DNA of 64,000 nucleotides from assembly GCF_009711415.1 (NCBI RefSeq), contig NZ_SMLZ01000110.1, positions 124,001 through 188,000 on the forward strand. Reading direction: 5' to 3'. Source of the stretch: Roseibium denhamense (GTDB lineage: Bacteria > Pseudomonadota > Alphaproteobacteria > Rhizobiales > Stappiaceae). Below are positions 1-64,000 of the stretch, piece by piece; the stretch's first letter is position 1, and each line of letters begins with the position of its first letter. A program made the translations under genes and the position numbers. Below the pieces are notes generated by a model that had not been told where the DNA came from, did no database searches, and saw nothing but the letters and a program-made list of their open reading frames with translations.

Positions 1-69
1 CGGAAATCAGTCATGGGATTCTCGGTGTTTCTATAAATGGGAGAATTGCAGAACGCGCCTGGAGATGAA

Positions 70-89
70 TTTTGCATTCGTATGCAAAA
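70..89. promoter_or_regulatory. Palindromic operator, distal site upstream of ABC importer 1
   Basis: The site has half-sites TTTTGCAT and ATGCAAAA separated by four bases with a central CG, the usual architecture of LacI-family operators. A second copy lies 55 bp downstream (centre to centre) and a third before the dehydrogenase gene. I infer binding by the LacI-type regulator encoded within the same cluster. No gene is seen in bases 1-64. Confidence 0.6.
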
Positions 90-124
90 AAGCATTGCCA
101 AAGTCTTATCCGTGTGTCTACCTA

Positions 125-144
125 TTTTGCATAGGAATGCAAAA
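125..144. promoter_or_regulatory. Palindromic operator, proximal site upstream of ABC importer 1
   Basis: This copy has the same TTTTGCAT-N4-ATGCAAAA half-sites as the upstream site, with spacer AGGA. It ends about 30 bp before the GTG start of the ATPase gene and so probably overlaps its promoter or early leader. The paired sites suggest cooperative or looping repression. Confidence 0.6.
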
Positions 145-175
145 TTACGGCGGCGAACGATCTGGGAGGGGCGTT

Positions 176-1231
176 GTGGCTGAAATTCAGCTCAAAAACG
201 TATCAAAACGCTGGGGCAGCTTTATCGGTGTCGACAACTTCGACCTGACCATCGCCGACCGCGAATTTCTAGTGCTTCTCGGCCCGTCTGGCTGCGGCAA
301 GACGACAACCATGCGGATGATCGCAGGGCTGGAAGAGGCGACCGGCGGCGAGATCATCATCGGCGATCAGGTTGTGAACGACCTTGAGCCGAAGGACCGC
401 GACATCGCCATGGTGTTCCAGTCCTATGGCCTTTATCCCAACATGAATGTCTATGAGAACATCCGTTTCCCATTGAAAGTGCGCAAGGTCGATCCGGCCA
501 CGCATGACGAGCGGGTGATGCGCGCCGCGGACATGGTGGAACTGCGGGAGTTCTTGCACCGGAAACCGGCCGAGTTGTCCGGTGGCCAGCGTCAGCGCGT
601 GGCCCTTGCCCGGGCAATCGTGCGCGAGCCGAATGTCTTTCTCATGGACGAGCCGCTATCCAACCTGGACGCCAAGCTCCGGGTATCGACCCGCGCGCAG
701 ATCAAGAACCTTCAACACGAACTGAAGGTCACCACCATTTACGTGACCCATGACCAGATCGAGGCGATGACCCTTGCCGACCGGGTGGTTGTGATGCAAC
801 GCGGTGTGATTCAACAGGTGGGTTCACCAACCGAAATCTACGACCGGCCAGCAAACACGTTCGTTGCCGCGTTCATCGGCTCTCCCGCCATGAACCTAAT
901 GGAAGGCACGCTCAGCGGCGGTGTGTTTACCAGCGATCATGTCCGCATTGCCGGATTGACCGGTCCGGACGGCCCCATCACGCTTGGCTTCCGTGCGGAA
1001 GATGCAGCGGTCGCTCACGACTCCACGGACACCGAAATCAGCGCGCCCGTCTACACCATGGAGCTTTTGGGCGACGCAACCATGATTACGGTCAAGGCCG
1101 GTGGGGCTCTCGTCTCCGTCAAGGCCAACAAGGATTACCGCATTGAGATCGACGAGACCGTCGGCCTGCATATCCCGGCAGAGATTTGCCATCTGTTTCA
1201 TCACGAGACCGGCGCCCGTCTAGACGGATAA
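176..1231 (+). CDS. Sugar-type ABC transporter ATP-binding protein (MalK/UgpC family)
   Basis: This is the ATPase that powers import through the two downstream permeases. The 351-residue protein has a Walker A motif at about residues 36-44 (GPSGCGKTT), a Q-loop Gln near 82, the LSGGQ signature at about 134-138, Walker B with D158-E159, an H-loop His (THDQ), and a C-terminal TOBE-like regulatory region, as is usual for MalK/UgpC. I chose the GTG start because a GGGAGGG ribosome site lies just ahead. An in-frame ATG at 65 would put both operator palindromes inside the coding sequence. The gene order ATPase, binding protein, permease, permease is that of a carbohydrate importer. The substrate cannot be read from the sequence. 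Confidence 0.93.
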   Translation: MAEIQLKNVSKRWGSFIGVDNFDLTIADREFLVLLGPSGCGKTTTMRMIAGLEEATGGEIIIGDQVVNDLEPKDRDIAMVFQSYGLYPNMNVYENIRFPLKVRKVDPATHDERVMRAADMVELREFLHRKPAELSGGQRQRVALARAIVREPNVFLMDEPLSNLDAKLRVSTRAQIKNLQHELKVTTIYVTHDQIEAMTLADRVVVMQRGVIQQVGSPTEIYDRPANTFVAAFIGSPAMNLMEGTLSGGVFTSDHVRIAGLTGPDGPITLGFRAEDAAVAHDSTDTEISAPVYTMELLGDATMITVKAGGALVSVKANKDYRIEIDETVGLHIPAEICHLFHHETGARLDG

Positions 1232-1309
1232 GCCAGTCCGCCCCGGCCGGAAACCGGCCCAACCATCCAGAGTGGCGCCATGAGGCGCTGAAACAATGGG
1301 AGCGACCCA

Positions 1310-2560
1310 ATGTTAATGAGGAAGGCAGCGCTTGCGGGCGCAATCACACTGATGACCGGCACATTGCTGTCGAGCGCGGCTTTCGCCGAGTGCGGAATTG
1401 AAAACGGGCGCGTCAGCATCATCGGCAATGAATTCCCGGCCATCCAGACCGTCGGCGCCGGCGCTGCCGAGTGCGCTTCCGACACCGTGGAAGTGAAGTC
1501 CAACCTGACAGCAGATCATCAGAAGCTGAATGTCGCGGGTATGAGCGGTGATCCGGCGGAATACACCACCGCCATCATCGCCAATTCCTCGATTGTGGCG
1601 CTGTTGAACGAAGACCTGATCCGTCCGCTTGATGATCTGGTGGCAGAACATGGAGACGGTCTGTCGCAAAACCAGCTGATCACGATCAACGGCAAGGTGA
1701 TGGCCGTTGCCTTCATGGCCAACGCCCAACACCTTGTCTACCGGAAGGACATTCTGGACCAGATTGGCGCGGAACCGCCGAAGACCTATGAGGAAATGCT
1801 GGAGATTGCCCAGAAGATCCGGGATGAAGGCATCCTGCAAAATCCAGTGGGCGGGGCCTACGCGGCTGGCTGGAACCTGGCCCAGGAATTCAACAACATG
1901 TTCCTTGGCTTTGGCGGCGAGTTCTTCAAGCCAGGCACGGCTGAGCCGAATGTCAACTCCGAAGCCGGCGTCAAGGCACTGGAGATGATGAAGGCGCTGA
2001 GCGCGTACATGAACCCGGATTTCCTCACCCATGATTCCAATGCAACGAATGCCGAGTTCCGTGCCGGCAATGTTGCGCTTATGAACATGTGGGGCTCCCG
2101 CGCTGCGACCCTGACGTCCGCGGACGGCGTGCCGCAGGAAGTCGTCGACGGCTTTGCGATTGCCGGCCCGATGACCGTGGGCGGTGGTGACACGGCTGCG
2201 TCCACCCTTTGGTGGGATGGCTGGACTGTTTCCAAGAACATCAGCGACGAAGACGCGGAAGCGACCTTCATTGCCATGAAAAACGCAATCGATCCGTCCA
2301 TCGTTCAGGATCCTGAGGTTGCACTGCAGGCGGTCTGGCTGCTTGAAGGCTATGAGCCGACCCCGGCCGCAACAGGTGTTTTCGCAGCCGCAAACATGAA
2401 GACGATCCCCTACCCGACCTTCCCATATATGGGTCTGATGCACACAGCGCTCGGAGCCGAGCTGACCGACTTCATGCAAGGCAAGGAAAGCGCGGAGCAA
2501 GCCTTGAAGGACGTTGAAGCAGCCTACACTGCTGCTGCCAAGGAAAAGGGCTTTCTCTAA
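1310..2560 (+). CDS. ABC transporter substrate-binding protein (extracellular, family 1)
   Basis: This 416-residue periplasmic solute receptor is predicted for importer 1. It starts with a classical signal peptide (basic MLMRKAA, hydrophobic core, cleavage near SSAAFA-EC). The mature part reads like a maltose/glycerol-3-phosphate-type binding protein, with aromatic and acidic residues in the W-x-W-D-G-W region near residue 300. A short hairpin (GGCCGG-AAA-CCGGCC, 1245-1259) lies in the gap after the ATPase gene, and a strong hairpin follows the stop codon. ATG at 1316 is an alternative start two codons in. The ligand is unknown; the following enzymes suggest a small polyhydroxylated or cyclic compound, which is inference. 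Confidence 0.9.
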   Translation: MLMRKAALAGAITLMTGTLLSSAAFAECGIENGRVSIIGNEFPAIQTVGAGAAECASDTVEVKSNLTADHQKLNVAGMSGDPAEYTTAIIANSSIVALLNEDLIRPLDDLVAEHGDGLSQNQLITINGKVMAVAFMANAQHLVYRKDILDQIGAEPPKTYEEMLEIAQKIRDEGILQNPVGGAYAAGWNLAQEFNNMFLGFGGEFFKPGTAEPNVNSEAGVKALEMMKALSAYMNPDFLTHDSNATNAEFRAGNVALMNMWGSRAATLTSADGVPQEVVDGFAIAGPMTVGGGDTAASTLWWDGWTVSKNISDEDAEATFIAMKNAIDPSIVQDPEVALQAVWLLEGYEPTPAATGVFAAANMKTIPYPTFPYMGLMHTALGAELTDFMQGKESAEQALKDVEAAYTAAAKEKGFL

Positions 2561-2589
2561 GCCCTGCCGTCCGGACTTTTGGCAAGACT

Positions 2590-2614
2590 GGTGCGCCCTG
2601 GCCAAGGGCGCACC
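2590..2614 (+). promoter_or_regulatory. Intercistronic hairpin after the binding-protein gene
   Basis: A perfect 10-bp stem (GGTGCGCCCT / AGGGCGCACC) with a 5-base loop sits between the binding-protein and permease genes. It lacks a T-run, so it is more likely a 3'-end stabiliser or partial attenuator that raises binding-protein mRNA over permease mRNA than a full terminator. Confidence 0.65.
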
Positions 2615-2648
2615 CACCTATCCCTCTCGCGTATGATCGGGCTTTGCC

Positions 2649-3674
2649 ATGAAGCACAGAACCTTCTTCTGGTTCTTCCTGCCGACCGCGCTTGCAATGC
2701 TGATTTTCATTGCTGCGCCTATCGTCTCGGTGGTGATGCAATCGCTATTCGTTCCCCACGAAGCCGTTTTAATCGAAACGGAAAACTGCGGACCGTTCGG
2801 ATGTACAACGAGCATTGTCATCGACCAGGAAGCAACGGAACAACTGCGCGAAGAGCGGCCGCTCGGCCGGTTTGCCGGTCTTGAAATCTACTTCGACCGC
2901 GGGCACCTGGCAGTCGCGGAAATCGGGGAAGCCTGGCAGACCAGCGAAAGCATCGGCGAATTCCTGGGCGAACTCGGCGACCTGCCGTTCTACCGGGCCA
3001 TGGCATTCACCCTCTCCTACACCTTTATCGTGACCCCGCTCCTGATCATCCTGGGGTTCGTGATTGCGCTAGCGGTCAACTCGCTCAACCGGCGCATCAA
3101 AGGCCTGGTGATCTTCTTTTCGCTTCTGCCGATGATCGTTACGCCGCTGATTGGCTCCTTGATCCTCTTCTGGATGATCGACAGCCGGGGGATTATCGGG
3201 GAGTTGATCCAATATCTGGCCGGTGATCCTGACCTGTCCTTGAAGGCCTCAACACCGCTCATGTGGATGGCACTGATGGTTTATGGTGTCTGGCACAGTG
3301 CGCCGTTTGCGTTCGTCGTCTTCTATGCAGGGCTTCAGACCGTTCCCCAAGACACTCTGGAGAGCGCCCAGATCGATGGCGCATCCAGATGGGAGCAGGT
3401 CCGCTATGTCATCCTGCCGCATTTGATGCCGCTGGTGACATTCGTTGCGCTCATTCAGCTGATGGACAATTTCCGGGTCTTTGAGCCAATCGTTGGCTTC
3501 AACGCGTCTGCCCACGCGACATCGCTCTCCTGGATCATCTTCAACGACCTTGGCGGTGAGACCAATCAGCTGTCGGCTGCGGCAACCACGTCGGTGCTGA
3601 CCATTATCGGTGTTGCGATCCTGTTGTCGCCGGTTCTTGTGCGCACATGGCGCGACTTCAGAGGAAAGGCGTGA
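2649..3674 (+). CDS. ABC transporter permease (MalF/UgpA type)
   Basis: This is the first inner-membrane permease of importer 1, at 341 residues longer than the usual 290-310. A membrane helix near residues 8-30 is followed by a periplasmic loop of about 75 residues, which explains the extra length, and then by a standard block of five or so helices. The cytoplasmic EAA loop is visible as the segment around ESAQIDGASRWEQ, which contacts the ATPase. It lies 88 bp after the binding-protein gene, across the hairpin, and 4 bp before the second permease. A clear ribosome site is not evident, so expression may be lower than that of the binding protein. Confidence 0.9.
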   Translation: MKHRTFFWFFLPTALAMLIFIAAPIVSVVMQSLFVPHEAVLIETENCGPFGCTTSIVIDQEATEQLREERPLGRFAGLEIYFDRGHLAVAEIGEAWQTSESIGEFLGELGDLPFYRAMAFTLSYTFIVTPLLIILGFVIALAVNSLNRRIKGLVIFFSLLPMIVTPLIGSLILFWMIDSRGIIGELIQYLAGDPDLSLKASTPLMWMALMVYGVWHSAPFAFVVFYAGLQTVPQDTLESAQIDGASRWEQVRYVILPHLMPLVTFVALIQLMDNFRVFEPIVGFNASAHATSLSWIIFNDLGGETNQLSAAATTSVLTIIGVAILLSPVLVRTWRDFRGKA

Positions 3675-3678
3675 AATC

Positions 3679-4560
3679 ATGGCTGCCGCTGCCCAAAGAA
3701 AACCGGTTTCCCTCAAGGTTGCCTCGCTGGTCTTTATCGTTATCTGGCTTATGGTCGCCGCCTTCCCGTTCTTCTGGACACTTTGGGGATCGTTCAAGGT
3801 CGAGCTCGACTTCTTTTCCATCGCGGATTGGACCAACGCTCTCACGGGCGACCTCACCAAGGAGACGTATGGCCGCCCGTTCACCGGCGCTGGCTACTAT
3901 GGGGCCTGGGTTCAGGAAGAGTTCTGGCGCGCGGCGCTGAACACCTTCATCGTGTGCTTTTTTGTCGTCGTGACGTCTCTGACCATCGGAACACTCGGCG
4001 GCTATGCGCTGAGCCGCTCAGGGCACAATTACGTCTTCTGGCTTTTGATTGCCGCGCTCATCTTCCGCGCCATGCCGCCGATCACCCTGGTTTCGGGTTA
4101 TCTGCCGCCGTTCTTCCAGTGGAACCTCTGGGGCTACCTGCCCACGGCGATCATCGTCCTGGTCGCGATCAATCAACCCTTCACACTTTGGATGCTGCAT
4201 TCCTTCTTCCAGAAGATCCCGAAGGACCTTGACGAAAGCGCAAAAGTCGACGGCTGCACCCAGTTTCAGGCCTTCCGGTTTGTCATCATTCCGGTCATGT
4301 GGCCGGGCGTGATCACCACCGGCCTGTTCAGTTTCCTGCTCGCTTACAATGACTTTGCCGTCACGGCGATGCTGCTGAACGAACAGAACCGGACAATGGT
4401 GCCCAAGATCGCTGCGTTCCTGGGGACCACCTACACCGAAGGCAATGTGATGTTTGCCGTGGCTGCCGTGGTTTCCGCAACGGTTCCGCTGTTCCTGCTG
4501 GTGATGGTGTTCCAGCGCCAGATCGTGTCCGGCCTGACGGCTGGCGCCGTGAAGGGATAA
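3679..4560 (+). CDS. ABC transporter permease (MalG/UgpE type)
   Basis: The second permease of importer 1 has 293 residues and six predicted membrane helices. Its EAA loop (DESAKVDGCTQFQAF) couples to the ATPase, and it ends with the SGLTAGAVKG tail typical of MalG/UgpE proteins. I chose the ATG preceded by GAGGAAAGG, which lies inside the end of the first permease gene; the two genes are therefore translationally coupled. An in-frame ATG at 3610 lies within the upstream gene and adds a non-conserved extension. Confidence 0.92.
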   Translation: MAAAAQRKPVSLKVASLVFIVIWLMVAAFPFFWTLWGSFKVELDFFSIADWTNALTGDLTKETYGRPFTGAGYYGAWVQEEFWRAALNTFIVCFFVVVTSLTIGTLGGYALSRSGHNYVFWLLIAALIFRAMPPITLVSGYLPPFFQWNLWGYLPTAIIVLVAINQPFTLWMLHSFFQKIPKDLDESAKVDGCTQFQAFRFVIIPVMWPGVITTGLFSFLLAYNDFAVTAMLLNEQNRTMVPKIAAFLGTTYTEGNVMFAVAAVVSATVPLFLLVMVFQRQIVSGLTAGAVKG

Positions 4561-4600
4561 CGCAGATGCCAGCAATCAACGCCCAATTGATAGGTGACAC

Positions 4601-5137
4601 ATGAGAGGGTCCCGACCCGAACAAGCGGTTTTGAGCCGTGACACGGACATGAGCAAAACCGACGCAACCCGGCAGGTCATTGAAAGCATGGTCGACGGGC
4701 TCAATGACCACCGCATTGGTGATATCGGCGAGTTCTTCGCCGACGGCTTCCGATGGATGGGCAATACCGGCTGCGGCACAAAAACCGGGCTCAAGGAGTT
4801 TCAGGACAATTGGCAAAAGCCGTTCCAAGCCGCCTTTTCCGACAAAGTCTGCGTGGATGAAGCCCGTCTGTACATGGGCGAATGGGCAGCTGCATTCGGG
4901 CGGCAGGAAGCCACCCATTCGGGTGAGTTCATGGGCGTGGCCCCAACCGGAAAGCGGATTGAAATCAGATATATGGACTTCTGGAAAGTCGTCGACGGGA
5001 AGATTGTCGACAATTGGGTCATGGTTGATTTCCCGCATGTGCTGGCGCAGCTCGGCAAGGATGTATTTGGCGGCGAAGGCTGGGAGAGTTTTGATCGTGG
5101 CGACCGGATACCACCAGCCCCTGAACAGGCGGCCTGA
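4601..5137 (+). CDS. SnoaL-like (NTF2-fold) protein, single domain
   Basis: This 178-residue protein has the cone-shaped SnoaL/NTF2 pattern: an N-terminal helix pair, then a strand-rich C-terminal half with the block IEIRYMDFWKVVDGKIVDNW. That half matches, almost motif for motif, the C-terminal half of the 351-residue SnoaL-like protein encoded at 7221-8276. Members of the fold include polyketide cyclases, dehydratases and isomerases, so an isomerase, hydratase or cyclase role on a pathway intermediate is plausible but unproven. The start could instead be ATG 4649 (MSKTDATRQ). It is co-directional with the importer and precedes the operator of the enzyme operon. Confidence 0.8.
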   Translation: MRGSRPEQAVLSRDTDMSKTDATRQVIESMVDGLNDHRIGDIGEFFADGFRWMGNTGCGTKTGLKEFQDNWQKPFQAAFSDKVCVDEARLYMGEWAAAFGRQEATHSGEFMGVAPTGKRIEIRYMDFWKVVDGKIVDNWVMVDFPHVLAQLGKDVFGGEGWESFDRGDRIPPAPEQAA

Positions 5138-5186
5138 TCGTTGTTCGGCGCAAGCACCCCATCCAGAGAAATGGCCTTGATAGTTG

Positions 5187-5200
5187 TGCATACGTATGCA
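5187..5200. promoter_or_regulatory. Perfect palindromic operator upstream of the dehydrogenase gene
   Basis: TGCATACGTATGCA is a perfect 14-bp palindrome with a central CG, flanked by TTG and AAT. It matches the TGCAT-N4-ATGCA core of the two sites before importer 1. It starts five bases after a TTGATA hexamer (5177-5182) that could be a -35 box, a position suited to repression. Confidence 0.65.
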
Positions 5201-5284
5201 AATTGAAGAAAAAACCATCGCGCCCGATCAATGTGGAGGCTCTAGAAATCCGGCCTTCGCGTGGCGCTTTGAAAGGGAAGAAAC

Positions 5285-6595
5285 ATGGCTGTTGAATATC
5301 TGAAGCGCGGCAAGCCCGAGACAGAACGTTCCGAAGACGATGCCAAGGTCCGCGCGATTGTCGAAGGAACGCTGAGAGACATCGAGACCCGCGGCGATGT
5401 TGCCGTTCGCGAATTGTCCGGGAAGTTCGATAACTACACGCCGGAGAGCTTCCGGTTGAGCGCATCCGAAATTGAAGCCCTGATGAATCAGGTCGCCCCG
5501 CGCGATATGGAAGACATCAAGTTTGCGCAGGAGCAGGTCCGCAACTTCGCACAGGCCCAGCGCGACTCCATGCTAGACATCGAGGTCGAGACCATGCCGG
5601 GTGTGATCTTGGGCCACAAGAACATTCCGGTTCAGTCTGTCGGGTGTTATGTGCCCGGCGGCAAATTTCCGATGGTCGCATCAGCCCATATGTCGGTGGC
5701 AACAGCTTCGGTCGCTAAGGTACCGCGCATCATCGCTGCAACGCCGCCATTCAAAGGCGCTCCCAACCCGGCGGTGATTGCCGCCATGCATCTGGGCGGA
5801 GCGCACGAGATCTATGTGCTTGGCGGGATCCAGGCAGTTGGGGCCATGGCGATCGGCACCGAGACCATAGATCCGGTTCATATGCTTGTCGGCCCGGGCA
5901 ATGCTTTTGTGGCCGAGGCAAAACGCCAGTTGTTCGGCCGGGTTGGCATCGATCTATTTGCCGGCCCCACCGAAACCATGGTGATTGCCGATGAGACGGT
6001 GGATGCGGAACTGTGCGCAACAGATCTCCTCGGACAAGCCGAGCATGGCTACAACTCGCCAGCCGTATTGGTGACCAATTCACGCAAGCTTGCCAATGAG
6101 ACGCTGGAAGAAATCGACCGGCTTCTCAAGATCCTGCCGACAGCGGACACAGCGGCAAAGTCCTGGGAGGACTATGGCGAAGTCATTCTGTGCGACACCT
6201 ATGATGAAATGCTCGCCGTTGCCGATGACATTGCATCCGAGCATGTTCAGGTGATGACAGACCGGGATGACTGGTTCCTGGACAACATGACCTGCTACGG
6301 GGCGCTTTTCCTGGGTGCACGGACAAACGTTGCAAATGGCGACAAGGTTATCGGCACCAACCACACGCTGCCCACCAAGAAGGCCGGGCGTTACACCGGC
6401 GGCCTTTGGGTCGGCAAGTTCCTGAAGACGCATTCCTATCAGAAAGTCCTCACGGACAAGGCTGCAGCCGAAATCGGCGCCTATTGCTCGCGGCTATGCA
6501 TGCTCGAAGGGTTTGTCGGTCACGCGGAACAAGCCAACATCCGGGTCCGCCGGTATGGCGGCGGCAATGTGCCTTATGGGGAGGCAGCTGAATGA
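5285..6595 (+). CDS. Histidinol-dehydrogenase-like, zinc-dependent NAD alcohol dehydrogenase
   Basis: This 436-residue member of the HisD superfamily probably oxidises a primary alcohol, through the aldehyde, to an acid with NAD. The metal and catalytic residues known from HisD are present: Q251 and H254 (LLGQAEHG), the Glu-His pair E319-H320, D353, H360 and H413. The GCYVPGG and AGPTE motifs also fit. No other his gene is nearby, and the gene follows an importer and operator, so this is a catabolic paralogue, of the kind exemplified by HpsN (dihydroxypropanesulfonate dehydrogenase), rather than a histidine-biosynthesis enzyme. The substrate is not predictable from sequence. GGGAAG precedes the ATG; the stop overlaps the GST-like gene. 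Confidence 0.9.
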
Positions 6596-7224
6596 TCAAG
6601 GTTCATGGCCGCATAACCTCGGCAAATGTCCAGCCCGTTATATGGTGCCTGTCGGAACTGGGCGTCCCGTTTGAGCGCCTGGATGTTGGCGGGCCTTTCG
6701 GTGGCAACGACACCCCGGAATACCTGAAGATGAACCCGCTCGGACTGGTACCGGTCCTTGAGGACAATGGGCATGCTATCTCGGAAGCGGCAACGATCCT
6801 GCGTTACCTCATGCGCCAATATGGGGATCATCCGGGTGATCCGATGGCGGCTGCCCGGATCGAACGGTGGGCCGACATGTCCCGGCAGCACATTTACGTC
6901 CCGCTTATCCCGACCATCTTCATTCAGATGGTCAGGACCACTGCAGATGCCCGGAATCAAGCAGCGGTTGATGGTGCTGTTGCAGCGCTGAAGACCTCGA
7001 TGACCATCGTCCAGGACCTGATCACGGACGGGATCATCGGGGGTGAGAGCCTGAACCTTGCGGATTACCAGATCGGCGCCCTGCTGTACCGGTATTACGA
7101 ACTCGACTTCGAACGTGCGGATTTGCCGGGCCTTCGGTCCTACTACCAGCGCCTGTGCGACCGGCCCGCATATCGCGAGGCTGTCATGGTCGAGTTTGCA
7201 CATATGAAAGTGCCCGGCGCATGA
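6592..7224 (+). CDS. Glutathione S-transferase-like protein
   Basis: This 210-residue protein has the two-domain GST layout. The N-terminal thioredoxin-like domain shows a candidate catalytic Ser in RITSANVQP, the cis-proline loop [11 protein letters not shown] and the glutathione-binding [10 protein letters not shown] segment; an all-helical C-terminal domain with LADYQIG follows. It overlaps the dehydrogenase stop and the next start (ATGA), so it is made with the pathway enzymes. A glutathione-dependent isomerisation, ring opening or detoxification step in the pathway is possible. Direct evidence is limited to the fold. Confidence 0.85.
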
Positions 7225-8276
7225 CATTGGACCGGCACACACAGCACAAGTCTCTGATCGCGCCGCTTCGCGCGGCCATGTATGACTTTGAGGAAAGTGC
7301 CGTCCGCCGTGCCCTTTCGGATCTGTGTGGCCCTGGGGTCGTGGTTCATCTTTGCCATCCATTTGGCGACCTGGATGGCGCAGATGCTTTTTATACCAAA
7401 GCGTATGCTCCCTTGTTGAAGTCCATTCCGGACCTGGAACGCCGCGACACCATCGTCATGGCGGGACCAACGGCTGACGGAAACGATTGGCTCGGATGCG
7501 GCGGCTATTACACCGGAACCTTCACTGCGCCTTGGCTCGACATTCCGGCGACCGGTCATCAGGTTGCCATGCGCTTTCATGAATTCTACCGGTTTGAAGA
7601 CGGCAAGGCCGTTGAGATCCAGGCGCTCTGGGATATTCCCGAACTCATGATGCAGGCGGATGCCTGGCCGATGGCCCCGAGCCTTGGCCGGGAATGGCAC
7701 GTACCCGGACCGGCAACCCAGGACGGCATTGTTCCGGGTCCCTACGACGAAACGACAGGCAGTGCCACCTGCCGCCTTATCCTGGACATGCTCGATCACC
7801 TCACCCGCCATCCTGCCCAGGGCGGTCCAGAGGTGATGGAGCTGCCGAAGTTCTGGCACAGCCGTATGAGCTGGTATGGTCCGGCCGGGATTGGGACCGG
7901 ACGGGGTATCCGTGGCTTCAGGACCTGGCACCAGCTTCCGTTCCTGAGCGCGATGCCGGATCGCGGCCAGTCGGACGAGCCCGTGGATGCTCACTTCTTC
8001 GGCGACCGCAATTACGCAGCGGTTACCGGCTGGCCGAACATGGTTCAGACGGTGACCCATGACGGTTGGCTGGGCATTGCACCGTCCGGGCAGCGCATCA
8101 CCCTGCGCAGTCTTGATTTCTGGCGGGTGGAAAATGGTCTGATCCGGGAAAACTGGGTGCTTGTCGACCTCCTGCATGCTTTTGCGCAATTGGGCGTTGA
8201 CGTTTTCCGCCGGCTTCGGGAATTCAACAAGGCCCGTCCGGGCTTTGATCCAGAAACCGGAGTTGCTCTGTCATGA
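7221..8276 (+). CDS. Tandem SnoaL-like (NTF2-fold) protein
   Basis: The 351-residue protein contains two SnoaL-like units. The first (about residues 15-150) includes WLGCGGYYTGTF and MRFHEFYRFEDGK. The second (about 215-345) includes RITLRSLDFWRVENGLIRENW, which matches the single-domain protein at 4601-5137. The start overlaps the preceding stop in an ATGA junction, so I reject the upstream in-frame ATG at 7155. No catalytic motif diagnostic of one reaction is visible. An isomerase, dehydratase or cyclase acting on a pathway intermediate is the likeliest general role. Confidence 0.8.
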   Translation: MTLDRHTQHKSLIAPLRAAMYDFEESAVRRALSDLCGPGVVVHLCHPFGDLDGADAFYTKAYAPLLKSIPDLERRDTIVMAGPTADGNDWLGCGGYYTGTFTAPWLDIPATGHQVAMRFHEFYRFEDGKAVEIQALWDIPELMMQADAWPMAPSLGREWHVPGPATQDGIVPGPYDETTGSATCRLILDMLDHLTRHPAQGGPEVMELPKFWHSRMSWYGPAGIGTGRGIRGFRTWHQLPFLSAMPDRGQSDEPVDAHFFGDRNYAAVTGWPNMVQTVTHDGWLGIAPSGQRITLRSLDFWRVENGLIRENWVLVDLLHAFAQLGVDVFRRLREFNKARPGFDPETGVALS

Positions 8277-9040
8277 TCGATCTTCCTTCTACGCCCAGTT
8301 TTTCCTTGAGTGGCAAGCGTGTGCTGGTCGCCGGTGCCTCTTCGGGTATAGGGCTTGCGTGTGCCGCAGCGCTTGCGGAGGCTGGCGGCGATGTGGTGCT
8401 GGCGGCGCGGCGCACCGACAAGCTTCAGGACGCTGTGGCCGCCATGACTGCGAAAGGGTGGTCCGCTTCGGCTCTCCAGCTTGACATCGCAGATGTGCTT
8501 GAAGTTGAGGTCAGTGTCGCCCGGCACGGGCCGTTTGACGTGCTGGTCAACAGCGCCGGTCTTGCCCGCCATACGCCGTCGCTTGAAACCACCCCTGAAG
8601 ATTTTGACGCGGTCATGAACGTCAATCTTCGCGGGGCCTATTTCATCACCCAGTGCGTCGCAAAAGGATTGATCGCAGCCGGGAAGCCCGGATCCTTGAT
8701 CAACATGTCGTCCCAAATGGCACATGTGGGCGGGATCGACCGGGCTGTCTACTGCGCGTCGAAATTTGCGGTGGAAGGGTTCACCAAGGCCATGGCTCTG
8801 GAATTCGGCCCGAAAAAAATCCGCGTCAACACCATCTGCCCGACCTTCATCCGCACACCCTTGACCGAACCGACCTTCGACAACCCGGAGCGGGTGAAAT
8901 GGATCGAAGAGAAGATCAAACTCGGGCGGACCGGAACTGTCGAAGACATCATGGGCGCGGTGCTTTACCTGGCCAGTGATGCCTCCTCGCTTGTGACAGG
9001 AACATCGCTGCTGGTTGACGGAGGCTGGACGGCAGACTGA
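8273..9040 (+). CDS. Short-chain dehydrogenase/reductase (SDR)
   Basis: This classical SDR of 255 residues has the Rossmann nucleotide motif GASSGIG at residues 21-27, the NSAG strand motif, the catalytic Ser in NMSSQMAH and the Tyr/Lys pair in VYCASK. It ends with the usual SLLVDGG substrate-loop tail. An Arg pair after the second strand (ARRTDK) suggests NADP preference. It overlaps both neighbours (ATGA upstream, TGATG downstream). It probably interconverts a hydroxyl and a keto group on the imported substrate or an intermediate. Confidence 0.93.
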   Translation: MIDLPSTPSFSLSGKRVLVAGASSGIGLACAAALAEAGGDVVLAARRTDKLQDAVAAMTAKGWSASALQLDIADVLEVEVSVARHGPFDVLVNSAGLARHTPSLETTPEDFDAVMNVNLRGAYFITQCVAKGLIAAGKPGSLINMSSQMAHVGGIDRAVYCASKFAVEGFTKAMALEFGPKKIRVNTICPTFIRTPLTEPTFDNPERVKWIEEKIKLGRTGTVEDIMGAVLYLASDASSLVTGTSLLVDGGWTAD

Positions 9041-10071
9041 TGCCCGGAGAAAAAGTCACATCCGTTGATGTTGCAAAACGGGCGGGGGTCAGCCAGTCCG
9101 CGGTGAGCCGCGTCTTTACGCAAGGCGCGTCCGTTTCCCCGAAAATGGCGGAAAAGGTCCACAAGGCCGCCCAGGAACTCGGATACCGCCCGAATGTATT
9201 GGCCCGGTCCCTCATTACCGGACGCTCCAAAATCATTGGGCTGGTGGTCGCCTATCTGGAAAACCAGTTCTATCCGGATGCGCTGGAAAAGCTGTCGAAT
9301 GCCCTTCAGGCTCACGGCTACCACATTCTCGTTTTCATGGTGTCCAACGAGGATGCCAGCGTCGACAAGGTTATGGGCGAGCTGCTGGATTATCAGGTGG
9401 ACGGGATCATTACCGCCTCTGTCGGCATGTCGAATGATCTGGCGGCACGCTGTGCGGCAGCCGGTGTTCCCGTCGTACTGTTCAACCGGGGCCAGGACGA
9501 TGACCGGCTGAATCAGGTGACATCCAATAATTTTGAGGGCGGCCGCCAAATTGCAAAATTCCTGGCAGCAAGCGGTCATGAGCGGATAGCTCACATCGCC
9601 GGATGGTCGGGCTCTTCGACCGGACGCGACCGGGAGGCTGGTTTCCGCGTTGGCTTAAAAGACGCTGGCCTCGAGCTCTGCGCCTGTATTGACGGCATGT
9701 ACAAGCGCGAAACGGCTGCTGCGGCTGCAATAGAGTTATTTTCCGGTTCTGACCGGCCGGACGCCGTCTTCGTCGGAAACGACCACATGGCCTTCGCCGT
9801 TATGGACGTCCTGCGCTTCGAACTGAAACTGGACGTTCCAGGGGACGTGTCCGTGGTCGGCTACGATGACGTCCCTCTGGCCTCCTGGCCCGCTTATGAC
9901 CTGACCACCTTGCGCCAGCCCTCGAACCGCATGGTCGAGGCCACGGTTGCAACGCTGCTTGGCTGGATCGAAGACGGCAGCACCAGCATTCAGAAGATTC
10001 AAATTGATGGGCCGTTGATGGTCCGGGGCTCGGCCCGAATACCGCAAGGATGGAATGATGAAAGGCTTTGA
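9040..10071 (+). CDS. LacI-family transcriptional regulator of the region 1 cluster
   Basis: This 343-residue LacI-type repressor has an N-terminal helix-turn-helix (VAKRAGVSQSAVSRVF), a hinge helix around residues 45-60 and a periplasmic-binding-protein-like effector domain ending with the TLRQP segment typical of the family. It sits inside the enzyme operon (TGATG junction with the SDR gene), so it is co-transcribed with the genes it probably controls. The CG-centred palindromes before importer 1 and before the dehydrogenase gene are the natural candidate operators. The effector is presumably the imported compound or an intermediate. A paralogue with a nearly identical recognition helix lies in the inositol region. 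Confidence 0.92.
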   Translation: MPGEKVTSVDVAKRAGVSQSAVSRVFTQGASVSPKMAEKVHKAAQELGYRPNVLARSLITGRSKIIGLVVAYLENQFYPDALEKLSNALQAHGYHILVFMVSNEDASVDKVMGELLDYQVDGIITASVGMSNDLAARCAAAGVPVVLFNRGQDDDRLNQVTSNNFEGGRQIAKFLAASGHERIAHIAGWSGSSTGRDREAGFRVGLKDAGLELCACIDGMYKRETAAAAAIELFSGSDRPDAVFVGNDHMAFAVMDVLRFELKLDVPGDVSVVGYDDVPLASWPAYDLTTLRQPSNRMVEATVATLLGWIEDGSTSIQKIQIDGPLMVRGSARIPQGWNDERL

Positions 10072-11026
10072 TGCCCGCTGGAAGGACTTCCCGGACTACA
10101 TCATCGGGATAACCAAAGAGATCTGGGAAGAGCGCAAGATCGCAACCCTCCATCATTACTATTCCGGCGACATCATTGTCCGCTCGCCCGGGTCGATCGT
10201 TGTTGGAAATGAAGATGTTATCGGCGCAACAATGGCGACCCTTGCCGAGTTTCCCGACCGCACCCTTCTGGGCGAGGACGTCATCTGGTCGGGCACACCC
10301 GAAGACGGCATGCTGTCCTCCCACAGAATTCTGTCGACCGCGACGCATGCGGGAAACGGTGTTTATGGCCAGGCGACCGGCAAGACGCTGCGCTACCGGA
10401 TTATTGCGGACTGCCATGCGGTCAACAATCAAATCAACGACGAATGGCTTATCCGGGATCAGGGCGCCATCGTCCGGCAGATGGGTTGGGATCCGAAGGA
10501 CTATGCCCTTGATCTGATTGAGCGCGAAGGTGGACCTGAGAACTGCGTAAAACCCTTCACGCCAGACATGGACAGACCTGGCCCCTACACCGGGCACGGC
10601 AATGACAATGAATGGGGCGGCAAGTACGCCGACCTTCTCACCCGGATGATGGGTGCGGACATGGCGGCCATCGAGAACCACTATGATCGCGCTTGCCAAT
10701 TGGCCTATCCGGGGGGCGTTAACGGCTGTTCCTGGGGCGATGCCGACCGGTTCTGGATGAGCCTGCGGGCGAGCCTGCCCTCCGCCGACTTCAAGATCGA
10801 GCATCAGATCGGACGCGATGATCCCATGATGCCGCCAAGAGCCGCGCTTCGGTGGTCCCTGACCGGAACGCATGACGGCTGGGGCATGTTCGGCAAACCG
10901 ACCGGCGCAGAGGTTCATGTCATGGGGGCGGCCCATGCCGAGTTCGGCCCCTGGGGCCTGCGCCGGGAATATGTGCTTTTCGACGAAACGGCGGTCTGGA
11001 AGCAGATTGCCTTGAAAACCGGCTGA
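10055..11026 (+). CDS. Third SnoaL-like (NTF2-fold) protein, two-domain
   Basis: The 323-residue protein appears to have two SnoaL-like halves (about residues 10-150 and 190-320). The first contains a VGNEDVIG...ATMATLAEFPD segment typical of the family, the second repeated DGWGMFGKPTG and EYVLFDETAVW blocks. It starts inside the end of the LacI gene behind AAGGATGG. It is only distantly like the other two SnoaL proteins, so it is probably a different activity rather than a recent duplicate. The function is unassigned. Confidence 0.75.
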   Translation: MMKGFDARWKDFPDYIIGITKEIWEERKIATLHHYYSGDIIVRSPGSIVVGNEDVIGATMATLAEFPDRTLLGEDVIWSGTPEDGMLSSHRILSTATHAGNGVYGQATGKTLRYRIIADCHAVNNQINDEWLIRDQGAIVRQMGWDPKDYALDLIEREGGPENCVKPFTPDMDRPGPYTGHGNDNEWGGKYADLLTRMMGADMAAIENHYDRACQLAYPGGVNGCSWGDADRFWMSLRASLPSADFKIEHQIGRDDPMMPPRAALRWSLTGTHDGWGMFGKPTGAEVHVMGAAHAEFGPWGLRREYVLFDETAVWKQIALKTG

Positions 11027-11053
11027 TGTCAGCGAAACCTTGAAGGTCCAGTC

Positions 11054-12019
11054 ATGACCCCCGAAGAAATGGAAACCCGGATTGTCCGTTATGGCGATTT
11101 GAAGCCCTGCCGGACTGCATTTATCGACGCACACACGCCCGGATCCGATCAGAAAGAGAACTTCACCATCATCGGTGGCGGCGTTTCAGAGAGCCCGGAC
11201 CAGCATGTGCACATCAAGGACACGCCGGGCTTCAACATCGGCGCCGCGGGCCAGCCGCCCAAGTGCCGGAATTCCTTGCACTCCCACACGACAGCCGAGG
11301 TCTTTTATGTCCTGAAAGGGCGCTGGCGGTTCTTCTGGGGGCGCTGGGGAACGGCCGGTGAAGTGGTCCTCGAAGAAGGGGACATTTTCAATATCCCCAC
11401 GGGTATCTTTCGCGGATTTGAAAACATCGGAACCGACTACGGGATGATCATGGCCATCCTGGGCGGAGATGATGCCGGAGGCGGCGTCATCTGGGCACCG
11501 CAGGTGATTGAGGATGCGAAAGACCATGGGCTGGTTCTGGGCAAGAACGGTGTTCTTTACGACACGAAGAAGGGGCAGACCCTTCCCGACAGCGTCCCGC
11601 CGATGCCGTTGTTGAGCGATGAAGACCTGAAAGGCTTCCCCGAACCTGGCAATGTCGACGTGGTGAAGGATCATGTCGCCCGCTACTGGGACATGATGGC
11701 ACTGGCGGCCAATGCGCCCTGCAAGGTTATCGGAGAAACAGCGCTGTTGAAGGACAAGCCCGGTTTCGATGTCGAATTCCTGACGCGCGGCTCCATCCCC
11801 GAAACTCCTTACCGGCTGGACCGCCATGAAATCCTCATGATCATGCGGGGCCATTGGAAAATAACCTGGGGCGGCGGTGAAAATACCCTCGCTCCGGGGG
11901 ACACATGCGCGGTGCCGCCTGGACTGGAGCATTCTCTTGTTCCGTCCATGAGCGGCGAGGCCAGTCTTTACCGGGTCACAAACACCGACGATCCGGCCGG
12001 CCCCACCTGGAAAAACTGA
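11054..12019 (+). CDS. Two-domain cupin protein with degenerate metal site
   Basis: This 321-residue bicupin contains an N-terminal cupin with motif 1 (H76-x-H78-x3-E82) and motif 2 (G-x5-P-x-G-x2), where the expected third His is Arg120. The C-terminal cupin keeps one His in LEHSL but has lost the H-x-H pair. Family members range from dioxygenases and isomerases to sugar-binding proteins. With an incomplete 3-His/Glu site it may bind metal weakly, or be an isomerase or ligand-binding protein. It is co-directional with the SnoaL gene and followed by a strong hairpin. Confidence 0.8.
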   Translation: MTPEEMETRIVRYGDLKPCRTAFIDAHTPGSDQKENFTIIGGGVSESPDQHVHIKDTPGFNIGAAGQPPKCRNSLHSHTTAEVFYVLKGRWRFFWGRWGTAGEVVLEEGDIFNIPTGIFRGFENIGTDYGMIMAILGGDDAGGGVIWAPQVIEDAKDHGLVLGKNGVLYDTKKGQTLPDSVPPMPLLSDEDLKGFPEPGNVDVVKDHVARYWDMMALAANAPCKVIGETALLKDKPGFDVEFLTRGSIPETPYRLDRHEILMIMRGHWKITWGGGENTLAPGDTCAVPPGLEHSLVPSMSGEASLYRVTNTDDPAGPTWKN

Positions 12020-12026
12020 ACCAGCA

Positions 12027-12053
12027 GCAGCCCCGGTCAACGGCCGGGGCTGC
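12027..12053 (+). promoter_or_regulatory. Intercistronic hairpin before the MetE-like gene
   Basis: A perfect 10-bp stem (GCAGCCCCGG / CCGGGGCTGC) with a 7-base loop lies in the 85-bp gap between the cupin and MetE-like genes. No T-run follows, so partial attenuation or mRNA 3'-end protection is more likely than full termination. A strong AGAGGGGG ribosome site follows for the next gene. Confidence 0.6.
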
Positions 12054-12104
12054 ACTTGGGCCCCGGAAAAAAGGGGCTGCCTCAAAAACATAGAGGGGGA
12101 AACC

Positions 12105-13238
12105 ATGGCTAAAATTGACGTCTCGCATGTAGGGTCGCTGCCGCGCACTCAGGAAGTCGTCGACTTCATATTCGCCCGCGAACAGGAGCAGCCTTATGAT
12201 GAGGCGGCATTTGATGCGGCGATGGCCAAGGCGGTCTCGGATACCGTCCGGAAGCAGGTGGACGCAGGGGTCACGATTGTCAGCGATGGCGAGACCTCAA
12301 AGATCTCCTATGCGACCTATGTGAAAGACCGCTACACCGGCTTTTCCGGTGACAGCCCCCGGAACGCACCCGCCGACCTGAAGCTCTATCCGAGTTTTCT
12401 GAAACGCATTGCCGAAAGCGGCGGCACACCCAAATACGCCCGGCCCATGTGCACCGGCGAAGTCCGGTCTAAGGGCCAGGGCGAATTGGAAAAGGACATC
12501 GCCAACCTGAAAGCGGCGATGGCGGAACACGGCGCGGAGCGCGGTTTCATGAACGCGGCCTCGCCTGGTGTCATTTCCCTGTTCCTGCAAAATGATTTCT
12601 ACGAGACACGTGCTGCCTATCTTGAAGCGCTTGCAGACGCCATGAAGGCCGAATACGAGACCATCGTGGCATCTGGTCTTGATCTTCAGCTGGATTGTCC
12701 GGACCTCGCCTTGTCCCGCCACATGCTGTTCACCGATCTGTCGGACGAGGAGTTCATCAAAATTGCCGCAAGCCATGTGGAAGCGCTCAACCATGCGCTT
12801 CAAAACATTGATCCGGCCAAGGTCCGCATTCACATCTGCTGGGGCAATTACGAAGGCCCGCATGTGTGCGACATCTCCATGGACAAAGTGTTCACGACAC
12901 TGATGGAGGCGCGGGCGCGCTATATTCTTTTCGAGACCTCCAATCCCCGGCATGCCCATGAATGGACGGTGTTCCGGGACAGGAAAGCGGAAATCCCGGA
13001 CGACAAAATTCTTGTACCTGGTGTCGTGGACACCACCACCAATTTCGTGGAGCACCCGGAGGTCGTGGCGCAGCGCCTGGAGCGGTTCGTTCCGATAGTC
13101 GGAACAGATCGGGTAATCGCCGGTTCCGATTGCGGTTTTGGAACTTTCGCAGGGTTTGGCGCTGTCGATCCAGACATTGCCTATGCCAAGCTCGGCGCAC
13201 TGGCTGAAGGGGCGGCGATCGCTGCTGCGCGGGCGTGA
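12105..13238 (+). CDS. Cobalamin-independent methionine synthase II-like (UROD/MetE) protein
   Basis: This 377-residue TIM-barrel protein corresponds to the C-terminal catalytic half of MetE. The zinc ligands of the family are present: H243 and C245 (HICWGN), E277 (FETSN) and C343 (GSDCGFGT). The N-terminal half of MetE is absent, as in stand-alone archaeal-type or catabolic family members and in epoxyalkane:coenzyme M transferase. Its place inside a catabolic operon argues against housekeeping methionine synthesis. I infer a zinc-activated thiol reaction, such as alkyl transfer to or from a thiol or addition to an activated ring. An ATGGCT start follows AGAGGGGG. It overlaps the hydrolase gene by a GTGA junction. 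Confidence 0.85.
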   Translation: MAKIDVSHVGSLPRTQEVVDFIFAREQEQPYDEAAFDAAMAKAVSDTVRKQVDAGVTIVSDGETSKISYATYVKDRYTGFSGDSPRNAPADLKLYPSFLKRIAESGGTPKYARPMCTGEVRSKGQGELEKDIANLKAAMAEHGAERGFMNAASPGVISLFLQNDFYETRAAYLEALADAMKAEYETIVASGLDLQLDCPDLALSRHMLFTDLSDEEFIKIAASHVEALNHALQNIDPAKVRIHICWGNYEGPHVCDISMDKVFTTLMEARARYILFETSNPRHAHEWTVFRDRKAEIPDDKILVPGVVDTTTNFVEHPEVVAQRLERFVPIVGTDRVIAGSDCGFGTFAGFGAVDPDIAYAKLGALAEGAAIAAARA

Positions 13239-13927
13239 CACCGCTTTTGCTTCTACCCGGCATGATGTGTGATGCCCGCCTCTTCGGTCCTCAAATCGCG
13301 GCTTTTTCCGGTCAGCGTGCTGTCCATCTCGGCCCGCTCACGGGCCATGATACGGTCGAAGATCTCGCGGCGGACGTTCTGGCATCGGCGCCTCCGGTAT
13401 TTGCACTCGCCGGACTTTCCATGGGCGGGATCGTTGCCATGGAAGTTGCCCGCCAGGCACCGGAGCGCATCGACCGGATCGCCTTGCTTGACACAAATCC
13501 GCGCGCGGAATTGGACGATGTCAGGGCCCGGCGGCTCCCTCAGATCGAGAAGGTCCGCAGAGGCGGCCTGAAAGAGGTCATGCGGGATGAACTCAAACCC
13601 AACTATCTGGCCAACGGCCCGCTCCGCCAGGATGTTCTCAACACCTGCATGGAAATGGCCCTCGATCTGGGCCCGGAAGTCTTTGAACGCCAGTCTAGGG
13701 CCTTGGCGGCACGCCCGGATCAGCAGGAAACGCTGCGCGGGCTGTCCTGCCCAGCGCTGGTTCTAATGGGCCGGGAAGACCGGCTGTGCCCGCTGGACCG
13801 GCACGAATTGATGCATGACCTGCTACAAGATTCAGTCCTTGAGATCATCGGTAATGCCGGACACCTGCCGACCCTCGAACAACCTGTTGCGGTCAATGCC
13901 GCATTCCAAACATGGCTGGAGCGTTGA
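13235..13927 (+). CDS. Alpha/beta-hydrolase
   Basis: This 230-residue alpha/beta-hydrolase-fold enzyme has nucleophile S62 in the elbow GLSMGG, a likely Asp in the GREDRLCP loop and a catalytic His in NAGHLPTLEQP. It starts with GTG overlapping the MetE-like stop (GTGA) and ends in a TGATG junction with the aldolase gene. It may cleave an ester, thioester, lactone or C-C bond. Its lack of a signal peptide places it in the cytoplasm. Confidence 0.9.
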   Translation: MTPLLLLPGMMCDARLFGPQIAAFSGQRAVHLGPLTGHDTVEDLAADVLASAPPVFALAGLSMGGIVAMEVARQAPERIDRIALLDTNPRAELDDVRARRLPQIEKVRRGGLKEVMRDELKPNYLANGPLRQDVLNTCMEMALDLGPEVFERQSRALAARPDQQETLRGLSCPALVLMGREDRLCPLDRHELMHDLLQDSVLEIIGNAGHLPTLEQPVAVNAAFQTWLER

Positions 13928-14622
13928 TGGATACCGACCTTCTAGATCTTCTTAAAACGGTCGATACACCGACCGTTTGCAACGCCATCGAGGTCGCGCA
14001 AGGCCGCAGAGGCTTCAACCGTTTCACTCGGGGGACGATGCTCGCCTCAGATCCTCAGGGCGGCGCCATGGTGGGATATGCCAGAACCGCGAAGATTTCG
14101 GCCCTTGCACCGCCGACAGAGCCCGCTGATGTTATCAGGACAAGGCGGATGGACTATTACAGGTACATGAGCGAAGGCCCGCGCCCGGCGATCACGGTCG
14201 TGGAGGACGTGGATTACCCCAATGCAATCGGCGCCTATTGGGGCGAGATCAACACAACCGTTCACAAGGGCCTAGGTCTCTCGGGCGCCTTGACCAACGG
14301 TGTCATGCGGGATCTGGGCGACTTGCCCGACGGCTTTCCTGTTGTGGCCGGCTCCATCGGACCGAGCCATGGCTATGTGCATGTGAAGGAGATCGGCGGC
14401 CCGGTCAAAATCTTCGGGCTCGACATTCATCCTGGCGAGCTGATCCATGCAGACCGCCATGGCGCACTGGTTGTTCCTGAAGACATCATTCCAGCGCTTG
14501 GCGGGGCAATCCGAAAACTATTGGAAACGGAAAAGCTGGTGCTCGCCCCTGCCCGTGAACCCGGTTTCAATTTCGAGAAATTCGAAGCCGCCTGGAGCGC
14601 GTTCGAAAAGGCAAGGACTTGA
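13927..14622 (+). CDS. RraA-family protein, probable pyruvate-type (HMG/CHA-like) aldolase or decarboxylase
   Basis: This 231-residue protein belongs to the RraA/HMG-aldolase superfamily. The characteristic block LSGALTNGVMRDLGDL contains the Arg-Asp pair that binds pyruvate and Mg in the aldolases, and an upstream YWGE segment supplies a further acidic residue. In a catabolic operon, retro-aldol cleavage of a 4-hydroxy-4-carboxy-2-oxo acid to pyruvate is the likely role rather than RNase E inhibition. I chose the ATG in the TGATG overlap, with GGAG seven bases ahead; an ATG at 13912 is the alternative. It is the last gene of the cluster. Confidence 0.87.
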   Translation: MDTDLLDLLKTVDTPTVCNAIEVAQGRRGFNRFTRGTMLASDPQGGAMVGYARTAKISALAPPTEPADVIRTRRMDYYRYMSEGPRPAITVVEDVDYPNAIGAYWGEINTTVHKGLGLSGALTNGVMRDLGDLPDGFPVVAGSIGPSHGYVHVKEIGGPVKIFGLDIHPGELIHADRHGALVVPEDIIPALGGAIRKLLETEKLVLAPAREPGFNFEKFEAAWSAFEKART

Positions 14623-14675
14623 GGCGATAGATCCGGCTCGGCCGCGCAGCGGCGGGCGAGCACTTGCCCATAATG

Positions 14676-14704
14676 AAAAAGCCGCCCAGGCCGGGCGGCT
14701 TTTT
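14676..14704. terminator. Bidirectional Rho-independent terminator
   Basis: A 7-bp GC-rich stem (GCCGCCC / GGGCGGC, loop AGGCC) is flanked by A5 and T5, extending the stem to 12 bp and giving a T-run on both strands. It sits between the convergent RraA-like and ABC ATPase genes and can terminate both operons. Confidence 0.92.
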
Positions 14705-14724
14705 GACCTTAGACGTCCGTATAG

Positions 14725-15513
14725 CTACACCGTGCCGCCGAGAGAGTCTTCCAGGGCCACGAGCTCCTGCCCCCCGGCCATCATATCCTGCAGCTCTTCA
14801 GGCGTGATCTGGCCACGCTGCGCCGTACCAAGGGTCTTGCCGCGATTGAGAACAGTGAAGCGGTCCCCGACTGCAAGGGCATGGCGGACATTGTGGGTGA
14901 TGAAGACCACGGCAATATCCTGTTTGCGCACCTTGTCGATGGTGGCAAGCACATTGGCGGTCTGCCGGACACCCAATGCCGATGTGGGCTCGTCGAGGAT
15001 CAGGACCTTGGCACCGAAATGCACGGCGCGGGCAATGGCAACCGTCTGGCGTTCCCCGCCCGAGAGCGTTCCTACAGCCTGATCCGGTCCGCGCAGATTG
15101 ATGCCCATCTTGCCCATTTCTTCCATCGTGACCCGGTTGGCATAGTCGTGATCGAAAAGTTTGAGCGGGCCGATCCGGCGCACCGGCTCGTTGCCCATGA
15201 AGAAATTCCGGCTCACCGACATGAGCGGGATCATGGCCAGATCCTGATAGACGGTGGCAATGCCTGCGGAAATCGCGTCCCGCGGATCCGCGAAGTGCAT
15301 TGGTTTGTCTTCAAACAGGATCTCGCCCTTCGTGGGCTTGTGAACGCCGGACATTGTCTTGATGAAAGTGGATTTGCCAGCCCCGTTGTCGCCAAGAAGG
15401 CAATGGCATTCGCCCGGGTAGATGTCGACCGAGACACCGGCCAGTGCGATCACCGAGCCGAAATGCTTCTCGATGCCTTTCATCTGGATGATGGGAGCAT
15501 GTGTCGAGCTCAT
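14725..15513 (-). CDS. Sugar ABC transporter ATP-binding protein (single-domain, FrcA type)
   Basis: This 262-residue ATPase has Walker A GDNGAGKST near residue 42, signature LSGGE (LSGGERQTVAIARA), Walker B LILDEP and an H-loop (FITHN). Unlike RbsA or XylG it has only one ATPase domain, as in the fructose-type Frc systems. It is the last gene of a three-gene leftward importer operon, one base after the permease. The shared operator with iolD suggests that it energises inositol uptake. Confidence 0.92.
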   Translation of the reverse strand: MSSTHAPIIQMKGIEKHFGSVIALAGVSVDIYPGECHCLLGDNGAGKSTFIKTMSGVHKPTKGEILFEDKPMHFADPRDAISAGIATVYQDLAMIPLMSVSRNFFMGNEPVRRIGPLKLFDHDYANRVTMEEMGKMGINLRGPDQAVGTLSGGERQTVAIARAVHFGAKVLILDEPTSALGVRQTANVLATIDKVRKQDIAVVFITHNVRHALAVGDRFTVLNRGKTLGTAQRGQITPEELQDMMAGGQELVALEDSLGGTV

Positions 15514-15514
15514 C

Positions 15515-16636
15515 TTATCTCTCCCCAGTGATGATGCGGCGAATGTAGGTGTTCAGGATCACCGCAAACAACAGGATCACACCGAGGAACACTCTGAAAA
15601 GGGAACTTTCGACACCTGCAAAGAACAGCCCCTGTTGGACCACACCGAAGATCAGCGCCCCCAGAGCCGCTCCAATCACCGATCCGTATCCGCCGGTCAA
15701 AAGCGCGCCGCCGATCACAACGGCGATGATGGCTTCGAACTCCTTCAAGAGCCCCCGGTCGGCCCCGGCCGAACCGAACTCCATGACCTGGCAGGTTGCA
15801 AACACGGTCGCGCAGAAGGCCGTGAACATGAACATCAGGATTTTAACCCGGTTCACCGGCACACCGACATAACGCGCTGCCTGGGCATCCCCGCCTGCTG
15901 CAAAGATCCAGTTCCCGAACTGTGTACGGGTCAAAAGGATATGACCAAAGATGACCAGCGCGATCGCCCAGACAATCAACATCGGGACGCCCTCGACAAC
16001 TGGCTGTCCGGCGCGCGAGCCGCGTTCGAAAACATCTATGATGCCCGCTTCCCCCATCCAGGTGAAGAAACCGGTCAGGACTTTTCCGCCGAACAGGGCC
16101 GCAAGCCAATCGCCTTCAGCTGCCCGGTCAACCCCGCCGATAATGGTTTTGCGTTCGATGATTTGCGGCAGGTAAATCGTGAACCCGCGCAGGATGAACA
16201 GAAACGCAAGCGTCACAATGAAACTTGGAAGGCCCGTGCGTACGACGATGTAGCCGTTGAGCCCGCCAATAGCGACCGTCAAGGCAAAGGTCACGAGGAT
16301 AGCCTGCCACACCGGCCACTCCAGAGTGACCGTGAAGATCGCGATCATCATCCCGGAAAAGCCGATCATGGATCCGACGGACAGGTCGAATTCGCCAGCG
16401 ATCATCAAGAGACAGGCGCCGACCGCAATGATCATGAACTGCGCCGAAACCGTCGACCAGTTCATCATGCCTTGCGCGTTGAACATGCCGCTGTCGCCAG
16501 CGAAGATGAGAAAAAGCGAAAATACGATGATGGTGCCGCAGATCCCGCCCAGTTCTGGACGGATCAGCGCTTTGCGAAGGCCCGATTGCTGTTTGACCCG
16601 TTCATCGGAAATCGCTGCGGCGTTGGCCTCAGTCAT
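15515..16636 (-). CDS. Sugar ABC transporter permease (RbsC/FrcC type)
   Basis: This 373-residue permease has about ten hydrophobic helices and the conserved GEFDLSVGSMIGFSGM segment near residues 80-95 that marks the RbsC/FrcC family. The segment GGDAQAARYVGVPVNRVK forms the cytoplasmic coupling loop. The operon order is binding protein, permease, ATPase, with a terminator-like hairpin before this gene. It is probably part of the inositol importer, by context. Confidence 0.92.
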   Translation of the reverse strand: MTEANAAAISDERVKQQSGLRKALIRPELGGICGTIIVFSLFLIFAGDSGMFNAQGMMNWSTVSAQFMIIAVGACLLMIAGEFDLSVGSMIGFSGMMIAIFTVTLEWPVWQAILVTFALTVAIGGLNGYIVVRTGLPSFIVTLAFLFILRGFTIYLPQIIERKTIIGGVDRAAEGDWLAALFGGKVLTGFFTWMGEAGIIDVFERGSRAGQPVVEGVPMLIVWAIALVIFGHILLTRTQFGNWIFAAGGDAQAARYVGVPVNRVKILMFMFTAFCATVFATCQVMEFGSAGADRGLLKEFEAIIAVVIGGALLTGGYGSVIGAALGALIFGVVQQGLFFAGVESSLFRVFLGVILLFAVILNTYIRRIITGER

Positions 16637-16682
16637 TTAGCCTCTCCCCGGCTCTGTCTTATTTTTGTGAAGCTCGTGAAAA

Positions 16683-16705
16683 AGGGCGGCGGGGTCCGCC
16701 GCCCT
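16683..16705 (-). terminator. Partial terminator between binding-protein and permease genes
   Basis: Read on the minus strand, a perfect 10-bp stem (AGGGCGGCGG / CCGCCGCCCT) with a 3-base loop is followed directly by TTTTT. It lies within the operon, so it probably lets only part of the transcription continue into the permease and ATPase genes, giving excess binding protein. Confidence 0.75.
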
Positions 16706-16720
16706 ATCAGTGCGTAAAGG

Positions 16721-17671
16721 TTAGCGGTATTCGCCCGCATACTTCTCCACGAGTGTCAGGCCGTCTTTGGTCACGAAACCCGGGCCCGAGTTGATGTTGT
16801 TACCCGGCAGCACGCCATAGCGGTGGTAGTTTGTCATAACCACGACCGGAAGATAGGCCTGCAGGAACGGCTGTTGGTCGATGCCCCAGTTGATGACACC
16901 GCTCTTGATGCCTTCCACGATGTTTTCACCGAGGTCGAAGGTGCCGAAATAAATGTCGCCGGCCATGCCGTTTTCATCGAGCGCCAGCAGGGTCGGGTCC
17001 GCGCTGGTCGGCCCAAGCGTCAAGATGGCATCCGTGTCCGGATTTGCATTGAGATAGGCAAGAACACGGTTCTTGATCTCGGCAGGATCCTGGCCACTGT
17101 CGATCATCTGATCGCCGAGCTCGACGCCAAGACCATCAGCAAAGCCCTGGCAGCGTTCGGTCGACGACGGGGAGCTAATGTAGTGGTTCACGCAAAGGAA
17201 GCTCGTGATGCCGTCGCCCTTTGCCCGCAGACCGGCCGCGTGTCCGGCGTCATATTCCGGCTGGCCGACATACATCAGGGCGCCAACCTCACGCGCCTGA
17301 TCCGGCGTTCCGGAGTTCATGATGATGACATCGATCCCGGAGGCAACCGCATCCTTGATCGGGCCGGACAGAACATCCGGGTCCGACAGGGTCGTGATGA
17401 TCCCGTTCGGGCCGGAGGCAGCTGCCTGCTCAATGATACGGGCCATGTCCGCAAGGTCGCCTGTCGGCGGGTTGCGGTACTCCACTTCGACGCCCATTTG
17501 GTCGCCCGCAAGCGCGATGCCGTTCTTGATTGTATTCCACCAGCTGTCGCTGTCCGGCGCATGGCTGACAAGAATGTACTTCTCACCTTCAGCAGATGCG
17601 ACTTGCGCGCCTGCAAACGGCGCTACGACGACTGCTGCTGCAAGCAACAGCGACTTAAGAGTTGATCTCAT
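16721..17671 (-). CDS. Sugar ABC transporter substrate-binding protein (RbsB-like), probable inositol receptor
   Basis: This 316-residue periplasmic binding protein begins with a signal peptide (MRSTLKSLLLAAAVVVAP, cleavage near VASA-EG). A periplasmic-binding-protein 4-like fold follows, with the ligand-loop segment HAPDSDSWWNT at its start. I chose the ATG behind GGAGGAAGG; longer in-frame extension runs through the operator. Adjacent divergent LacI gene and the operator shared with iolD support myo-inositol or a related cyclitol as ligand, as for the IbpA/IatAP systems of alphaproteobacteria. That assignment is inference. Confidence 0.88.
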   Translation of the reverse strand: MRSTLKSLLLAAAVVVAPFAGAQVASAEGEKYILVSHAPDSDSWWNTIKNGIALAGDQMGVEVEYRNPPTGDLADMARIIEQAAASGPNGIITTLSDPDVLSGPIKDAVASGIDVIIMNSGTPDQAREVGALMYVGQPEYDAGHAAGLRAKGDGITSFLCVNHYISSPSSTERCQGFADGLGVELGDQMIDSGQDPAEIKNRVLAYLNANPDTDAILTLGPTSADPTLLALDENGMAGDIYFGTFDLGENIVEGIKSGVINWGIDQQPFLQAYLPVVVMTNYHRYGVLPGNNINSGPGFVTKDGLTLVEKYAGEYR

Positions 17672-17757
17672 TCCTTCCTCCCAAGGATTACCATTCTCAT
17701 GGTCAAAGAGCGGCTCTTTGTCCTCTCTCACAAGCAGGAAACCATGAACCAAAGATA

Positions 17758-17775
17758 TTTGCAACCGGTTGCAAA
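17758..17775. promoter_or_regulatory. LacI-type operator between importer and regulator genes
   Basis: TTTGCAACCGGTTGCAAA is a perfect 18-bp palindrome with a central CG. An identical copy lies between the divergent dehydrogenase and iolD genes. It is 87 bp before the binding-protein start and 68 bp before the LacI start, so it can control both and give autoregulation. Confidence 0.85.
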
Positions 17776-17842
17776 AATGAAAATGGAAATTCATACTGCC
17801 CGGAACAGTCAGTTGGGATATGAACCCCACTGGGCATTTGGA

Positions 17843-18874
17843 ATGATGAGATCAATGACCGTTACATTAAAAGAAGTTGCCGAACTTGCGGGCGTTTCCC
17901 GCTCTGCGGTGTCGCGCACCTTTACGGACGGAGCATCGGTCTCTGAAAAAACCCGCCGCAAGGTGGAAAAGGCCGCAGTAAAGCTCGGCTACACACCCAA
18001 CTTCCTCGCCCGCGGCTTAACCACGCGGCGCACCAAGCTTGTCGGCCTCGTCTCCAACAACTTTCACAATCCGATTTTTCTGGAGGTTTTCGACCAGTTC
18101 ACCCGCAAGCTCCAAAGCGTCGGACTGCGCCCGCTTCTGGTCAATCTGTCGGATGAAACCGATCCGGAGGCCTCAGTCAGGATGCTGCGCCAATACTCCG
18201 TCGATGGGGTCGTGGTCGCGTCCTCCACGCTCCCGCCGGGTTTTTCAAAAGCGTTCAAGGATGCCGGGGTACCCGTGGTGAACAGCTTCGGACGCTATTC
18301 GAGCGCACCGGAGTTTCATGTGGTCGGGATCGACAACGTGGAATGCGGCCGCATGGCGGCAAAGGCACTGATGAGCCGCGGGCACACGCGTGTTGCCTTT
18401 CTGGGCGGCCCGGAAACAGCCACCTCAACCCAGGACCGTTTCAAAGGCTTTCAGGAAGAGCTGTCGCATCACCGCGGGATCGACATGACCTATACCTATG
18501 CGAAAGCCTATTCCTTTGAGGCGGGCCGGGAAGAAATGAAACGCCTGCTGGCCGAAGCCCCGCCAGCTGAAGCCTATTTCTGCGGGGATGATGTCTTGTC
18601 GATTGGCGTCTTGAGCGCCATTAAAGACGCTGGCTTGAGCGTCCCGGACGATATCGGCATCATCGGCCTCAATGACATGGAAATGGCAGGCTGGCAGACC
18701 ATCAACCTGACCACGATCCGCCAGCCGGTCCAGCAGATCATCAACTCGTCGGTCGAACTGATCGTGTCCATGCTCGAAGACCCGTCCCGTTATCCGGAAG
18801 CACGGCTATTTCCCTGCCAGGTGATCGAACGCGGCACCCTGCGCCCGGTCCGGAGTGAGACCAGCGGGCGATAA
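17843..18874 (+). CDS. LacI-family regulator of the inositol regulon
   Basis: The 343-residue repressor has an N-terminal helix-turn-helix (VAELAGVSRSAVSRTF), a hinge (LGYTPNFLARGL) and a ligand-binding core with the family's IGLNDMEMAGW and TIRQP segments. It resembles the region 1 LacI protein closely in the DNA-binding domain. The identical 18-bp palindromes next to this gene and next to iolD are its likely targets. The start is uncertain: ATG 17843, 17846 or 17855 are all in frame and none has a strong ribosome site. Inositol or a catabolite is the likely inducer. Confidence 0.9.
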   Translation: MMRSMTVTLKEVAELAGVSRSAVSRTFTDGASVSEKTRRKVEKAAVKLGYTPNFLARGLTTRRTKLVGLVSNNFHNPIFLEVFDQFTRKLQSVGLRPLLVNLSDETDPEASVRMLRQYSVDGVVVASSTLPPGFSKAFKDAGVPVVNSFGRYSSAPEFHVVGIDNVECGRMAAKALMSRGHTRVAFLGGPETATSTQDRFKGFQEELSHHRGIDMTYTYAKAYSFEAGREEMKRLLAEAPPAEAYFCGDDVLSIGVLSAIKDAGLSVPDDIGIIGLNDMEMAGWQTINLTTIRQPVQQIINSSVELIVSMLEDPSRYPEARLFPCQVIERGTLRPVRSETSGR

Positions 18875-18948
18875 ACCGAACCCGATTTACCGTCCAAAGC
18901 TGATCGATTGGAGAGTTAGATCTGCGGTCCGGGCACCAATCCATCAAC

Positions 18949-20106
18949 CTATCTGAACATTGGCGGGCGGGCGTCTGTCCAAACACCCTCGGCTTTGCCA
19001 GATTCTGCGACTGCAAAGACAGCCGCCATGGACCTTAGACCATCTTCGGCGCGCGGATAAAGATCGGCCGCAGGATCCATTGCCCTCCCCTCCTTCCGCG
19101 CCCTGATTGCCTCGGCCAGGTCCGTGTAGATGTTGGCAAAAGCAAGAGGCATGCCTTCTGCGTGCCCAATGGTGACACGCGATGTGCGGTCTGCCTCTGG
19201 TGAAAGGTTGCCCTCACCCCGTTCAATGACCTCAAGACGCCCATTGAGTGGCATCCAGTAGAGCTGGTTCGGCTGTTCCTGCGACCAGCGCAACCCGCCC
19301 TTTTCGCCGAAAACCTGCAGGGTAAGGCCGTGCTGGCGGCCAATCGCAACGGACGATGTCCAAAGCCGTCCAACAGCCCCGCCATCCATTCGGAAATTGA
19401 CCATCGCATCGTCTTCCAAAACACGGCTTTCGATGCAGGACACCGTGTCGGCAGATAGGCGCTCCACCTCCTGACCAGTGACGAAGGAGGCCATATGCAA
19501 GGCATGAATGCCGCAATCGGCAAACTGCGCGGACACACCGGCCTGCGCCGGATCATAGCGCCAGCGCACGCGGGGATTGTCGGCATCGGCTGCATCCGCA
19601 TGGTGGCCATGAGCGAATTCGGCTTTCACCAGCCGGATCTTGCCGAGATCGCCCCGCGCAACCATCGCCTTCATATGCCGAACGAGCGAGTAGCCGGTAT
19701 ATCCATAATTGACCGCGCAAATGGTACCGGCGGCCTTCGCAATCCGGACAATTTCCTCGCCTTCTGCCACCGTCATCGTCATGGGCTTTTCGCACAGCAC
19801 ATGGAACCCGGCCTCCAAAAAAGCCTTGGTGATTTCGAAATGCGTGGCATTCGGCGTTGCGACGGTGACCAGGTCTATCCGGTCATCGCGCCCTTTTTCG
19901 CCATACAGCATCTCGCGCCAGTCCCCATAGGCGCGATCAGCCGCAAGACCCAAACGCTGGCCGTAATCGCGCCCGGCTTCGGGCCGGTGATCAAGCGCGC
20001 CGGCGACGAACGAAAACGCGCCGTCGAGCCCCGCGCCAAGACGGTGTGCCGGTCCGATCTGGCTGCCTTCACCGCCGCCGATCATGCCCCAATTCAAACG
20101 TGCCAT
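18949..20106 (-). CDS. Gfo/Idh/MocA-family oxidoreductase (inositol dehydrogenase-like)
   Basis: This NAD(P)-dependent dehydrogenase of 385 residues has an N-terminal Rossmann motif (GMIGGGEGSQIG), the signature EKP (LCEKPMTMT) with the catalytic Lys, and DCGIHALH carrying the Asp/His catalytic residues of IolG-like enzymes. It is the last of three leftward genes driven from the iolD-side operator. It may oxidise an inositol isomer or an inositol-derived ketone; a second family member is two genes upstream, so they probably handle different stereoisomers or positions. Confidence 0.9.
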   Translation of the reverse strand: MARLNWGMIGGGEGSQIGPAHRLGAGLDGAFSFVAGALDHRPEAGRDYGQRLGLAADRAYGDWREMLYGEKGRDDRIDLVTVATPNATHFEITKAFLEAGFHVLCEKPMTMTVAEGEEIVRIAKAAGTICAVNYGYTGYSLVRHMKAMVARGDLGKIRLVKAEFAHGHHADAADADNPRVRWRYDPAQAGVSAQFADCGIHALHMASFVTGQEVERLSADTVSCIESRVLEDDAMVNFRMDGGAVGRLWTSSVAIGRQHGLTLQVFGEKGGLRWSQEQPNQLYWMPLNGRLEVIERGEGNLSPEADRTSRVTIGHAEGMPLAFANIYTDLAEAIRARKEGRAMDPAADLYPRAEDGLRSMAAVFAVAESGKAEGVWTDARPPMFR

Positions 20107-20117
20107 GGAAGAAATCC

Positions 20118-21011
20118 TTAATTGAAGCCGATGGATTCCAGATACCCGCGGTTCGCCCGCGCGTCATCGATGGGCGACACATCAAGAGTCGGGTCGCAAT
20201 CCTGCTCGACGGTGCACCAGCCCTCAAACCCGTTGTCCAGCAGGATCTGCCGGACCTTCGGAAAGTCGACATCGCCATCGCCCAGATTGCAGAAGATCCC
20301 CTGTCCGCATGCATCGTAGAAGCCGGTCCGATTGGCAACCACATCCGCCTTCACTTTCGGATCGATGTCCTTGAAGTGCATGTAGGAAATCCGCGCGATA
20401 TGGCGCTCCATGAAGGCCACCGGATCAAATCCGGCATAGGAATGGTGGCCGGTATCGAAGCAGATCTTGAGATGTTTTTCGTCAACTTCGTCCAGCAGAC
20501 GCTCCAGTTCCGGTTCAAAGTCGATGAACCCGGCGGCATGCGCGTGCATCCCGACGGTGAGCCCATACTCCTCGGACCCGATCTTTGCGGCTTCCGCGAT
20601 CCGGCCCCGGAATGCAGTCCATTCGGCTGCATCCATTTGCTCCGCCTCATCAGGACGGCCTGCGGTCGGCGCACGGCGCGGAGAAATGGAATCAATCAGA
20701 ACCATGTGCTTGGCCCCATGAGCAACCAGGGCCTTGCCCGTCCTGTGGGTTCCGTCGAGGACATTGTCCCAGGCACCCGGATCATGAAACGGACGGAACA
20801 CAACGCCGCCGATCAACTCAAGCTCATACTCCGCCAGAGCGTCCGACAGGATTGAAGGGTCTTCCGGCATGAAACCGACCGGGCCGAGCTCGATACCTTT
20901 GTACCCGGCGCCCGCGCACTCCTTCAACACCGTCTTCCAGGCCGGATTCCGGGGATCGTCAGGAAACTCAACACCCCAGGAACAGGGCGCATTGCCAATT
21001 CTAATGCTCAT
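20118..21011 (-). CDS. Xylose-isomerase-like TIM-barrel protein (IolE/IolI-like)
   Basis: This 297-residue TIM-barrel protein has the length typical of inosose dehydratase (IolE). Likely metal ligands are seen in HAAGFIDFE, FDTGHHSYAG (Asp and His), HFKDID (His) and TVEQD (Glu). The start NAPCSWGVEF is more like the isomerase-type branch than classical IolE, so inosose isomerase is an alternative to 2-keto-myo-inositol dehydratase. No other IolE candidate is in the window, which favours the dehydratase role. It lies between the two Gfo/Idh genes. Confidence 0.82.
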   Translation of the reverse strand: MSIRIGNAPCSWGVEFPDDPRNPAWKTVLKECAGAGYKGIELGPVGFMPEDPSILSDALAEYELELIGGVVFRPFHDPGAWDNVLDGTHRTGKALVAHGAKHMVLIDSISPRRAPTAGRPDEAEQMDAAEWTAFRGRIAEAAKIGSEEYGLTVGMHAHAAGFIDFEPELERLLDEVDEKHLKICFDTGHHSYAGFDPVAFMERHIARISYMHFKDIDPKVKADVVANRTGFYDACGQGIFCNLGDGDVDFPKVRQILLDNGFEGWCTVEQDCDPTLDVSPIDDARANRGYLESIGFN

Positions 21012-21036
21012 CTTGCGAGCCTTTCAGATCGTGCAT

Positions 21037-22140
21037 TTATGTGGATGGCAGCGATTGCCAGGATTTTGTCCGCGATGACGTCATGGCCGCATCGACGATA
21101 CGTTTGACCTCCAGGCCATCCCGGAAAGTTGGCCAGATGGATTTCCCGGAATTAATCGCCTCCAGAAAATCCTTGGCCTCAATGATGATCTGGTCCTGGT
21201 ACCCGGTTCCATGCCCCGGCCCCTGGCAAAAGGGCAGATAGTCTGGATGGGCAGGTCCGGTCAGAATTTTCCGGAAACCGCGTTCTGCTTCCGGGTCGTC
21301 CATCAGATAGAGCCACAGGGCGTTTTGATCCTCCTGATCAAAGCGGATCGCCCCCTTGGTTCCGGTTATTTCATAGGCGTATCCCATCTTGCGGCCGGTC
21401 GCGATCCGGCTGAAATACATGTGCCCCATGGCCCCGTTCTGAAACCTGGTCATCATCTGGCCGTGGTCATCATTGGTGACCTTGCCGCCGGGTCTGTCTT
21501 CATGGACCCGCTCGATTTCCGCCATGACCCCGGCAACTGGTCCGACAAGCGCGAGCGCCGCATTGATCATATGCGGCGCAAGATCGCCCATGGTGCCATT
21601 GGCATCCCCTTGCGTGCGCCACGTGGCCGGCGCCTTTGGATCGGCATAAAAGTCCTCGGTATGCTCACCCCGGAACCAGGTGACATCGCCAATCACGCCG
21701 TCCGCGATCAGTTTGCGGGCATGCTGGCTGGCGGGTGTGCGGATATAGTTATAGGCGACCATGTTCACACAGCCGCTCTGCTCGGCGGCCTGGACCATGG
21801 CCTCGGAATCTTCCAGCGTCGCGCCCATGGGTTTTTCGCAAAGGACGGGCTTGCCGAGCGCAAACGCCGCTTCAGCCGCCGCCCGGTGGGTCGACTGCGG
21901 CGACGCGATGACAATCGCCTCGACCGCGGGATCCTCGACAAGCTGTTGCCAGTCTTTGGCAGCCCGGCGAAACCCGAAAGCCTCCCGGTACCGTTCCGCC
22001 GAGGCCAGGGAGCTGGCGCACACCATTTCCAGGCGGGGCCGCAAGGCAGTGCCAAACACCGCACCGACAGCCGACATGGCGACGGCATGGGCCTTGCCCA
22101 TATAGCCGCCACCGAGGATGCCAATCCCGATCTCCGCCAT
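21037..22140 (-). CDS. Gfo/Idh/MocA-family oxidoreductase (inositol dehydrogenase-like)
   Basis: The 367-residue dehydrogenase shows the Rossmann motif GILGGGYMG, the EKP signature (LCEKPMGAT) and the downstream DLAPHMIN segment with the catalytic His. I chose the ATG behind GGGAGCGGA; a longer reading frame passes through the operator and the iolD leader and is rejected. It is the first gene of the leftward operon, directly opposite iolD across the shared operator. It is a good candidate for the first oxidation step of an inositol. Confidence 0.9.
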   Translation of the reverse strand: MAEIGIGILGGGYMGKAHAVAMSAVGAVFGTALRPRLEMVCASSLASAERYREAFGFRRAAKDWQQLVEDPAVEAIVIASPQSTHRAAAEAAFALGKPVLCEKPMGATLEDSEAMVQAAEQSGCVNMVAYNYIRTPASQHARKLIADGVIGDVTWFRGEHTEDFYADPKAPATWRTQGDANGTMGDLAPHMINAALALVGPVAGVMAEIERVHEDRPGGKVTNDDHGQMMTRFQNGAMGHMYFSRIATGRKMGYAYEITGTKGAIRFDQEDQNALWLYLMDDPEAERGFRKILTGPAHPDYLPFCQGPGHGTGYQDQIIIEAKDFLEAINSGKSIWPTFRDGLEVKRIVDAAMTSSRTKSWQSLPST

Positions 22141-22187
22141 TCTCCGCTCCCTTAATCCGGTCTTGCTGTTTACGCTTTCGAAAAAGA

Positions 22188-22205
22188 TTTGCAACCGGTT
22201 GCAAA
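22188..22205. promoter_or_regulatory. LacI-type operator between Gfo/Idh and iolD genes
   Basis: This is the second identical copy of TTTGCAACCGGTTGCAAA. It lies 48 bp before the leftward dehydrogenase gene and about 80 bp before iolD, and so can control both operons at once. Confidence 0.87.
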
Positions 22206-22284
22206 ATTTGTATCTTGAGATCCAACAACGCGCAAGCGGCAATCGCTCGCCTTGCGGCAAAACACGTTTCGGGGAGAGACAGCG

Positions 22285-24150
22285 ATGAGCACCAAAACGG
22301 TTAAGCTCACGACTGCGCAGGCCATTATCCGCTACCTGGCAAACCAGTTCATCGAAATCGATGGCAAAGAGATGCGCATTTGCGGCGGCGGCTTCGGCAT
22401 ATTCGGCCATGGCAACGTCACCTGCCTCGGGGAAGCGCTCTACAATCACAAAGCTGATTTGCCCCTGTATCGCGGCCAGAACGAGCAAAGCATGGGCTTT
22501 GCAGCGGCTGCCTATGCAAAGCAATGGCTGCGCCAGCGCTTCATTTTCTGCACGGCCAGCGCAGGCCCCGGCACGTCAAATCTTCTGACCTCGGCAGCCC
22601 TGGCGCATGCGAACCGGTTGCCAATGCTGATGCTGTGCGGCGACACGTTCCTCACGCGTCTTCCCGATCCGGTGCTGCAGCAGCTCGAACACTTCAACAA
22701 CCCGACGCTGGGTGTAAATGATGCGTTCAAGGCGGTGACACGCTATTGGGACCGGATCACCCACCCGGCGCAAATCATTCAGTCCTTGCCGGCGGCCCTT
22801 GCGACCATGCTTGATCCCGGTGATTGCGGCCCCGCTTTTCTCGGCCTGCCGCAGGATGTTCAGGGCTGGACCTATGATTATCCAGAGGCCTTCTTCGAAC
22901 GCCGCCTTCACCGGATCAGGCGCATTAGCGCTGATGAGCGCGAGATTGCAGATGCTGCTGCACTGCTGAAATCCGCTGAACGCCCGTTGATCATTGCAGG
23001 CGGCGGCGTTCAATACAGCGGTGCGGTTGCCGAACTGACCGCGTTTGCGGAGGCTCATCAGATCCCTGTGGTTGAAACCATTGCCGGCCGCGCAAATCTG
23101 CTGGCAACGCACCCGCTGAATGCCGGTCCGATTGGCGTGACCGGTTCTGACAGCGCCAACAAGCTGGCCGAAAAGGCCGATGTCATTCTGGCGGTTGGCA
23201 CCCGTTTGCAGGACTTCACCACCGGATCCTGGACCGCATTCGCGCAAGACGCACGGTTTATCTCGATCAACGCAGCACGTCATGATGCCGGAAAGCATAT
23301 GTCTCTGCCGGTCGTCAGTGATGCGAAGCTCGCGCTGCTTGCCCTAAAGGATGCAATAGCCGGTTATAAGGCGCCATCGGCCTGGACAAACACGGCCGCA
23401 GACGAACGCAAGGCCTGGGATGCTTACGTTGCCGACAACGTGTCTTCCGGCAACCGGCCCAATTCCTACGCTCAAGCCATTGGCGTTGTGAACGCACTGT
23501 GTGACCCGCGGGACCGGATCGTGGCAGCTGCAGGCGGCCTTCCCGCCGAAGTGACAGCCAACTGGCGGACACTCGGCATTGGCACGGTGGATGTGGAGTT
23601 CGGCTATTCCTGCATGGGCTATGAAATCGCCGGCGGATGGGGCGCCCGGATTGCCCAGGCCGAGCGCGAGCCGGACAGGGACACCATCGTCTTTACCGGC
23701 GACGGGTCGTATCTCCTGATGAACTCCGACATCTACTCCTCGGTCCTGACCGGGAAGAAGATGATCATTTTGGTGCTGGACAATGGCGGGTTCGCGGTCA
23801 TCAACAAACTGCAGAACAACACCGGCAACGAGAGCTTCAACAACCTGATCGAAGATTGCCCGACTGTTCCCGAACCCTTTGCGGTCGATTTCGAAGCCCA
23901 TGCGGCCTCCATGGGCGCCATTGCCGAGACCGTCTCAAATCCGGCGGAACTTGGCGAAGCGTTCAAGCGCGCCAAAGCTGCCACAAAGACCTATGTAATT
24001 TCCATGAAGGTCGATGCCTATGAGGGCTGGACCACGGAAGGCCACACCTGGTGGGAGGTCGGTACGCCGCATGTGACAGACAGCGACAAGGTGCGCGCTG
24101 CGCACGAAGACTGGGAGTCCACCCGCTCCAAACAGCGCCGGGGGATCTGA
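22285..24150 (+). CDS. iolD: 3D-(3,5/4)-trihydroxycyclohexane-1,2-dione hydrolase
   Basis: This 621-residue ThDP-dependent enzyme cleaves the cyclohexane dione ring to 5-deoxy-glucuronate, the ring-opening step of inositol catabolism. It has the acetolactate-synthase-like layout: an N-terminal pyrimidine domain with catalytic Glu67 (GQNEQSMGFAAAAYAK), a central domain, and a C-terminal pyrophosphate domain with GDGSYLLMNSD...LDNGGFAV, the ThDP motif. I chose the ATG behind GGGGAGAG. It ends in a TGATG overlap with iolC. Confidence 0.95.
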   Translation: MSTKTVKLTTAQAIIRYLANQFIEIDGKEMRICGGGFGIFGHGNVTCLGEALYNHKADLPLYRGQNEQSMGFAAAAYAKQWLRQRFIFCTASAGPGTSNLLTSAALAHANRLPMLMLCGDTFLTRLPDPVLQQLEHFNNPTLGVNDAFKAVTRYWDRITHPAQIIQSLPAALATMLDPGDCGPAFLGLPQDVQGWTYDYPEAFFERRLHRIRRISADEREIADAAALLKSAERPLIIAGGGVQYSGAVAELTAFAEAHQIPVVETIAGRANLLATHPLNAGPIGVTGSDSANKLAEKADVILAVGTRLQDFTTGSWTAFAQDARFISINAARHDAGKHMSLPVVSDAKLALLALKDAIAGYKAPSAWTNTAADERKAWDAYVADNVSSGNRPNSYAQAIGVVNALCDPRDRIVAAAGGLPAEVTANWRTLGIGTVDVEFGYSCMGYEIAGGWGARIAQAEREPDRDTIVFTGDGSYLLMNSDIYSSVLTGKKMIILVLDNGGFAVINKLQNNTGNESFNNLIEDCPTVPEPFAVDFEAHAASMGAIAETVSNPAELGEAFKRAKAATKTYVISMKVDAYEGWTTEGHTWWEVGTPHVTDSDKVRAAHEDWESTRSKQRRGI

Positions 24151-25124
24151 TGCTTCTCGAGGCAATCGCAAAAAACAACTTCGTGGTTGTTGGCCGCGCG
24201 GGGATCGATTTTTACACCGACGCCGGTGTCCGGGCCGAAGATGCCCAGCGGATCAGTGTCGGCCTGGGCGGGTCGGCGGCCAATATCGGCGCGGGCATTT
24301 GCAAGCTCGGCGGCAAGGCAGCGCTCGTCACCCGGGTCTCCGATGACAGCGTCGGCAGCTACTGTATCGGCCAGTTGAAGCACTATGGCGTGGACACAAC
24401 GCACGTCACGCCGGTTGGCGGCGAATACCGGAATTCCCTTGCCTTTTACGAATCCGTCGTCGAAGGCCACCGCAATGTGATCTACCGGAACGGGGCTGCC
24501 GACTTCCAGATGGATGACGCGGATGTCGCGAGCGTTGATTACACCAGCTACAGCGCGCTCATCACGGCGGGCACGGTCTTTGCCGCAGAACCCTCACGCA
24601 GCGCGGCTTTTCAGGCATTCGAACTTGCCAAGGCTGCCGGCCTGCCGCTGATTTTCGACGTCGACTACCGGCCCTATTCCTGGCCTTCCCCAGAGGTTGC
24701 CGCCGAAGTTCTCTCCCGCGCTGCCGCGCAATGCGAGATGATTGTCGGCAATGATGTCGAATTCGGCTTCATGGCAGGCGGCTACGACAAGGGCCTCGAC
24801 AAGGCCCGCGAGCTCGTGCGCACCACGGCCGAACTGGTCATCTACAAGATGGGCGAAGACGGCGCGATCACGATCACCCGGGAGGGCGAATTCAAGACCG
24901 GCATTTATCCCGTCGAGGCGCTCAAGCCCAATGGTGCCGGCGACAGCTTCATGAGCGGATTGGTGACGTCTATTGCTGATGGCTTCTCTTTGAAGGACGC
25001 CGTTTTGCGCGGCTCCGCCTGTGCATCGATTGTCGTTGCAAAACCCGGATGCGCCCCCGCCATGCCCGACAAGACCGAACTGGAGGCGTTCCTGGCCTCT
25101 CACCCCGGCCCGACGCCAGCATAA
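24150..25124 (+). CDS. iolC: 5-dehydro-2-deoxygluconokinase
   Basis: This PfkB-family sugar kinase of 324 residues phosphorylates 5-dehydro-2-deoxy-gluconate in inositol catabolism. The N-terminal GLGGSAANIGAGICKLGG block and the C-terminal PNGAGDSFMSGL motif with the catalytic Asp are both present. Translation is coupled to iolD by TGATG. Some alphaproteobacteria have iolC fused to a DUF2090 domain; here it is the short kinase only, with a separate aldolase two genes downstream. Confidence 0.93.
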   Translation: MLLEAIAKNNFVVVGRAGIDFYTDAGVRAEDAQRISVGLGGSAANIGAGICKLGGKAALVTRVSDDSVGSYCIGQLKHYGVDTTHVTPVGGEYRNSLAFYESVVEGHRNVIYRNGAADFQMDDADVASVDYTSYSALITAGTVFAAEPSRSAAFQAFELAKAAGLPLIFDVDYRPYSWPSPEVAAEVLSRAAAQCEMIVGNDVEFGFMAGGYDKGLDKARELVRTTAELVIYKMGEDGAITITREGEFKTGIYPVEALKPNGAGDSFMSGLVTSIADGFSLKDAVLRGSACASIVVAKPGCAPAMPDKTELEAFLASHPGPTPA

Positions 25125-25168
25125 AGGCCGCCACCTGCATAAAGGCCCGACACCTGCACAAAGGAACG
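25121..25168 (+). repeat. Short tandem repeat carrying the iolB ribosome site
   Basis: Two 18-19 bp units beginning ATAAAGGCC and ending ACCTGC are followed by a third partial unit (ACAAAGGAACG). The AAAGG in the last unit is the likely ribosome-binding site of iolB, so the iolC-iolB gap seems to have grown by duplication of this site. Confidence 0.6.
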
Positions 25169-25172
25169 TCCC

Positions 25173-26015
25173 ATGCATATCGCTCCGCATGACAACCAGA
25201 ACAAACCGATTGTTGACATCGACAACCCGCTGGTTCCGCTCAACTACTTCAACATCGTGAAGCTGAAAAAAGGGGAAGCCTTTCAGTATCAGGTGCCTGG
25301 GTATGAAACCTGCATTGTACCGGCCACGGGAACCGTGACGGTTGAAGTCGAAGGCATGACATTCGAAACGCTCGGCAATCGCGGTGAAGATGTCTGGGAC
25401 GGCGAGCCGGAAGGCGTCTATATCCCCGTCGGCGCCAAGGTCACAATCATCTGCACGTCGGATGAGACCGAGACATTCATCGCCGGTGCGAAATTTGATC
25501 AGGTGCTGGAGCCCTTCGACGTGCGCACCGCCGACATTGACCTGGTGCAATATGGCTCCGACGACACCAAGACGCATCGCAAGATCAAGCATATTCTGGG
25601 GCAGAAACAACATGGCAAGGTTGGCCGCCTGCTGGTGAGTGAGCTTTTCACCGTGGGCCAGGGCGGATGGTCCGGCTTTCCCGCCCACAAACATGATACC
25701 GACCGCTTGCCCCATGAAACCCGGCATGACGAGACCTACAATTTCCGCTTCCGGCCCAAACATGGGTCCGGGGTCCAGATCCTACAGCGCGAGGAAGGCG
25801 TTCCGGGCGAAGCCTATCAGCTGATGGATGGCTCCACGTTCATGATCGACAAGGGCTATCACCCCTGTGCCGTCATGCCCGGCTATGAGATGTACTACTT
25901 CACCATTTTGGGCGGCCTCAGCCAGCGGTCCCTGGTCCAGTATTTCCAGCCGACCCACGCCTATCAGATCGAGACCATCCCGGGGATCAAGGACATGGTG
26001 GCCAAGTTCAAATGA
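25173..26015 (+). CDS. iolB: 5-deoxy-glucuronate isomerase
   Basis: This 280-residue cupin-fold isomerase of the KduI/IolB family converts 5-deoxy-glucuronate to 5-dehydro-2-deoxy-gluconate. The conserved C-terminal block includes FPAHKHDTDRLPHETRHDE, with the His and Glu residues of the metal site, and later YHPCAVMPGYEMYYFTILGG. It ends overlapping the aldolase start (ATGA). Length and gene order match inositol operons. Confidence 0.95.
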   Translation: MHIAPHDNQNKPIVDIDNPLVPLNYFNIVKLKKGEAFQYQVPGYETCIVPATGTVTVEVEGMTFETLGNRGEDVWDGEPEGVYIPVGAKVTIICTSDETETFIAGAKFDQVLEPFDVRTADIDLVQYGSDDTKTHRKIKHILGQKQHGKVGRLLVSELFTVGQGGWSGFPAHKHDTDRLPHETRHDETYNFRFRPKHGSGVQILQREEGVPGEAYQLMDGSTFMIDKGYHPCAVMPGYEMYYFTILGGLSQRSLVQYFQPTHAYQIETIPGIKDMVAKFK

Positions 26016-26860
26016 CGCTGGCAACACTGAGCGACGTTCTCCAGCCGGCCTTGCGGGACGGATATGCGGTGGCCGGGCTGGTCACCCTCGGCTGGGAAGA
26101 CATGCGCGCCTATGTGGCTGCCGCCGAAGCAGAGGGCGTTCCGGTGATCCTGCAGGCGGGCCCCTCCTGCCGCAAGCACACGCCGCTCCCCATTTTGGGA
26201 AAGATGTTCCGGCACTTGGCGGAAGGCGCCAGTGTTCCGGTCGTTGCCCATCTTGACCACGGCTACACCTATGAGGAATGCCTGGAAGCGCTGGACAGCG
26301 GTTTCACCTCGCTCATGTATGACGGGTCCCGCAAGCCGCTCGCCCAGAACATCGACGAGACCGCGCGCATTGCAGAGCTCGCCCATGGGGCGGGCATATC
26401 CTGCGAGGGCGAGATCGGCTTTGTCGGCTATGCCAAGGGCGATGCGTCGGAAGGCACAGATCCGCAGGAAGCTCAAACATTCGCAGCCCAAAGCGGCGTC
26501 GATGCCATGGCGATCTCCGTTGGCAATGTCCACCTGCAGGAAAACAAGGAAGGCGGTCTGGATGAGGCGCGCATCAGCGCGATTGAGGCCCTGACTCAAA
26601 TTCCGCTCGTGATCCATGGCGGCTCGGGCGTTCCAGTTGCCCAGCGCCAGCGGCTCGCGCGGCAAACCAGCATCTGCAAGTTCAATATTGGTACGGAACT
26701 GCGCAAGGCGTTTGGCACGGCCATGCGCGAGGCCGTCAACCGGGATCCGGACCGCTTCGACCGGGTCGCCATCCTGTCCGAAACCCATGACCCCATGGTC
26801 GCCGCAGCCAGCACCGTGCTCCAGGCCTTTGGCGGGCTCTCAAAACCACAACCGTCCTAA
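26012..26860 (+). CDS. iolJ: Class II ketose-bisphosphate aldolase, probable DKGP aldolase
   Basis: This zinc-dependent class II aldolase of 282 residues probably cleaves 6-phospho-5-dehydro-2-deoxygluconate to DHAP and malonate semialdehyde. VAHLDHGYTYEEC carries the first zinc His and the catalytic Asp, CEGEIGFVG a Glu, VIHGGSGVP the second zinc His, and KFNIGTELRKAF the phosphate-binding end. An ATGA overlap with iolB supports the IolJ assignment over glycolytic fructose-bisphosphate aldolase. No methylmalonate-semialdehyde dehydrogenase (iolA) follows, so the last step must be encoded elsewhere. Confidence 0.88.
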   Translation: MTLATLSDVLQPALRDGYAVAGLVTLGWEDMRAYVAAAEAEGVPVILQAGPSCRKHTPLPILGKMFRHLAEGASVPVVAHLDHGYTYEECLEALDSGFTSLMYDGSRKPLAQNIDETARIAELAHGAGISCEGEIGFVGYAKGDASEGTDPQEAQTFAAQSGVDAMAISVGNVHLQENKEGGLDEARISAIEALTQIPLVIHGGSGVPVAQRQRLARQTSICKFNIGTELRKAFGTAMREAVNRDPDRFDRVAILSETHDPMVAAASTVLQAFGGLSKPQPS

Positions 26861-27306
26861 TCCCGGAAAGAGTCCTGAAATCGGCTGCCCCGCAAAGAAA
26901 GCAGAAGTCCGAGTTGGGCGGGAAGCGGACGTTCGCTGCGGTCGGAACGAATGACCGGATTGGGCCGAGCCCCCTCTCCCCGTCCGGACATTCAGCGACG
27001 ATACCCTGCCATTTGTCCTACGCCTCAGAACTGAGCTCGCGAAAAACGAAGCCAACGAAAACGCCCGCGCGCGGGTGAAAAAGGTTCTGGAAGACGGGTG
27101 ACGGATCGGGACTTGACCGGGGTTGAAGGCCAACGATGTGTTCAGGCCTGAGCAAAATGTCAGGCGCACGAGATTTTCAAAATCAGAGTGCTGAAGACAA
27201 CCTGGGAAATGGGCATGGATGCATGCGAGGCCGATGACCTGGTTTAGGAGCATACCGCTTCATACCGACATCCAACAGCTGATGGAAAATGCAACAAGCT
27301 CGATGG
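26861..27306. other. Intergenic region between convergent operons, with repeat and possible gene tail
   Basis: No complete gene is supported in this 446-bp gap. At about 26,915-26,955 an imperfect palindromic element (AGCGGACGTTCGCT within a longer block) resembles one at 38,619-38,655. From about 26,990 to 27,102 a plus-strand frame reads without stop and looks protein-like (ending ELAKNEANENARARVKK...DG) but has no start codon; it could be the remnant of a gene's 3' end. No T-tailed terminator was recognised. Confidence 0.4.
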
Positions 27307-27963
27307 TCAATCAGGGGCGCTCGCATCTGCATCGGCTGCGGTTCCAAACCGCGGAAGATCAGCAACTTTCTTTCCATGAGCCGCCATCACGGCATCTCGA
27401 ACAAAGGCAATATGTGCTGTTTCCTCTATGATTTCGGCGAGATACTGCGCCTTCATCAACGAGGAACCGACACCGATTGTTCCATGGTTGGCAAGCACGG
27501 CAGCCACCACCTTGGGATCCTCGAAGACCGGACTGATTTCGATTTCCGTTTGCGGTCCGCCCTGTGGTGACAGTGGGATCAACGGCATCCTTCCGATCTT
27601 TTCTATGGTTTGAACCGTTAGGCACGGGATCTCGACCCCGGCGCTGGCATAACCGGTCGCCCAGGGGCTGTGGCAATGGACAACCGCCTTGATATCGGCC
27701 CGAATTCGATAGAGATCGAGATGAAACCCCAGGTCCTTTGAGGGCTTGTGGTCCGACGGTTCTATGGTTCCGTCCAGATGAACCACCTGCAGGTTGTCAC
27801 GTGTGCACTCGTTGAAACCAATCCCGGACGGCTTGATCACGATCGCGTCCGCACTCTCAAGGCGCACGGAAAGGTTCCCGCCAGCATTGGTCTGAAGGCG
27901 CAAGTCGAAGCACCGTTTTGCTGTTGCAATCAAGGCGTCTTTCTTGGCTGTCAGGTCCTGCAT
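27307..27963 (-). CDS. Class II aldolase/adducin-family protein (FucA-like)
   Basis: This 218-residue protein has the FucA/AraD fold. The zinc ligands include H96 and H98 (VVHCHSP) and a later His in ANHGTIGVG. The catalytic acid, Glu in the usual PSSE segment of fuculose-phosphate aldolase, appears to be Asp77 here (KPSKD), which is unusual. It could be an aldolase, epimerase or decarboxylase. It overlaps the Tm-1-like gene by 13 bp and is the last gene of the leftward importer operon. A second class II aldolase belongs to the rightward operon. Confidence 0.85.
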   Translation of the reverse strand: MQDLTAKKDALIATAKRCFDLRLQTNAGGNLSVRLESADAIVIKPSGIGFNECTRDNLQVVHLDGTIEPSDHKPSKDLGFHLDLYRIRADIKAVVHCHSPWATGYASAGVEIPCLTVQTIEKIGRMPLIPLSPQGGPQTEIEISPVFEDPKVVAAVLANHGTIGVGSSLMKAQYLAEIIEETAHIAFVRDAVMAAHGKKVADLPRFGTAADADASAPD

Positions 27964-29111
27964 GGTCCAACCTCTTCGCTCGTAAGCACGGTCAATGTCT
28001 CGAGAATTGCATTTGTCACATCCGGCGCAAAAAGATGCGCATCAAGACGATGAAGCTGAATATCCGGGTTCAGAGACGCTTTAAGCGTATCGAAACACAC
28101 CTCCCGCAACGCCGGGTCTTCAATGGGGCCTCCCGGCCGGTCTTGATGAGAAAACCCACCCATTGGGACAATTATTGCGCAGGGGCCATCAAGGCTGTTT
28201 AGGCTTTCAGCAAGCCGCAGGCAAACGAGCTTCATCTCTTCATCCGTCACCTTCACATGCGTAAAAAACCCGGAGTGTTCATAGTGAGGCCGGGACAGGT
28301 ACTCGCTTTGGACCAGCGTCTTCTGGCCGAGGCCGATGAAATTTAAAGCGCCCGGCAGAACGATCCGGGGCAGATCGCCGCCAGCGACGAAACGATCCGG
28401 CATGTCGACATGAGCGCCGGCAAGATGGATCCGGGTCAGTTCATGAGGGGTCAGGTCGATGATCGCATTGAAGGCCCCATGTGCAGCGAACCGGGCAAAC
28501 GCGGCGCCACCGTAACCGTTGGAATGAAAAACGGTGCTTTCCTGTCCGCGCTTTGAAAGCTCAGAAACCAGTGGGGCAACTGCTCCATCTGTCGCGCCAA
28601 GCGCAGTAATGCCGATCGACGGTGTAACATCGACAAGCTCGCCTTTTCGCTCCTTCCGGCACAAGCCGGCAGCGATGAGAGCTGCATTTTCCAGGACTTC
28701 ACGCAAAATGGCATTCAAGCCGGCAATATCAGCCAGCGTTGGCACCAGAATGATGGAGTTGTCCGCAACAACGGCGCGGGGATCAAACGGGAGTGTGGTG
28801 ACCAGGATCTTGGGAAACGTGATCGGCAACGCACGGAGCACCCGAAAGGCGATTTCGCCGCCCGTACCGCCGCCAATCCCCAGGACGACTTCCGTCTCAC
28901 CGCTCGCCGCCGCCGCGACATCCTGAAGAACATTCAAGGCTGCCTGGTCCATGGCCTGACGTTTTCCGGCGCCATCGAGGATCTCACCCTTCGACTGCAG
29001 AGAAATATCGACAACGCGCGCAGACACACCACAGTCAGTCAACTGTGTGATGAGGAAATCAGCCTCGGCCTGTTTCGTCTGCAGTGTCGCTAACACCAGA
29101 ACCTGCGCCAT
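27951..29111 (-). CDS. Tm-1-like ATP-binding domain protein (UPF0261)
   Basis: The 386-residue protein belongs to the UPF0261/Tm-1-like family. The N-terminal domain has VLVLATLQTKQAEADFL and DISLQSKGEI, the middle GGGTGGEIAFRVLRALP and KILVTTLPFDPR, and the C-terminal half HSNGYGGAAF and VPMGGFSHQDRPGGP. The family's N-domain binds ATP in the plant Tm-1 protein, but the bacterial reaction is not known to me. It is placed between permease and aldolase genes, four bases after the permease stop, which strongly implies a sugar-catabolic role. Confidence 0.85.
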   Translation of the reverse strand: MAQVLVLATLQTKQAEADFLITQLTDCGVSARVVDISLQSKGEILDGAGKRQAMDQAALNVLQDVAAAASGETEVVLGIGGGTGGEIAFRVLRALPITFPKILVTTLPFDPRAVVADNSIILVPTLADIAGLNAILREVLENAALIAAGLCRKERKGELVDVTPSIGITALGATDGAVAPLVSELSKRGQESTVFHSNGYGGAAFARFAAHGAFNAIIDLTPHELTRIHLAGAHVDMPDRFVAGGDLPRIVLPGALNFIGLGQKTLVQSEYLSRPHYEHSGFFTHVKVTDEEMKLVCLRLAESLNSLDGPCAIIVPMGGFSHQDRPGGPIEDPALREVCFDTLKASLNPDIQLHRLDAHLFAPDVTNAILETLTVLTSEEVGPCRT

Positions 29112-29114
29112 GAC

Positions 29115-30053
29115 CTAGCCCTTGACCGCGCCCGCAGTCATTCCGGTGATGATCTGGCGGCTGGCAAACAGTGTGAAAATGATCGGCGGGATCGCAAGCA
29201 ACATGCCGGTAGCCATGATCACACCCCATTCAACGTTGAATTCGGACATGTTGTTTACAATCAGAATGGGCACCGTTTTGGTGTTGCGGTCAGACAGGGC
29301 CGAGGCCAACAAGTATTCGTTCCAGGCAATGCGGAATGTGAAGATGGCAGCAGCTGCAAGACCCGGTTTGATCAGTGGCAGCACAATCTTGAAAAAGACC
29401 TGGAATGGGCCGGCACCATCCACACGCGCCGCCTCCTCCAGAGATCGCGGCACCTGCACAATGAAGCTTTGAAGAATCCAGATCACAAACGGTAGATTCA
29501 TTGCGACATAAACCAGAATGATCCCGGAATGGGTGCCGGCAAGGCAAACATCGCCCCGCCCCCCGAAGGTATCCCTGATCCAGCCACCGACCATTGTCGC
29601 TTTGTCGATGCAGAATTCATTGTTCCAGAGCCCGAAGACCGGCACCAGCAAAACGGCGGGCGGAACCATTCTTACCATCAGCGTTGACAGGGAGATCGTA
29701 TCTCGTCCCATGAAGCGGAACCGCACAAGGGCATAGGCAGCCATGCAGCCGATCACCAGCGTAATCACTGTGGACGCCAGTGCAATGATCAAGGAATTGA
29801 TGAACGCTCCGCCGAACTTCAGTGAACAGAAGTCGAGATGATCAGGCTCGTACCACAACACATCACACAGCGCGGTTTCGTAATTGCGGATTGTGGGCAG
29901 AAAAAGCAAACCTGTCCGGCCCCCGATGATGTCCACGTCAAGCTTGAACGAGTTAACAAACATCAGCAGGATTGGGCCGACTGACATGAAGATCAGAGCC
30001 GCTAAAAGGGCATAGAAAGCGGGATTTTGTCGTTCGTACTGCATGCCGGTCAA
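29115..30053 (-). CDS. ABC transporter permease (MalG type)
   Basis: This 312-residue permease has six hydrophobic helices, an EAA coupling loop (LEEAARVDGAGPFQVFF) and the family tail ITGMTAGAVKG. A Cys-bearing periplasmic stretch between helices 1 and 2 (CDVLWYEPDHLDFCS) and another after helix 3 are longer than usual. It overlaps the upstream permease by 4 bp (ATGA) and belongs to importer 3. Confidence 0.92.
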   Translation of the reverse strand: MTGMQYERQNPAFYALLAALIFMSVGPILLMFVNSFKLDVDIIGGRTGLLFLPTIRNYETALCDVLWYEPDHLDFCSLKFGGAFINSLIIALASTVITLVIGCMAAYALVRFRFMGRDTISLSTLMVRMVPPAVLLVPVFGLWNNEFCIDKATMVGGWIRDTFGGRGDVCLAGTHSGIILVYVAMNLPFVIWILQSFIVQVPRSLEEAARVDGAGPFQVFFKIVLPLIKPGLAAAAIFTFRIAWNEYLLASALSDRNTKTVPILIVNNMSEFNVEWGVIMATGMLLAIPPIIFTLFASRQIITGMTAGAVKG

Positions 30054-30958
30054 TCTTCCTGAATTTGCCTGGCCGCGCGTTGGGCACGGGCCTCTTGCAG
30101 GCGTGTGATTGCGAACATTGCGACTGTCAGCAATAAGAGCAGCATCAACAGATAGTTCGACATCGCTGCAGCGACCCCAAGCTCCCTGAACTCTGTGGCC
30201 GTGCGGGATATCCGCAACGCGACAATTTCGGTCGACAAGCCCGGTCCACCCTCGGTCATGACGAGGATCACCTCCAGCACCTTGAAAGCATCAATCAATC
30301 GCAGGAGCCCGGTGACGATTAGAACCGGCATCATCAACGGCAGCTTGATGTGGATGATTTGCTGCCAGGCAGTCGCGCCATCAATACGGGCCGCTTCCAG
30401 GGCAGACCTTGGCAGCGACTGGAGCGCGGCAAGGGCAAGGATGAAAATGAAAGGGGTCCATTGCCATACATCGGCAATTATCACGGAAAGGAGGGCGTTT
30501 TGGCCCAGCCAATCGATCCCGTCGAACCCCCAGGACTTCAACATCGTGTTAAACGTGCCAACTGTTGGGTGGTACATGTAGCGCCACATCAGGCCGACCA
30601 CGACCGGGGCGATCATCATCGGCAGGATGAAAAGCGTCCGCAAGACAGACATGCCGCGGATGTTGCGATCCAACAGCAGCGCCAAACCGACACCGAGGAC
30701 CATCTCGGCAGCGACAACAACAAAAGCAAACGTTAGGGTAACGGAAAGGCTTTCGCGAAAGGCAGGATCGAAAAACAAGGTGATGTAGTTCTTCAAGCCA
30801 ACGAATTCGCTTTCGCCGATACTCTGGCTTGGGTTCCAATCCCGGAACGATCCGTAAATCATGTACCCGAGCGGATAGAGCAGCGCGATGGCCATGATTA
30901 TGGCAGCCGGCGCCATGAACATGTATGGCGTAGCCCGATTGAGGGTTTGCGCACGCAA
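30050..30958 (-). CDS. ABC transporter permease (MalF type)
   Basis: This 302-residue permease has six membrane helices and the EAA loop LEAARIDGATAWQQI. A first helix near residues 12-30 is followed by a short periplasmic region, as in typical MalF/UgpA proteins. It is separated from the binding-protein gene by a strong hairpin and coupled to the second permease by a 4-bp overlap. Confidence 0.92.
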   Translation of the reverse strand: MRAQTLNRATPYMFMAPAAIIMAIALLYPLGYMIYGSFRDWNPSQSIGESEFVGLKNYITLFFDPAFRESLSVTLTFAFVVVAAEMVLGVGLALLLDRNIRGMSVLRTLFILPMMIAPVVVGLMWRYMYHPTVGTFNTMLKSWGFDGIDWLGQNALLSVIIADVWQWTPFIFILALAALQSLPRSALEAARIDGATAWQQIIHIKLPLMMPVLIVTGLLRLIDAFKVLEVILVMTEGGPGLSTEIVALRISRTATEFRELGVAAAMSNYLLMLLLLLTVAMFAITRLQEARAQRAARQIQED

Positions 30959-30987
30959 GATGATCGCTCCGAAACTGAATAAAGGGT

Positions 30988-31017
30988 GCGCAGCCCGAAG
31001 GGGAAACCGGGCTGCGC
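30988..31017 (-). promoter_or_regulatory. Intercistronic hairpin after the binding-protein gene
   Basis: A perfect 10-bp stem (GCGCAGCCCG / CGGGCTGCGC) with a 10-base loop lies between the binding-protein and permease genes. On the transcribed strand it is followed by ACCCTTTATT, a weak T-rich stretch. It probably stabilises or partly terminates the binding-protein message. Confidence 0.65.
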
Positions 31018-31029
31018 GGGTGGTGGAGC

Positions 31030-32358
31030 TTACTGCCAGGTGTAATAACCGGCTTCGTCCATCACAGCTTTTGTTCGCTCGGCCACACCGTCAAGCGCTT
31101 CTTGTACATCCAGGTCTTCGGTCAGGACCTTGGACAATGTGGTCCCGAGATCCGCATTGATCTTGCCCCATACCGGGATGATCGGACGCCAATCCGGATC
31201 CGCATGTTTCAGAGCTTCCCCGAATGTCCCCATGTGTGGAAACTTCTCATTGACGTCAGGATCTGCGTGCGTGGAGAAGCGCGATGGATTGCCACCCTGC
31301 ATGGCAACCAGCTTGTCACCATGCTTTGACGTCAACCATTGCATCAACAGGAAGGCTGCTTCCTTGTGTTCTGCGTTTTTGGGGATACCGATACCGAAAC
31401 CACCGGTCTGCGAGCCACGGCGCACGCCCATCGGATGCATCGCCCAGCCGACTTTGCCAACCACCTGGCTCTTGGCTGGGTCATTGATCTGACCTGCCAC
31501 CACGGTGGTGTCCAGGAACATCGCCGTGTCACCGTTCAGGAAGGACCCAAGAGCCTCGCCAAAGCCGAAGGAAGCTGCGCCCTCGGGGCCGCAATCCACG
31601 ATCGTCTTCAATGCATTTGCCGCCTGGACCCCGGCTTCATTGTTCACGATTGGATTCCATTGATCGTCAAAGATCCGGCCGCCGAGCGGAGCAAGATGAA
31701 GCAGAAACGCATGCGAGGCGTGGTGACCGGATGCCGCACGCGAGGACAATCCCCCCATACCCGGTTCCAGTTCAGGGATCTTGCACGCGATCTCAAGAAG
31801 TTCCTCATATGTTTCGGGCACCTTGAGACCGTGCTTGTCGAAGATATCCTTTCGGTATCCGAGGACAGATGTTTCTGATCCATATGGAATACCAAAAAGC
31901 GACCCCGTCTTACCTTCTAGATAGCCCTTGTTGCCGCCGGCGAAACCGATGTTGTAGACATAGCCGTCAATCAGATCGTCGGCATCGTATGCCGGATCAG
32001 CAAGTTTCGGGTTCATGAAATAGCGCGCCAAATTTTCAAGCTGGTCCGCATAGACATAATCGGCTTTCGAGAACACCACGTAGGCAATCAGATCATATTC
32101 GCCCTCATCTTGCGCCAGTTCGAGGGTTTGGCGCTCCCGCATCTTGAGGTAAGGCAGTTGGTCAACTTCAACCTCGATGCCGGTTTCCTTTGTGAACTCC
32201 GGTAGGATTTTCATCACAGCATCAAAATGGGGGTGCGCAGGAAAATTCACGATCAGGGTTTCACCTGCGTATTCCTCGTAAGGATTGGCCAGCGTAGCCG
32301 TTGTAAGGGCGAGCGCTGACACGACGCCAAGAGACGCCTGTCTTAAGACTTTCAACAT
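31030..32358 (-). CDS. ABC transporter substrate-binding protein (extracellular, family 1)
   Basis: The 442-residue periplasmic receptor of importer 3 starts with a signal peptide (MLKVLRQASLGVVSALALTT, cleavage near TLA-NPYEEY). The mature protein has the family 1 features VNFPAHPHF..., EVEVDQLPYLKM and FDKHGLKVPETYEELLE. The sugar is unknown; the adjacent kinase and aldolases suggest a pentose, pentulose or related polyol. It follows the ATPase gene with a 33-bp gap containing a GGAGG-type ribosome site. Confidence 0.9.
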   Translation of the reverse strand: MLKVLRQASLGVVSALALTTATLANPYEEYAGETLIVNFPAHPHFDAVMKILPEFTKETGIEVEVDQLPYLKMRERQTLELAQDEGEYDLIAYVVFSKADYVYADQLENLARYFMNPKLADPAYDADDLIDGYVYNIGFAGGNKGYLEGKTGSLFGIPYGSETSVLGYRKDIFDKHGLKVPETYEELLEIACKIPELEPGMGGLSSRAASGHHASHAFLLHLAPLGGRIFDDQWNPIVNNEAGVQAANALKTIVDCGPEGAASFGFGEALGSFLNGDTAMFLDTTVVAGQINDPAKSQVVGKVGWAMHPMGVRRGSQTGGFGIGIPKNAEHKEAAFLLMQWLTSKHGDKLVAMQGGNPSRFSTHADPDVNEKFPHMGTFGEALKHADPDWRPIIPVWGKINADLGTTLSKVLTEDLDVQEALDGVAERTKAVMDEAGYYTWQ

Positions 32359-32391
32359 TGGAGTTCCTCCCGTTCGGCTCCATTGCGGGCG

Positions 32392-33477
32392 CTACAGCGC
32401 CGTTCCTGTTTTGCGGTCAAACAGATGAATGCCCTCAGGTCTGACCGCAAACCTGAGTGTCTCCCCCAACGCGATCGGTGTTTCCGATTTTAACTCCACC
32501 GTGACGCTGGCCTGGCCGCAAACGCACAAGAGAACTGATTGTGCGCCAACATATTCTGAAACGATCACCTCCAGATCGAGGCCAAGACCTGGCGGCGCAT
32601 CCGGGGCGTAACTGAGATCTGACGGGCGAATGCCAAGGGTGACCGCCTTATCAGACTGATCAAGGGCATGGGCCTTTTCCGCCGGAATGGCGATCCGAAA
32701 CCCCTCACCCACAGCATAGAGCGTGCCATCCAGATCAATCAGTTCGGAATCCAGGAAGTTCATCGGCGGCGAGCCCAGGAACCCCGCGACAAACTTGTTT
32801 GCGGGGTGCTTGAAAAGCTCTTCCGGAGATCCTTGTTGCTGGATGTAGCCGTCGCTCATCACAACGATCCGATCCGCAAGTGTCATCGCCTCGATCTGAT
32901 CATGGGTGACATAGATCATATTTTTTTGGACCCGTTGCCGCATGATCGCCAATTCGGCGCGCATCTGCCCCCTCAGCTTGGCATCAAGGTTCGACAACGG
33001 TTCGTCGAACAGAAAAATCTCGCTGTCCTTTGCGAGCGCCCGCGCCATTGCAACCCGTTGCCTTTGACCTCCCGAAAGCGCTCCGGGCTTGCGCTGCAGA
33101 TAGTCGGTGAGACCAACAATTTCGGCGACTTCCTTGACCTTGGCCTTGATCTCCTCTTTCGGCCTTTTTTGAAGGCGCAGCGCAAAAGAAATGTTGTGAG
33201 CAACATCCATGTGCGGGTAGAGCGCATAGTCCTGAAAGACCATTGCCAGACCGCGATCTTTCGGCTCCAACTGACTGACTGGCTGGTCACCGAAAAAGAT
33301 CTCGCCGTCCGAAACCGTTTCCAGACCCGCGATCATCCGCAAGGTTGTGGACTTTCCACATCCAGAAGGGCCGACAAGAACCGTGAACTCGTTCTCCGCC
33401 ATTTGTAAGTCTATTCCGTGCAGAACCTCTAGGTGGCCGTAGCGCTTGACGAGGTTCTGTAAGCGAATTTGCGGCAT
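32392..33477 (-). CDS. Sugar-type ABC transporter ATP-binding protein (MalK/UgpC family)
   Basis: This 361-residue ATPase shows Walker A GPSGCGKST near residue 37, a Q-loop (VFQDYALYPHM), LSGGQ signature, Walker B IFLFDEP and the H-loop (THDQIEAM). A TOBE-type C-terminal region ends with the VRPEGIHLFD block common to MalK/UgpC. It is the first gene of the leftward operon, opposite the GntR regulator across a promoter region with two regulator sites. Confidence 0.93.
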   Translation of the reverse strand: MPQIRLQNLVKRYGHLEVLHGIDLQMAENEFTVLVGPSGCGKSTTLRMIAGLETVSDGEIFFGDQPVSQLEPKDRGLAMVFQDYALYPHMDVAHNISFALRLQKRPKEEIKAKVKEVAEIVGLTDYLQRKPGALSGGQRQRVAMARALAKDSEIFLFDEPLSNLDAKLRGQMRAELAIMRQRVQKNMIYVTHDQIEAMTLADRIVVMSDGYIQQQGSPEELFKHPANKFVAGFLGSPPMNFLDSELIDLDGTLYAVGEGFRIAIPAEKAHALDQSDKAVTLGIRPSDLSYAPDAPPGLGLDLEVIVSEYVGAQSVLLCVCGQASVTVELKSETPIALGETLRFAVRPEGIHLFDRKTGTAL

Positions 33478-33507
33478 AAATGGACGCCTCCTACGTTCGG
33501 GATACTA

Positions 33508-33521
33508 TTTTGTATGCAAAT
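33508..33521. promoter_or_regulatory. GntR-type operator, regulator/ATPase intergenic site
   Basis: TTTTGTATGCAAAT differs by one end base from the 14-mer TTTTGTATGCAAAA found before the lactonase gene. The TTGTATnCAA core resembles operators known for FCD-type GntR regulators. A second, looser copy (TTTGTAAATATGCAAA, 33525-33540) follows immediately. Together they probably control the importer operon and the regulator. Confidence 0.7.
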
Positions 33522-33571
33522 CAATTTGTAAATATGCAAAATAGGTTTTTTTTGTAATATAGTGTCACTCG

Positions 33572-34264
33572 ATGTTCGCGGAAGACGGAATGCAAAGCAT
33601 GCTAACAGGCTCGACAAACACAGAGAACAAGCAGTCAGTTTCGGCCGTACAACGCATTGAGCGCGGCCTGCTGGAGGAGATCGGAGCAGGTGAACTCGCC
33701 CCGGGACAGCGGCTTGATGAAGCCGGCCTTGCGAGCCGGTTTGGCGCTTCCCGCACGCCTGTGCGGGAAGCGCTTTCAAGATTGACCGCTCAAGGCGTCC
33801 TGGTTCAGGGGGAAAAGCGCGGCGTGTTCGTGGCGGAATACAGCCGTGAACAGCTAAGCCAGATGTTTGAGGCCATGCATGAAATAGAAGCCGCCTGCGC
33901 AAGGATCGTTGCCCAAAGACTTGATTTTTTGTCCAGATCTGAAATCGAAGCGGCTCAAGCAGGCTGCGTGAAAGCCGCTGAGGCGGGCGACCGCACAGAA
34001 TACCTTAGAGCAAATGAAGCCTTCCATCAGGCCATCTACAAGGCCACGGGCAACCCCTATATGGCAGAAATCGCATCGGAGTTTCGGCAAAGAACCGGCC
34101 CCTTCCGCGCAAAGAAATTCGCCAGCCGCGAAGACCTCCTCTCCTCCGCCCAAAGCCATCAGGCACTTTTGGACAGCATTTTCTCCAAAGACGCGGCGGC
34201 CGCATCGAAAAGCATGCGGGACCACATGGCCGTGAGCTTTCTAGAGACCCTGAAAGCAAACTGA
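33572..34264 (+). CDS. GntR-family transcriptional regulator (FadR/FCD subfamily)
   Basis: The regulator has an N-terminal winged helix-turn-helix (LDEAGLASRFGASRTPVREALSRLTAQGVL) and an all-helical FCD effector domain, in which an Asn/His pair (RANEAFHQ) and two later His (QSHQ, RDHM) form the usual metal site. Repeated TTTTGYATGCAAAA sites occur both upstream and downstream of the gene, consistent with control of both divergent operons and itself. The start is uncertain between ATG 33572, 33590 and 33599; the second has a better ribosome site (GGAAGACGG). FCD ligands are usually sugar acids or other carboxylates. Confidence 0.92.
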   Translation: MFAEDGMQSMLTGSTNTENKQSVSAVQRIERGLLEEIGAGELAPGQRLDEAGLASRFGASRTPVREALSRLTAQGVLVQGEKRGVFVAEYSREQLSQMFEAMHEIEAACARIVAQRLDFLSRSEIEAAQAGCVKAAEAGDRTEYLRANEAFHQAIYKATGNPYMAEIASEFRQRTGPFRAKKFASREDLLSSAQSHQALLDSIFSKDAAAASKSMRDHMAVSFLETLKAN

Positions 34265-34291
34265 CACCTCCAAGAAGAACTTTGCTCTTGC

Positions 34292-34324
34292 TTTTGCATG
34301 CAAAACATATTTTTGTATGCAAAA
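34292..34324. promoter_or_regulatory. Two tandem GntR-type operators before the lactonase operon
   Basis: TTTTGCATGCAAAA (34292-34305, a perfect palindrome) and TTTTGTATGCAAAA (34311-34324) lie 19 bp apart, nearly two helical turns, between the regulator stop and the lactonase start. The spacing on one DNA face suggests two cooperating dimers. Confidence 0.75.
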
Positions 34325-34350
34325 TAACAACCTCTTGTTGGGAGAAGCCG

Positions 34351-35283
34351 ATGGGCGTTGCCGAGACAAAAATCTACCCGATCAACACCGGATGGCTCCA
34401 CGGCGATCTGGGCACCTACATTTTCTGGAAGGGACCCGCCGGCAGGAAGAAATGGCAACCCGTTTTCTGTCATTACGTCGACACCGGCGAACACAAGATC
34501 CTCATTGATACCGGGTTGCCGGATCAGGAGCGGGCGAGCAAATATCACCACAACTGTGAGAAACGCGGATGTCTGCAGGTGCACGAACACCTTGAACAAA
34601 AGCTTGGTGTACATCCGGACGAAATCGATGCAATCGTCTTCACCCATCTGCATTGGGACCACGTGCAGAATATGAAGGAATTCAAAAACGCCCGATACAT
34701 CGCCCCAAAGGCCGAAATCGAAATGGCTTATAACCCTCTCCCGCTTTATTACCGCACCTATGAATGCGGGATCCTAGGGATAGAACCGGCCTATGCCGGC
34801 TGCGTTTTCGAGGCCGTTGCAGATGAATGCGAAGTCCTTCCTGGAATCACAATGTTTCATACGCCTGGGCACTCTGTTGGGCATATGGCGGTCAGCGTTG
34901 CGACCACCGCAGGCGACATCGTGGTGTGTGGCGACGCTATTTTTGAAGAACGGAACCTGGAACCGAATCCGGCCGAGAAATGGCGGTATTGGGTACCAGC
35001 GCGTTTTGTGAATTCGGTCGAAGGCTGGAAATCGGTCGAAGAACTCGACAAGCGCGCCGACTATGTCCTCCCCTGTCATGATTATGAGGCAAACGCCAGA
35101 TCCGACGTTTTCCCTTACGCGGGCATGCCTTTGCGGAAGCGGCGTCAGGTTATCCCTGGCTACCAGTTCTATTTTGGCGACATGCCATCAGGGGCTGCAC
35201 AAAAAGAAGCCACCGCTATGAAACCGGAAGACGTGGAGGCCTACATTTCGGGCTTGGCCAAACCCGAGGACATGGAAGACTGA
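34351..35283 (+). CDS. Metallo-beta-lactamase-fold hydrolase, AHL-lactonase-like
   Basis: This 310-residue protein has the dinuclear zinc motif THLHWDH (H99, H101, D103, H104), a further His in TPGHSVGH, a bridging Asp in CGDAIF and a last His in LPCHDY. The pattern is that of N-acyl-homoserine-lactonase (AttM/AiiA-like) enzymes. Position in a sugar operon directly behind two GntR operators suggests opening of a sugar lactone instead of quorum quenching, though the latter is not excluded. I chose the ATG with GGGAG just ahead; a 23-residue upstream extension overlaps an operator. Confidence 0.87.
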   Translation: MGVAETKIYPINTGWLHGDLGTYIFWKGPAGRKKWQPVFCHYVDTGEHKILIDTGLPDQERASKYHHNCEKRGCLQVHEHLEQKLGVHPDEIDAIVFTHLHWDHVQNMKEFKNARYIAPKAEIEMAYNPLPLYYRTYECGILGIEPAYAGCVFEAVADECEVLPGITMFHTPGHSVGHMAVSVATTAGDIVVCGDAIFEERNLEPNPAEKWRYWVPARFVNSVEGWKSVEELDKRADYVLPCHDYEANARSDVFPYAGMPLRKRRQVIPGYQFYFGDMPSGAAQKEATAMKPEDVEAYISGLAKPEDMED

Positions 35284-35289
35284 GCGCGG

Positions 35290-36129
35290 ATGACCCAAGT
35301 CATCAAATCCCTTTCGGAGATTGCGTCGGACTATGATGCGATTGTTCTGGACCAGTGGGGCGTATTGCATGACGGGAGCGCGGCCTATCCGGGCACGGCC
35401 GCAGCCCTCAAGCACCTTATGGCACGAGGGACCCGGCTTGCAGTTCTGTCGAACTCCGGCAAACGGGCAGCTCCCAACCGGGCCCGCATCGCCGCCATGG
35501 GATTCCCCAGCGGGCTGTTTGACTGTGTCATGACGAGCGGCGAAGCCCTTTGGAGGGACATCGCGAATGGCACGATTTCCGAACGCCGCTTTTTCCCGGT
35601 GGAACGGACGGCGGGCGACGCCAGCGCGTGGGCAACGGACCTTGCTATTGACCTAACGCCGGATCTGAATTCTGCAGAAGCCGTGTTGTTGATGGGGCTA
35701 CCGGATGGCACCAACCTGTCGGATTGGCAACCACTGTTGGAAGAGGCCGCAAGCCGGCACCTGCGCATCTATTGCTCCAATCCGGACAAGGCCAGCCCGA
35801 GAGCCGGCGGCCAGACCGTCATGTCTCCCGGAGCTCTTGCAGATGTCTACACCGCTGCCGGAGGTGATGTCGTTTTCTACGGAAAACCGTTCAAGCCCGT
35901 ATTTGCTTCTTTGGCACAAGCACTCGGTACGGATCGATTGCTCATGGTTGGCGACAGTCTGGAGCATGACATTGCCGGAGCAGACGCTGCCGGATGGGAC
36001 AGCGTGTTGATCCAGGGCGGTTTATATGCCGCTGACTTTTCGACCGGAGATACAGACACAACACTCGCCAGGTTATGTGCTGAAAAAAGCGCCCCGTTTC
36101 CGACCTACAGACTGGAGGTCCTCCGATGA
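35290..36129 (+). CDS. HAD-superfamily class IIA protein (NagD-like)
   Basis: This 279-residue HAD protein has the class IIA layout with nucleophile D21 in DQWGVLHDG. The second Asp expected at +2 in phosphatases is Trp, as in the alphaproteobacterial subfamily with D-x-W-G-V-L. Motif II (AVLSNSGKRA), motif III Lys (FYGKPF) and motif IV (MVGDSLEHDIAGA) are present. Loss of the +2 acid/base makes ordinary phosphatase activity doubtful. It lies six bases after the lactonase gene and overlaps the aldolase gene (ATGA). Confidence 0.88.
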   Translation: MTQVIKSLSEIASDYDAIVLDQWGVLHDGSAAYPGTAAALKHLMARGTRLAVLSNSGKRAAPNRARIAAMGFPSGLFDCVMTSGEALWRDIANGTISERRFFPVERTAGDASAWATDLAIDLTPDLNSAEAVLLMGLPDGTNLSDWQPLLEEAASRHLRIYCSNPDKASPRAGGQTVMSPGALADVYTAAGGDVVFYGKPFKPVFASLAQALGTDRLLMVGDSLEHDIAGADAAGWDSVLIQGGLYAADFSTGDTDTTLARLCAEKSAPFPTYRLEVLR

Positions 36130-37103
36130 ACGGAACAATGCCCGAACTTCTGACACCTGCGTTTCGCGCATTGTCCGCCCGGCTGGGACAAGATCCGCTT
36201 CAAGTTCAAGGCCCAGGCGGCAACACCTCGATCAAGTCCGGGGCTGTCATGTGGATCAAAGCGTCGGGCACAGAACTTGCGAACGCGGAAACAGCGGATA
36301 TTTTCGTCGCCGTCAACCGAACCGCGGCCCTCTCAGAGGCACATGAAATCTACGGAGACGGAAGCTGCAAATCGACCATACTGGACCCGGCGCTCAAACT
36401 GAGGCCGTCGATTGAGACAACCTTCCACGCAGCATTGGATCACGCGGTGGTCGCGCACACGCATTCGGTGGCAACAATCACCCATGCGATCAGTCCGGAA
36501 GGGCGGATGGTGCTTGCAGACAAGCTGGCTGACATGCCCTTCGTCACGGTTCCATATGCAAAACCCGGCTTACCGCTGACGCGGGAAATCCTGGCAAGAA
36601 TAAAGCCGGAAACACAAATAGTGGTGCTGCAAAATCATGGGTTGATTGTATGCGGAAAAAGCGTGGACGCGGTCAGCGACCTCCTACAAGAGGTTGAAAA
36701 CCGGTTGGCGATGCCACCGCTCAAACACAAGACTGCAGATCCCGCCAATCCGGCACCAGAAGGGTTTGTTTGGTCTGAAGAGAGCTGGATTGCCTTCGAT
36801 CCGCAAATTGCCGATCTGGCACTTACCGGTACGTACTACCCGGACCATGTGGTGTTTCTCGGTCCGGCGCTGCCTGTCCGCGACCATGACGGTGCTCCGC
36901 CAGCAATCTTGATCAAGGGACAAGGAATACTTATCCGCAAAGATGCAACGAGCTCTCAAAAGGCAATGTTACGCTGCCTGTCAGATGTTCTCGCTCGCCT
37001 GCCCGCAGATTGGACTGTGGATCCGATTGGCCCGGACGCAGAGGCGGAATTGCTCAATTGGGATGCCGAGAAATACCGCCAGGCGCTTGCGGAGCAACGC
37101 TGA
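36126..37103 (+). CDS. Class II aldolase/adducin-family protein
   Basis: This 325-residue protein has an N-terminal class II aldolase domain with GPGGNTSIK, the catalytic Glu in RPSIETTFH and zinc His residues in VVAHTHSV and LQNHGLIV. An extra C-terminal segment of about 100 residues (from ALPVRDHDG) makes it longer than FucA/AraD and like the class II aldolase-like half of the rhaD/ALDH fusions. It is co-transcribed with the FGGY kinase, so it probably cleaves or epimerises the phosphorylated ketose. The TGATG junction couples it to the kinase. Confidence 0.87.
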   Translation: MNGTMPELLTPAFRALSARLGQDPLQVQGPGGNTSIKSGAVMWIKASGTELANAETADIFVAVNRTAALSEAHEIYGDGSCKSTILDPALKLRPSIETTFHAALDHAVVAHTHSVATITHAISPEGRMVLADKLADMPFVTVPYAKPGLPLTREILARIKPETQIVVLQNHGLIVCGKSVDAVSDLLQEVENRLAMPPLKHKTADPANPAPEGFVWSEESWIAFDPQIADLALTGTYYPDHVVFLGPALPVRDHDGAPPAILIKGQGILIRKDATSSQKAMLRCLSDVLARLPADWTVDPIGPDAEAELLNWDAEKYRQALAEQR

Positions 37104-38359
37104 TGCTGGCACTCGGCATCGACATTGGCACATCAGGAGTGCGCACGGCGGTTCTGGAATATGGGGAGCTCATCTCTGAAGCGCGCACGCCCCATCTGAC
37201 ACAGGACCCGGCCAACATTGACGCCGAAAAATGGTGGAAGGCGGTCCGGCAGTGCCTGAGAATGCAGGGTCAAGCGCTCAGAGCTCTTGGCCGCGATTTA
37301 TCCGAGATTTCAGGCATTGCGGTCGATGGAACATCCGGAACGATGGTTCTGACAGACACAGAACTGCGGCCGACCAGTCCGGGTCTGATGTATAATTCAA
37401 AGGGTTTTGAGGCGGAAGCTGCAATTATCGCAGACCATGTCTCCGGCCCTCACATCACAAAAGGTGGGAACTCGGCTCTTGCAAGGGCGATGCGGCTCAA
37501 CAAACTGTCCCGGTCCGAGCCTTCGCACCTCATGCATCAGGCCGACTTCATTGTTGCCAAGTTGTCAGGTGTTGGCGGACGGTCGGACTACAACAACGCC
37601 TTAAAGACCGGGTTCGACCCGGGCCCTGAAAAATGGCCTGACTGGATTGAGCATGTCTTTGACCCTGCACTTCTTCCGGTCGTTCATTCCCCTGGCGAAC
37701 AATTAGATGAAGTGGCGCCTGACATCGCGCGTGACTTTGGTTTGTCACCGCAGACGACTGTTCACGCAGGGACAACAGACAGCATTGCGGCGTTTCTGGC
37801 CTCAGCCCCGCTCAAGCCAAGAGTTGCGGTCACCTCGCTGGGGTCGACAATTGCGGTAAAATACCTGTCGCCAATCCGGGTCGATGCACCCGAAATCGGT
37901 CTTTATTCCCACAGACTAGGAGATCTCTGGCTGGCGGGCGGCGCCTCCAACAGCGGCGGCGCGGTGCTAAAGGCTCACTTTAGCGATGACCAGCTTCAAA
38001 CCCTGAGCCAGGCAATTGACCCGGCCCAAAGCACTGGTCTGGACTTCTACCCCCTTCTGGACGCTGGAGAACGGTTTCCGGTCAATGATCCGGACTTGGC
38101 CCCGAGACTGGAACCATGCCCAGAAGATGATGTGGTATTTCTTCAGGCAATGCTGGAGGGCATGGCCCGGATTGAAGCAACCTGTTACCGAAAGATCGAA
38201 GCTCTGGGCGCGGGCTACCCTGAGACCGTTTACACAGCAGGAGGAGGCTCCGCCAACTCCGCCTGGACTGAGATCAGATCACGGGCTCTCGGACTAAAAA
38301 TCGCGGTCTCCAAACACACAGAAGCTTCGATCGGCGCGGCACGGCTTGTGACGCTTTAG
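37103..38359 (+). CDS. FGGY-family carbohydrate kinase, D-ribulokinase (SePSK/AtXK-1) type
   Basis: The 418-residue FGGY kinase begins with the phosphate-1 motif GIDIGTSGVRTAV and has VDGTSGT, the HAGTTDSIAAFLAS segment, VTSLGST and an adenosine motif TAGGGSANSAW. It is much shorter than xylulokinase (about 490) and, from my knowledge of the family, its motifs and length agree well with the cyanobacterial/plant SePSK/AtXK-1 type that phosphorylates D-ribulose. The start overlaps the aldolase stop in TGATG. The natural substrate in this operon might instead be another ketose. Confidence 0.88.
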   Translation: MLALGIDIGTSGVRTAVLEYGELISEARTPHLTQDPANIDAEKWWKAVRQCLRMQGQALRALGRDLSEISGIAVDGTSGTMVLTDTELRPTSPGLMYNSKGFEAEAAIIADHVSGPHITKGGNSALARAMRLNKLSRSEPSHLMHQADFIVAKLSGVGGRSDYNNALKTGFDPGPEKWPDWIEHVFDPALLPVVHSPGEQLDEVAPDIARDFGLSPQTTVHAGTTDSIAAFLASAPLKPRVAVTSLGSTIAVKYLSPIRVDAPEIGLYSHRLGDLWLAGGASNSGGAVLKAHFSDDQLQTLSQAIDPAQSTGLDFYPLLDAGERFPVNDPDLAPRLEPCPEDDVVFLQAMLEGMARIEATCYRKIEALGAGYPETVYTAGGGSANSAWTEIRSRALGLKIAVSKHTEASIGAARLVTL

Positions 38360-38929
38360 GATTCCAAGACGGGTCGGCTCGACTTGCACTTGGAATGCTT
38401 GCCTGTTTTTTCATTTACCTTCTTTCCGAGACCCGGATTGAGTGTTGGTCTTTGGATCCACCAATACTCAACTCCTCCCGCGGTAGAACACCGCTTAGCT
38501 GCCCCTCGTAAGGCACCCTCCAAGCAGAGCTGACAATTCTCTAAGAGTTCGCATTCGGCGCGGGCAAGAAGGCACGGTTTGCAATTCTCGATAACAGCTG
38601 ACGAGTAACAACCGCTTTGGGCGGAAAGCGGCCTCTTGCTGCGGATTAAACGAATGTCGTCTTTTCGCGTATTAGGATGGCGACGCAAATCTTAAGTACG
38701 CGCAGCTTAGTCAATTTTCTCTCTGCCTCGCGGAAAATCTGCGACCGTTTCTTGTTGCTGTTTTGTTTTAATCGTTTTCATTGTGGCTGTTGAAACATAC
38801 ATATGTGGCAATCGGTTAAGATGCCAAGAATAAATTGATATTTCGCTTGTAAATAGACGTATTTTGCAAACTGACTTTACCGTTTAATGTCGATTGAGAT
38901 TGATCATATGTTGCGTCAGAGGCAAGTAG
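38360..38929. other. Intergenic region before the LysR gene
   Basis: This 570-bp stretch is less G+C-rich than its surroundings, especially in the last 250 bp. It holds a terminator-like hairpin at its left end, a block at 38,619-38,655 (GGGCGGAAAGCGG...) that resembles one at 26,915-26,955, and the AT-rich promoter region of the LysR gene with an ACATATGT palindrome. No coding sequence is convincing. Confidence 0.5.
38361..38396 (+). terminator. Terminator-like hairpin after the kinase gene
   Basis: An outer stem ATTCCAAG / CTTGGAAT encloses an inner GTCG-GCT-CGAC hairpin, and T6 appears at 38,406-38,411. The T-run is nine bases beyond the stem, so this is a weaker candidate than the one at 14,676. 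Confidence 0.45.
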
Positions 38930-39838
38930 ATGTCGTTTACTTTGAAGCAGGCTCGCTATTTTGTAGGAGCCGCAGAATATGGTGCAATTAGTCGAGCAGC
39001 TGTCGAATTATCCGTGTCACAGAGTTCTGTCACTGAAGCGATCAAGGATCTTGAGATCCGGCTCGGAGTGAAGTTGTTCGAGCGGCGCAAGCGTGGGATT
39101 GAGCTCACTCATGACGGCCATGTCTTCCTCCGCCACGCAAAGGCAATTCTGACGGAAGTCTCCAATGCAGAGATAAATCTCAGCAATCGCGAAAATGCTG
39201 TTTTTGGTGAACTCAATCTGGGTGTGACATCTCTGACCGCCGGTTATGTCCTGTCTGATCTCCTATCCCGGTTTCGTCGCGCGCAACCCTACATTGACAC
39301 TAGGGCCATCGAAGACACCGGCGAATATCTGGAGCACCTTCTTGTCGGCGGCGAACTCGATATCGGCATCATGGTTGTGACAAACCTGCGCAATCACCAT
39401 GCGCTTCATTCCGAAATTCTTGTCGTATCTCCCTATCGGTTGTGGCTTCCTCTTGGTCATCGTCTGAGCAGAAAAGAAAGCATCGCTATTGAGGATCTTG
39501 CCGAAGAACGGCTTATTCTCCTGGACGTCGATGAGATGGAGGCGGAGTCCATGCGCCTACTCGACGTTTTCGCTCAGCGACCGACAATTGCCTTTAGAAC
39601 ACGGTCGGTTGAGGCGGTGCGTTCCCTGGTAGCGAGTGGTGCCGGTGTTGCCTTGTTACCCGATCTCATCTATCGGCCCTGGTCGCTCGATGGCGAGCGG
39701 ATTGAAAGCAGGGACGTCTCCGGTCAATTGCCCGTTGTCCAAGTCGGTCTGGTCTGGCGGCGCGGAGCAAACATCACCGCAACCGCCCGTAGTTTTATCT
39801 CGGTCGCTCAAACCTTTCACGCTCCTAGATTGCGCTGA
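38930..39838 (+). CDS. LysR-family transcriptional regulator
   Basis: This 302-residue LysR-type regulator has an N-terminal helix-turn-helix (GAISRAAVELSVSQSSVTEAIKDLE...LFERRKRGIELT) and a periplasmic-binding-like effector domain (about residues 90-300). It is unusual in lying in the same direction as, and just ahead of, the polyamine operon instead of divergent from it. It is a candidate activator of ydcSTUV-patD. A short ATATCGG/CCGATAT hairpin overlaps its stop codon. Confidence 0.9.
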   Translation: MSFTLKQARYFVGAAEYGAISRAAVELSVSQSSVTEAIKDLEIRLGVKLFERRKRGIELTHDGHVFLRHAKAILTEVSNAEINLSNRENAVFGELNLGVTSLTAGYVLSDLLSRFRRAQPYIDTRAIEDTGEYLEHLLVGGELDIGIMVVTNLRNHHALHSEILVVSPYRLWLPLGHRLSRKESIAIEDLAEERLILLDVDEMEAESMRLLDVFAQRPTIAFRTRSVEAVRSLVASGAGVALLPDLIYRPWSLDGERIESRDVSGQLPVVQVGLVWRRGANITATARSFISVAQTFHAPRLR

Positions 39839-39856
39839 TATCGGAAACGCCGATAT
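39838..39856 (+). promoter_or_regulatory. Inverted repeat at the LysR stop codon
   Basis: ATATCGG and CCGATAT form a 7-bp stem with a 5-base loop, about 85 bp before the ydcS start. Without a T-run it may be a regulator binding site (LysR sites are often interrupted palindromes) or a weak terminator. Confidence 0.4.
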
Positions 39857-39939
39857 TAAGTCGCGGAATATTGAATTTGCCAATTTACGCTTGCTGCCTC
39901 AGTTTTTACCCCAGCGAAAATAGGCCTCAGAGGGTGAAC

Positions 39940-41103
39940 ATGAGACAGTTTCTAAAGACCACAGCAATTGTGAGCCTATGTGCTCTCATCGCCACACCGT
40001 CTTTCGCCGCCAATATGGTGACAGAACTTGGTGACGGCGAAGGCGAGCTGAACATTGTAGCTTGGCCGGGCTATATTGAACGTGGTGAAACATCAGCTGA
40101 TTTTGACTGGGTGACCGGCTTTGAAAAAGCCACGGGGTGCATGGTTAAAGTCAAAACGGCCAATACTTCCGATGAGATGGTGGCTCTGATGAACGAGGGC
40201 GGCTTTGATCTCGTCACCGCCTCGGGGGATGCCAGTCTTCGGATGGTCGCCGGAAAACGCGTCCAACCTATCAACACCGCATTGATCCCAAGTTGGGACA
40301 GCATAGATGAACGGTTGAAAGAGGCGCCTTGGCACTTTGTCGACCAGACGCACTACGGCACGCCATACATGTGGGGCCCAAACATCCTCATGTACAATAC
40401 GAAGGTTTTTGGTGAGACACCTCCAAGTTCATGGTCGGTGGTCTTCGAAGAACAAAACCTCCCGGACGGCGAAAGTAATATTGGCCGCGTTCAAGCCTAT
40501 GATGGCCCGATACACATTGCTGATGCTGCCTTGTATTTGATGACACACAAGCCAGAGCTCGCAATTGTGTCTCCATACGAGCTGAATGCGGACCAATATG
40601 CAGCGGCACTGGACCTGCTGCGCGAGCAGCGGAAGCTTGTGAGCCGCTACTGGCATGATGCCTTTATTCAAATCGACGACTTTAAGAACGAAGGTATGGC
40701 TGCTTCGGGCTCATGGCCGTTCCAGCGCAACTTGTTGCAAAGTGATGGCGCGCCGATCGCTAGCGTCATTCCCCAAGAGGGCGTAACAGGTTGGGCCGAT
40801 ACCACGATGATGCACGTGGACAGCGCCAATCCAAATTGCGCCTACTTGTGGATGGAGCATACGCTCAGCTCGAATTTAATGTCTGACCTTTCTGTATGGT
40901 TCGGCGCAAACCCGGCTGTTCCGGCAGCATGCACTGACGGGCGCGGTATGCAGACCGCTGAAGGTTGCACCAAAAACGGCTTCGACGAGTTCGACAGGGT
41001 CAGTTTCTGGACGACACCGGTGACCAGGTGTGAAAGCCAGGATGAGTGTGTTCCCTACTACCGTTGGGTCTCGGATTACATCGGGGTCATCGGTGGACGC
41101 TAA
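39940..41103 (+). CDS. ydcS: Putrescine-type ABC transporter substrate-binding protein (YdcS-like)
   Basis: This 387-residue periplasmic protein starts with a signal peptide (MRQFLKTTAIVSLCALIATP, cleavage near SFA-ANM). The mature start with VAWPGYIERGETS...DWVTGFEK, ATGCMVKVK, DLVTASGDASLR and GKRVQPINTALIP matches what I know of E. coli YdcS closely, and it keeps the Cys residues near the C-terminus. I chose the ATG behind AGAGGG. Together with the ATPase, permeases and patD it forms the ydcSTUV-patD order of E. coli, supporting putrescine or a related polyamine as substrate. Confidence 0.93.
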   Translation: MRQFLKTTAIVSLCALIATPSFAANMVTELGDGEGELNIVAWPGYIERGETSADFDWVTGFEKATGCMVKVKTANTSDEMVALMNEGGFDLVTASGDASLRMVAGKRVQPINTALIPSWDSIDERLKEAPWHFVDQTHYGTPYMWGPNILMYNTKVFGETPPSSWSVVFEEQNLPDGESNIGRVQAYDGPIHIADAALYLMTHKPELAIVSPYELNADQYAAALDLLREQRKLVSRYWHDAFIQIDDFKNEGMAASGSWPFQRNLLQSDGAPIASVIPQEGVTGWADTTMMHVDSANPNCAYLWMEHTLSSNLMSDLSVWFGANPAVPAACTDGRGMQTAEGCTKNGFDEFDRVSFWTTPVTRCESQDECVPYYRWVSDYIGVIGGR

Positions 41104-41155
41104 ACTCGACAGGGACTTGGTCAGTACACATGTTTTCCAACCCTTGGCACACAGC

Positions 41156-42152
41156 ATGAAACCAGCAGTCTCGCTCCAAAACATCTCACGTCCATTTTGG
41201 CCAGGTTCAGGCTGTTGACGCTGTGAATCTCGACATTGCGGAGGGCGAATTTTTCGCCCTTCTCGGTCCCTCCGGATCCGGCAAGACAACTTGTCTGCGC
41301 CTCATTGCCGGATTTGAACAACCAACAAGCGGCTCAGTTGTCATTTTCGGCGAAGACGCCACCCGCGTACCGCCGTACCGCCGCCCCGTGAACACCGTCT
41401 TTCAGGACTATGCCCTGTTTCCGCATTTGAACATTCTTGACAATGTCGCTTACGGTTTGATGGTGCGCGGTGAAAAAAAAGCAGCTCGGCGCCAGGCATC
41501 GGAAGAAGCCTTGTCCCTTGTCGCGCTCGCGGGATTTGGTGGCCGTAAACCATCAGAGCTATCCGGTGGGCAAAGACAGCGCGTTGCACTTGCGCGCGCC
41601 TTGGTTTTGAAACCTAAAGTGTTGCTGCTCGATGAGCCCCTCGGTGCCCTGGACCTGAAGCTCAGGGAACAAATGCAGACTGAGCTGAAAGCTCTCCAGC
41701 GGCGCCTCGGCATTACGTTCATTTTCGTAACGCACGATCAGGGCGAGGCGCTCTCAATGGCGGATCGTGTGGCAGTCTTCGATCGTGGTCACATTCAGCA
41801 AATTGGTGCGCCGCAGAATGTCTATGACAGACCTGAAACGCCGTTTGTGGCTGACTTCGTCGGATCTTCCAATGTTCTTCCGGCACATTTGGTCGCGCAA
41901 CTGATTGGGGAAACGGCCCCTGCAAGCCTGCGGCCTGAACAAATCCATTTGACCAGTGCTGACGGAAAGCTAAGTGGCAAAGTGATCGGTTCGGCCTTCT
42001 TGGGCGCTGCAACAAGGCTCGAGCTGGATGTCGAGGGAAACAGTCTGTCGGTTTTGCTCCCGAAGGCGGCGTCAGTTCCGGAGTTGGACAGTACCGTTCA
42101 TTTGACGTGGGACAAAGATGCGCTGCATGTGATGCGGGGCCCAGATGTCTGA
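41156..42152 (+). pseudogene. ydcT: Polyamine ABC transporter ATPase, YdcT-like, with apparent +1 frameshift
   Basis: The ATG at 41156 begins MKPAVSLQNIS, the expected first strand of a PotA/YdcT protein, but that frame ends at TGA 41216-41218. The continuation FGQVQAVDAVNLDIAEGEFF and the whole rest of the protein lie in another frame; removing one C of the CC at 41192-41193 restores a continuous gene (SRHFGQVQAV). The rest is intact: GPSGSGKTT, LSGGQ, LLLDEP, THDQ and a TOBE-like end. A GTG at 41223 could start a truncated protein that keeps Walker A but loses the A-loop. This may be a true mutation, a recoding site or a sequence error. Confidence 0.85.
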
Positions 42153-43068
42153 TACAACATCGGCCCCGTCGCGAATTTCGGATGCTTTTTGGCGGCAGCC
42201 GACGATCCTGTTGCTTCTTCTTGTGACGCCACCATTGCTTTGGCTCGGCATTGTCTATCTGGGATCCCTATTTGCTCTTCTTGCCCAGAGCTTCTTCTCA
42301 ATCGACGAGTTTACAGGCTTGGTGCGTTACGAGTTCACGCTGAAGACCTATGCGGAACTGCTGCGTGCATCAAACTTCGATATCCTCATTCGAACAATTG
42401 TCATGGCAAGTGCGGTGACGATCGCATCTGCGATCATCGCCTTTCCCATCGCCTACTACGCCGCCAGGTATGCAAGAGGGCGATGGAAAGCCGTGTTCTA
42501 CCTCGGGATCATGTTGCCGCTTTGGTCAAGCTACCTGGTCAAAGTTTATTCCTGGAAGCTGATCCTCGCCAAAGAAGGCATCCTTAACTGGTTTTTTGAA
42601 ACTCTCTACTTGAGCTGGATTTTGGAAGCGTATCTGGCGATACCGGTTGTCGGGGGCAACTCCCTGTCTGTGAGTTGGACCGGTACTTTCCTGGTCTTCG
42701 TATACGTCTGGCTGCCCTTTATGATTCTGCCGGTCCAGGCTGCGCTCGAACGCGTGCCGCCCAGCATGTTGGAGGCTTCCGGTGACCTTGGAGCCTCGTC
42801 TGGACAAACGCTGCGTCACGTGATCCTCCCCCTTGCCTTGCCTGGTATTATCGCGGGATCGATTTTCACCTTCTCGCTTACAATGGGCGACTACATCATC
42901 CCGCAGATCGTCGGCACTTCTGCAAGGATGATTGGCCAGGCCGTCTATCAGTTCCAGGGCACCGCCGGAAACATTCCGCTCGCTGCTGCATTCGCGGTCG
43001 TCCCCATCTTTGTCATGGGCATTTATCTAACGCTCGCCAAACGCGCAGGAGCGTTCGATGCACTCTAA
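42145..43068 (+). CDS. ydcU: Polyamine ABC transporter permease (PotB/YdcU-like)
   Basis: This 307-residue permease has six hydrophobic segments and an EAA loop ([23 protein letters not shown]). A long periplasmic segment with [21 protein letters not shown] follows the first helix, as in PotB. It overlaps the ATPase stop by 8 bp and the second permease by 11 bp. Confidence 0.92.
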
Positions 43069-43861
43069 AGCCACGCTTGGACTCAAAGTTGCTGCTATGT
43101 GCGGGCTTTTGTTCCTGCATTTGCCGATCCTGCTGATTTTCGTTTACGCATTCACCACGGAAGACAAGTCCTATCAATGGCCTCCTCCCGGGCTAACGCT
43201 GCAATGGTTTGGCGTGACCTGGAACCGTCCGGATGTTTGGGAGGCTTTGGGGCTATCACTTCGTGTTGCTGCGATCTCCACGGTTATCGCAATGGTGCTA
43301 GGAACGTTGTGCGCTGCCGCTGTTGCGCGTTTCAGGTTCTTTGGACGAGAAACGATATCGCTTCTCGTGATTCTGCCGATTGCGCTGCCGGGCATCATCA
43401 CAGGCATATCGCTGCGATCGGCGTTCAATATCGCTGACATACCCTTCAGCTTCTGGACCATTGTTCTGGGACACGCGACCTTCTGCATTGTCGTCGTGTA
43501 CAACAACGCCGTGGCCCGTTTCCGACGAACGTCAAGTTCTCTTGTCGAAGCCTCCATGGATCTCGGCGCAACATATTTCCAGACGCTGCGCTTCGTCATC
43601 ATGCCGAACATAGCAACCGCGTTGTTGGCCGGAGGGATGCTTGCCTTTGCACTGAGCTTCGACGAGGTCATCGTCACGACGTTTACCGCCGGGCAGCAAC
43701 AAACGCTTCCGATCTGGATGCTGGAGGAACTGGTCCGGCCTCGCCAACGCCCGGTCACGAATGTGGTCGCGCTCCTGGTCGTGCTTGTCACGTTCGTTCC
43801 CATTCTTGCCGCCTACTACCTGACCCGCGGAACAGAAACTGTTGCCGGACAAGGCAAATAA
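43058..43861 (+). CDS. ydcV: Polyamine ABC transporter permease (PotC/YdcV-like)
   Basis: The 267-residue second permease has six membrane helices and an EAA loop ([22 protein letters not shown]). The segment [23 protein letters not shown] is characteristic of PotC-type permeases. It overlaps ydcU and is followed 18 bp later by patD with an AGGGAG ribosome site. Confidence 0.92.
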
Positions 43862-43879
43862 TTACAGGGAGATAGACCC

Positions 43880-45304
43880 ATGCAAACCGAAATGCTGATT
43901 GGAAACCGATTTGAAGCAGGCACCGAAGTAGAGGAAACTGTTTTGAACCCACGGACCGGTGAAACCCTGTTGAAAATACCGGAGGCCAACGCCGATCAGA
44001 TCGACCGCGCGGTAGCGGCGGCTCGTGTGGCTGCGCCCGGTTGGGCCAAAACCACACCAAGCGAGCGGTCAAGCCTGCTTCTCAAAATTGCTGACGCTGT
44101 TGAAGCCGACCTTGAAAACCTGGCCCAGCTGGAAGCACTCAATTGCGGCAAACCGATAAATGAAGTGCGAAACGAAGAAATTCCAGCCGTCGCTGACTGT
44201 TTTCGATACTTTGCAGGCGCCGTACGGAACATGCATGGACCCGTCGCTGGCGCTTATATGGCAGGACACACGTCCATGATCCGGCGCGACCCAATTGGCG
44301 TGATAGCCTCGATCGCACCTTGGAACTACCCTATTATGATGATGGCGTGGAAGTTGGCGCCTGCGATTGCTGGCGGCAACACTGTCGTCATGAAACCGTC
44401 GGAACAAACACCTCTCACTGCCCTCGCCTTCGCCAAAATCCTCTCCGGAATCCTTCCGGAGGGCGTCGTAAATGTCATAGCTGGACAAGGGGCATCGGTT
44501 GGAAACGCGCTTGTCAATCACGCCGGCGTTGACATGATCTCGATTACCGGTGACGTCGCTACTGGCAAGAAGGTTCTGATGGCGGCATCGAAAGGCGTAA
44601 AACGCACCCATCTCGAGCTTGGCGGCAAAGCGCCAGTCATTGTTTATGGCGACGCAGACATAGCCCGCACGGTCGAAGGTCTCAAGGCATTTGGTTACTA
44701 CAATGCGGGACAAGACTGCACCGCAGCCTGTCGGGTGTATGCACACGCATCGGTCTACGACAATTTTGTCGCCGACTTGTCTTCTGCCGCAGCAAGTATC
44801 GTCTTCAATGAAAGCGATGATGACCAGAATGAGATACCACCCCTCATTTCACCGCGTCAGCGGGACCGCGTCGCCAGCTTCGTCCAAAGAGCAACTGAAC
44901 AATCGCACATCGAAATCACGACCGGCGGCAACGTCGTGGACGGTGGAGGCTTCTACTTTCAACCAACTGTCGTGGCCGGCGCGCTCCAAACCGACGAAAT
45001 CGTTCAACGTGAGGTTTTTGGACCAGTCGTGTCCGTCACCCGCTTTAGCGACGCAGATCCTGTTATAGACTGGGCCAATGACAGTCCTTACGGGTTGGCA
45101 TCATCTGTCTGGACCCAGGATATTAGCAAGGCTATGGAAGCTTCGGCTGCGCTGCAATACGGTTGCACCTGGGTGAATACTCATTTCATGCTGGTCAACG
45201 AAATGCCCCATGGCGGTCTCAAACAGTCCGGCTACGGCAAGGATATGTCGATGTATGCGCTCGAAGACTACACCGCGGTACGCCATGTCATGATCGCGCA
45301 TTGA
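43880..45304 (+). CDS. patD: Gamma-aminobutyraldehyde dehydrogenase
   Basis: This 474-residue NAD-dependent aldehyde dehydrogenase oxidises 4-aminobutanal (from putrescine) to GABA. Its length equals that of E. coli PatD (YdcW). The motif order is [18 protein letters not shown], the catalytic Glu in LELGGKAP, the catalytic Cys in [14 protein letters not shown] and EVFGPVVSV, and the C-terminal [19 protein letters not shown]...SGYGKD matches the PatD type. A putrescine aminotransferase is not in the window. The IS element is inserted about 100 bp after the stop. Confidence 0.95.
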
Positions 45305-45442
45305 GTTCACGAGCCTGATCGAAACGGTAAAATGACAATAGTTTGTTTACGGCAGTAAGCTTCATGATCCCAAGTAAATAACTATTCGTCATATAATCCG
45401 AACTGAACCGCACCGGGTTTGCCGGAGGCTGTTTGGTATAAG

Positions 45443-46347
45443 TTATGGGGCCACGGCCGTTTGATCCAGCGCGGCGTAGTAATCTTCCTCCGCTTCAGCC
45501 GGAGGGATGTTTCCTATTGGCTCCAGAAGACGCCGGTGGTTGAACCAGTCGACCCATTGGAGCGTTGCGAACTCGACGGCTTCGAAGTTTCGCCAAGGCC
45601 CACGCCGATGAATGACCTCGGCCTTGTAAAACCCGTTGATCGTTTCTGCGAGCGCGTTGTCATAGGAGTCGCCTACGCTCCCGACCGAGGGGTCGATGCC
45701 TGCTTCTGCCAGCCGCTCGGAATAGCGAATGGACATGTACTGGACACCCCTCTCAGAGTGATGCACAAGGCCACCGCCAGAACGGGACTCCGCTCATGAA
45801 GTGCCTGCTCCAGGGCATCGAGAACGAAGGTGGCATGCGCTGTCCGGCAGACGCGCCAGCCGACGATACGGCGGGCAAATGCATCAATGACGAAGGCGAC
45901 ATAGACGAAGCCCTGCCAGGTGGCAACGTACGTGAAATCCGAAACCCAGAGCCTGTTCGGCACCTGTGCCTTGAACTGGCGGTTCACACGGTCGAGTGGA
46001 CTGGGTGCCGACTTGTCCGCAAACGTCGTTTTGACAGGCTTACCTCGGATGATCCCCTGAAGCCCCATCGCCCTCATGAGCCGGGCCACGGTGCAGCGGG
46101 CAACATCGAAGCCCTCCCGTTGCAATTGCCGCCAGACCTTGCGCACGCCATAGACTCGGAAGTTCTCCTCGAAGACGCCGCGTATCTCTATCTTCAAGGC
46201 GATATCGCGGTGGGCGCGGACTGAAAGCCGGTCCACGTCCTCACGCTTGGCGATGTTCTCGTAATAAGTCGACGGGGCAATCGGCAGAACTCTGCAAATC
46301 GGCTCGACCCCGAACACCGGGCGATGCTCATCGATGAAAGAAATCAT
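45443..46347 (-). pseudogene. IS3-family transposase OrfB, frameshifted
   Basis: The OrfB transposase (DDE-type integrase, about 300 residues when joined) begins [14 protein letters not shown], with an HTH_21-like region and the rve catalytic core. The first Asp is in WVSDFTYVA and the second in the segment at the break; the Glu is in DNALAETINGFY, which lies in another frame. The reading frame breaks near 45,775-45,785, where a one-base loss converts the expected GGGLVHHSERGVQY into an unrelated tail. The ATG overlaps the orfA stop. Unless frameshifted back, the element cannot transpose by itself. Confidence 0.87.
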
Positions 46348-46670
46348 CGCTTCAGTGGGCGGTCGAGCTCCGCCTGGGCAAAATAAGCAGACGCCTTGCG
46401 CAGGATCTCGTTGGCCTGACGAAGCTCACGATTCTCCCGCTCAAGAGCTTTCATCTTCTCGGCTACATCGCTCGGTAGGCCAGCTGGCTTGCCGCTGTCG
46501 ACCTCTGTCTTCTTGACCCATTCATGCAGCGTCGCTGGAGCGCAGCCGATCTTGACCGCGATAGAAGAAACTGCGGCCCACCGGGACGGATGTTCGCCTT
46601 CATGCTCGAGCACCATGCGGATGGCGCGTTCGCGTACCTCAGCTGAAAACTTGTTTGTTGTTTTGCTCAT
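46344..46670 (-). CDS. IS3-family transposase OrfA
   Basis: This 108-residue DNA-binding OrfA has an HTH_Tnp_1 domain ([20 protein letters not shown]...[24 protein letters not shown]) followed by a leucine-zipper-like coiled coil ([26 protein letters not shown]). The stop overlaps the orfB start in an ATGA, and IS3 elements make an OrfAB fusion by -1 frameshifting near here. It starts 24 bp inside the right terminal repeat. Confidence 0.93.
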
Positions 46671-46724
46671 AACTCCACTTTCTCAGAAGTTGGAGCCTCC
46701 GACAAACCCGGTGCGGTTCAGAAC

Positions 46725-47012
46725 AGTACAATTCTGAACATCAACCAGCGCACATTGCGGACATTGGTAGCTAAATGCTTCAACGTCAGCAGTGGACCGA
46801 ATGCGACCGCGAGCCTGCGAGGCGGAATTTTCTGCTTCGCGAGACGTTTGCGCCGGAACCCGAAGAGCGACAATACTACTGGCTAGGAAGAAAGCCCTCA
46901 CTTTTCTATTTCCACTACACTTGCCTGCGGGTCCAGGGATCGCATGCACCAGCGGCGTGGTCCCGACTTGGTTTAGGGCGACGGCTTGCGCCGGCACTGT
47001 CCGGCCATTCAA
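46725..47012. other. Intergenic region between the IS and the subtilase gene
   Basis: No gene is supported in these 288 bp. Neither strand shows a conserved protein motif or T-tailed hairpin that I could recognise. The region may be the 3' flank of the subtilase operon before the IS arrived. Confidence 0.4.
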
Positions 47013-49235
47013 TTAGTCACACAGGTTCCGCACAATTGGCGACCCGGGGCCCAGCGCAGTCAGGTAGGCTTTGCGCGCCTCTTCTGCCGTTTGAAACCTG
47101 TTTTCAGCTAGGAAATCTGCAAGGCTGCGGCCAACGATAGGGGCGGACACACTTGTCCCATTCATGATCTGGGTGCTGCCGCTCCGGCCCCCTGTGCCGA
47201 CAAGCCCGGCAAAAACGCGCGAGCGGTCGGAGGCGGCGGAGACATCCTCGCCGGGCATGCCCGCATGCGGCGCGCCCGCATAGACCGCCCGGGATCCGTC
47301 CTTCAGTCTGTAGCCGGACACCCGGATCATGGCGCTGGATGTGGCCAGACCGTTTATCGTGCCGTATTTGGACAGCCCCGCCTCTTCCGGAAGCGGCTGA
47401 ACATGTTCGTTCAATTCGTCCTGGCGCTGTCCCTCAACAGTCCAGGATTGATGCTCAAGATAGGACTGACGCCCCTGGCGCCGGAAGAAGGGTGGGGAAT
47501 CGTCCCGTTGGATCCAGGCCTCCAGAAACTCGCCTTTTGAGAGTTTTGCCGTTACCGACACGTTCCAGGATCCGGGGGGGATGCTGGCCGTCTCGTCGGC
47601 CACCGGACGGGTGGGAGCGAGCGCAATCAAAATGCGCAGTTTTGGATAGGAGTTCGGCAGCGGACCGGAAGCGGGCCCGGACGGCGCATTGGCCGCATCC
47701 AGACAGTCAAAGGTAAGCCGTCCCACAATAGTTCCGGAGCTATCGTGAAGATCCCGGTTTTCGGTTCCATTCAGACTAGCAATGTCGACCGTTTCGGAAA
47801 ACACGGCCTCCTTGTCTCCAAAGGGCGGGGTCAAGGTCAGCGTGACGGGCTGTTTTGCCTTGCCGCGTTTTTTCTGAGCGCCTGCCGGCTTCGGCAGCCA
47901 GATTTCCAGATAGTTTGGCGAGGGGTCCTGCGGCTGTGTAATCCAGTTCAGATTGAGCGTGTGGTCTCCCGCTTTTTCAGCGGCAACATGCGCGTGGCCC
48001 TTGAGCAGAAAGCGGTTTCCAACCGGCATCGGCACAAGCAGCGGCCCGAGATCCGGATCCTTGTCCAGGGTTTCGACCGTTTTTTGCACGAACCGCTCAA
48101 ACAGATGATCGCCATTATGCGGGCCACCGGACAGGCCATAACTGAAATTCATGACCAGAGGGATTTTCTTCCCCCCCGGCTTCCGCAGCTGTTTGGCAAT
48201 GCGCCGCGACCGGTCGACAATGTATTCCAGGCCCAAAATCGCAAACAGCGTGTAGAGCGCGCCTGAACTCTCCCCGGTGACCCTGCGGTTCAGCTGAACA
48301 GAGACAATCCGGCGGTCTTTCGCATCGGCGGTCTGGCGCCCTGCCGGCCGGCCCTGTTCTTCCAGCAGCGGGCCATCATGTCCGAACGGGCTGTGCGAAT
48401 AGCCCGCGAGCGCGTCCAGAACGAATGTCCCATGACTGAATGCCTTGCTCAAGGTCGTCGGTTCAGACCTGGTCGGGTCCACCAGACCGAGGGCGCGCAG
48501 GGTCTTTTCCTCACTGTCAAACTGTGCCAGTACCCCTTTGATTTGGCTGGCCGTGAGTTCCTGTCCGAACAGCACAGAGGACGCCCGGCGCCCGTCCGGG
48601 CTCAATCGTCCATCTTGGATCCAGGCACAGTCGACCCGCGGGTTGCCATCAGCATCTATGAAATGCTCGTGGGCGATGTTAATGCCATCATCAATGATGC
48701 CCACAATCACAGCCTTGGCAGGATTTATCCCGAGCGAGGACATGTCGTCCAACTGCGGCTCGTACAACTCCTCCGGGATCATGGCATCATCGAGCGGCGC
48801 AAGCTGGGCATAGACTTCATCTGCCATGCGCCCTGTTGGCGCATCCGCCTGCGCATCCACCTTCGCATGGTCTGAGCTGTCCTTGGCCGTAGGCTCTGAG
48901 GGGTGTGTAGCCGCCGCAGTTTCCGGACCGGACTGGCATAACTCACCGGCCATTCCCCCAAAGTCCTTGCAGGTCAACAAGAACGCGTATTCAGAGCCTT
49001 CCGGTTTCCAGACGAGGTTATGGGCATCGATCCGGTTCAGACCATACCCGCCCTGTTTCCGGCCCGCCTTTTTCTCCGGTTCTTTGAGGAGAACCAGAAA
49101 CCAATGATTATCCGCGCAGTTTTCCATTTGCCCGGCGTCCAGGCAGTTCGGCGCGGTGTCGATCAACCACCTTGTGTAAGGATCAACGGTGTGTGGCCAG
49201 GCTTTGGCCGGTTTCCATGCATAAGGTCCCGACAT
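47013..49235 (-). CDS. Subtilisin-like serine protease (peptidase S8)
   Basis: This 740-residue S8 peptidase has the catalytic triad D182 (VGIIDDGINIAHEH), H268 (AFSHGTFVLDALAG) and S695 (NGTSVSAPIVG). No signal peptide or membrane helix is visible in the N-terminal 170 residues. About 420 residues separate His and Ser, so there is a large insertion with a beta-rich region (about 410-610), as in some conflict-related or multi-domain subtilases. It lies 19 bp after the PAP2 gene stop in the same operon. The target is unknown. An upstream extension in the same frame into the PAP2 gene is rejected. Confidence 0.9.
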   Translation of the reverse strand: MSGPYAWKPAKAWPHTVDPYTRWLIDTAPNCLDAGQMENCADNHWFLVLLKEPEKKAGRKQGGYGLNRIDAHNLVWKPEGSEYAFLLTCKDFGGMAGELCQSGPETAAATHPSEPTAKDSSDHAKVDAQADAPTGRMADEVYAQLAPLDDAMIPEELYEPQLDDMSSLGINPAKAVIVGIIDDGINIAHEHFIDADGNPRVDCAWIQDGRLSPDGRRASSVLFGQELTASQIKGVLAQFDSEEKTLRALGLVDPTRSEPTTLSKAFSHGTFVLDALAGYSHSPFGHDGPLLEEQGRPAGRQTADAKDRRIVSVQLNRRVTGESSGALYTLFAILGLEYIVDRSRRIAKQLRKPGGKKIPLVMNFSYGLSGGPHNGDHLFERFVQKTVETLDKDPDLGPLLVPMPVGNRFLLKGHAHVAAEKAGDHTLNLNWITQPQDPSPNYLEIWLPKPAGAQKKRGKAKQPVTLTLTPPFGDKEAVFSETVDIASLNGTENRDLHDSSGTIVGRLTFDCLDAANAPSGPASGPLPNSYPKLRILIALAPTRPVADETASIPPGSWNVSVTAKLSKGEFLEAWIQRDDSPPFFRRQGRQSYLEHQSWTVEGQRQDELNEHVQPLPEEAGLSKYGTINGLATSSAMIRVSGYRLKDGSRAVYAGAPHAGMPGEDVSAASDRSRVFAGLVGTGGRSGSTQIMNGTSVSAPIVGRSLADFLAENRFQTAEEARKAYLTALGPGSPIVRNLCD

Positions 49236-49254
49236 AATGACACCATGCCTCCGC

Positions 49255-50478
49255 TTACTTCCACTCGTCTTTGGCCAGCTTCCAGAGATGCCCCAGCTGC
49301 GGTATCGCGTGATTAACGGAAACAAGATCGTTACCAAGGGTCACGAGGTTCCCGGTCTGACGGGAGCCGTTCTTGTAATAGTCGCGAATGTAAAAGTCGG
49401 TTGTTGAGGCGCGTTTCAATTCTGCCTCACAGTCTTCACCGGACTTGGCGGCGTCGAATACAAATGGCTTGATCGAGGTCGGGTTTCCGGCGGACGATTG
49501 GGCGCGAGCCTCAAAATATTCGGCTATGCAAAGGCCGAGTGCGGCGCCGGAAATACTGTCGGCTGGAAAATGAAGACCGGCAACCGTCCGGTTGACGGCA
49601 ACCCGTTCCGCCTGAAGCATCATCATCCTTTCATACCGGTTCTCGTTGGACGACGATGCTGGTTGATTGCCCGAGATTTTGGCGAGCATGAGAGCCATGG
49701 CCGCGGCTTCTGTCGCGTGCCCGGACGGCAAGGCCCCATGACCGGGCATCGGAATGGCAGGCTGCACAGACGCGGAATAAAGATCCGGCCGTTTGCAGGC
49801 CAGCGCCATTTTGACGTTCTGGACCACAGCAGTTGCGAACCGCTGGGCAATTCCCATCAGCTCCAGCGTATAGCGGGTACGGTCCGGATGAAGGGAGACA
49901 ATGATACCGAAATAGTGATCGGGATAGCCTGTCTGATTGACGATTTCGGCAAGACGGTCCACCCGCAGATCCGCATAGGACAGGACGAGGTTCATCTGGC
50001 CTTCGAAAAACGTTTCGCTGGGCCGCTTGATGGTTGCAAGAGTCTTGACCGCACCGGCCTGCGCGTTGGTGCGTTCTTCATCGCGGTGGGCAATCTGGAC
50101 GGCAACGGCCCCATCCGTCGAGATCCGCAAACCGCTCATCAATTCGCCATGAATAACCATGGCGCGCGCCCAGTCCGGCCACCGGGTTGTGTCCTTGGGG
50201 TCTTCGAAGCCTAGATGGGAAACGGACTGAATGTCCCAGCTTGAGCGCGGCCCCACGATAGCGTCGCGGGCATTGACGATGCTCTGCGCCATGAAGCCGG
50301 AGAACTGACGGCCGCCGGCTCCGCTTGCCCCGGAGGCCCCTGACGCGCCACTGGCACCAGATGCACCGCTGGCACCCGAGGCGCCACTCGCGCCCGATGC
50401 ACCACTTGCCCCGGATGCGCTACTGGCACCACTTGCACCAGAGGCGCCGCTCACGAAACCTTCAAATGCCATACCCAC
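49255..50478 (-). CDS. PAP2/vanadium-haloperoxidase-fold protein with N-terminal Gly-Ala-Ser repeat
   Basis: The 407-residue protein starts with MGMAFEGFVS, then fifteen Gly-Ala-Ser-type triplets (residues 11-55; one SAS, last GAG). A helical PAP2/haloperoxidase domain follows with the three phosphate or vanadate-binding motifs: K-x6-R-P (KMALACKRP), PSGH (LPSGHATEAA) and a variant third motif NR-x5-H-x3-D (NRTVAGLHFPAD). It has no signal peptide, so it resembles cytoplasmic or self-assembling vanadium-dependent haloperoxidase relatives rather than a membrane phosphatase. It lies between the SARP-like gene (15 bp gap) and the subtilase gene. Confidence 0.87.
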   Translation of the reverse strand: MGMAFEGFVSGASGASGASSASGASGASGASGASGASGASGASGASGASGASGAGGRQFSGFMAQSIVNARDAIVGPRSSWDIQSVSHLGFEDPKDTTRWPDWARAMVIHGELMSGLRISTDGAVAVQIAHRDEERTNAQAGAVKTLATIKRPSETFFEGQMNLVLSYADLRVDRLAEIVNQTGYPDHYFGIIVSLHPDRTRYTLELMGIAQRFATAVVQNVKMALACKRPDLYSASVQPAIPMPGHGALPSGHATEAAAMALMLAKISGNQPASSSNENRYERMMMLQAERVAVNRTVAGLHFPADSISGAALGLCIAEYFEARAQSSAGNPTSIKPFVFDAAKSGEDCEAELKRASTTDFYIRDYYKNGSRQTGNLVTLGNDLVSVNHAIPQLGHLWKLAKDEWK

Positions 50479-50493
50479 CTCCTGAAAATAATA

Positions 50494-52200
50494 CTAACGT
50501 CTTGGAATTCCGCTACTCTCAAGTGCTTGAGCCCATTCCTGCCCAATCTCCAGTTCCGCAGCCGGGTGCGCCGAGAGGTAATTTTCGATTGTGTATTTGG
50601 GGTACATCTGCAACATCTCACGCGCTGTGGCACGGGCGCTGTCAAAGCGGTTCAATCCGTTCAGAGCAATTATTTTGGCCCGAATTGCAGAAGCGTGATG
50701 GCGGTTCAAAGAAAGAGACTCGTTAGCCAGATCCAGCGCGCTTTGAAAATTTCTGCCGGACAAATGCGCGGTGGCTGACAGGTTTTTGTAAAGATACCCG
50801 CCTGGATCAAGCGGGGTCAGCCGCCGGCCGCAATCGGTATATGCAATGGCCTGCTGGCCGTCGCCCTCAAAGGCGTATTTGATCCCTTTCCAATACCAGG
50901 CCACCGCATTGTTTTCATTTTCCGCCAGCACTTTTTCGAAAGTGACAGAAGCGCCTTCATAATCCCGTTCCAACTGGTAGGAGACGACGCCGTCCATGAC
51001 CTGGGAAAAGCTGCAATCCGGATCGGACTCAAGCGCCCGGGACACCATATCCCGCGCGGCCAGCTTTTCGTCTTCGATATTCGTTCCCCACCCCTGCGCC
51101 AGGAACAATACATACCATTGGGCAAGCCATGCATATGCAAGCGACGATGGGCCCCTTTGATCCAGAATGCTCTCCAGAAACTTGTGCGAGCGCAGCACAC
51201 TTGCCAGATCCTGCCGGTGCATGAGTGCAATCGCCGACATCAGCAGCGAGTGGGAGGCAACGTCTTCGGTATTTTTCGTGCGGATATCCCGCAACGCTCC
51301 TTTAAAGAGGGAATCAACGATGTAGTTGGCGATTTCCTGCAGGATATCCGCGCTTCCCCTCAGCCAGTCCTTGCTGGACCGGGAAAAGCGTTTCGTATTC
51401 ACGATCATGCCGGAAGCGCTGTCGGTGAACTCGATATCCAGCGTCATCTGGCCGCGCGCATCCCGAAGAAATCCGGTGGCAACGTAGTCAACGCCGTAAA
51501 GCGTGTTCAACCGCTCCAAATCGGCATTCAGGAAGCCCGTTGAGCGGCAGGACAAGTGGGAAATCACATCGATTCCGTGCGCCCGCGCAATCATGCGTGA
51601 TAGATCGCCGGCAATCATATCGCCGAAAACCGGATCGATCTGATCACTGGTTGCATGGGAGAACGGCAAGATAGCAATCGCCGGCCGGAGCTTTGTAAAC
51701 CGCTGCACCTTTTCAGACGCAGCTTCCGGCTGCGGGACAGGCGATGCCGGCAGCGTCCGGAAATTTGATCTGATGTCGCTGTCGAGACCCGCCACGATCC
51801 TCCGGCGCTGGTCTTTCAGCCAAGCCTCAAAGCCATCCGCACCGGCAGGATTGAGACCTTCCAGCAGGACACCTTCATGCGGAGACCCGACAAAGCTGAC
51901 CAGGTCCAGGTTCAGCCAGATTTCCTGATTGTTTGCACCGAGTATGGAAACGTGTTTTGGGCCAAGCGTCCGCTTGAGCCCGGCCAATGACTGGCGAAGA
52001 CTGGCCCGGCCATGCTGCCAACCGGACCTTGGCCACAGCATGTCCTGAAGCCAGGAGCGTGTCCGCCGCCCGTTTGGGGCAGACGCAAGCAACGCCACCA
52101 TCGCGGCCGTCTTGCCAGTAAGCGGGAACACGTCTCCTGTCTCAGAATCTGAGCAGGTAAATGTTCCATACATTCTGATGAACACCGACGCATCGGCCAA
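50494..52200 (-). CDS. SARP-like transcriptional regulator with TolB-like and TPR regions
   Basis: This 568-residue protein starts with a winged-helix DNA-binding region like those of SARP/OmpR regulators (residues about 8-95: LTGKTAAMVALLASAP...WLQDMLWPRSGWQHGRASLRQSLAGLKRTLG), then a bacterial transcriptional-activation-like stretch. A middle region (about 170-310) resembles the TolB-like domain often found with adenylate-cyclase-type regulators (AILPFSHATSDQ...FGDMIAGDLSRMIAR). TPR-like helical repeats fill the C-terminal half. It is the first gene of the leftward cassette and may control it. Its trigger is unknown. Confidence 0.85.
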   Translation of the reverse strand: MADASVFIRMYGTFTCSDSETGDVFPLTGKTAAMVALLASAPNGRRTRSWLQDMLWPRSGWQHGRASLRQSLAGLKRTLGPKHVSILGANNQEIWLNLDLVSFVGSPHEGVLLEGLNPAGADGFEAWLKDQRRRIVAGLDSDIRSNFRTLPASPVPQPEAASEKVQRFTKLRPAIAILPFSHATSDQIDPVFGDMIAGDLSRMIARAHGIDVISHLSCRSTGFLNADLERLNTLYGVDYVATGFLRDARGQMTLDIEFTDSASGMIVNTKRFSRSSKDWLRGSADILQEIANYIVDSLFKGALRDIRTKNTEDVASHSLLMSAIALMHRQDLASVLRSHKFLESILDQRGPSSLAYAWLAQWYVLFLAQGWGTNIEDEKLAARDMVSRALESDPDCSFSQVMDGVVSYQLERDYEGASVTFEKVLAENENNAVAWYWKGIKYAFEGDGQQAIAYTDCGRRLTPLDPGGYLYKNLSATAHLSGRNFQSALDLANESLSLNRHHASAIRAKIIALNGLNRFDSARATAREMLQMYPKYTIENYLSAHPAAELEIGQEWAQALESSGIPRR

Positions 52201-52342
52201 GACTGTTCCCCCGCAAGCTGTTCTTTTTAATAAAACAACTTAGCTAGGTGAATCCAGCCACCATACATCGATTCACGTTTTTTTAGCGCATTGAAACCGC
52301 GAAACAACGCTAAGACTGAAGGGCAAACTGGGGAGTTTGACC

Positions 52343-52546
52343 ATGCCACAAGAGGCCACTGTGATCAGAATTGGTGATACGTATATCGAAATAAAAAGTC
52401 TTGTAGATCTACACAAACACTGGCCGGAAGTAAGTGCTCGCGTAAACAAAGCAATCGAAGAAGGAGAAGTGGAAGATCAGAACTTATGTAAAATCATTGA
52501 ATGGCTTGTCATTCTGGGCGATAAGACCCTGTTTCAATCTCAATAA
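52343..52546 (+). CDS. Small hypothetical protein
   Basis: This 67-residue acidic protein (MPQEATVIRIGDTYIEIKSL...) is not a family I recognise. It is predicted alpha/beta with no signal or membrane segment. The ATG is preceded by GGGGAG seven bases ahead, a strong ribosome site, and the codons are in good alphaproteobacterial use except for a slightly AT-rich 3' part. It is divergent from the SARP-like gene across an AT-rich 140-bp promoter region, so the two may share regulation. Confidence 0.65.
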   Translation: MPQEATVIRIGDTYIEIKSLVDLHKHWPEVSARVNKAIEEGEVEDQNLCKIIEWLVILGDKTLFQSQ

Positions 52547-52584
52547 AAGCTCCACTTTACAATCACTTATTTATTGCTCGTCCA

Positions 52585-53904
52585 TCAAGCTGGATCATCT
52601 CCCGAAGGGTCACTTTGCATAGAATACTGAATGGGGATGACGAGGGCTGCGCCAAAAACCATTTCGGAATTTTTGAAGTCCAGACGGCCGCCATGCGCAA
52701 GCGCGGCCTGCTCAACGATGGCAAGGCCAAGGCCCGTTCCATCGCCGGTTCTTGCGCTGTTGCCCCGCGCAAAAGGCCGGGTCAAGGCCCTCGCCTCCTC
52801 CGGCTCCATGCCCGGACCACAATCCAGCACCTCCAAACTCAGGATTTCGCCCTCAAGGCGCGCCGAAACACGGACCGGTGCTTTGCCGTAACGCATGGCG
52901 TTATTGATGAGATTCCCAAGGGCGCGCAGCAAAGCCCCCTGCCGGACAAATACCGTGGCGTCTTGCGGCACATCAACATGCACCGTATCCGGATAGTCTG
53001 ACGCCCGGACCGACCTGTCCAAAAGCGCGCAAAGGGACACCGCCACGGGCTCTTCCGCGTCGAAACCACGGGCATATTCAAGAAATTGCACAAGCATCGT
53101 CTCAATGCGATCCACTTGCCGTTTCGCGCTCGCGGTCAGCTCTTCATCGGCATCGTGCAGCATATCGAGAGACAGCCGGAGCTTTGTGAGCGGCGTTCTC
53201 AAATCGTGGCTGACGCCGGCCAGCATCACGGCCCGGTCAGCTTCCGTCAGCTTCAGCCGGTTGACCATCTGGTTAAACGCATCGGAAACCGCTTCGATCT
53301 CCCGCACACCTGATCCGCTGAGCGGATGGTGCGCCTTTGGATCATCAAACTGCCGGACGTGGTTCTCAAGCGTTTTAAGGGGCTGGCTGACACGGCGCTG
53401 CAGCGCAATTCCGGCAACAAGGGCTGCGACGAATGCAAGCGCGGCCAGCAGCAGCAGGTTCTGAACAGGATTGGCGACACTTGCCGTTGTCGCCGATAAC
53501 CAAAGGGGTTGCTGGGCGACATTGATCCGGACCCAAAGCTGCCCGCCCGCATCACTGGCAACGGCCGCCCCGTCTGGAAGCTGATACCGCGTTTCAAGGG
53601 CTTGCTTGAAATAGCGGCCAAGAAAATGATCGGGCTGTGATTGAACCGCTGGCCGTTCCAGCGCGACCTGCACATTCAGGGAACTATCGGCCGTAAGTGT
53701 CTCGATCAGGCGCGCGCGTTGAAGCGTATCCAGTTGATCCAGGCTTTTGCCGAGCGCGTGCAGTGTGTGAGCTGTGATTTCGGCAGCCCGATCAATCTGC
53801 GGACGGACGACAAAAATCGACACCGTCGCAAAACTAATGACGAGGGCTGCAAAAATGGTGGAGACCAGAACGGCGATTGTTTGCTTGAGGAAGGTATCAA
53901 GCAT
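52585..53904 (-). CDS. Sensor histidine kinase (EnvZ-like)
   Basis: The 439-residue membrane kinase has an N-terminal helix (about residues 8-32), a periplasmic sensor of about 120 residues, a second helix near 150-170, HAMP, the phosphorylation H-box VSHDLRTPLTKL, an N-box (NLINNAMRYG), and G boxes DCGPGMEPEEA and TGDGTGLGLAI. It overlaps the response regulator gene by 8 bp, with the kinase second. The periplasmic domain is not of a type I can assign a stimulus to. Confidence 0.93.
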   Translation of the reverse strand: MLDTFLKQTIAVLVSTIFAALVISFATVSIFVVRPQIDRAAEITAHTLHALGKSLDQLDTLQRARLIETLTADSSLNVQVALERPAVQSQPDHFLGRYFKQALETRYQLPDGAAVASDAGGQLWVRINVAQQPLWLSATTASVANPVQNLLLLAALAFVAALVAGIALQRRVSQPLKTLENHVRQFDDPKAHHPLSGSGVREIEAVSDAFNQMVNRLKLTEADRAVMLAGVSHDLRTPLTKLRLSLDMLHDADEELTASAKRQVDRIETMLVQFLEYARGFDAEEPVAVSLCALLDRSVRASDYPDTVHVDVPQDATVFVRQGALLRALGNLINNAMRYGKAPVRVSARLEGEILSLEVLDCGPGMEPEEARALTRPFARGNSARTGDGTGLGLAIVEQAALAHGGRLDFKNSEMVFGAALVIPIQYSMQSDPSGDDPA

Positions 53905-54607
53905 CCTCTTTGACCAGCACGTAGCCGATCCCCCAGATCGTCTTGATCAACTCCGGATCGTCCGCGCTATCCCCGATGGCCCTGCGCAGCCGGGCAATTT
54001 GCACATCGATCGCACGGTCTGACACGACTGCGTCGCGGCCAAGCGCCCGGTCAATCAGCTGGGCGCGGCTGAGCGGCCATCCACGGCTCCGGGCCAGCAC
54101 CGACAGGAGCGCGAATTCCCGGCTGGAAAGCTTCAAGGGCCTGCCATCGCGGAAAACAGTCATCTTGGAAAAGTTGATTTCCAGCGGGCCGACGGCCAGC
54201 ACCTCTTCCCCGAAAGGCACGGGACCGGCGGACTGGGTCCGGCGCAAAACCGCAGACAACCGGGCGACCAGTTCACGCGGTTCAAACGGTTTCGGCAGAT
54301 AATCATCGGCACCGGTTTCAAGGCCGACGATCCTGTCGATGGGATCTCCGCGTGCGGTCAGCATGACAATGGGGGTCGTGTCACCGGCCGCTCTTAAACG
54401 CCTGCAAATGGCAAGCCCGTCCTCGCCCGGCATCATGAGATCAAGAACGATGGCGTCGGCCGGGTTCCGGCTCACTTCGCGGTCAAGCGCTTTGCCATCT
54501 TCGACGGCGCGGGTCTCAAAACCATGCTCGCTCAAGAACCGGCGCAAAAGTGTCCGCATTTCAGGATCATCGTCCACAACGACAATCCGGCTTTGTTTCT
54601 GGGTCAT
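53897..54607 (-). CDS. OmpR-family response regulator
   Basis: This 236-residue response regulator has a receiver domain with acidic pocket DDDPEM, phosphoacceptor Asp in IVLDLMMPGEDG, Thr in VMLTARGDP and Lys in DYLPKPFEP, followed by an OmpR/PhoB winged helix (REFALLSVLARSRGWPLSRAQLIDRALGRD...VDVQIARLRRAIGD). It forms a cognate pair with the overlapping histidine kinase. The divergent EF-hand and SH3 genes are possible targets, which is inference. Confidence 0.94.
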   Translation of the reverse strand: MTQKQSRIVVVDDDPEMRTLLRRFLSEHGFETRAVEDGKALDREVSRNPADAIVLDLMMPGEDGLAICRRLRAAGDTTPIVMLTARGDPIDRIVGLETGADDYLPKPFEPRELVARLSAVLRRTQSAGPVPFGEEVLAVGPLEINFSKMTVFRDGRPLKLSSREFALLSVLARSRGWPLSRAQLIDRALGRDAVVSDRAIDVQIARLRRAIGDSADDPELIKTIWGIGYVLVKEDA

Positions 54608-54806
54608 GCACCTAAACTACCGCGATGATCATCCAAGCCGGGAGGCCCGGTTTTCTCCAAGATGTTTCAAAGTATGACAAATAGAAAGGCATGACACGGG
54701 ACGAAACACAGTCCTCCTTTTCCGCAACACTCCTGAAATGTGTGTCACTCAAAAAGGCCCCGACGGCGGAGATGGTTCTGCCAAGAGTTTGAAGGATTGT
54801 CCTCTT

Positions 54807-55142
54807 ATGTTCGGAAAACCGCTTCTTGCAGTCAGCCTGACGTCATCTGTCAAAATCACTGTCCTTTGCACGGCACTCGTGGCGTTGTCTCTCGCCCAGG
54901 CCCAAAAAGCCTCAGCGTCCAGTCAACAGGCTGCCTCCAACTTCATGCAGGCGGACGGAAATGGAGACGGTGCCCTCACCCCGGCCGAGTTCAAGGCATT
55001 TATTGATTTAAATGCCGCGCACAGCATTGGCAGGGCTCAAACTGTGCGCGACCGCAATCTTTATGGGCGCGCATTCGGGCGGCTCGATGCCAATGGTGAC
55101 GGCAAGGTCACGGGAGCTGAACTGCAAAGTGCCGGCCGCTAA
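54807..55142 (+). CDS. Secreted EF-hand calcium-binding protein
   Basis: This 111-residue protein starts with a signal peptide (MFGKPLLAVSLTSSVKITVLCTALVALSLAQ-type, cleavage near KASA). Two EF-hand loops follow, DGNGDGALTPAEF and DANGDGKVTGAEL, each with the Asp/Asn and Glu ligands at positions 1, 3, 5 and 12. I chose the ATG behind AAGGA; a longer start at 54738 is possible. It is transcribed away from the response regulator gene. Calcium-buffering or sensing in the envelope is a plausible role. Confidence 0.82.
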   Translation: MFGKPLLAVSLTSSVKITVLCTALVALSLAQAQKASASSQQAASNFMQADGNGDGALTPAEFKAFIDLNAAHSIGRAQTVRDRNLYGRAFGRLDANGDGKVTGAELQSAGR

Positions 55143-55196
55143 CGGGGCGCGAAGAGGCAACGCAATCGGCTCTTGCCCGCAAGCCCATTGCATCGC

Positions 55197-55224
55197 GCGC
55201 GCCGCTTCCCCCAAAGCGGCGCGC
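55197..55224 (+). terminator. Strong hairpin after the EF-hand gene
   Basis: A perfect 11-bp stem (GCGCGCCGCTT / AAGCGGCGCGC) with a 6-base loop lies 55 bp after the stop codon and is followed by ATTTCAC. It has only a short T-run, so it may terminate inefficiently or protect the mRNA. Confidence 0.6.
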
Positions 55225-55300
55225 ATTTCACACAAGTGGAACCCCAAACACTTGGGACGCATCTTGCGGATCGACTGATTTGAAAAGACTGGAGACGAAC

Positions 55301-55981
55301 ATGTTGAAGCGGTTATTGATGATCATGGCAGTTCTGACGGCTGGTGTTTCCGCAGCCTCAGCGGCAACCGTCTCGGTTTCCACCGCTAACGTCAATTTGA
55401 GAGCTGGCCCCTCGACCTCCTATCCGGTGGTGACAGTCGTGCCCGCTGGCAGCCGTGTGGTAACGCATGGCTGCGTCTCTGGTTACACTTGGTGCGATAT
55501 TGCTTTTGGGACATATAGAGGCTGGGTGTCAGCCAGATACATCCAAGTCGTTTACAATGGAGCGCCGGTGATCCTGACCCCGGCCGTTGCGCCCGCCGCC
55601 GGAGTGACCGTGGTGACGTATAACCGGGCCTATTGGGACCGGTATTACACCACCTATCCCTGGTATGGTTCTTGGACGGCCTATTACCGCGCTCCAGTAA
55701 CCGCAACGACAACTGCCGTTGGCCCCAATGGCGGGACCGCCACCCGCACCCGTGGATGCGTTGGCCTGCGCTGCGGAGCAACGGGCACTGCAACCGGCGC
55801 AAATGGCGGCACGGCGGCCGGCGCCCGAGCGTGCGGTCCGCGCGGGTGCGGCGCAGCGGGAACAGTGACGGGACCGAATGGCAACACAGCCTCCGGTGTC
55901 CGTGGCTGCGGGCCAAGGGGATGCGGCGCTGCGGTTTCGGGTCCTCAGGGCAATACAGCGCACCGCCGGTTTGCAAGATAA
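55301..55981 (+). CDS. Secreted SH3-domain protein with C-terminal Cys-Gly repeats
   Basis: The 226-residue protein has a signal peptide (MLKRLLMIMAVLTAGVSAAS, cleavage near ASA-ATVS), a bacterial SH3-like domain (ANVNLRAGPSTSYPVVTVVPAGSRV...CDIAFGTYRGWVSARYI) and an aromatic-rich linker (YWDRYYTTYPWYGSW). The C-terminal third contains three or four repeats of about 24 residues of the form T-x-GPNGxTA-x4-RGCGPRGCGAAG. The repeats hold paired Cys, which could form disulfides in the envelope. I chose ATG behind GGAG. It may bind peptidoglycan or another surface polymer. Confidence 0.85.
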   Translation: MLKRLLMIMAVLTAGVSAASAATVSVSTANVNLRAGPSTSYPVVTVVPAGSRVVTHGCVSGYTWCDIAFGTYRGWVSARYIQVVYNGAPVILTPAVAPAAGVTVVTYNRAYWDRYYTTYPWYGSWTAYYRAPVTATTTAVGPNGGTATRTRGCVGLRCGATGTATGANGGTAAGARACGPRGCGAAGTVTGPNGNTASGVRGCGPRGCGAAVSGPQGNTAHRRFAR

Positions 55982-56176
55982 ACAGTCTTAGAAAACAGGG
56001 AGCGTCAGGAAGCCTGGAGGTGGCACGCTCGCCCGTAAACCCCAGTCACAGGTTGCAACCGCCCTTCAACCCGCCGATACAAGCGATTGGAAGCGGACCG
56101 ACCCAACCTAGGCTTCGTCAGGCCCCGAATTCCGGTTGTGGTCAGCGCTCCATGCGAACCTTCAGCAGGTTGTAGC

Positions 56177-57448
56177 CTAGAGCTGCGCCGCGGCCTTCGC
56201 GATTGCTGCGTCCGTTTGCTGGAGATCTTCTTCTGTGAGAGCCAGATGCGCATATAATTTGCTGTCCGGCTTCAAAATGCCGCTCTGCCGAAGCGATGCG
56301 TTGACGGCATTCGCGTGGGCGGCGTTGTTCTTCAGTGTACCGCGGTAGTCGCGAACGGGCTGCTCCGTGAACACCACGTCAAACAACATCGGCTCGCCAA
56401 CGATCTGATGCGCTACTCCGGCCGCGCCAAGATGTGTGGCGTAGCTTTGCATCAGCCGTTCTCCAGTATCCTTCAGCATTTGGTAGGCACCGGGACGGCG
56501 TAATATCTCCAGCGTCTTGAGACCGGCAACACTTGCGACCGGGTTGCCGCTCAAGGTGCCGATCTGAAAGGTGAAGCCCTTTTCCCCGACCTTGGATTTG
56601 TCGAAGTGGGCCATGATCTCGGCCTTGCCTGCGACGGCGGCGAGCGGAAACCCTCCGCCGATAACCTTGCCAAGCGTGCACAGATCCGGTGTGACACCGT
56701 AGTATTCCTGCGCCCCGCCATAGGCGAAGCGGAAGCCGGTCACCACCTCATCGAAAATCAGAACAATGCCGTGTTTGGTCGCAAGGTCGCGAAGTGTCCG
56801 AAGAAACCCTAGCGCGGGCGGGACAAGACGCTGAAGCGGCTCGACGATGATACAGGCGATCTCGTGCGCGTATTCCTCCACCAGCGAGGTAACGAAATCC
56901 GAATCGTTGAACGGCGCAATCAGCATGCCATCGCGGACGCTGTCCGGAATGCCGGCCGAATCCGGGACCGCTTGCGGGAAGTTGATCAAGGACTTGGGTG
57001 CAAGGCTCATCAAGGCTTCGCCGGACATGCCGTGGTAGCCGCCCTCGAATTTCAGGACCCGGTCTTTACCGGTAAAGGCGCGGGCAAGACGCATGGCATA
57101 CATGTCCGCTTCGCCCCCGGTTGACACATACCGGACCTGATCGGCGCAGGCCATGGCATCGACCAGCACTTCCGCAAGCTCTATGCCTGCCGCACTGTTG
57201 GCGAAGAAGGTCATGCCTTTGCCAAGCTGTTCCTGCACTGCCTCGACCACTTCCGGATGGCCATGGCCCAGGATCATCGGACCGGACCCGATCAGATAGT
57301 CGATATACTCTTTGCCGTCTTCGTCCCAGACCCTTGACCCTTTGCCCTCGCGAACGATTAAGGAGGGGTCGAAATTTCCGAACCCGGCGCCAGGCAGGAC
57401 CTCCGCGGCACGCGCGCTCCAATCGGCTTGTGAGATTGTCGTTTTCAT
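56177..57448 (-). CDS. Class III aminotransferase (glutamate-1-semialdehyde aminomutase-like)
   Basis: This 423-residue PLP enzyme of the class III aminotransferase family resembles HemL in layout, with SGGEADMYAMRLAR, the FDEVVTGFRFAYGGAQ segment (Asp to the PLP pyridine nitrogen) and the PLP Lys in LGKVIGGGFPLAA. It is downstream of the racemase gene in a betaine-type cluster, so a catabolic omega-aminotransferase is more likely than tetrapyrrole synthesis. The amino donor or acceptor is unknown. A CDS stop lies at the left edge with a 195-bp gap to the SH3 gene. Confidence 0.9.
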   Translation of the reverse strand: MKTTISQADWSARAAEVLPGAGFGNFDPSLIVREGKGSRVWDEDGKEYIDYLIGSGPMILGHGHPEVVEAVQEQLGKGMTFFANSAAGIELAEVLVDAMACADQVRYVSTGGEADMYAMRLARAFTGKDRVLKFEGGYHGMSGEALMSLAPKSLINFPQAVPDSAGIPDSVRDGMLIAPFNDSDFVTSLVEEYAHEIACIIVEPLQRLVPPALGFLRTLRDLATKHGIVLIFDEVVTGFRFAYGGAQEYYGVTPDLCTLGKVIGGGFPLAAVAGKAEIMAHFDKSKVGEKGFTFQIGTLSGNPVASVAGLKTLEILRRPGAYQMLKDTGERLMQSYATHLGAAGVAHQIVGEPMLFDVVFTEQPVRDYRGTLKNNAAHANAVNASLRQSGILKPDSKLYAHLALTEEDLQQTDAAIAKAAAQL

Positions 57449-57460
57449 CGGGCGCTTCCT

Positions 57461-58585
57461 TCAGGCAGCAACGGCGAGAACAGGGTCACCGAGGGTGTCC
57501 GGATCGGGCGATACGCCAAGGCCGGGACCGGCCGGCGGCGCGATGGTCCCACCGTGGCGCGCGGGAGCGTCCGGATCAAGCCGGGGCGCAACATAACCGG
57601 ACAGATCACAGACGTTCATGATGTTTTGGCGCGGTGTGGCCGCGGCGACATGCAGGGCCGCGGCCGTTGCGATGTCAGACCCCCAGGTGTCTTCGATACA
57701 CATCCGGGCACCGGCATAAAGGCAGATGTCCCGTGCCTTGCGCAGTTCGGATATGCCGCCGAACTTGGACAGTTTCAGCGCAACGGCATCCATGCAGCCA
57801 AGTTCGTAGGCCTTCAACAGACTGGAGATGTCATGGGCGTTTTCATCGAGCTTCATTGGCAGACCTGTGGCAGCGCGCACGGCTGCGCACTCTTCCAGTG
57901 TTTGGCAGGGCTGCTCCAGCATGATGTCAAGGTCGGCGACGGCCCGTCCAACCCGTGTTGCATCCATGCGGGTCGCACCGCAATTCCAATCCCCATAGAC
58001 AATCGGACCCGGCCCGGCCGCCTCGCGCACCAGCCGGAGACGGGCGACATCTGCCTGCCAATCATTGTCGGCCCCCAGTTTCACCTGGATCTGCGTCATC
58101 CCGGCGGCAATCGCATCCTTGGCGATCCGGACCATGTCTTCCGGCGCGATGCAGGTGATTGAGTGATAAAGCGGAAGCTGTGCCGTTTGCAGGCCGCCAA
58201 GTAGTGTATAAACCGGCAGCCCGCAAGCCTTGCCGGTCAAGTCCCAAAGCGCAATGTCGATTGCCGATTTCGCGTAAACGTGGCCGATAAGGTGTTGGTG
58301 GCACGCAGCCATGGCCGCCTCTGCGCCGACCGGGCTCCGGCCGATCAGAACCGGAGCGAGTTCTTCCAGGACCGGAGCAACGCCGTTGGCATAAGCCGGC
58401 AGATAGTGGGGAATTGGGCAGACTTCGCCCCACCCGGAAACGCCCTGTTTGGTATCGATGCGCAAGACCATGCTGTCCACTGTGGCACAGGCCTTGCCGG
58501 CCGCCATGTAGTAGGTTTCGTGGCTGGTCAGCGGGACCCGCCAGAGAGACAAGCCGGAAATCTCAAGGTCGGGCACGTTGCTCAT
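57461..58585 (-). CDS. Enolase-superfamily protein, proline-betaine racemase/epimerase-like (HpbD/C3HypD type)
   Basis: This 374-residue member of the mandelate racemase/muconate-lactonising family has metal ligands D199 (YGDWN), E224 (LEQP) and the Asp/Glu of LDEN (248-249), and two candidate general bases K169 (QVKLG) and K271 (ALKLSKFGG) on opposite barrel strands, the arrangement used for 1,1-proton transfer. The overall motif pattern recalls 4-hydroxyproline betaine 2-epimerase (HpbD) and the related cis-3-hydroxyproline dehydratase. The neighbouring Rieske oxygenase and FAD/GcvT demethylase support a betaine substrate. I chose ATG with GGAGG just ahead. Confidence 0.83.
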   Translation of the reverse strand: MSNVPDLEISGLSLWRVPLTSHETYYMAAGKACATVDSMVLRIDTKQGVSGWGEVCPIPHYLPAYANGVAPVLEELAPVLIGRSPVGAEAAMAACHQHLIGHVYAKSAIDIALWDLTGKACGLPVYTLLGGLQTAQLPLYHSITCIAPEDMVRIAKDAIAAGMTQIQVKLGADNDWQADVARLRLVREAAGPGPIVYGDWNCGATRMDATRVGRAVADLDIMLEQPCQTLEECAAVRAATGLPMKLDENAHDISSLLKAYELGCMDAVALKLSKFGGISELRKARDICLYAGARMCIEDTWGSDIATAAALHVAAATPRQNIMNVCDLSGYVAPRLDPDAPARHGGTIAPPAGPGLGVSPDPDTLGDPVLAVAA

Positions 58586-58625
58586 GTTGCCTCCGTCGGG
58601 ATCGGCTGTTTGTTGCCGCGCTGCG

Positions 58626-61103
58626 TCATTCTGCAGCCACCCCAACGGGCGCATCGGTGCGTGGCAAAATGCTTTCCGGATCATAGGCCGGGACATCGAG
58701 AACCCGAGCGGCACGCGCCTCGTTCATGACGACAACTTGCAGTTCCGTTCCCGTTTTTGCGGCTTCCGGTTTGACGTAAGCAAAGGCGAGGATTTTGCCG
58801 ACCGAATGACCATAGGCAATCGAACTTGTCGCTCCGACAACCTCTCCGTCCATCAAAACGGCTTCGCCGCCATGACCGTCGGCCACACCGTCGGGTTCGA
58901 CTTCAAGATAGACACAGACCCAGGGGAGTTTGCTCTCAGCGCTCTCTGAAGTCTCCTGGCGCCCCAGGAACTCCCCCTTGTCCAGTTTTACAAACCGCAT
59001 CACGTCCGCTTCCGGCAATGTGACTTCGTTCGTCAGTTCACCAGCGCCCTTAAAGCCCTTCTCAAGCCGCAGGGCATTCATGGCGAAGGAGCCATAGTCA
59101 GCAAGGCCGAGCGGCGCGCCGGTTGTCCAAAGCGCATCATAAACGACCAGCATGTCTTCGTATGGAACGTGAAACTCCCAGCCCAGCTCGCCTGCATAGG
59201 ACATGCGAAAGGCCCATAACTTGCGCCCTGCGACCTCAATCTCTTGTGCGGTCAGCCACCGGAAGGAGGCATTGTCCAGCGGCGCAGGCGTGTTCGGCTG
59301 CAGGATATCGCGGGCCAGCGGGCCATTCAGCGCCATCGCCCCCCACTCGGTGGAGAGATTGCGGATGGTCACGGTTTCTCCATCAAGATGCTGCGCCAGA
59401 TGATCAAGGAGGCGCTGCTCGAAGAACGCCGCGCAGACGAGATAGAACCGGTCCGGGGCAAGCCGCACGACTGTCAGCTCCAGCTCGATCCGGCCACGCC
59501 GGTTGAGCATATGGGTCAGGGCGATGCCGCCAACCTTCTTGGGCAATTTGTTTGCAACGAGACAATCGAGATAGGCTTCTGCGTCCGGGCCGGAAAGCTC
59601 AACCTTTGTGAAGGCGGAGATGTCCATGATGCCGGCGGTTTCGCGCACTGCCTTCATCTCTTTAGCCACGACATCATGCCATTCAGCCCGGTTGAAGGAA
59701 TAGTAGTCGCGCTGCTCAAGACCATCTTTGGCAAACCAGCGGGGCCGTTCATGGCCATAAACCTCTTCGTAGACCGCCCCTTTATCTTTCAGGCGCTCAT
59801 ACAGCGGGCTCGGTTTGATGGGCCTGCCTTCCAGACGGTTGAAATGCGGAAACGGAATTTCGTGACGCAGGCAGTAGTCTTCCTTGGCCTTGATCACCTG
59901 CCACTCCTTGCCGGCGTAGGCACCAAACCGGCGCGGATCGAATTCGCGCATGGAAATATCGGCAGCGCCATGTACCATCCACCTGGCGAGCTCGCGCGTT
60001 AGGCCGGGCCCCCAGCCGATACCGATCTGGGTGCCGCAGCAGCACCAGTAGTTTTTGACGCCCGGCGCGGGGCCAATTAGGGGATTGCCGTCCGGCGGGT
60101 GGGAGATCGCGCCATGGACTTCCCGCTTGATGCCCAGCTCTGCGAAAATCGGCATCCGGTCCATGGCGTTTTCCAGCCAGGGCATGATCCGGTCATAGTC
60201 GGCGTCAAACAGTTCGTTCTCGGCTTCCCATGGGCAGAAGTCCTCCCAAACCGTGTTCGGGTTTTCCTTCTCGTAAATCCCGATCAGTCCGGATTTCTGC
60301 TCCATGCGGATGTAGCCGGAGACCAGCTTGTCGTCGCGAATGACCGGAAGTTCTTTGTCTAGCTCCAGGAACTCCGGCACCGTGTCGGTGACGATATAGT
60401 GGTGGGTCATGGAGGTCATCGGCAATTGCAGGCCGCTCCATTCGCCCATCTGCCGCGCATAGGTCCCACCGGCATTGACCACATGTTCGCAAGTAATATC
60501 GCCGAGTTCGGTGAAGACTTTCCACTCGCCGGTCTCAAGTTGCTTGATGTCCTTCGCGCGGCAGCGGCGGATGATTTTCACGCCCAGCTTTCGCGCGCCG
60601 ATCGCCAGCGCCTGGGTGACGCCAGAGGGATCCGCATGGCCGTCATCCGGCGTGTGCAAGGCGCCGAGAACGCCGTCCAGATTATAGAAGGGATGCAACT
60701 CCCGGATCCGCTCTGGCCCGACTAGTTCCATCGGAAACTGCAGGGCCCGGCCAACACTCATGGTGTGGCGCAGCCAGTCCATCTCATCTTCGGTGTAGGC
60801 CAGCCGGAATGATCCGCAGCCATGCCATGTCACGGATTGGCCGGTCTCTTCTTCCAGAAGACCGGAATAGAGATCAATGTTGTAGCCGACACATTTTCCA
60901 AGGCCAAAGCTGGAGGTCGAATGCGTGATCTGCCCTGCCGCATGCCAAGTGGAACCCGAGGTCAGTTCGGCCTTTTCCAGCAGCACAACGTCCGACCAGC
61001 CTTCATGGGCCAGGTGGTAGGCAAGTCCGCATCCCATGATGCCGCCGCCAACGATGACGACGCGAGCTGACGAAGGGAGTTTTGATGTTCCAAGGTCCGC
61101 CAA
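58626..61103 (-). CDS. Dimethylglycine-dehydrogenase-like FAD/GcvT fusion
   Basis: This 825-residue protein has an N-terminal FAD domain with GGGIMGCGLA (about residues 19-28), the covalent-FAD His54 (TSGSTWHAAG), a middle FAO_M-like region and C-terminal GcvT domains (about residues 450-810) that pass the formaldehyde unit to tetrahydrofolate. It oxidatively demethylates an N-methyl amino acid (dimethylglycine, sarcosine or N-methylproline). I prefer the TTG start at 61103, with GGAG ahead, since the upstream reading frame runs into the divergent RpiR gene and its operator. Confidence 0.9.
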   Translation of the reverse strand: MADLGTSKLPSSARVVIVGGGIMGCGLAYHLAHEGWSDVVLLEKAELTSGSTWHAAGQITHSTSSFGLGKCVGYNIDLYSGLLEEETGQSVTWHGCGSFRLAYTEDEMDWLRHTMSVGRALQFPMELVGPERIRELHPFYNLDGVLGALHTPDDGHADPSGVTQALAIGARKLGVKIIRRCRAKDIKQLETGEWKVFTELGDITCEHVVNAGGTYARQMGEWSGLQLPMTSMTHHYIVTDTVPEFLELDKELPVIRDDKLVSGYIRMEQKSGLIGIYEKENPNTVWEDFCPWEAENELFDADYDRIMPWLENAMDRMPIFAELGIKREVHGAISHPPDGNPLIGPAPGVKNYWCCCGTQIGIGWGPGLTRELARWMVHGAADISMREFDPRRFGAYAGKEWQVIKAKEDYCLRHEIPFPHFNRLEGRPIKPSPLYERLKDKGAVYEEVYGHERPRWFAKDGLEQRDYYSFNRAEWHDVVAKEMKAVRETAGIMDISAFTKVELSGPDAEAYLDCLVANKLPKKVGGIALTHMLNRRGRIELELTVVRLAPDRFYLVCAAFFEQRLLDHLAQHLDGETVTIRNLSTEWGAMALNGPLARDILQPNTPAPLDNASFRWLTAQEIEVAGRKLWAFRMSYAGELGWEFHVPYEDMLVVYDALWTTGAPLGLADYGSFAMNALRLEKGFKGAGELTNEVTLPEADVMRFVKLDKGEFLGRQETSESAESKLPWVCVYLEVEPDGVADGHGGEAVLMDGEVVGATSSIAYGHSVGKILAFAYVKPEAAKTGTELQVVVMNEARAARVLDVPAYDPESILPRTDAPVGVAAE

Positions 61104-61146
61104 GGCTGATCTCCATTGCTGGCGATTTTCTGATGGACAGCGTAAA

Positions 61147-61160
61147 CGTACAATTGTACG
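61147..61160. promoter_or_regulatory. Perfect palindrome between the divergent demethylase and RpiR genes
   Basis: CGTACAATTGTACG is a perfect 14-bp palindrome. It ends 10 bp before the RpiR start and 44 bp upstream of the demethylase start, so it is the probable RpiR operator controlling both divergent transcripts. Confidence 0.7.
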
Positions 61161-61170
61161 CTCGTCAATT

Positions 61171-62085
61171 ATGAATGATATGAATGTACCAAAAACAGAC
61201 TCGATTGCACCGGCGGATGTTCTGGAAACGCTCGCGTCCGAGCTTGAGGAGCTGACACCAGAGCTGCGCAAGGCTGCAAGCTATGTGCTTGATAATCCAA
61301 ACGATGTGAGCGTGAGTTCAATCCGCGAGATTGCAGATGCAGCCGGTGTGAAACCCAACACTTTTGTGCGCATGGCGCGCTCGGTCGGGTTCGAGGGGTA
61401 TGAGGATTTCCGGCACCCGTTCCGCGAAGCCATCCGGCGCCGTGGCACAGATTTCCCAGACCGCGCACGGTGGCTGCAGTCGCTTTCAAGAGGGGGGCAG
61501 CTTGGGGAGCTGTTTGCCGAAATGGCGGCTTGTGCGATTTCAAACATCGAAAACACGTTTGCGGCGACAGATGCCGACGCGATGAAATGCGCAGCGGACG
61601 CCATCGTGAATGCGCGGCACACCTATGTGCTCGGCGTTGGCGTGAACAACTCCAACGCCCGCAACTTCACCTATCTATCTGATATGGCGGTCGACACCAT
61701 CTGGACGATCCCGCGCATGGGATCCGTGGCAACAGATGATCTTGCGCGGGCCGATGAGCGGGACGTGCTTGTCGCCATGACCTGCAAGCCCTACCGCACG
61801 GATGTGATTGATGCCGTTGACGTGGCCCGCGAACTCGGCCTGACCATTATCGCCATTTCCGATAGCGCCGCCTCGCCGATTGTGGTCGGCAGCGACCACG
61901 CGTTCATCATTGATGCAGAGACGCCTCAATTTTTTCCGTCCTCTGTCTCGACCATCGCGCTTCTGGAAACACTTCTCGCCTTCGTCATTGCCGATGCACC
62001 GCCCGAAGTCATTGCAAGCATTGAACGGTTTCACAACCGCCGCCACGCCATGGGCCTTTATCAGGAAGAATGGAAGGACCGCTGA
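61171..62085 (+). CDS. RpiR/MurR-family transcriptional regulator
   Basis: The 304-residue regulator has an N-terminal RpiR-type helix-turn-helix (ELTPELRKAASYVLDNPNDVSVSSIREIADAAGVKPNTFVRMARSVGF) and a C-terminal SIS phosphosugar-like sensing domain. The start could be ATG 61171 or 61180, both just after the palindromic operator. It is co-transcribed with the Rieske gene (TGATG), placing it inside the catabolic operon. RpiR ligands are often sugar phosphates, but relatives control betaine-type genes. Confidence 0.9.
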   Translation: MNDMNVPKTDSIAPADVLETLASELEELTPELRKAASYVLDNPNDVSVSSIREIADAAGVKPNTFVRMARSVGFEGYEDFRHPFREAIRRRGTDFPDRARWLQSLSRGGQLGELFAEMAACAISNIENTFAATDADAMKCAADAIVNARHTYVLGVGVNNSNARNFTYLSDMAVDTIWTIPRMGSVATDDLARADERDVLVAMTCKPYRTDVIDAVDVARELGLTIIAISDSAASPIVVGSDHAFIIDAETPQFFPSSVSTIALLETLLAFVIADAPPEVIASIERFHNRRHAMGLYQEEWKDR

Positions 62086-63167
62086 TGAACGCACACAGCC
62101 AGCTTATCCGCTCGCTTGAAGCCCGGTACTACACGGATCCGGGACACTTTGAACGGGAACAGGCGGGCCTGCTGGCTCGAACGTGGCAATTCGCAGGTCA
62201 CGTCTCTCTTCTTGAAAAAGCCGGAGACTATTTCACAGTCGACATTGCAGGCGAGAGCATCATCTGCCTGCGCGACAGGGCTGGCGTTTTACGGGCCTAT
62301 TACAACGTTTGCCAGCACCGCGCGCACCAGTTGGTTCAAGGCGAAGGCAACACCAAACTGCTCGTCTGTCCCTATCACAGCTGGACCTACGAGCTGACCG
62401 GCGGTCTCCGCTCTGGGCCGAACGTCAACTCCGTGCCGGGCTTCGACCGCAAGCAGATATGTCTGACCCCGGTGCGCATCGAGGACTTTTGCGGCTTCCT
62501 GTTTGTGAATCTCGACCCCGAGGCCAAGCCAATGGACGCGTGGTTTCCCAACGTGCGCGCGGAGCTCCGGGCGTTCGTGCCGCATATCGACCGGCTGCGT
62601 CCGCTTGAATGGGTGGAAATCGAAGAAAACTGCAATTGGAAAGTCTCGGTCGAGAACTATTCCGAATGTTATCACTGCCCCATCAACCACCCCACTTTCG
62701 CAACCGGCGTGATCAAGCCGGAAACCTATGACATACAGCCACAAGGCTATTGTCTGCGCCACACAACAGAGTGCCAAAACCTGGAGCGCATGACCTACGA
62801 AATTGACCTTGGGTCCAACGAACACGCCGGAGACTATTCCTCCTGGTTTTTGTGGCCGCTGTTCTCCTTCCAGGTCTATCCGGGCAACATCCTGAACACC
62901 TATCACTGGCGGGCAGTCGATGTGGATCACGTCATCGTCTGGCGGGGTTGGTACACGATTGACGGCGTTGACAGTGAAGTCGTGCGCCGCCTTGCCGTGC
63001 AGGATCGCTCCACTACGGTCGAAGAAGACATCTACCTTGTAGAATCCGTACAGCGCGGGCTGAAGAGCCGGGGATACAATCCGGGGCCTCTGGTTCTGGA
63101 CCCGAACTGCGGCGTGAGTTCCGAACACTCGGTCAAAGCGCTGCAAAGCTGGATGCGGGAGGTATGA
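62085..63167 (+). CDS. Rieske non-heme iron oxygenase, quaternary-amine N-demethylase type
   Basis: This 360-residue oxygenase alpha subunit carries the Rieske cluster motif C76-x-H78...C95-x2-H98 and the mononuclear iron His ligands H197 and H202 (SECYHCPINHP). The bridging residue is E194, the Glu-type seen in carnitine, glycine betaine and stachydrine demethylases (CntA, GbcA, Stc2) where ring-hydroxylating enzymes have Asp. It probably removes a methyl group from a quaternary ammonium compound as formaldehyde. Its reductase partner is not in the window. It overlaps both neighbours by TGATG and ATGATG junctions. Confidence 0.9.
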   Translation: MNAHSQLIRSLEARYYTDPGHFEREQAGLLARTWQFAGHVSLLEKAGDYFTVDIAGESIICLRDRAGVLRAYYNVCQHRAHQLVQGEGNTKLLVCPYHSWTYELTGGLRSGPNVNSVPGFDRKQICLTPVRIEDFCGFLFVNLDPEAKPMDAWFPNVRAELRAFVPHIDRLRPLEWVEIEENCNWKVSVENYSECYHCPINHPTFATGVIKPETYDIQPQGYCLRHTTECQNLERMTYEIDLGSNEHAGDYSSWFLWPLFSFQVYPGNILNTYHWRAVDVDHVIVWRGWYTIDGVDSEVVRRLAVQDRSTTVEEDIYLVESVQRGLKSRGYNPGPLVLDPNCGVSSEHSVKALQSWMREV

Positions 63168-64000
63168 TGAAGGGCACTCCAGCCTATTGGCATAACTTCA
63201 TCGACGGCGCATTTGTGGAAGGTGGCGCCGGGCGTCTTGATGTGCTCGACCCGGGCACCGGAGAGAAGCTCGCCGAGCAGGCCCTAGCCGATGCCGCTGA
63301 CGTCGACCGCGCGGTCAAGGCTGCCAAACGGGTCAGCGACAGCCGGGCCTGGATGGATCGTCGCCCTGTAGAGCGGGGCCGGATCGTCCGCAAGATGGGC
63401 GAGTATATACTGGATCGTATTGACGAGATTGCGCCGATCCTGACCCGGGAAGCCGGAAAGCCGCTTTGGGAAGCGAAACTCGAGATTGAAGGCGCAGCCC
63501 GGTACTTTGAATACTACGGCAATCAGGCCGAAACAATGGAGGGCCGGTCGATTCCCTTGGGCGGCGGGTATTTCGATTTTACTGTCCATGAGCCCTTTGC
63601 CGTTTCCGCCCAGATCATTCCTTGGAACTATCCGATGGAGATGACGGCACGGTCTGTTTCAGCCGCGCTTGCAGTCGGATGTGCCGTCGTCGTCAAGACA
63701 CCGGAGCTTGACCCGCTTACGAACCGGTATTTTGCGGATGCCGCGCTTGCCTGCGGCCTCCCGGCGGGGGCATTGAACATCCTCTGCGGTCTCGGAAGGG
63801 AGGCCGGTGCGGCCTTGTCCGCGCACCCTGAGGTCAATCAGATCGTCTTTACCGGGTCCGTCGCAACAGGCTCCGCCATTGCGGCGGCAGCCGCCCGGAA
63901 AGTCGTGCCCTGTGTGCTTGAACTTGGCGGAAAATCAGCCGCAATCGTCTACGATGATGCCGATCTTGACGCCTTCCTTTCCGATGTCCGTTGGGGGATT
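63164..64000 (+). CDS. NAD-dependent aldehyde dehydrogenase, 5' part only
   Basis: The first 279 codons of an aldehyde dehydrogenase (BADH/PuuC type) are visible before the window ends. They include PWNYPMEMTARSVSAAL, the NAD-binding KTPELDPLT, GSVATGSAIA and the catalytic Glu in LELGGKSA. The catalytic Cys lies beyond the end. ATG 63164 overlaps the Rieske stop behind GGGAGGT; ATG 63167 is the alternative. It may oxidise a betaine-pathway aldehyde or formaldehyde-derived product. I cannot name the substrate. Confidence 0.88.
   Translation, partial: MMKGTPAYWHNFIDGAFVEGGAGRLDVLDPGTGEKLAEQALADAADVDRAVKAAKRVSDSRAWMDRRPVERGRIVRKMGEYILDRIDEIAPILTREAGKPLWEAKLEIEGAARYFEYYGNQAETMEGRSIPLGGGYFDFTVHEPFAVSAQIIPWNYPMEMTARSVSAALAVGCAVVVKTPELDPLTNRYFADAALACGLPAGALNILCGLGREAGAALSAHPEVNQIVFTGSVATGSAIAAAAARKVVPCVLELGGKSAAIVYDDADLDAFLSDVRWGI

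Follow-up and report, generated by a model that had tools for sequence, protein, structure and literature searches.

The three leftward genes at positions 47013-52200 of the window, the 64,000-nucleotide stretch of Roseibium denhamense DNA analysed here, raise the question of whether a regulator, a PAP2-fold enzyme and an S8 protease (subtilase) work as one unit, and of what such a unit might do. The initial annotation described them as a compact uncharacterised cassette, and gene calls together with Pfam searches bore out the three genes and their orientation (Table 1). The PAP2 gene was originally called at 49255-50478 from a GTG at 50478, but the ATG at 50472 is the better start because it is preceded by AGGAGG. 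With this start the gap to the regulator is 21 bp, and not the 15 bp first reported, while the 19 bp gap between the PAP2 and S8 genes stands. No hydrophobic N-terminal stretch was found in any of the three proteins (highest 19-residue Kyte-Doolittle mean, 1.25), in agreement with the earlier statement that they lack signal peptides. The small divergent ORF upstream of the regulator had no further relatives at E 0.01 among the remaining loci compared.

Table 1. Features of the locus, with positions in the window.
Feature	Positions	Strand	Basis
Regulator of 568 aa (TTG start) with TPRs at its C-terminus; N-terminus SARP-like, by homology only	50494..52200	-	TPR families in Pfam
Enzyme of PAP2 fold, as in class A acid phosphatases and haloperoxidases; 405 aa from ATG 50472	49255..50472	-	PF01569
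Repeat head of the enzyme, with Gly-Ala-Ser as its tripeptide word	50314..50451	-	Repeat inspection
S8 protease of CspA/B/C type with insert, 740 aa	47013..49235	-	PF00082 and Foldseek
Small ORF of 67 aa, divergent and upstream of the regulator; a doubtful member	52343..52546	+	ORF with 67% identity in L070, the nearest relative

Searches with the PAP2 (match rows at E 1e-12 or stronger) and S8 proteins converged on one set of 20 loci. These are spread over 16 of 37 genus genomes, and four of the 16 carry two loci each. Two further genus matches, to the head only (L024 and L025), were discarded as imperfect Gly/Ser-rich stretches. Regulator, PAP2 and S8 genes occur together at all 20 loci and far beyond the genus, which refutes the possibility, raised with the initial annotation, that they never co-occur elsewhere. 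Outside the genus, all seven S8 loci found at E <= 1e-100 in 385 genomes of the class adjoin a PAP2 gene (the class search covered match rows down to 1e-15, short of 13 weaker ones); S8 relatives with no PAP2 gene (L136, L137, L145 and L146; E 1e-6 to 1e-35) were placed outside the module. The arrangement recurs in other Alpha- and Betaproteobacteria from marine and soil environments and on plasmids, with PAP2 relatives on 35 plasmid records, 11 of them predicted to be conjugative, and some strains carry copies that look broken. In one family, PAP2 relatives (E <= 1e-15) are present in 39 of 120 genomes, a count that leaves out three of 47 match rows (G864 C35, G914 and G821). Clustering of 715 flanking ORFs revealed no general fourth gene. 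A few copies have a gene for a haem peroxidase or a true vanadium bromoperoxidase beside them; in L192 a homologue of the latter adjoins the cassette. One SIR2 gene lies near a Paracoccus copy. No INPHARED record matched the enzyme at E 1e-5; 14 weak matches (23-39% identity) were seen in viral contigs.

The trio is thus one locus of a widespread three-part module, which is apparently not previously described: a literature search of titles and abstract openings returned no published description among the matches listed, and a term search of the main text of PMC7159879 returned no PAP2, subtilase, haloperoxidase or BTAD. The designation as a compact uncharacterised cassette holds.

The regulator had been labelled SARP/TolB/TPR. 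Its TPR part is supported by Pfam families in the window protein, which gave no Pfam score for a winged helix or BTAD; the SARP part stands on relatives, namely the homologue in L234 (BTAD 4.9e-12, Trans_reg_C 0.0029), that in L087 (Trans_reg_C 8.4e-5), and annotated relatives named SARP or winged-helix proteins. Module regulators combine TPRs with, usually, a SARP-like DNA-binding N-terminus, sometimes replaced by a nucleotide cyclase domain. A profile built from the module loci themselves placed a regulator of the matching family within 500 bp of the PAP2 gene in 93 of 96 loci; the family is large, with several candidates per genome, and nearness was judged by distance and not by count against chance. 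Every one of the 96 loci has a TPR-type regulator within 3 kb, and one was found in 22 of 23 loci sampled later. Co-transcription is not general, since the regulator is on the strand opposite to PAP2 in 32/96 loci and the protease in 15/94.

The PAP2-fold assignment was well founded. The window protein scored 41.3 bits against PF01569 (cut-off 27.2) and carries the PAP2 active-site motifs K-x6-RP, PS[GA]H and R-x5-H-x3-D, with its catalytic residues intact. Residues K223, R230, H254, R297, H303 and D307 (numbered from GTG 50478) are invariant in the 70 PAP2 sequences aligned, from 70 of the 96 loci. In the AlphaFold model (pLDDT 84) the core is predicted to be well folded, and its best structural match is PhoN (2akc_A, Z 18.3).

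The 740-residue S8 protease was likewise borne out, with 24.6 bits against PF00082 (cut-off 21.8) in a match covering just the stretch around the serine, and with an intact Asp-His-Ser triad and oxyanion Asn. Among 68 aligned S8 sequences, His268, Asn407 and Ser695 are invariant and Asp182 (codon 48690-48692) is found in at least 90%. Foldseek matched the protein to CspB (4i0w, chain 4i0w_B; E 3.3e-20); twelve structures matched at E <= 0.001, all of them Csp chains except 5xya. With profiles also built from the module loci, a protease was found within 3.5 kb of PAP2 in 94/96 loci (80 S8a, 4 S8b, 3 S8c, 5 A4 and 2 C1), the two loci with no nearby protease being L147 and L213. The catalytic class of the protease is interchangeable within the module. 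A4 peptidases are present in three of 190 class genomes sampled, and all three genes adjoin a module PAP2. In the later sample a nearby protease was found in 18/23 loci; the other five had none within about 1.5 kb, at least L293 among them sitting on a short contig. The layout of sensor, enzyme and protease offered in the initial annotation therefore holds more strongly than first guessed, because another protease usually stands in where S8 is absent. That a single enzyme family is accompanied by five groups of protease argues for proteolysis as such, and not any one protease, as the conserved function.

What had been noted as a low-complexity head of the PAP2 protein proved to be a tripeptide repeat: an unbroken (ASG)x11 run at 50320-50418, preceded by one broken unit with a Gly-to-Ser change. 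An exact tandem run of at least 15 residues, built from a word of two to four residues, is present in 91 of 96 PAP2 heads (78 tripeptide, 9 tetrapeptide and 4 dipeptide), with 55 different words in this first set. The word is GAS in the window and GTS in its nearest relative, and GGI, NSF, NAE, TGW, GKM or NR in other loci. Among the 23 later loci, 18 heads have an exact run and 18 loci a nearby protease, so the rule is strong but not universal. Across 110 heads, in one of which the run is just 13 residues, 66 different words were counted, and at least 63 word changes were placed on a tree, of a quick kind, with 91 labelled heads. Broken units also occur in L071, L183, L184, L196, L219 and L225, and copy number is 5, 6 or 7 among seven Phaeobacter loci. 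The composition of the word varies freely, from hydrophobic (GGI) and aromatic (TGW) to acidic (GHE) and basic (NR), and yet the units remain identical to each other, a sign of unit-to-unit matching and not of one chemistry. The window head is predicted to be disordered (residues 1-54, pLDDT < 50).

Three other accounts of the head were set aside. It is not a common feature of the region, since among the other open frames of the module loci just two unrelated ones carry a run of at least 18 residues in at least five copies. One encodes an RTX-like protein in L088, where the units have 2 distinct DNA forms, and the other is a DPVx17 frame in L207. A collagen or polyglycine helix is at odds with the many words that lack the needed glycine spacing, and in the window head the collagen-like family PF01391 scored below its cut-off (26.5 against 27.2 bits). 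Release of tripeptides by a tripeptidyl-peptidase-like S8 enzyme was dropped because heads with periods of 2 and 4 were found.

The exact peptide repeat lies over scrambled codons. All 11 units of the window run differ as DNA, with a codon identity among units of 0.21 against a random expectation of 0.28. Within heads in general, codon identity is at or below random (median 0.35 vs 0.42), with z < 2 in 85/91 heads; in the other six z is at least 2, and codons agree more often than random. Neighbouring copies share codons in 691 of 2320 cases, compared with 873 in shuffles (z -9.3; none of 500 shuffles as low), and a core-gene control showed no such avoidance (ratio 1.02). Because codons are scrambled and neighbours share fewer of them than shuffles do, the pattern suggests selection for the peptide repeat and against repetition at the DNA level. 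On the same observations, with the core-gene control, a DNA-level microsatellite or phase variation was rejected for most heads. Two later heads, L290 and L297, have 2 DNA forms in 8 units each.

The working that we favour, tentatively and at somewhat below even confidence, is that of an effector enzyme under the control of the regulator, with a head by which it assembles with itself or is tethered and a protease that gates it. A signal would lead the regulator to switch the cluster on; the identical, register-free repeats on many copies of the enzyme could then make it self-assemble, as a condensate or polymer, and the assembly would keep it inactive or confine it to one place. The protease would cut the enzyme from its head, or gate it in some other way, and the freed phosphatase- or haloperoxidase-type enzyme would be the output. 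It is also possible, albeit rather doubtful, that the lineage-specific word of 2-4 residues is a private code for self-recognition, in which only chains with the same word co-assemble and the interchangeable protease opens or closes the assembly. Under such a code the copies would be kept identical as peptide, and their codons driven apart, because same-word chains alone assemble.

A different use of the repeat would need no self-assembly. The head could be a fuse, that is, a cleavage site repeated many times for the adjoining protease, whose cut activates or releases the enzyme and whose specificity the word follows. The near-constant presence of a protease near the enzyme despite its differing class would fit, as would the predicted disorder of the head, which should make it cuttable, and the link between protease group and repeat period in distant clades (period 4 for C1 in 2/2 loci; period 2 for S8b in 4/4 and also in L275, which has a Met-Thr run of 13 residues), each pairing standing on a single clade. 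Were the sites redundant, however, selection on any one unit should be weaker, whereas most units are in fact the same; the word differs between close relatives with like proteases (GGI in one and GGV in the other, where identity is 93% in the core and 88% in S8); and L294 and L300 have an S8 protease but no exact run. We consider this account fairly unlikely. The head may also have no function of its own, as an inert, flexible spacer produced by slippage in an ordinary stress or oxidant operon, where a haloperoxidase-like enzyme is accompanied by a regulator and by a protease unrelated to it. The variable copy number, the heads of L290 and L297, which look young as DNA, and the peroxidase genes beside a few copies are consistent with it, but slippage alone yields like codons and not scrambled ones with neighbour avoidance, and a spacer would drift, whereas L072 and L074 keep 38-residue GSL runs (exact by way of their detection) over cores with 36 synonymous and 9 non-synonymous codon differences. 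On balance an inert spacer is unlikely.

The initial annotation had speculated on a stress-response or conflict module. In an anti-phage or inter-bacterial conflict system the enzyme would be the killer and the regulator and protease its trigger, for which the patchy distribution in the genus, the plasmid carriage and the broken-looking copies could speak. Against this, the known anti-phage systems in PADLOC-DB 2.0.0 gave no fit beyond a weak match to a subtilase model (E 0.0046), and the clustering of flanking ORFs gave no general extra gene, the SIR2 gene being a single case; such a role seems quite unlikely. Least probable, in our opinion, is that the word acts as a ligand, with short peptides derived from the head being read by the TPR domain of the adjoining regulator as a private peptide code. 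The near-constant proximity of a TPR-type regulator and the fast turnover of words, as in peptide codes, would agree with it, but the window protein has no hydrophobic N-terminus, periods of 2, 3 and 4 fit no single peptide receptor, and the word differs where regulators are about 93% identical (L077 vs L083, and L077 vs L081).

The module is a clean natural case in which self-similarity is kept although it makes little difference what the sequence is: the peptide is repetitive, whereas its DNA is anti-repetitive. As self-similarity is kept while words vary, and the enzyme offers a read-out, the role of a low-complexity repeat becomes directly testable by exchanging heads. Since the enzyme is common in places, gene neighbourhoods in which 'PAP2', 'S8 peptidase' and 'winged helix protein' now stand as separate annotations would gain a shared meaning.

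Among known systems, the class A acid phosphatases (PhoN, PhoC and Pseudomonas 7f17) share their fold (Z 15.8-18.3 over 195-201 residues) and catalytic residues with the window enzyme, which differs from them in its N-terminal repeat head, its lack of a hydrophobic N-terminus and the protease and TPR regulator to which it is coupled. Vanadium-dependent haloperoxidases belong to the same superfamily and have the same residues, but with Z of 13.9 or less they are not the best fold matches of this enzyme, which are phosphatases. The clostridial germination proteases CspA, CspB and CspC are the nearest solved structures to the window S8 by sequence and fold, in a match that spans most of the protein; unlike them, the module S8 has a long N-terminal part, is paired with a PAP2 enzyme and was not found here in spore formers. 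Roseibium-like bacteria are not known to form spores. Collagen-like GXY proteins differ from the module in that its other heads include periods of 2 and 4 and the Gly-free words NSF and NAE. RRNPP-type systems sense peptides with TPR receptors, and the module resembles them in that its TPR regulator adjoins a gene with a lineage-specific peptide word; in contrast to them, it shows no sign of a secreted precursor and its word is 2 to 4 residues long. Precursors of tandem peptide pheromones carry an export signal, whereas the window PAP2 protein, the one examined in this respect, has no hydrophobic N-terminus. Finally, as described in PMC12039810, the phage defence system DRT2 makes a repetitive toxic protein whose repeat arises by reverse transcription on infection; the module resembles it in having a repetitive protein as its putative effector element, but its repeat is encoded in the genome, with scrambled codons.

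The initial annotation had described three leftward genes for a SARP/TPR regulator, a PAP2-fold enzyme and an S8 protease, and these genes were found at that place. Pfam bore out the PAP2 and S8 identities; for the regulator, Pfam scores TPR-type families alone. A hydrophobic N-terminus is absent from all three proteins. The PADLOC search returned a single weak match for the trio, and NCBIfam nothing above cut-off. Among named organisms, Roseibium sp. MMSF_3544 carries the locus most similar to this one (PAP2 identity 86%). Coordinates are collected in the table, where L and G numbers denote individual loci and genomes.

Coordinates of the cassette and of features around it and its relatives
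Feature	Sequence	Position	Strand	Remark
Regulator, PAP2 and S8 genes	window	47013-52200	-	
Most likely PAP2 start (ATG)	window	50472	-	preceded by AGGAGG
67-aa ORF, divergent, upstream of regulator	window	52343-52546	+	67% identical in L070, absent from other loci compared
Two ORFs resembling an IS3-type transposase pair	window	45443-46670	-	just downstream of S8 gene; by eye
Haem peroxidase flanking cassette	L087	11987-13855		An_peroxidase in Pfam
Haem peroxidase relative flanking cassette	L189	2095-3681		BLAST or profile
Haem peroxidase relative flanking cassette	L190	1525-3366		BLAST or profile
Haem peroxidase relative flanking cassette	L231	8447-10285		BLAST or profile
Haem peroxidase relative beside L275	G011	C1:369828		BLAST or profile
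Homologue of true vanadium bromoperoxidases flanking cassette	L192	777-2969		E 1e-108 to 5lpc
Distant S8 relative without this PAP2	L136	8478-11748		beside ORF with radical-SAM-like CxxxCxxC motif (by eye)

The trio, whose co-occurrence elsewhere had been in question, is a conserved three-part module, and the members that were aligned retain intact active sites. Searches of 61 genomes (37 of the genus) with PAP2 (E <= 1e-30) and S8 (E <= 1e-26) retrieved the identical 20 loci in 16 genomes, and the regulator, PAP2 and S8 genes stand together at all of them. At 18 the regulator gene sits upstream with matching orientation, and at the other two (L087 and L088) it is present and divergent; L275, in G011, is an additional member. 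Among 385 genomes of the class, all seven further S8 loci at E <= 1e-100 adjoin a PAP2 gene, and two weaker S8 matches do not. PAP2 relatives (E <= 1e-15) were detected in 19/398 genomes sampled across the phylum, 39/120 and 8/129 genomes of two families, and 18/130 of a third family, outside the class. Protein search also matched 35 plasmid records, including 21 from Phaeobacter and one each from Caballeronia and Paraburkholderia. Two plasmid copies of the cassette (L178 in Parasedimentitalea and L258 in P. inhibens M647) are annotated as short or split, and look broken.

The main set comprised 96 PAP2 loci, some of them paralogues and near-identical relatives (the window, 19 from the genus, 15 from the class search, 8 named plasmids and 53 from phylum and family searches). 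All 96 have the regulator no more than 3 kb from PAP2, and in 93 the distance is at most 500 bp. Some of these regulators begin with a nucleotide cyclase domain, such as the Guanylate_cyc domain of L138 and L141. Among neighbouring genes, relatives of the L088 RTX-repeat protein (Pfam HemolysinCabind) occur at distances of up to about 9 kb from the cassette at seven loci (L088, L131, L133, L134, L184, L212 and L234), and relatives of the L192 bromoperoxidase homologue at L202 and L203. Regulator relatives were also seen near haem peroxidases without this PAP2 (L265, L268, L272 and L277).

The protease is retained while its family changes. A CspB-like S8a protease is present at 80/96 loci, replaced elsewhere by an A4 peptidase (L138, L141, L142 and L144 by Pfam, L139 by profile), a papain-like C1 peptidase (L216 by Pfam, L234 just below the Pfam cut-off), S8b (L230-L232 by Pfam, L233 by profile) or S8c (L140 by Pfam, L143 and L215 by homology). 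No protease was found at L147 and L213. Its gene is downstream in 90 loci, sharing the strand in 78 and lying on the opposite one in 12, and is elsewhere in 4. A4 peptidases were found in 3/190 class genomes sampled, and all three genes adjoin this PAP2 enzyme.

The N-terminal head of the PAP2 protein, taken from open frames read stop to stop, is built from copies of a short, arbitrary word whose codons are scrambled. At 91/96 loci the PAP2 core is preceded by an exact tandem run 15 or more residues long; the period is 3 residues in 78 heads, 4 in 9 and 2 in 4, and there are 55 distinct words after collapsing rotations. The five other heads (L087, L088, L147, L179 and L183) carry short or mixed repeats; that of L179, NAH three times and then TAQ four times, looks like a word change caught midway. 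A broken unit lies inside the array in the window, L071, L183, L184, L196, L219 and L225. Comparable runs were almost never found in the remaining open frames at these loci (two unrelated cases). Seven Phaeobacter loci share the word NSF; five of them carry 6 copies, one carries 5 and one carries 7.

Codon identity within heads had a median of 0.35, against 0.42 expected for codons drawn randomly from neighbouring genes, with z < 2 in 85/91 heads and z > 4 in one. Adjacent units shared 691/2320 codons versus 873.2 (sd 19.6) under column shuffles, none of 500 being as low, and 32/762 adjacent pairs were identical as DNA. Core genes of the same loci, at three-codon spacing, showed no avoidance (3432/8624 vs 3356, ratio 1.02). 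TCN and AGY serine codons are mixed in 9 of 23 serine-containing heads. These sequence patterns suggest that the peptide is kept by selection, and that DNA repetition is selected against or lost.

Near-identical genes keep their word, but it turns over soon beyond that: the same word was shared by 6/6 pairs at core identity of at least 95%, 1/4 at 85-95%, 5/7 at 75-85%, 11/38 at 65-75%, 5/32 at 55-65% and 21/227 at 45-55%. A quick tree of the 96 cores, with 36/93 inner branches starred, gave at least 63 word changes, 5 period changes and 4 protease group changes.

A later sample of 23 new loci, from the searches of 129 and 130 genomes, contained exact runs of at least 15 residues in 18 (period 3 in 15, period 4 in 2, period 6 in 1) and irregular repeats in L294 and L300; no repeat was seen in the part of L302, L303 and L305 inspected. 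The regulator was found in 22/23, and 18 have a protease no farther than about 1.5 kb away (17 S8, 1 A4). The L290 and L297 heads have only two DNA forms among 8 units, and therefore new words may start as expansions of the DNA whose codons become scrambled afterwards. All sets combined gave exact runs in 110/120 loci and 66 words; this total includes L275, although its 13-residue Met-Thr run is below the 15-residue floor.

We infer that the head would pair like with like, driving self-assembly of the enzyme, that the protease would gate the PAP2 enzyme, and that the regulator would switch the cluster. Like-with-like matching is argued for most strongly by the fact that head chemistry is free while identity is not; gating is suggested because the protease is replaceable. 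The exceptions among the later loci count against both.

In the PAP2 model (pLDDT 84) the head is disordered, residues 1-54 falling below 50, and the core most resembles class A acid phosphatases (2akc, Z 18.3; 7f17, Z 18.2); haloperoxidases reach Z 13.9 or less. The S8 model (pLDDT 80) has 12 matches at E <= 0.001, of which 11 are Csp proteases of clostridia and one is a streptococcal serine protease (5xya). Among the literature matches listed, no description of the module was found. Its component families are already known, and the module, with its hyperdiverse and internally uniform repeat head, fits no known kind that could be named or tested.
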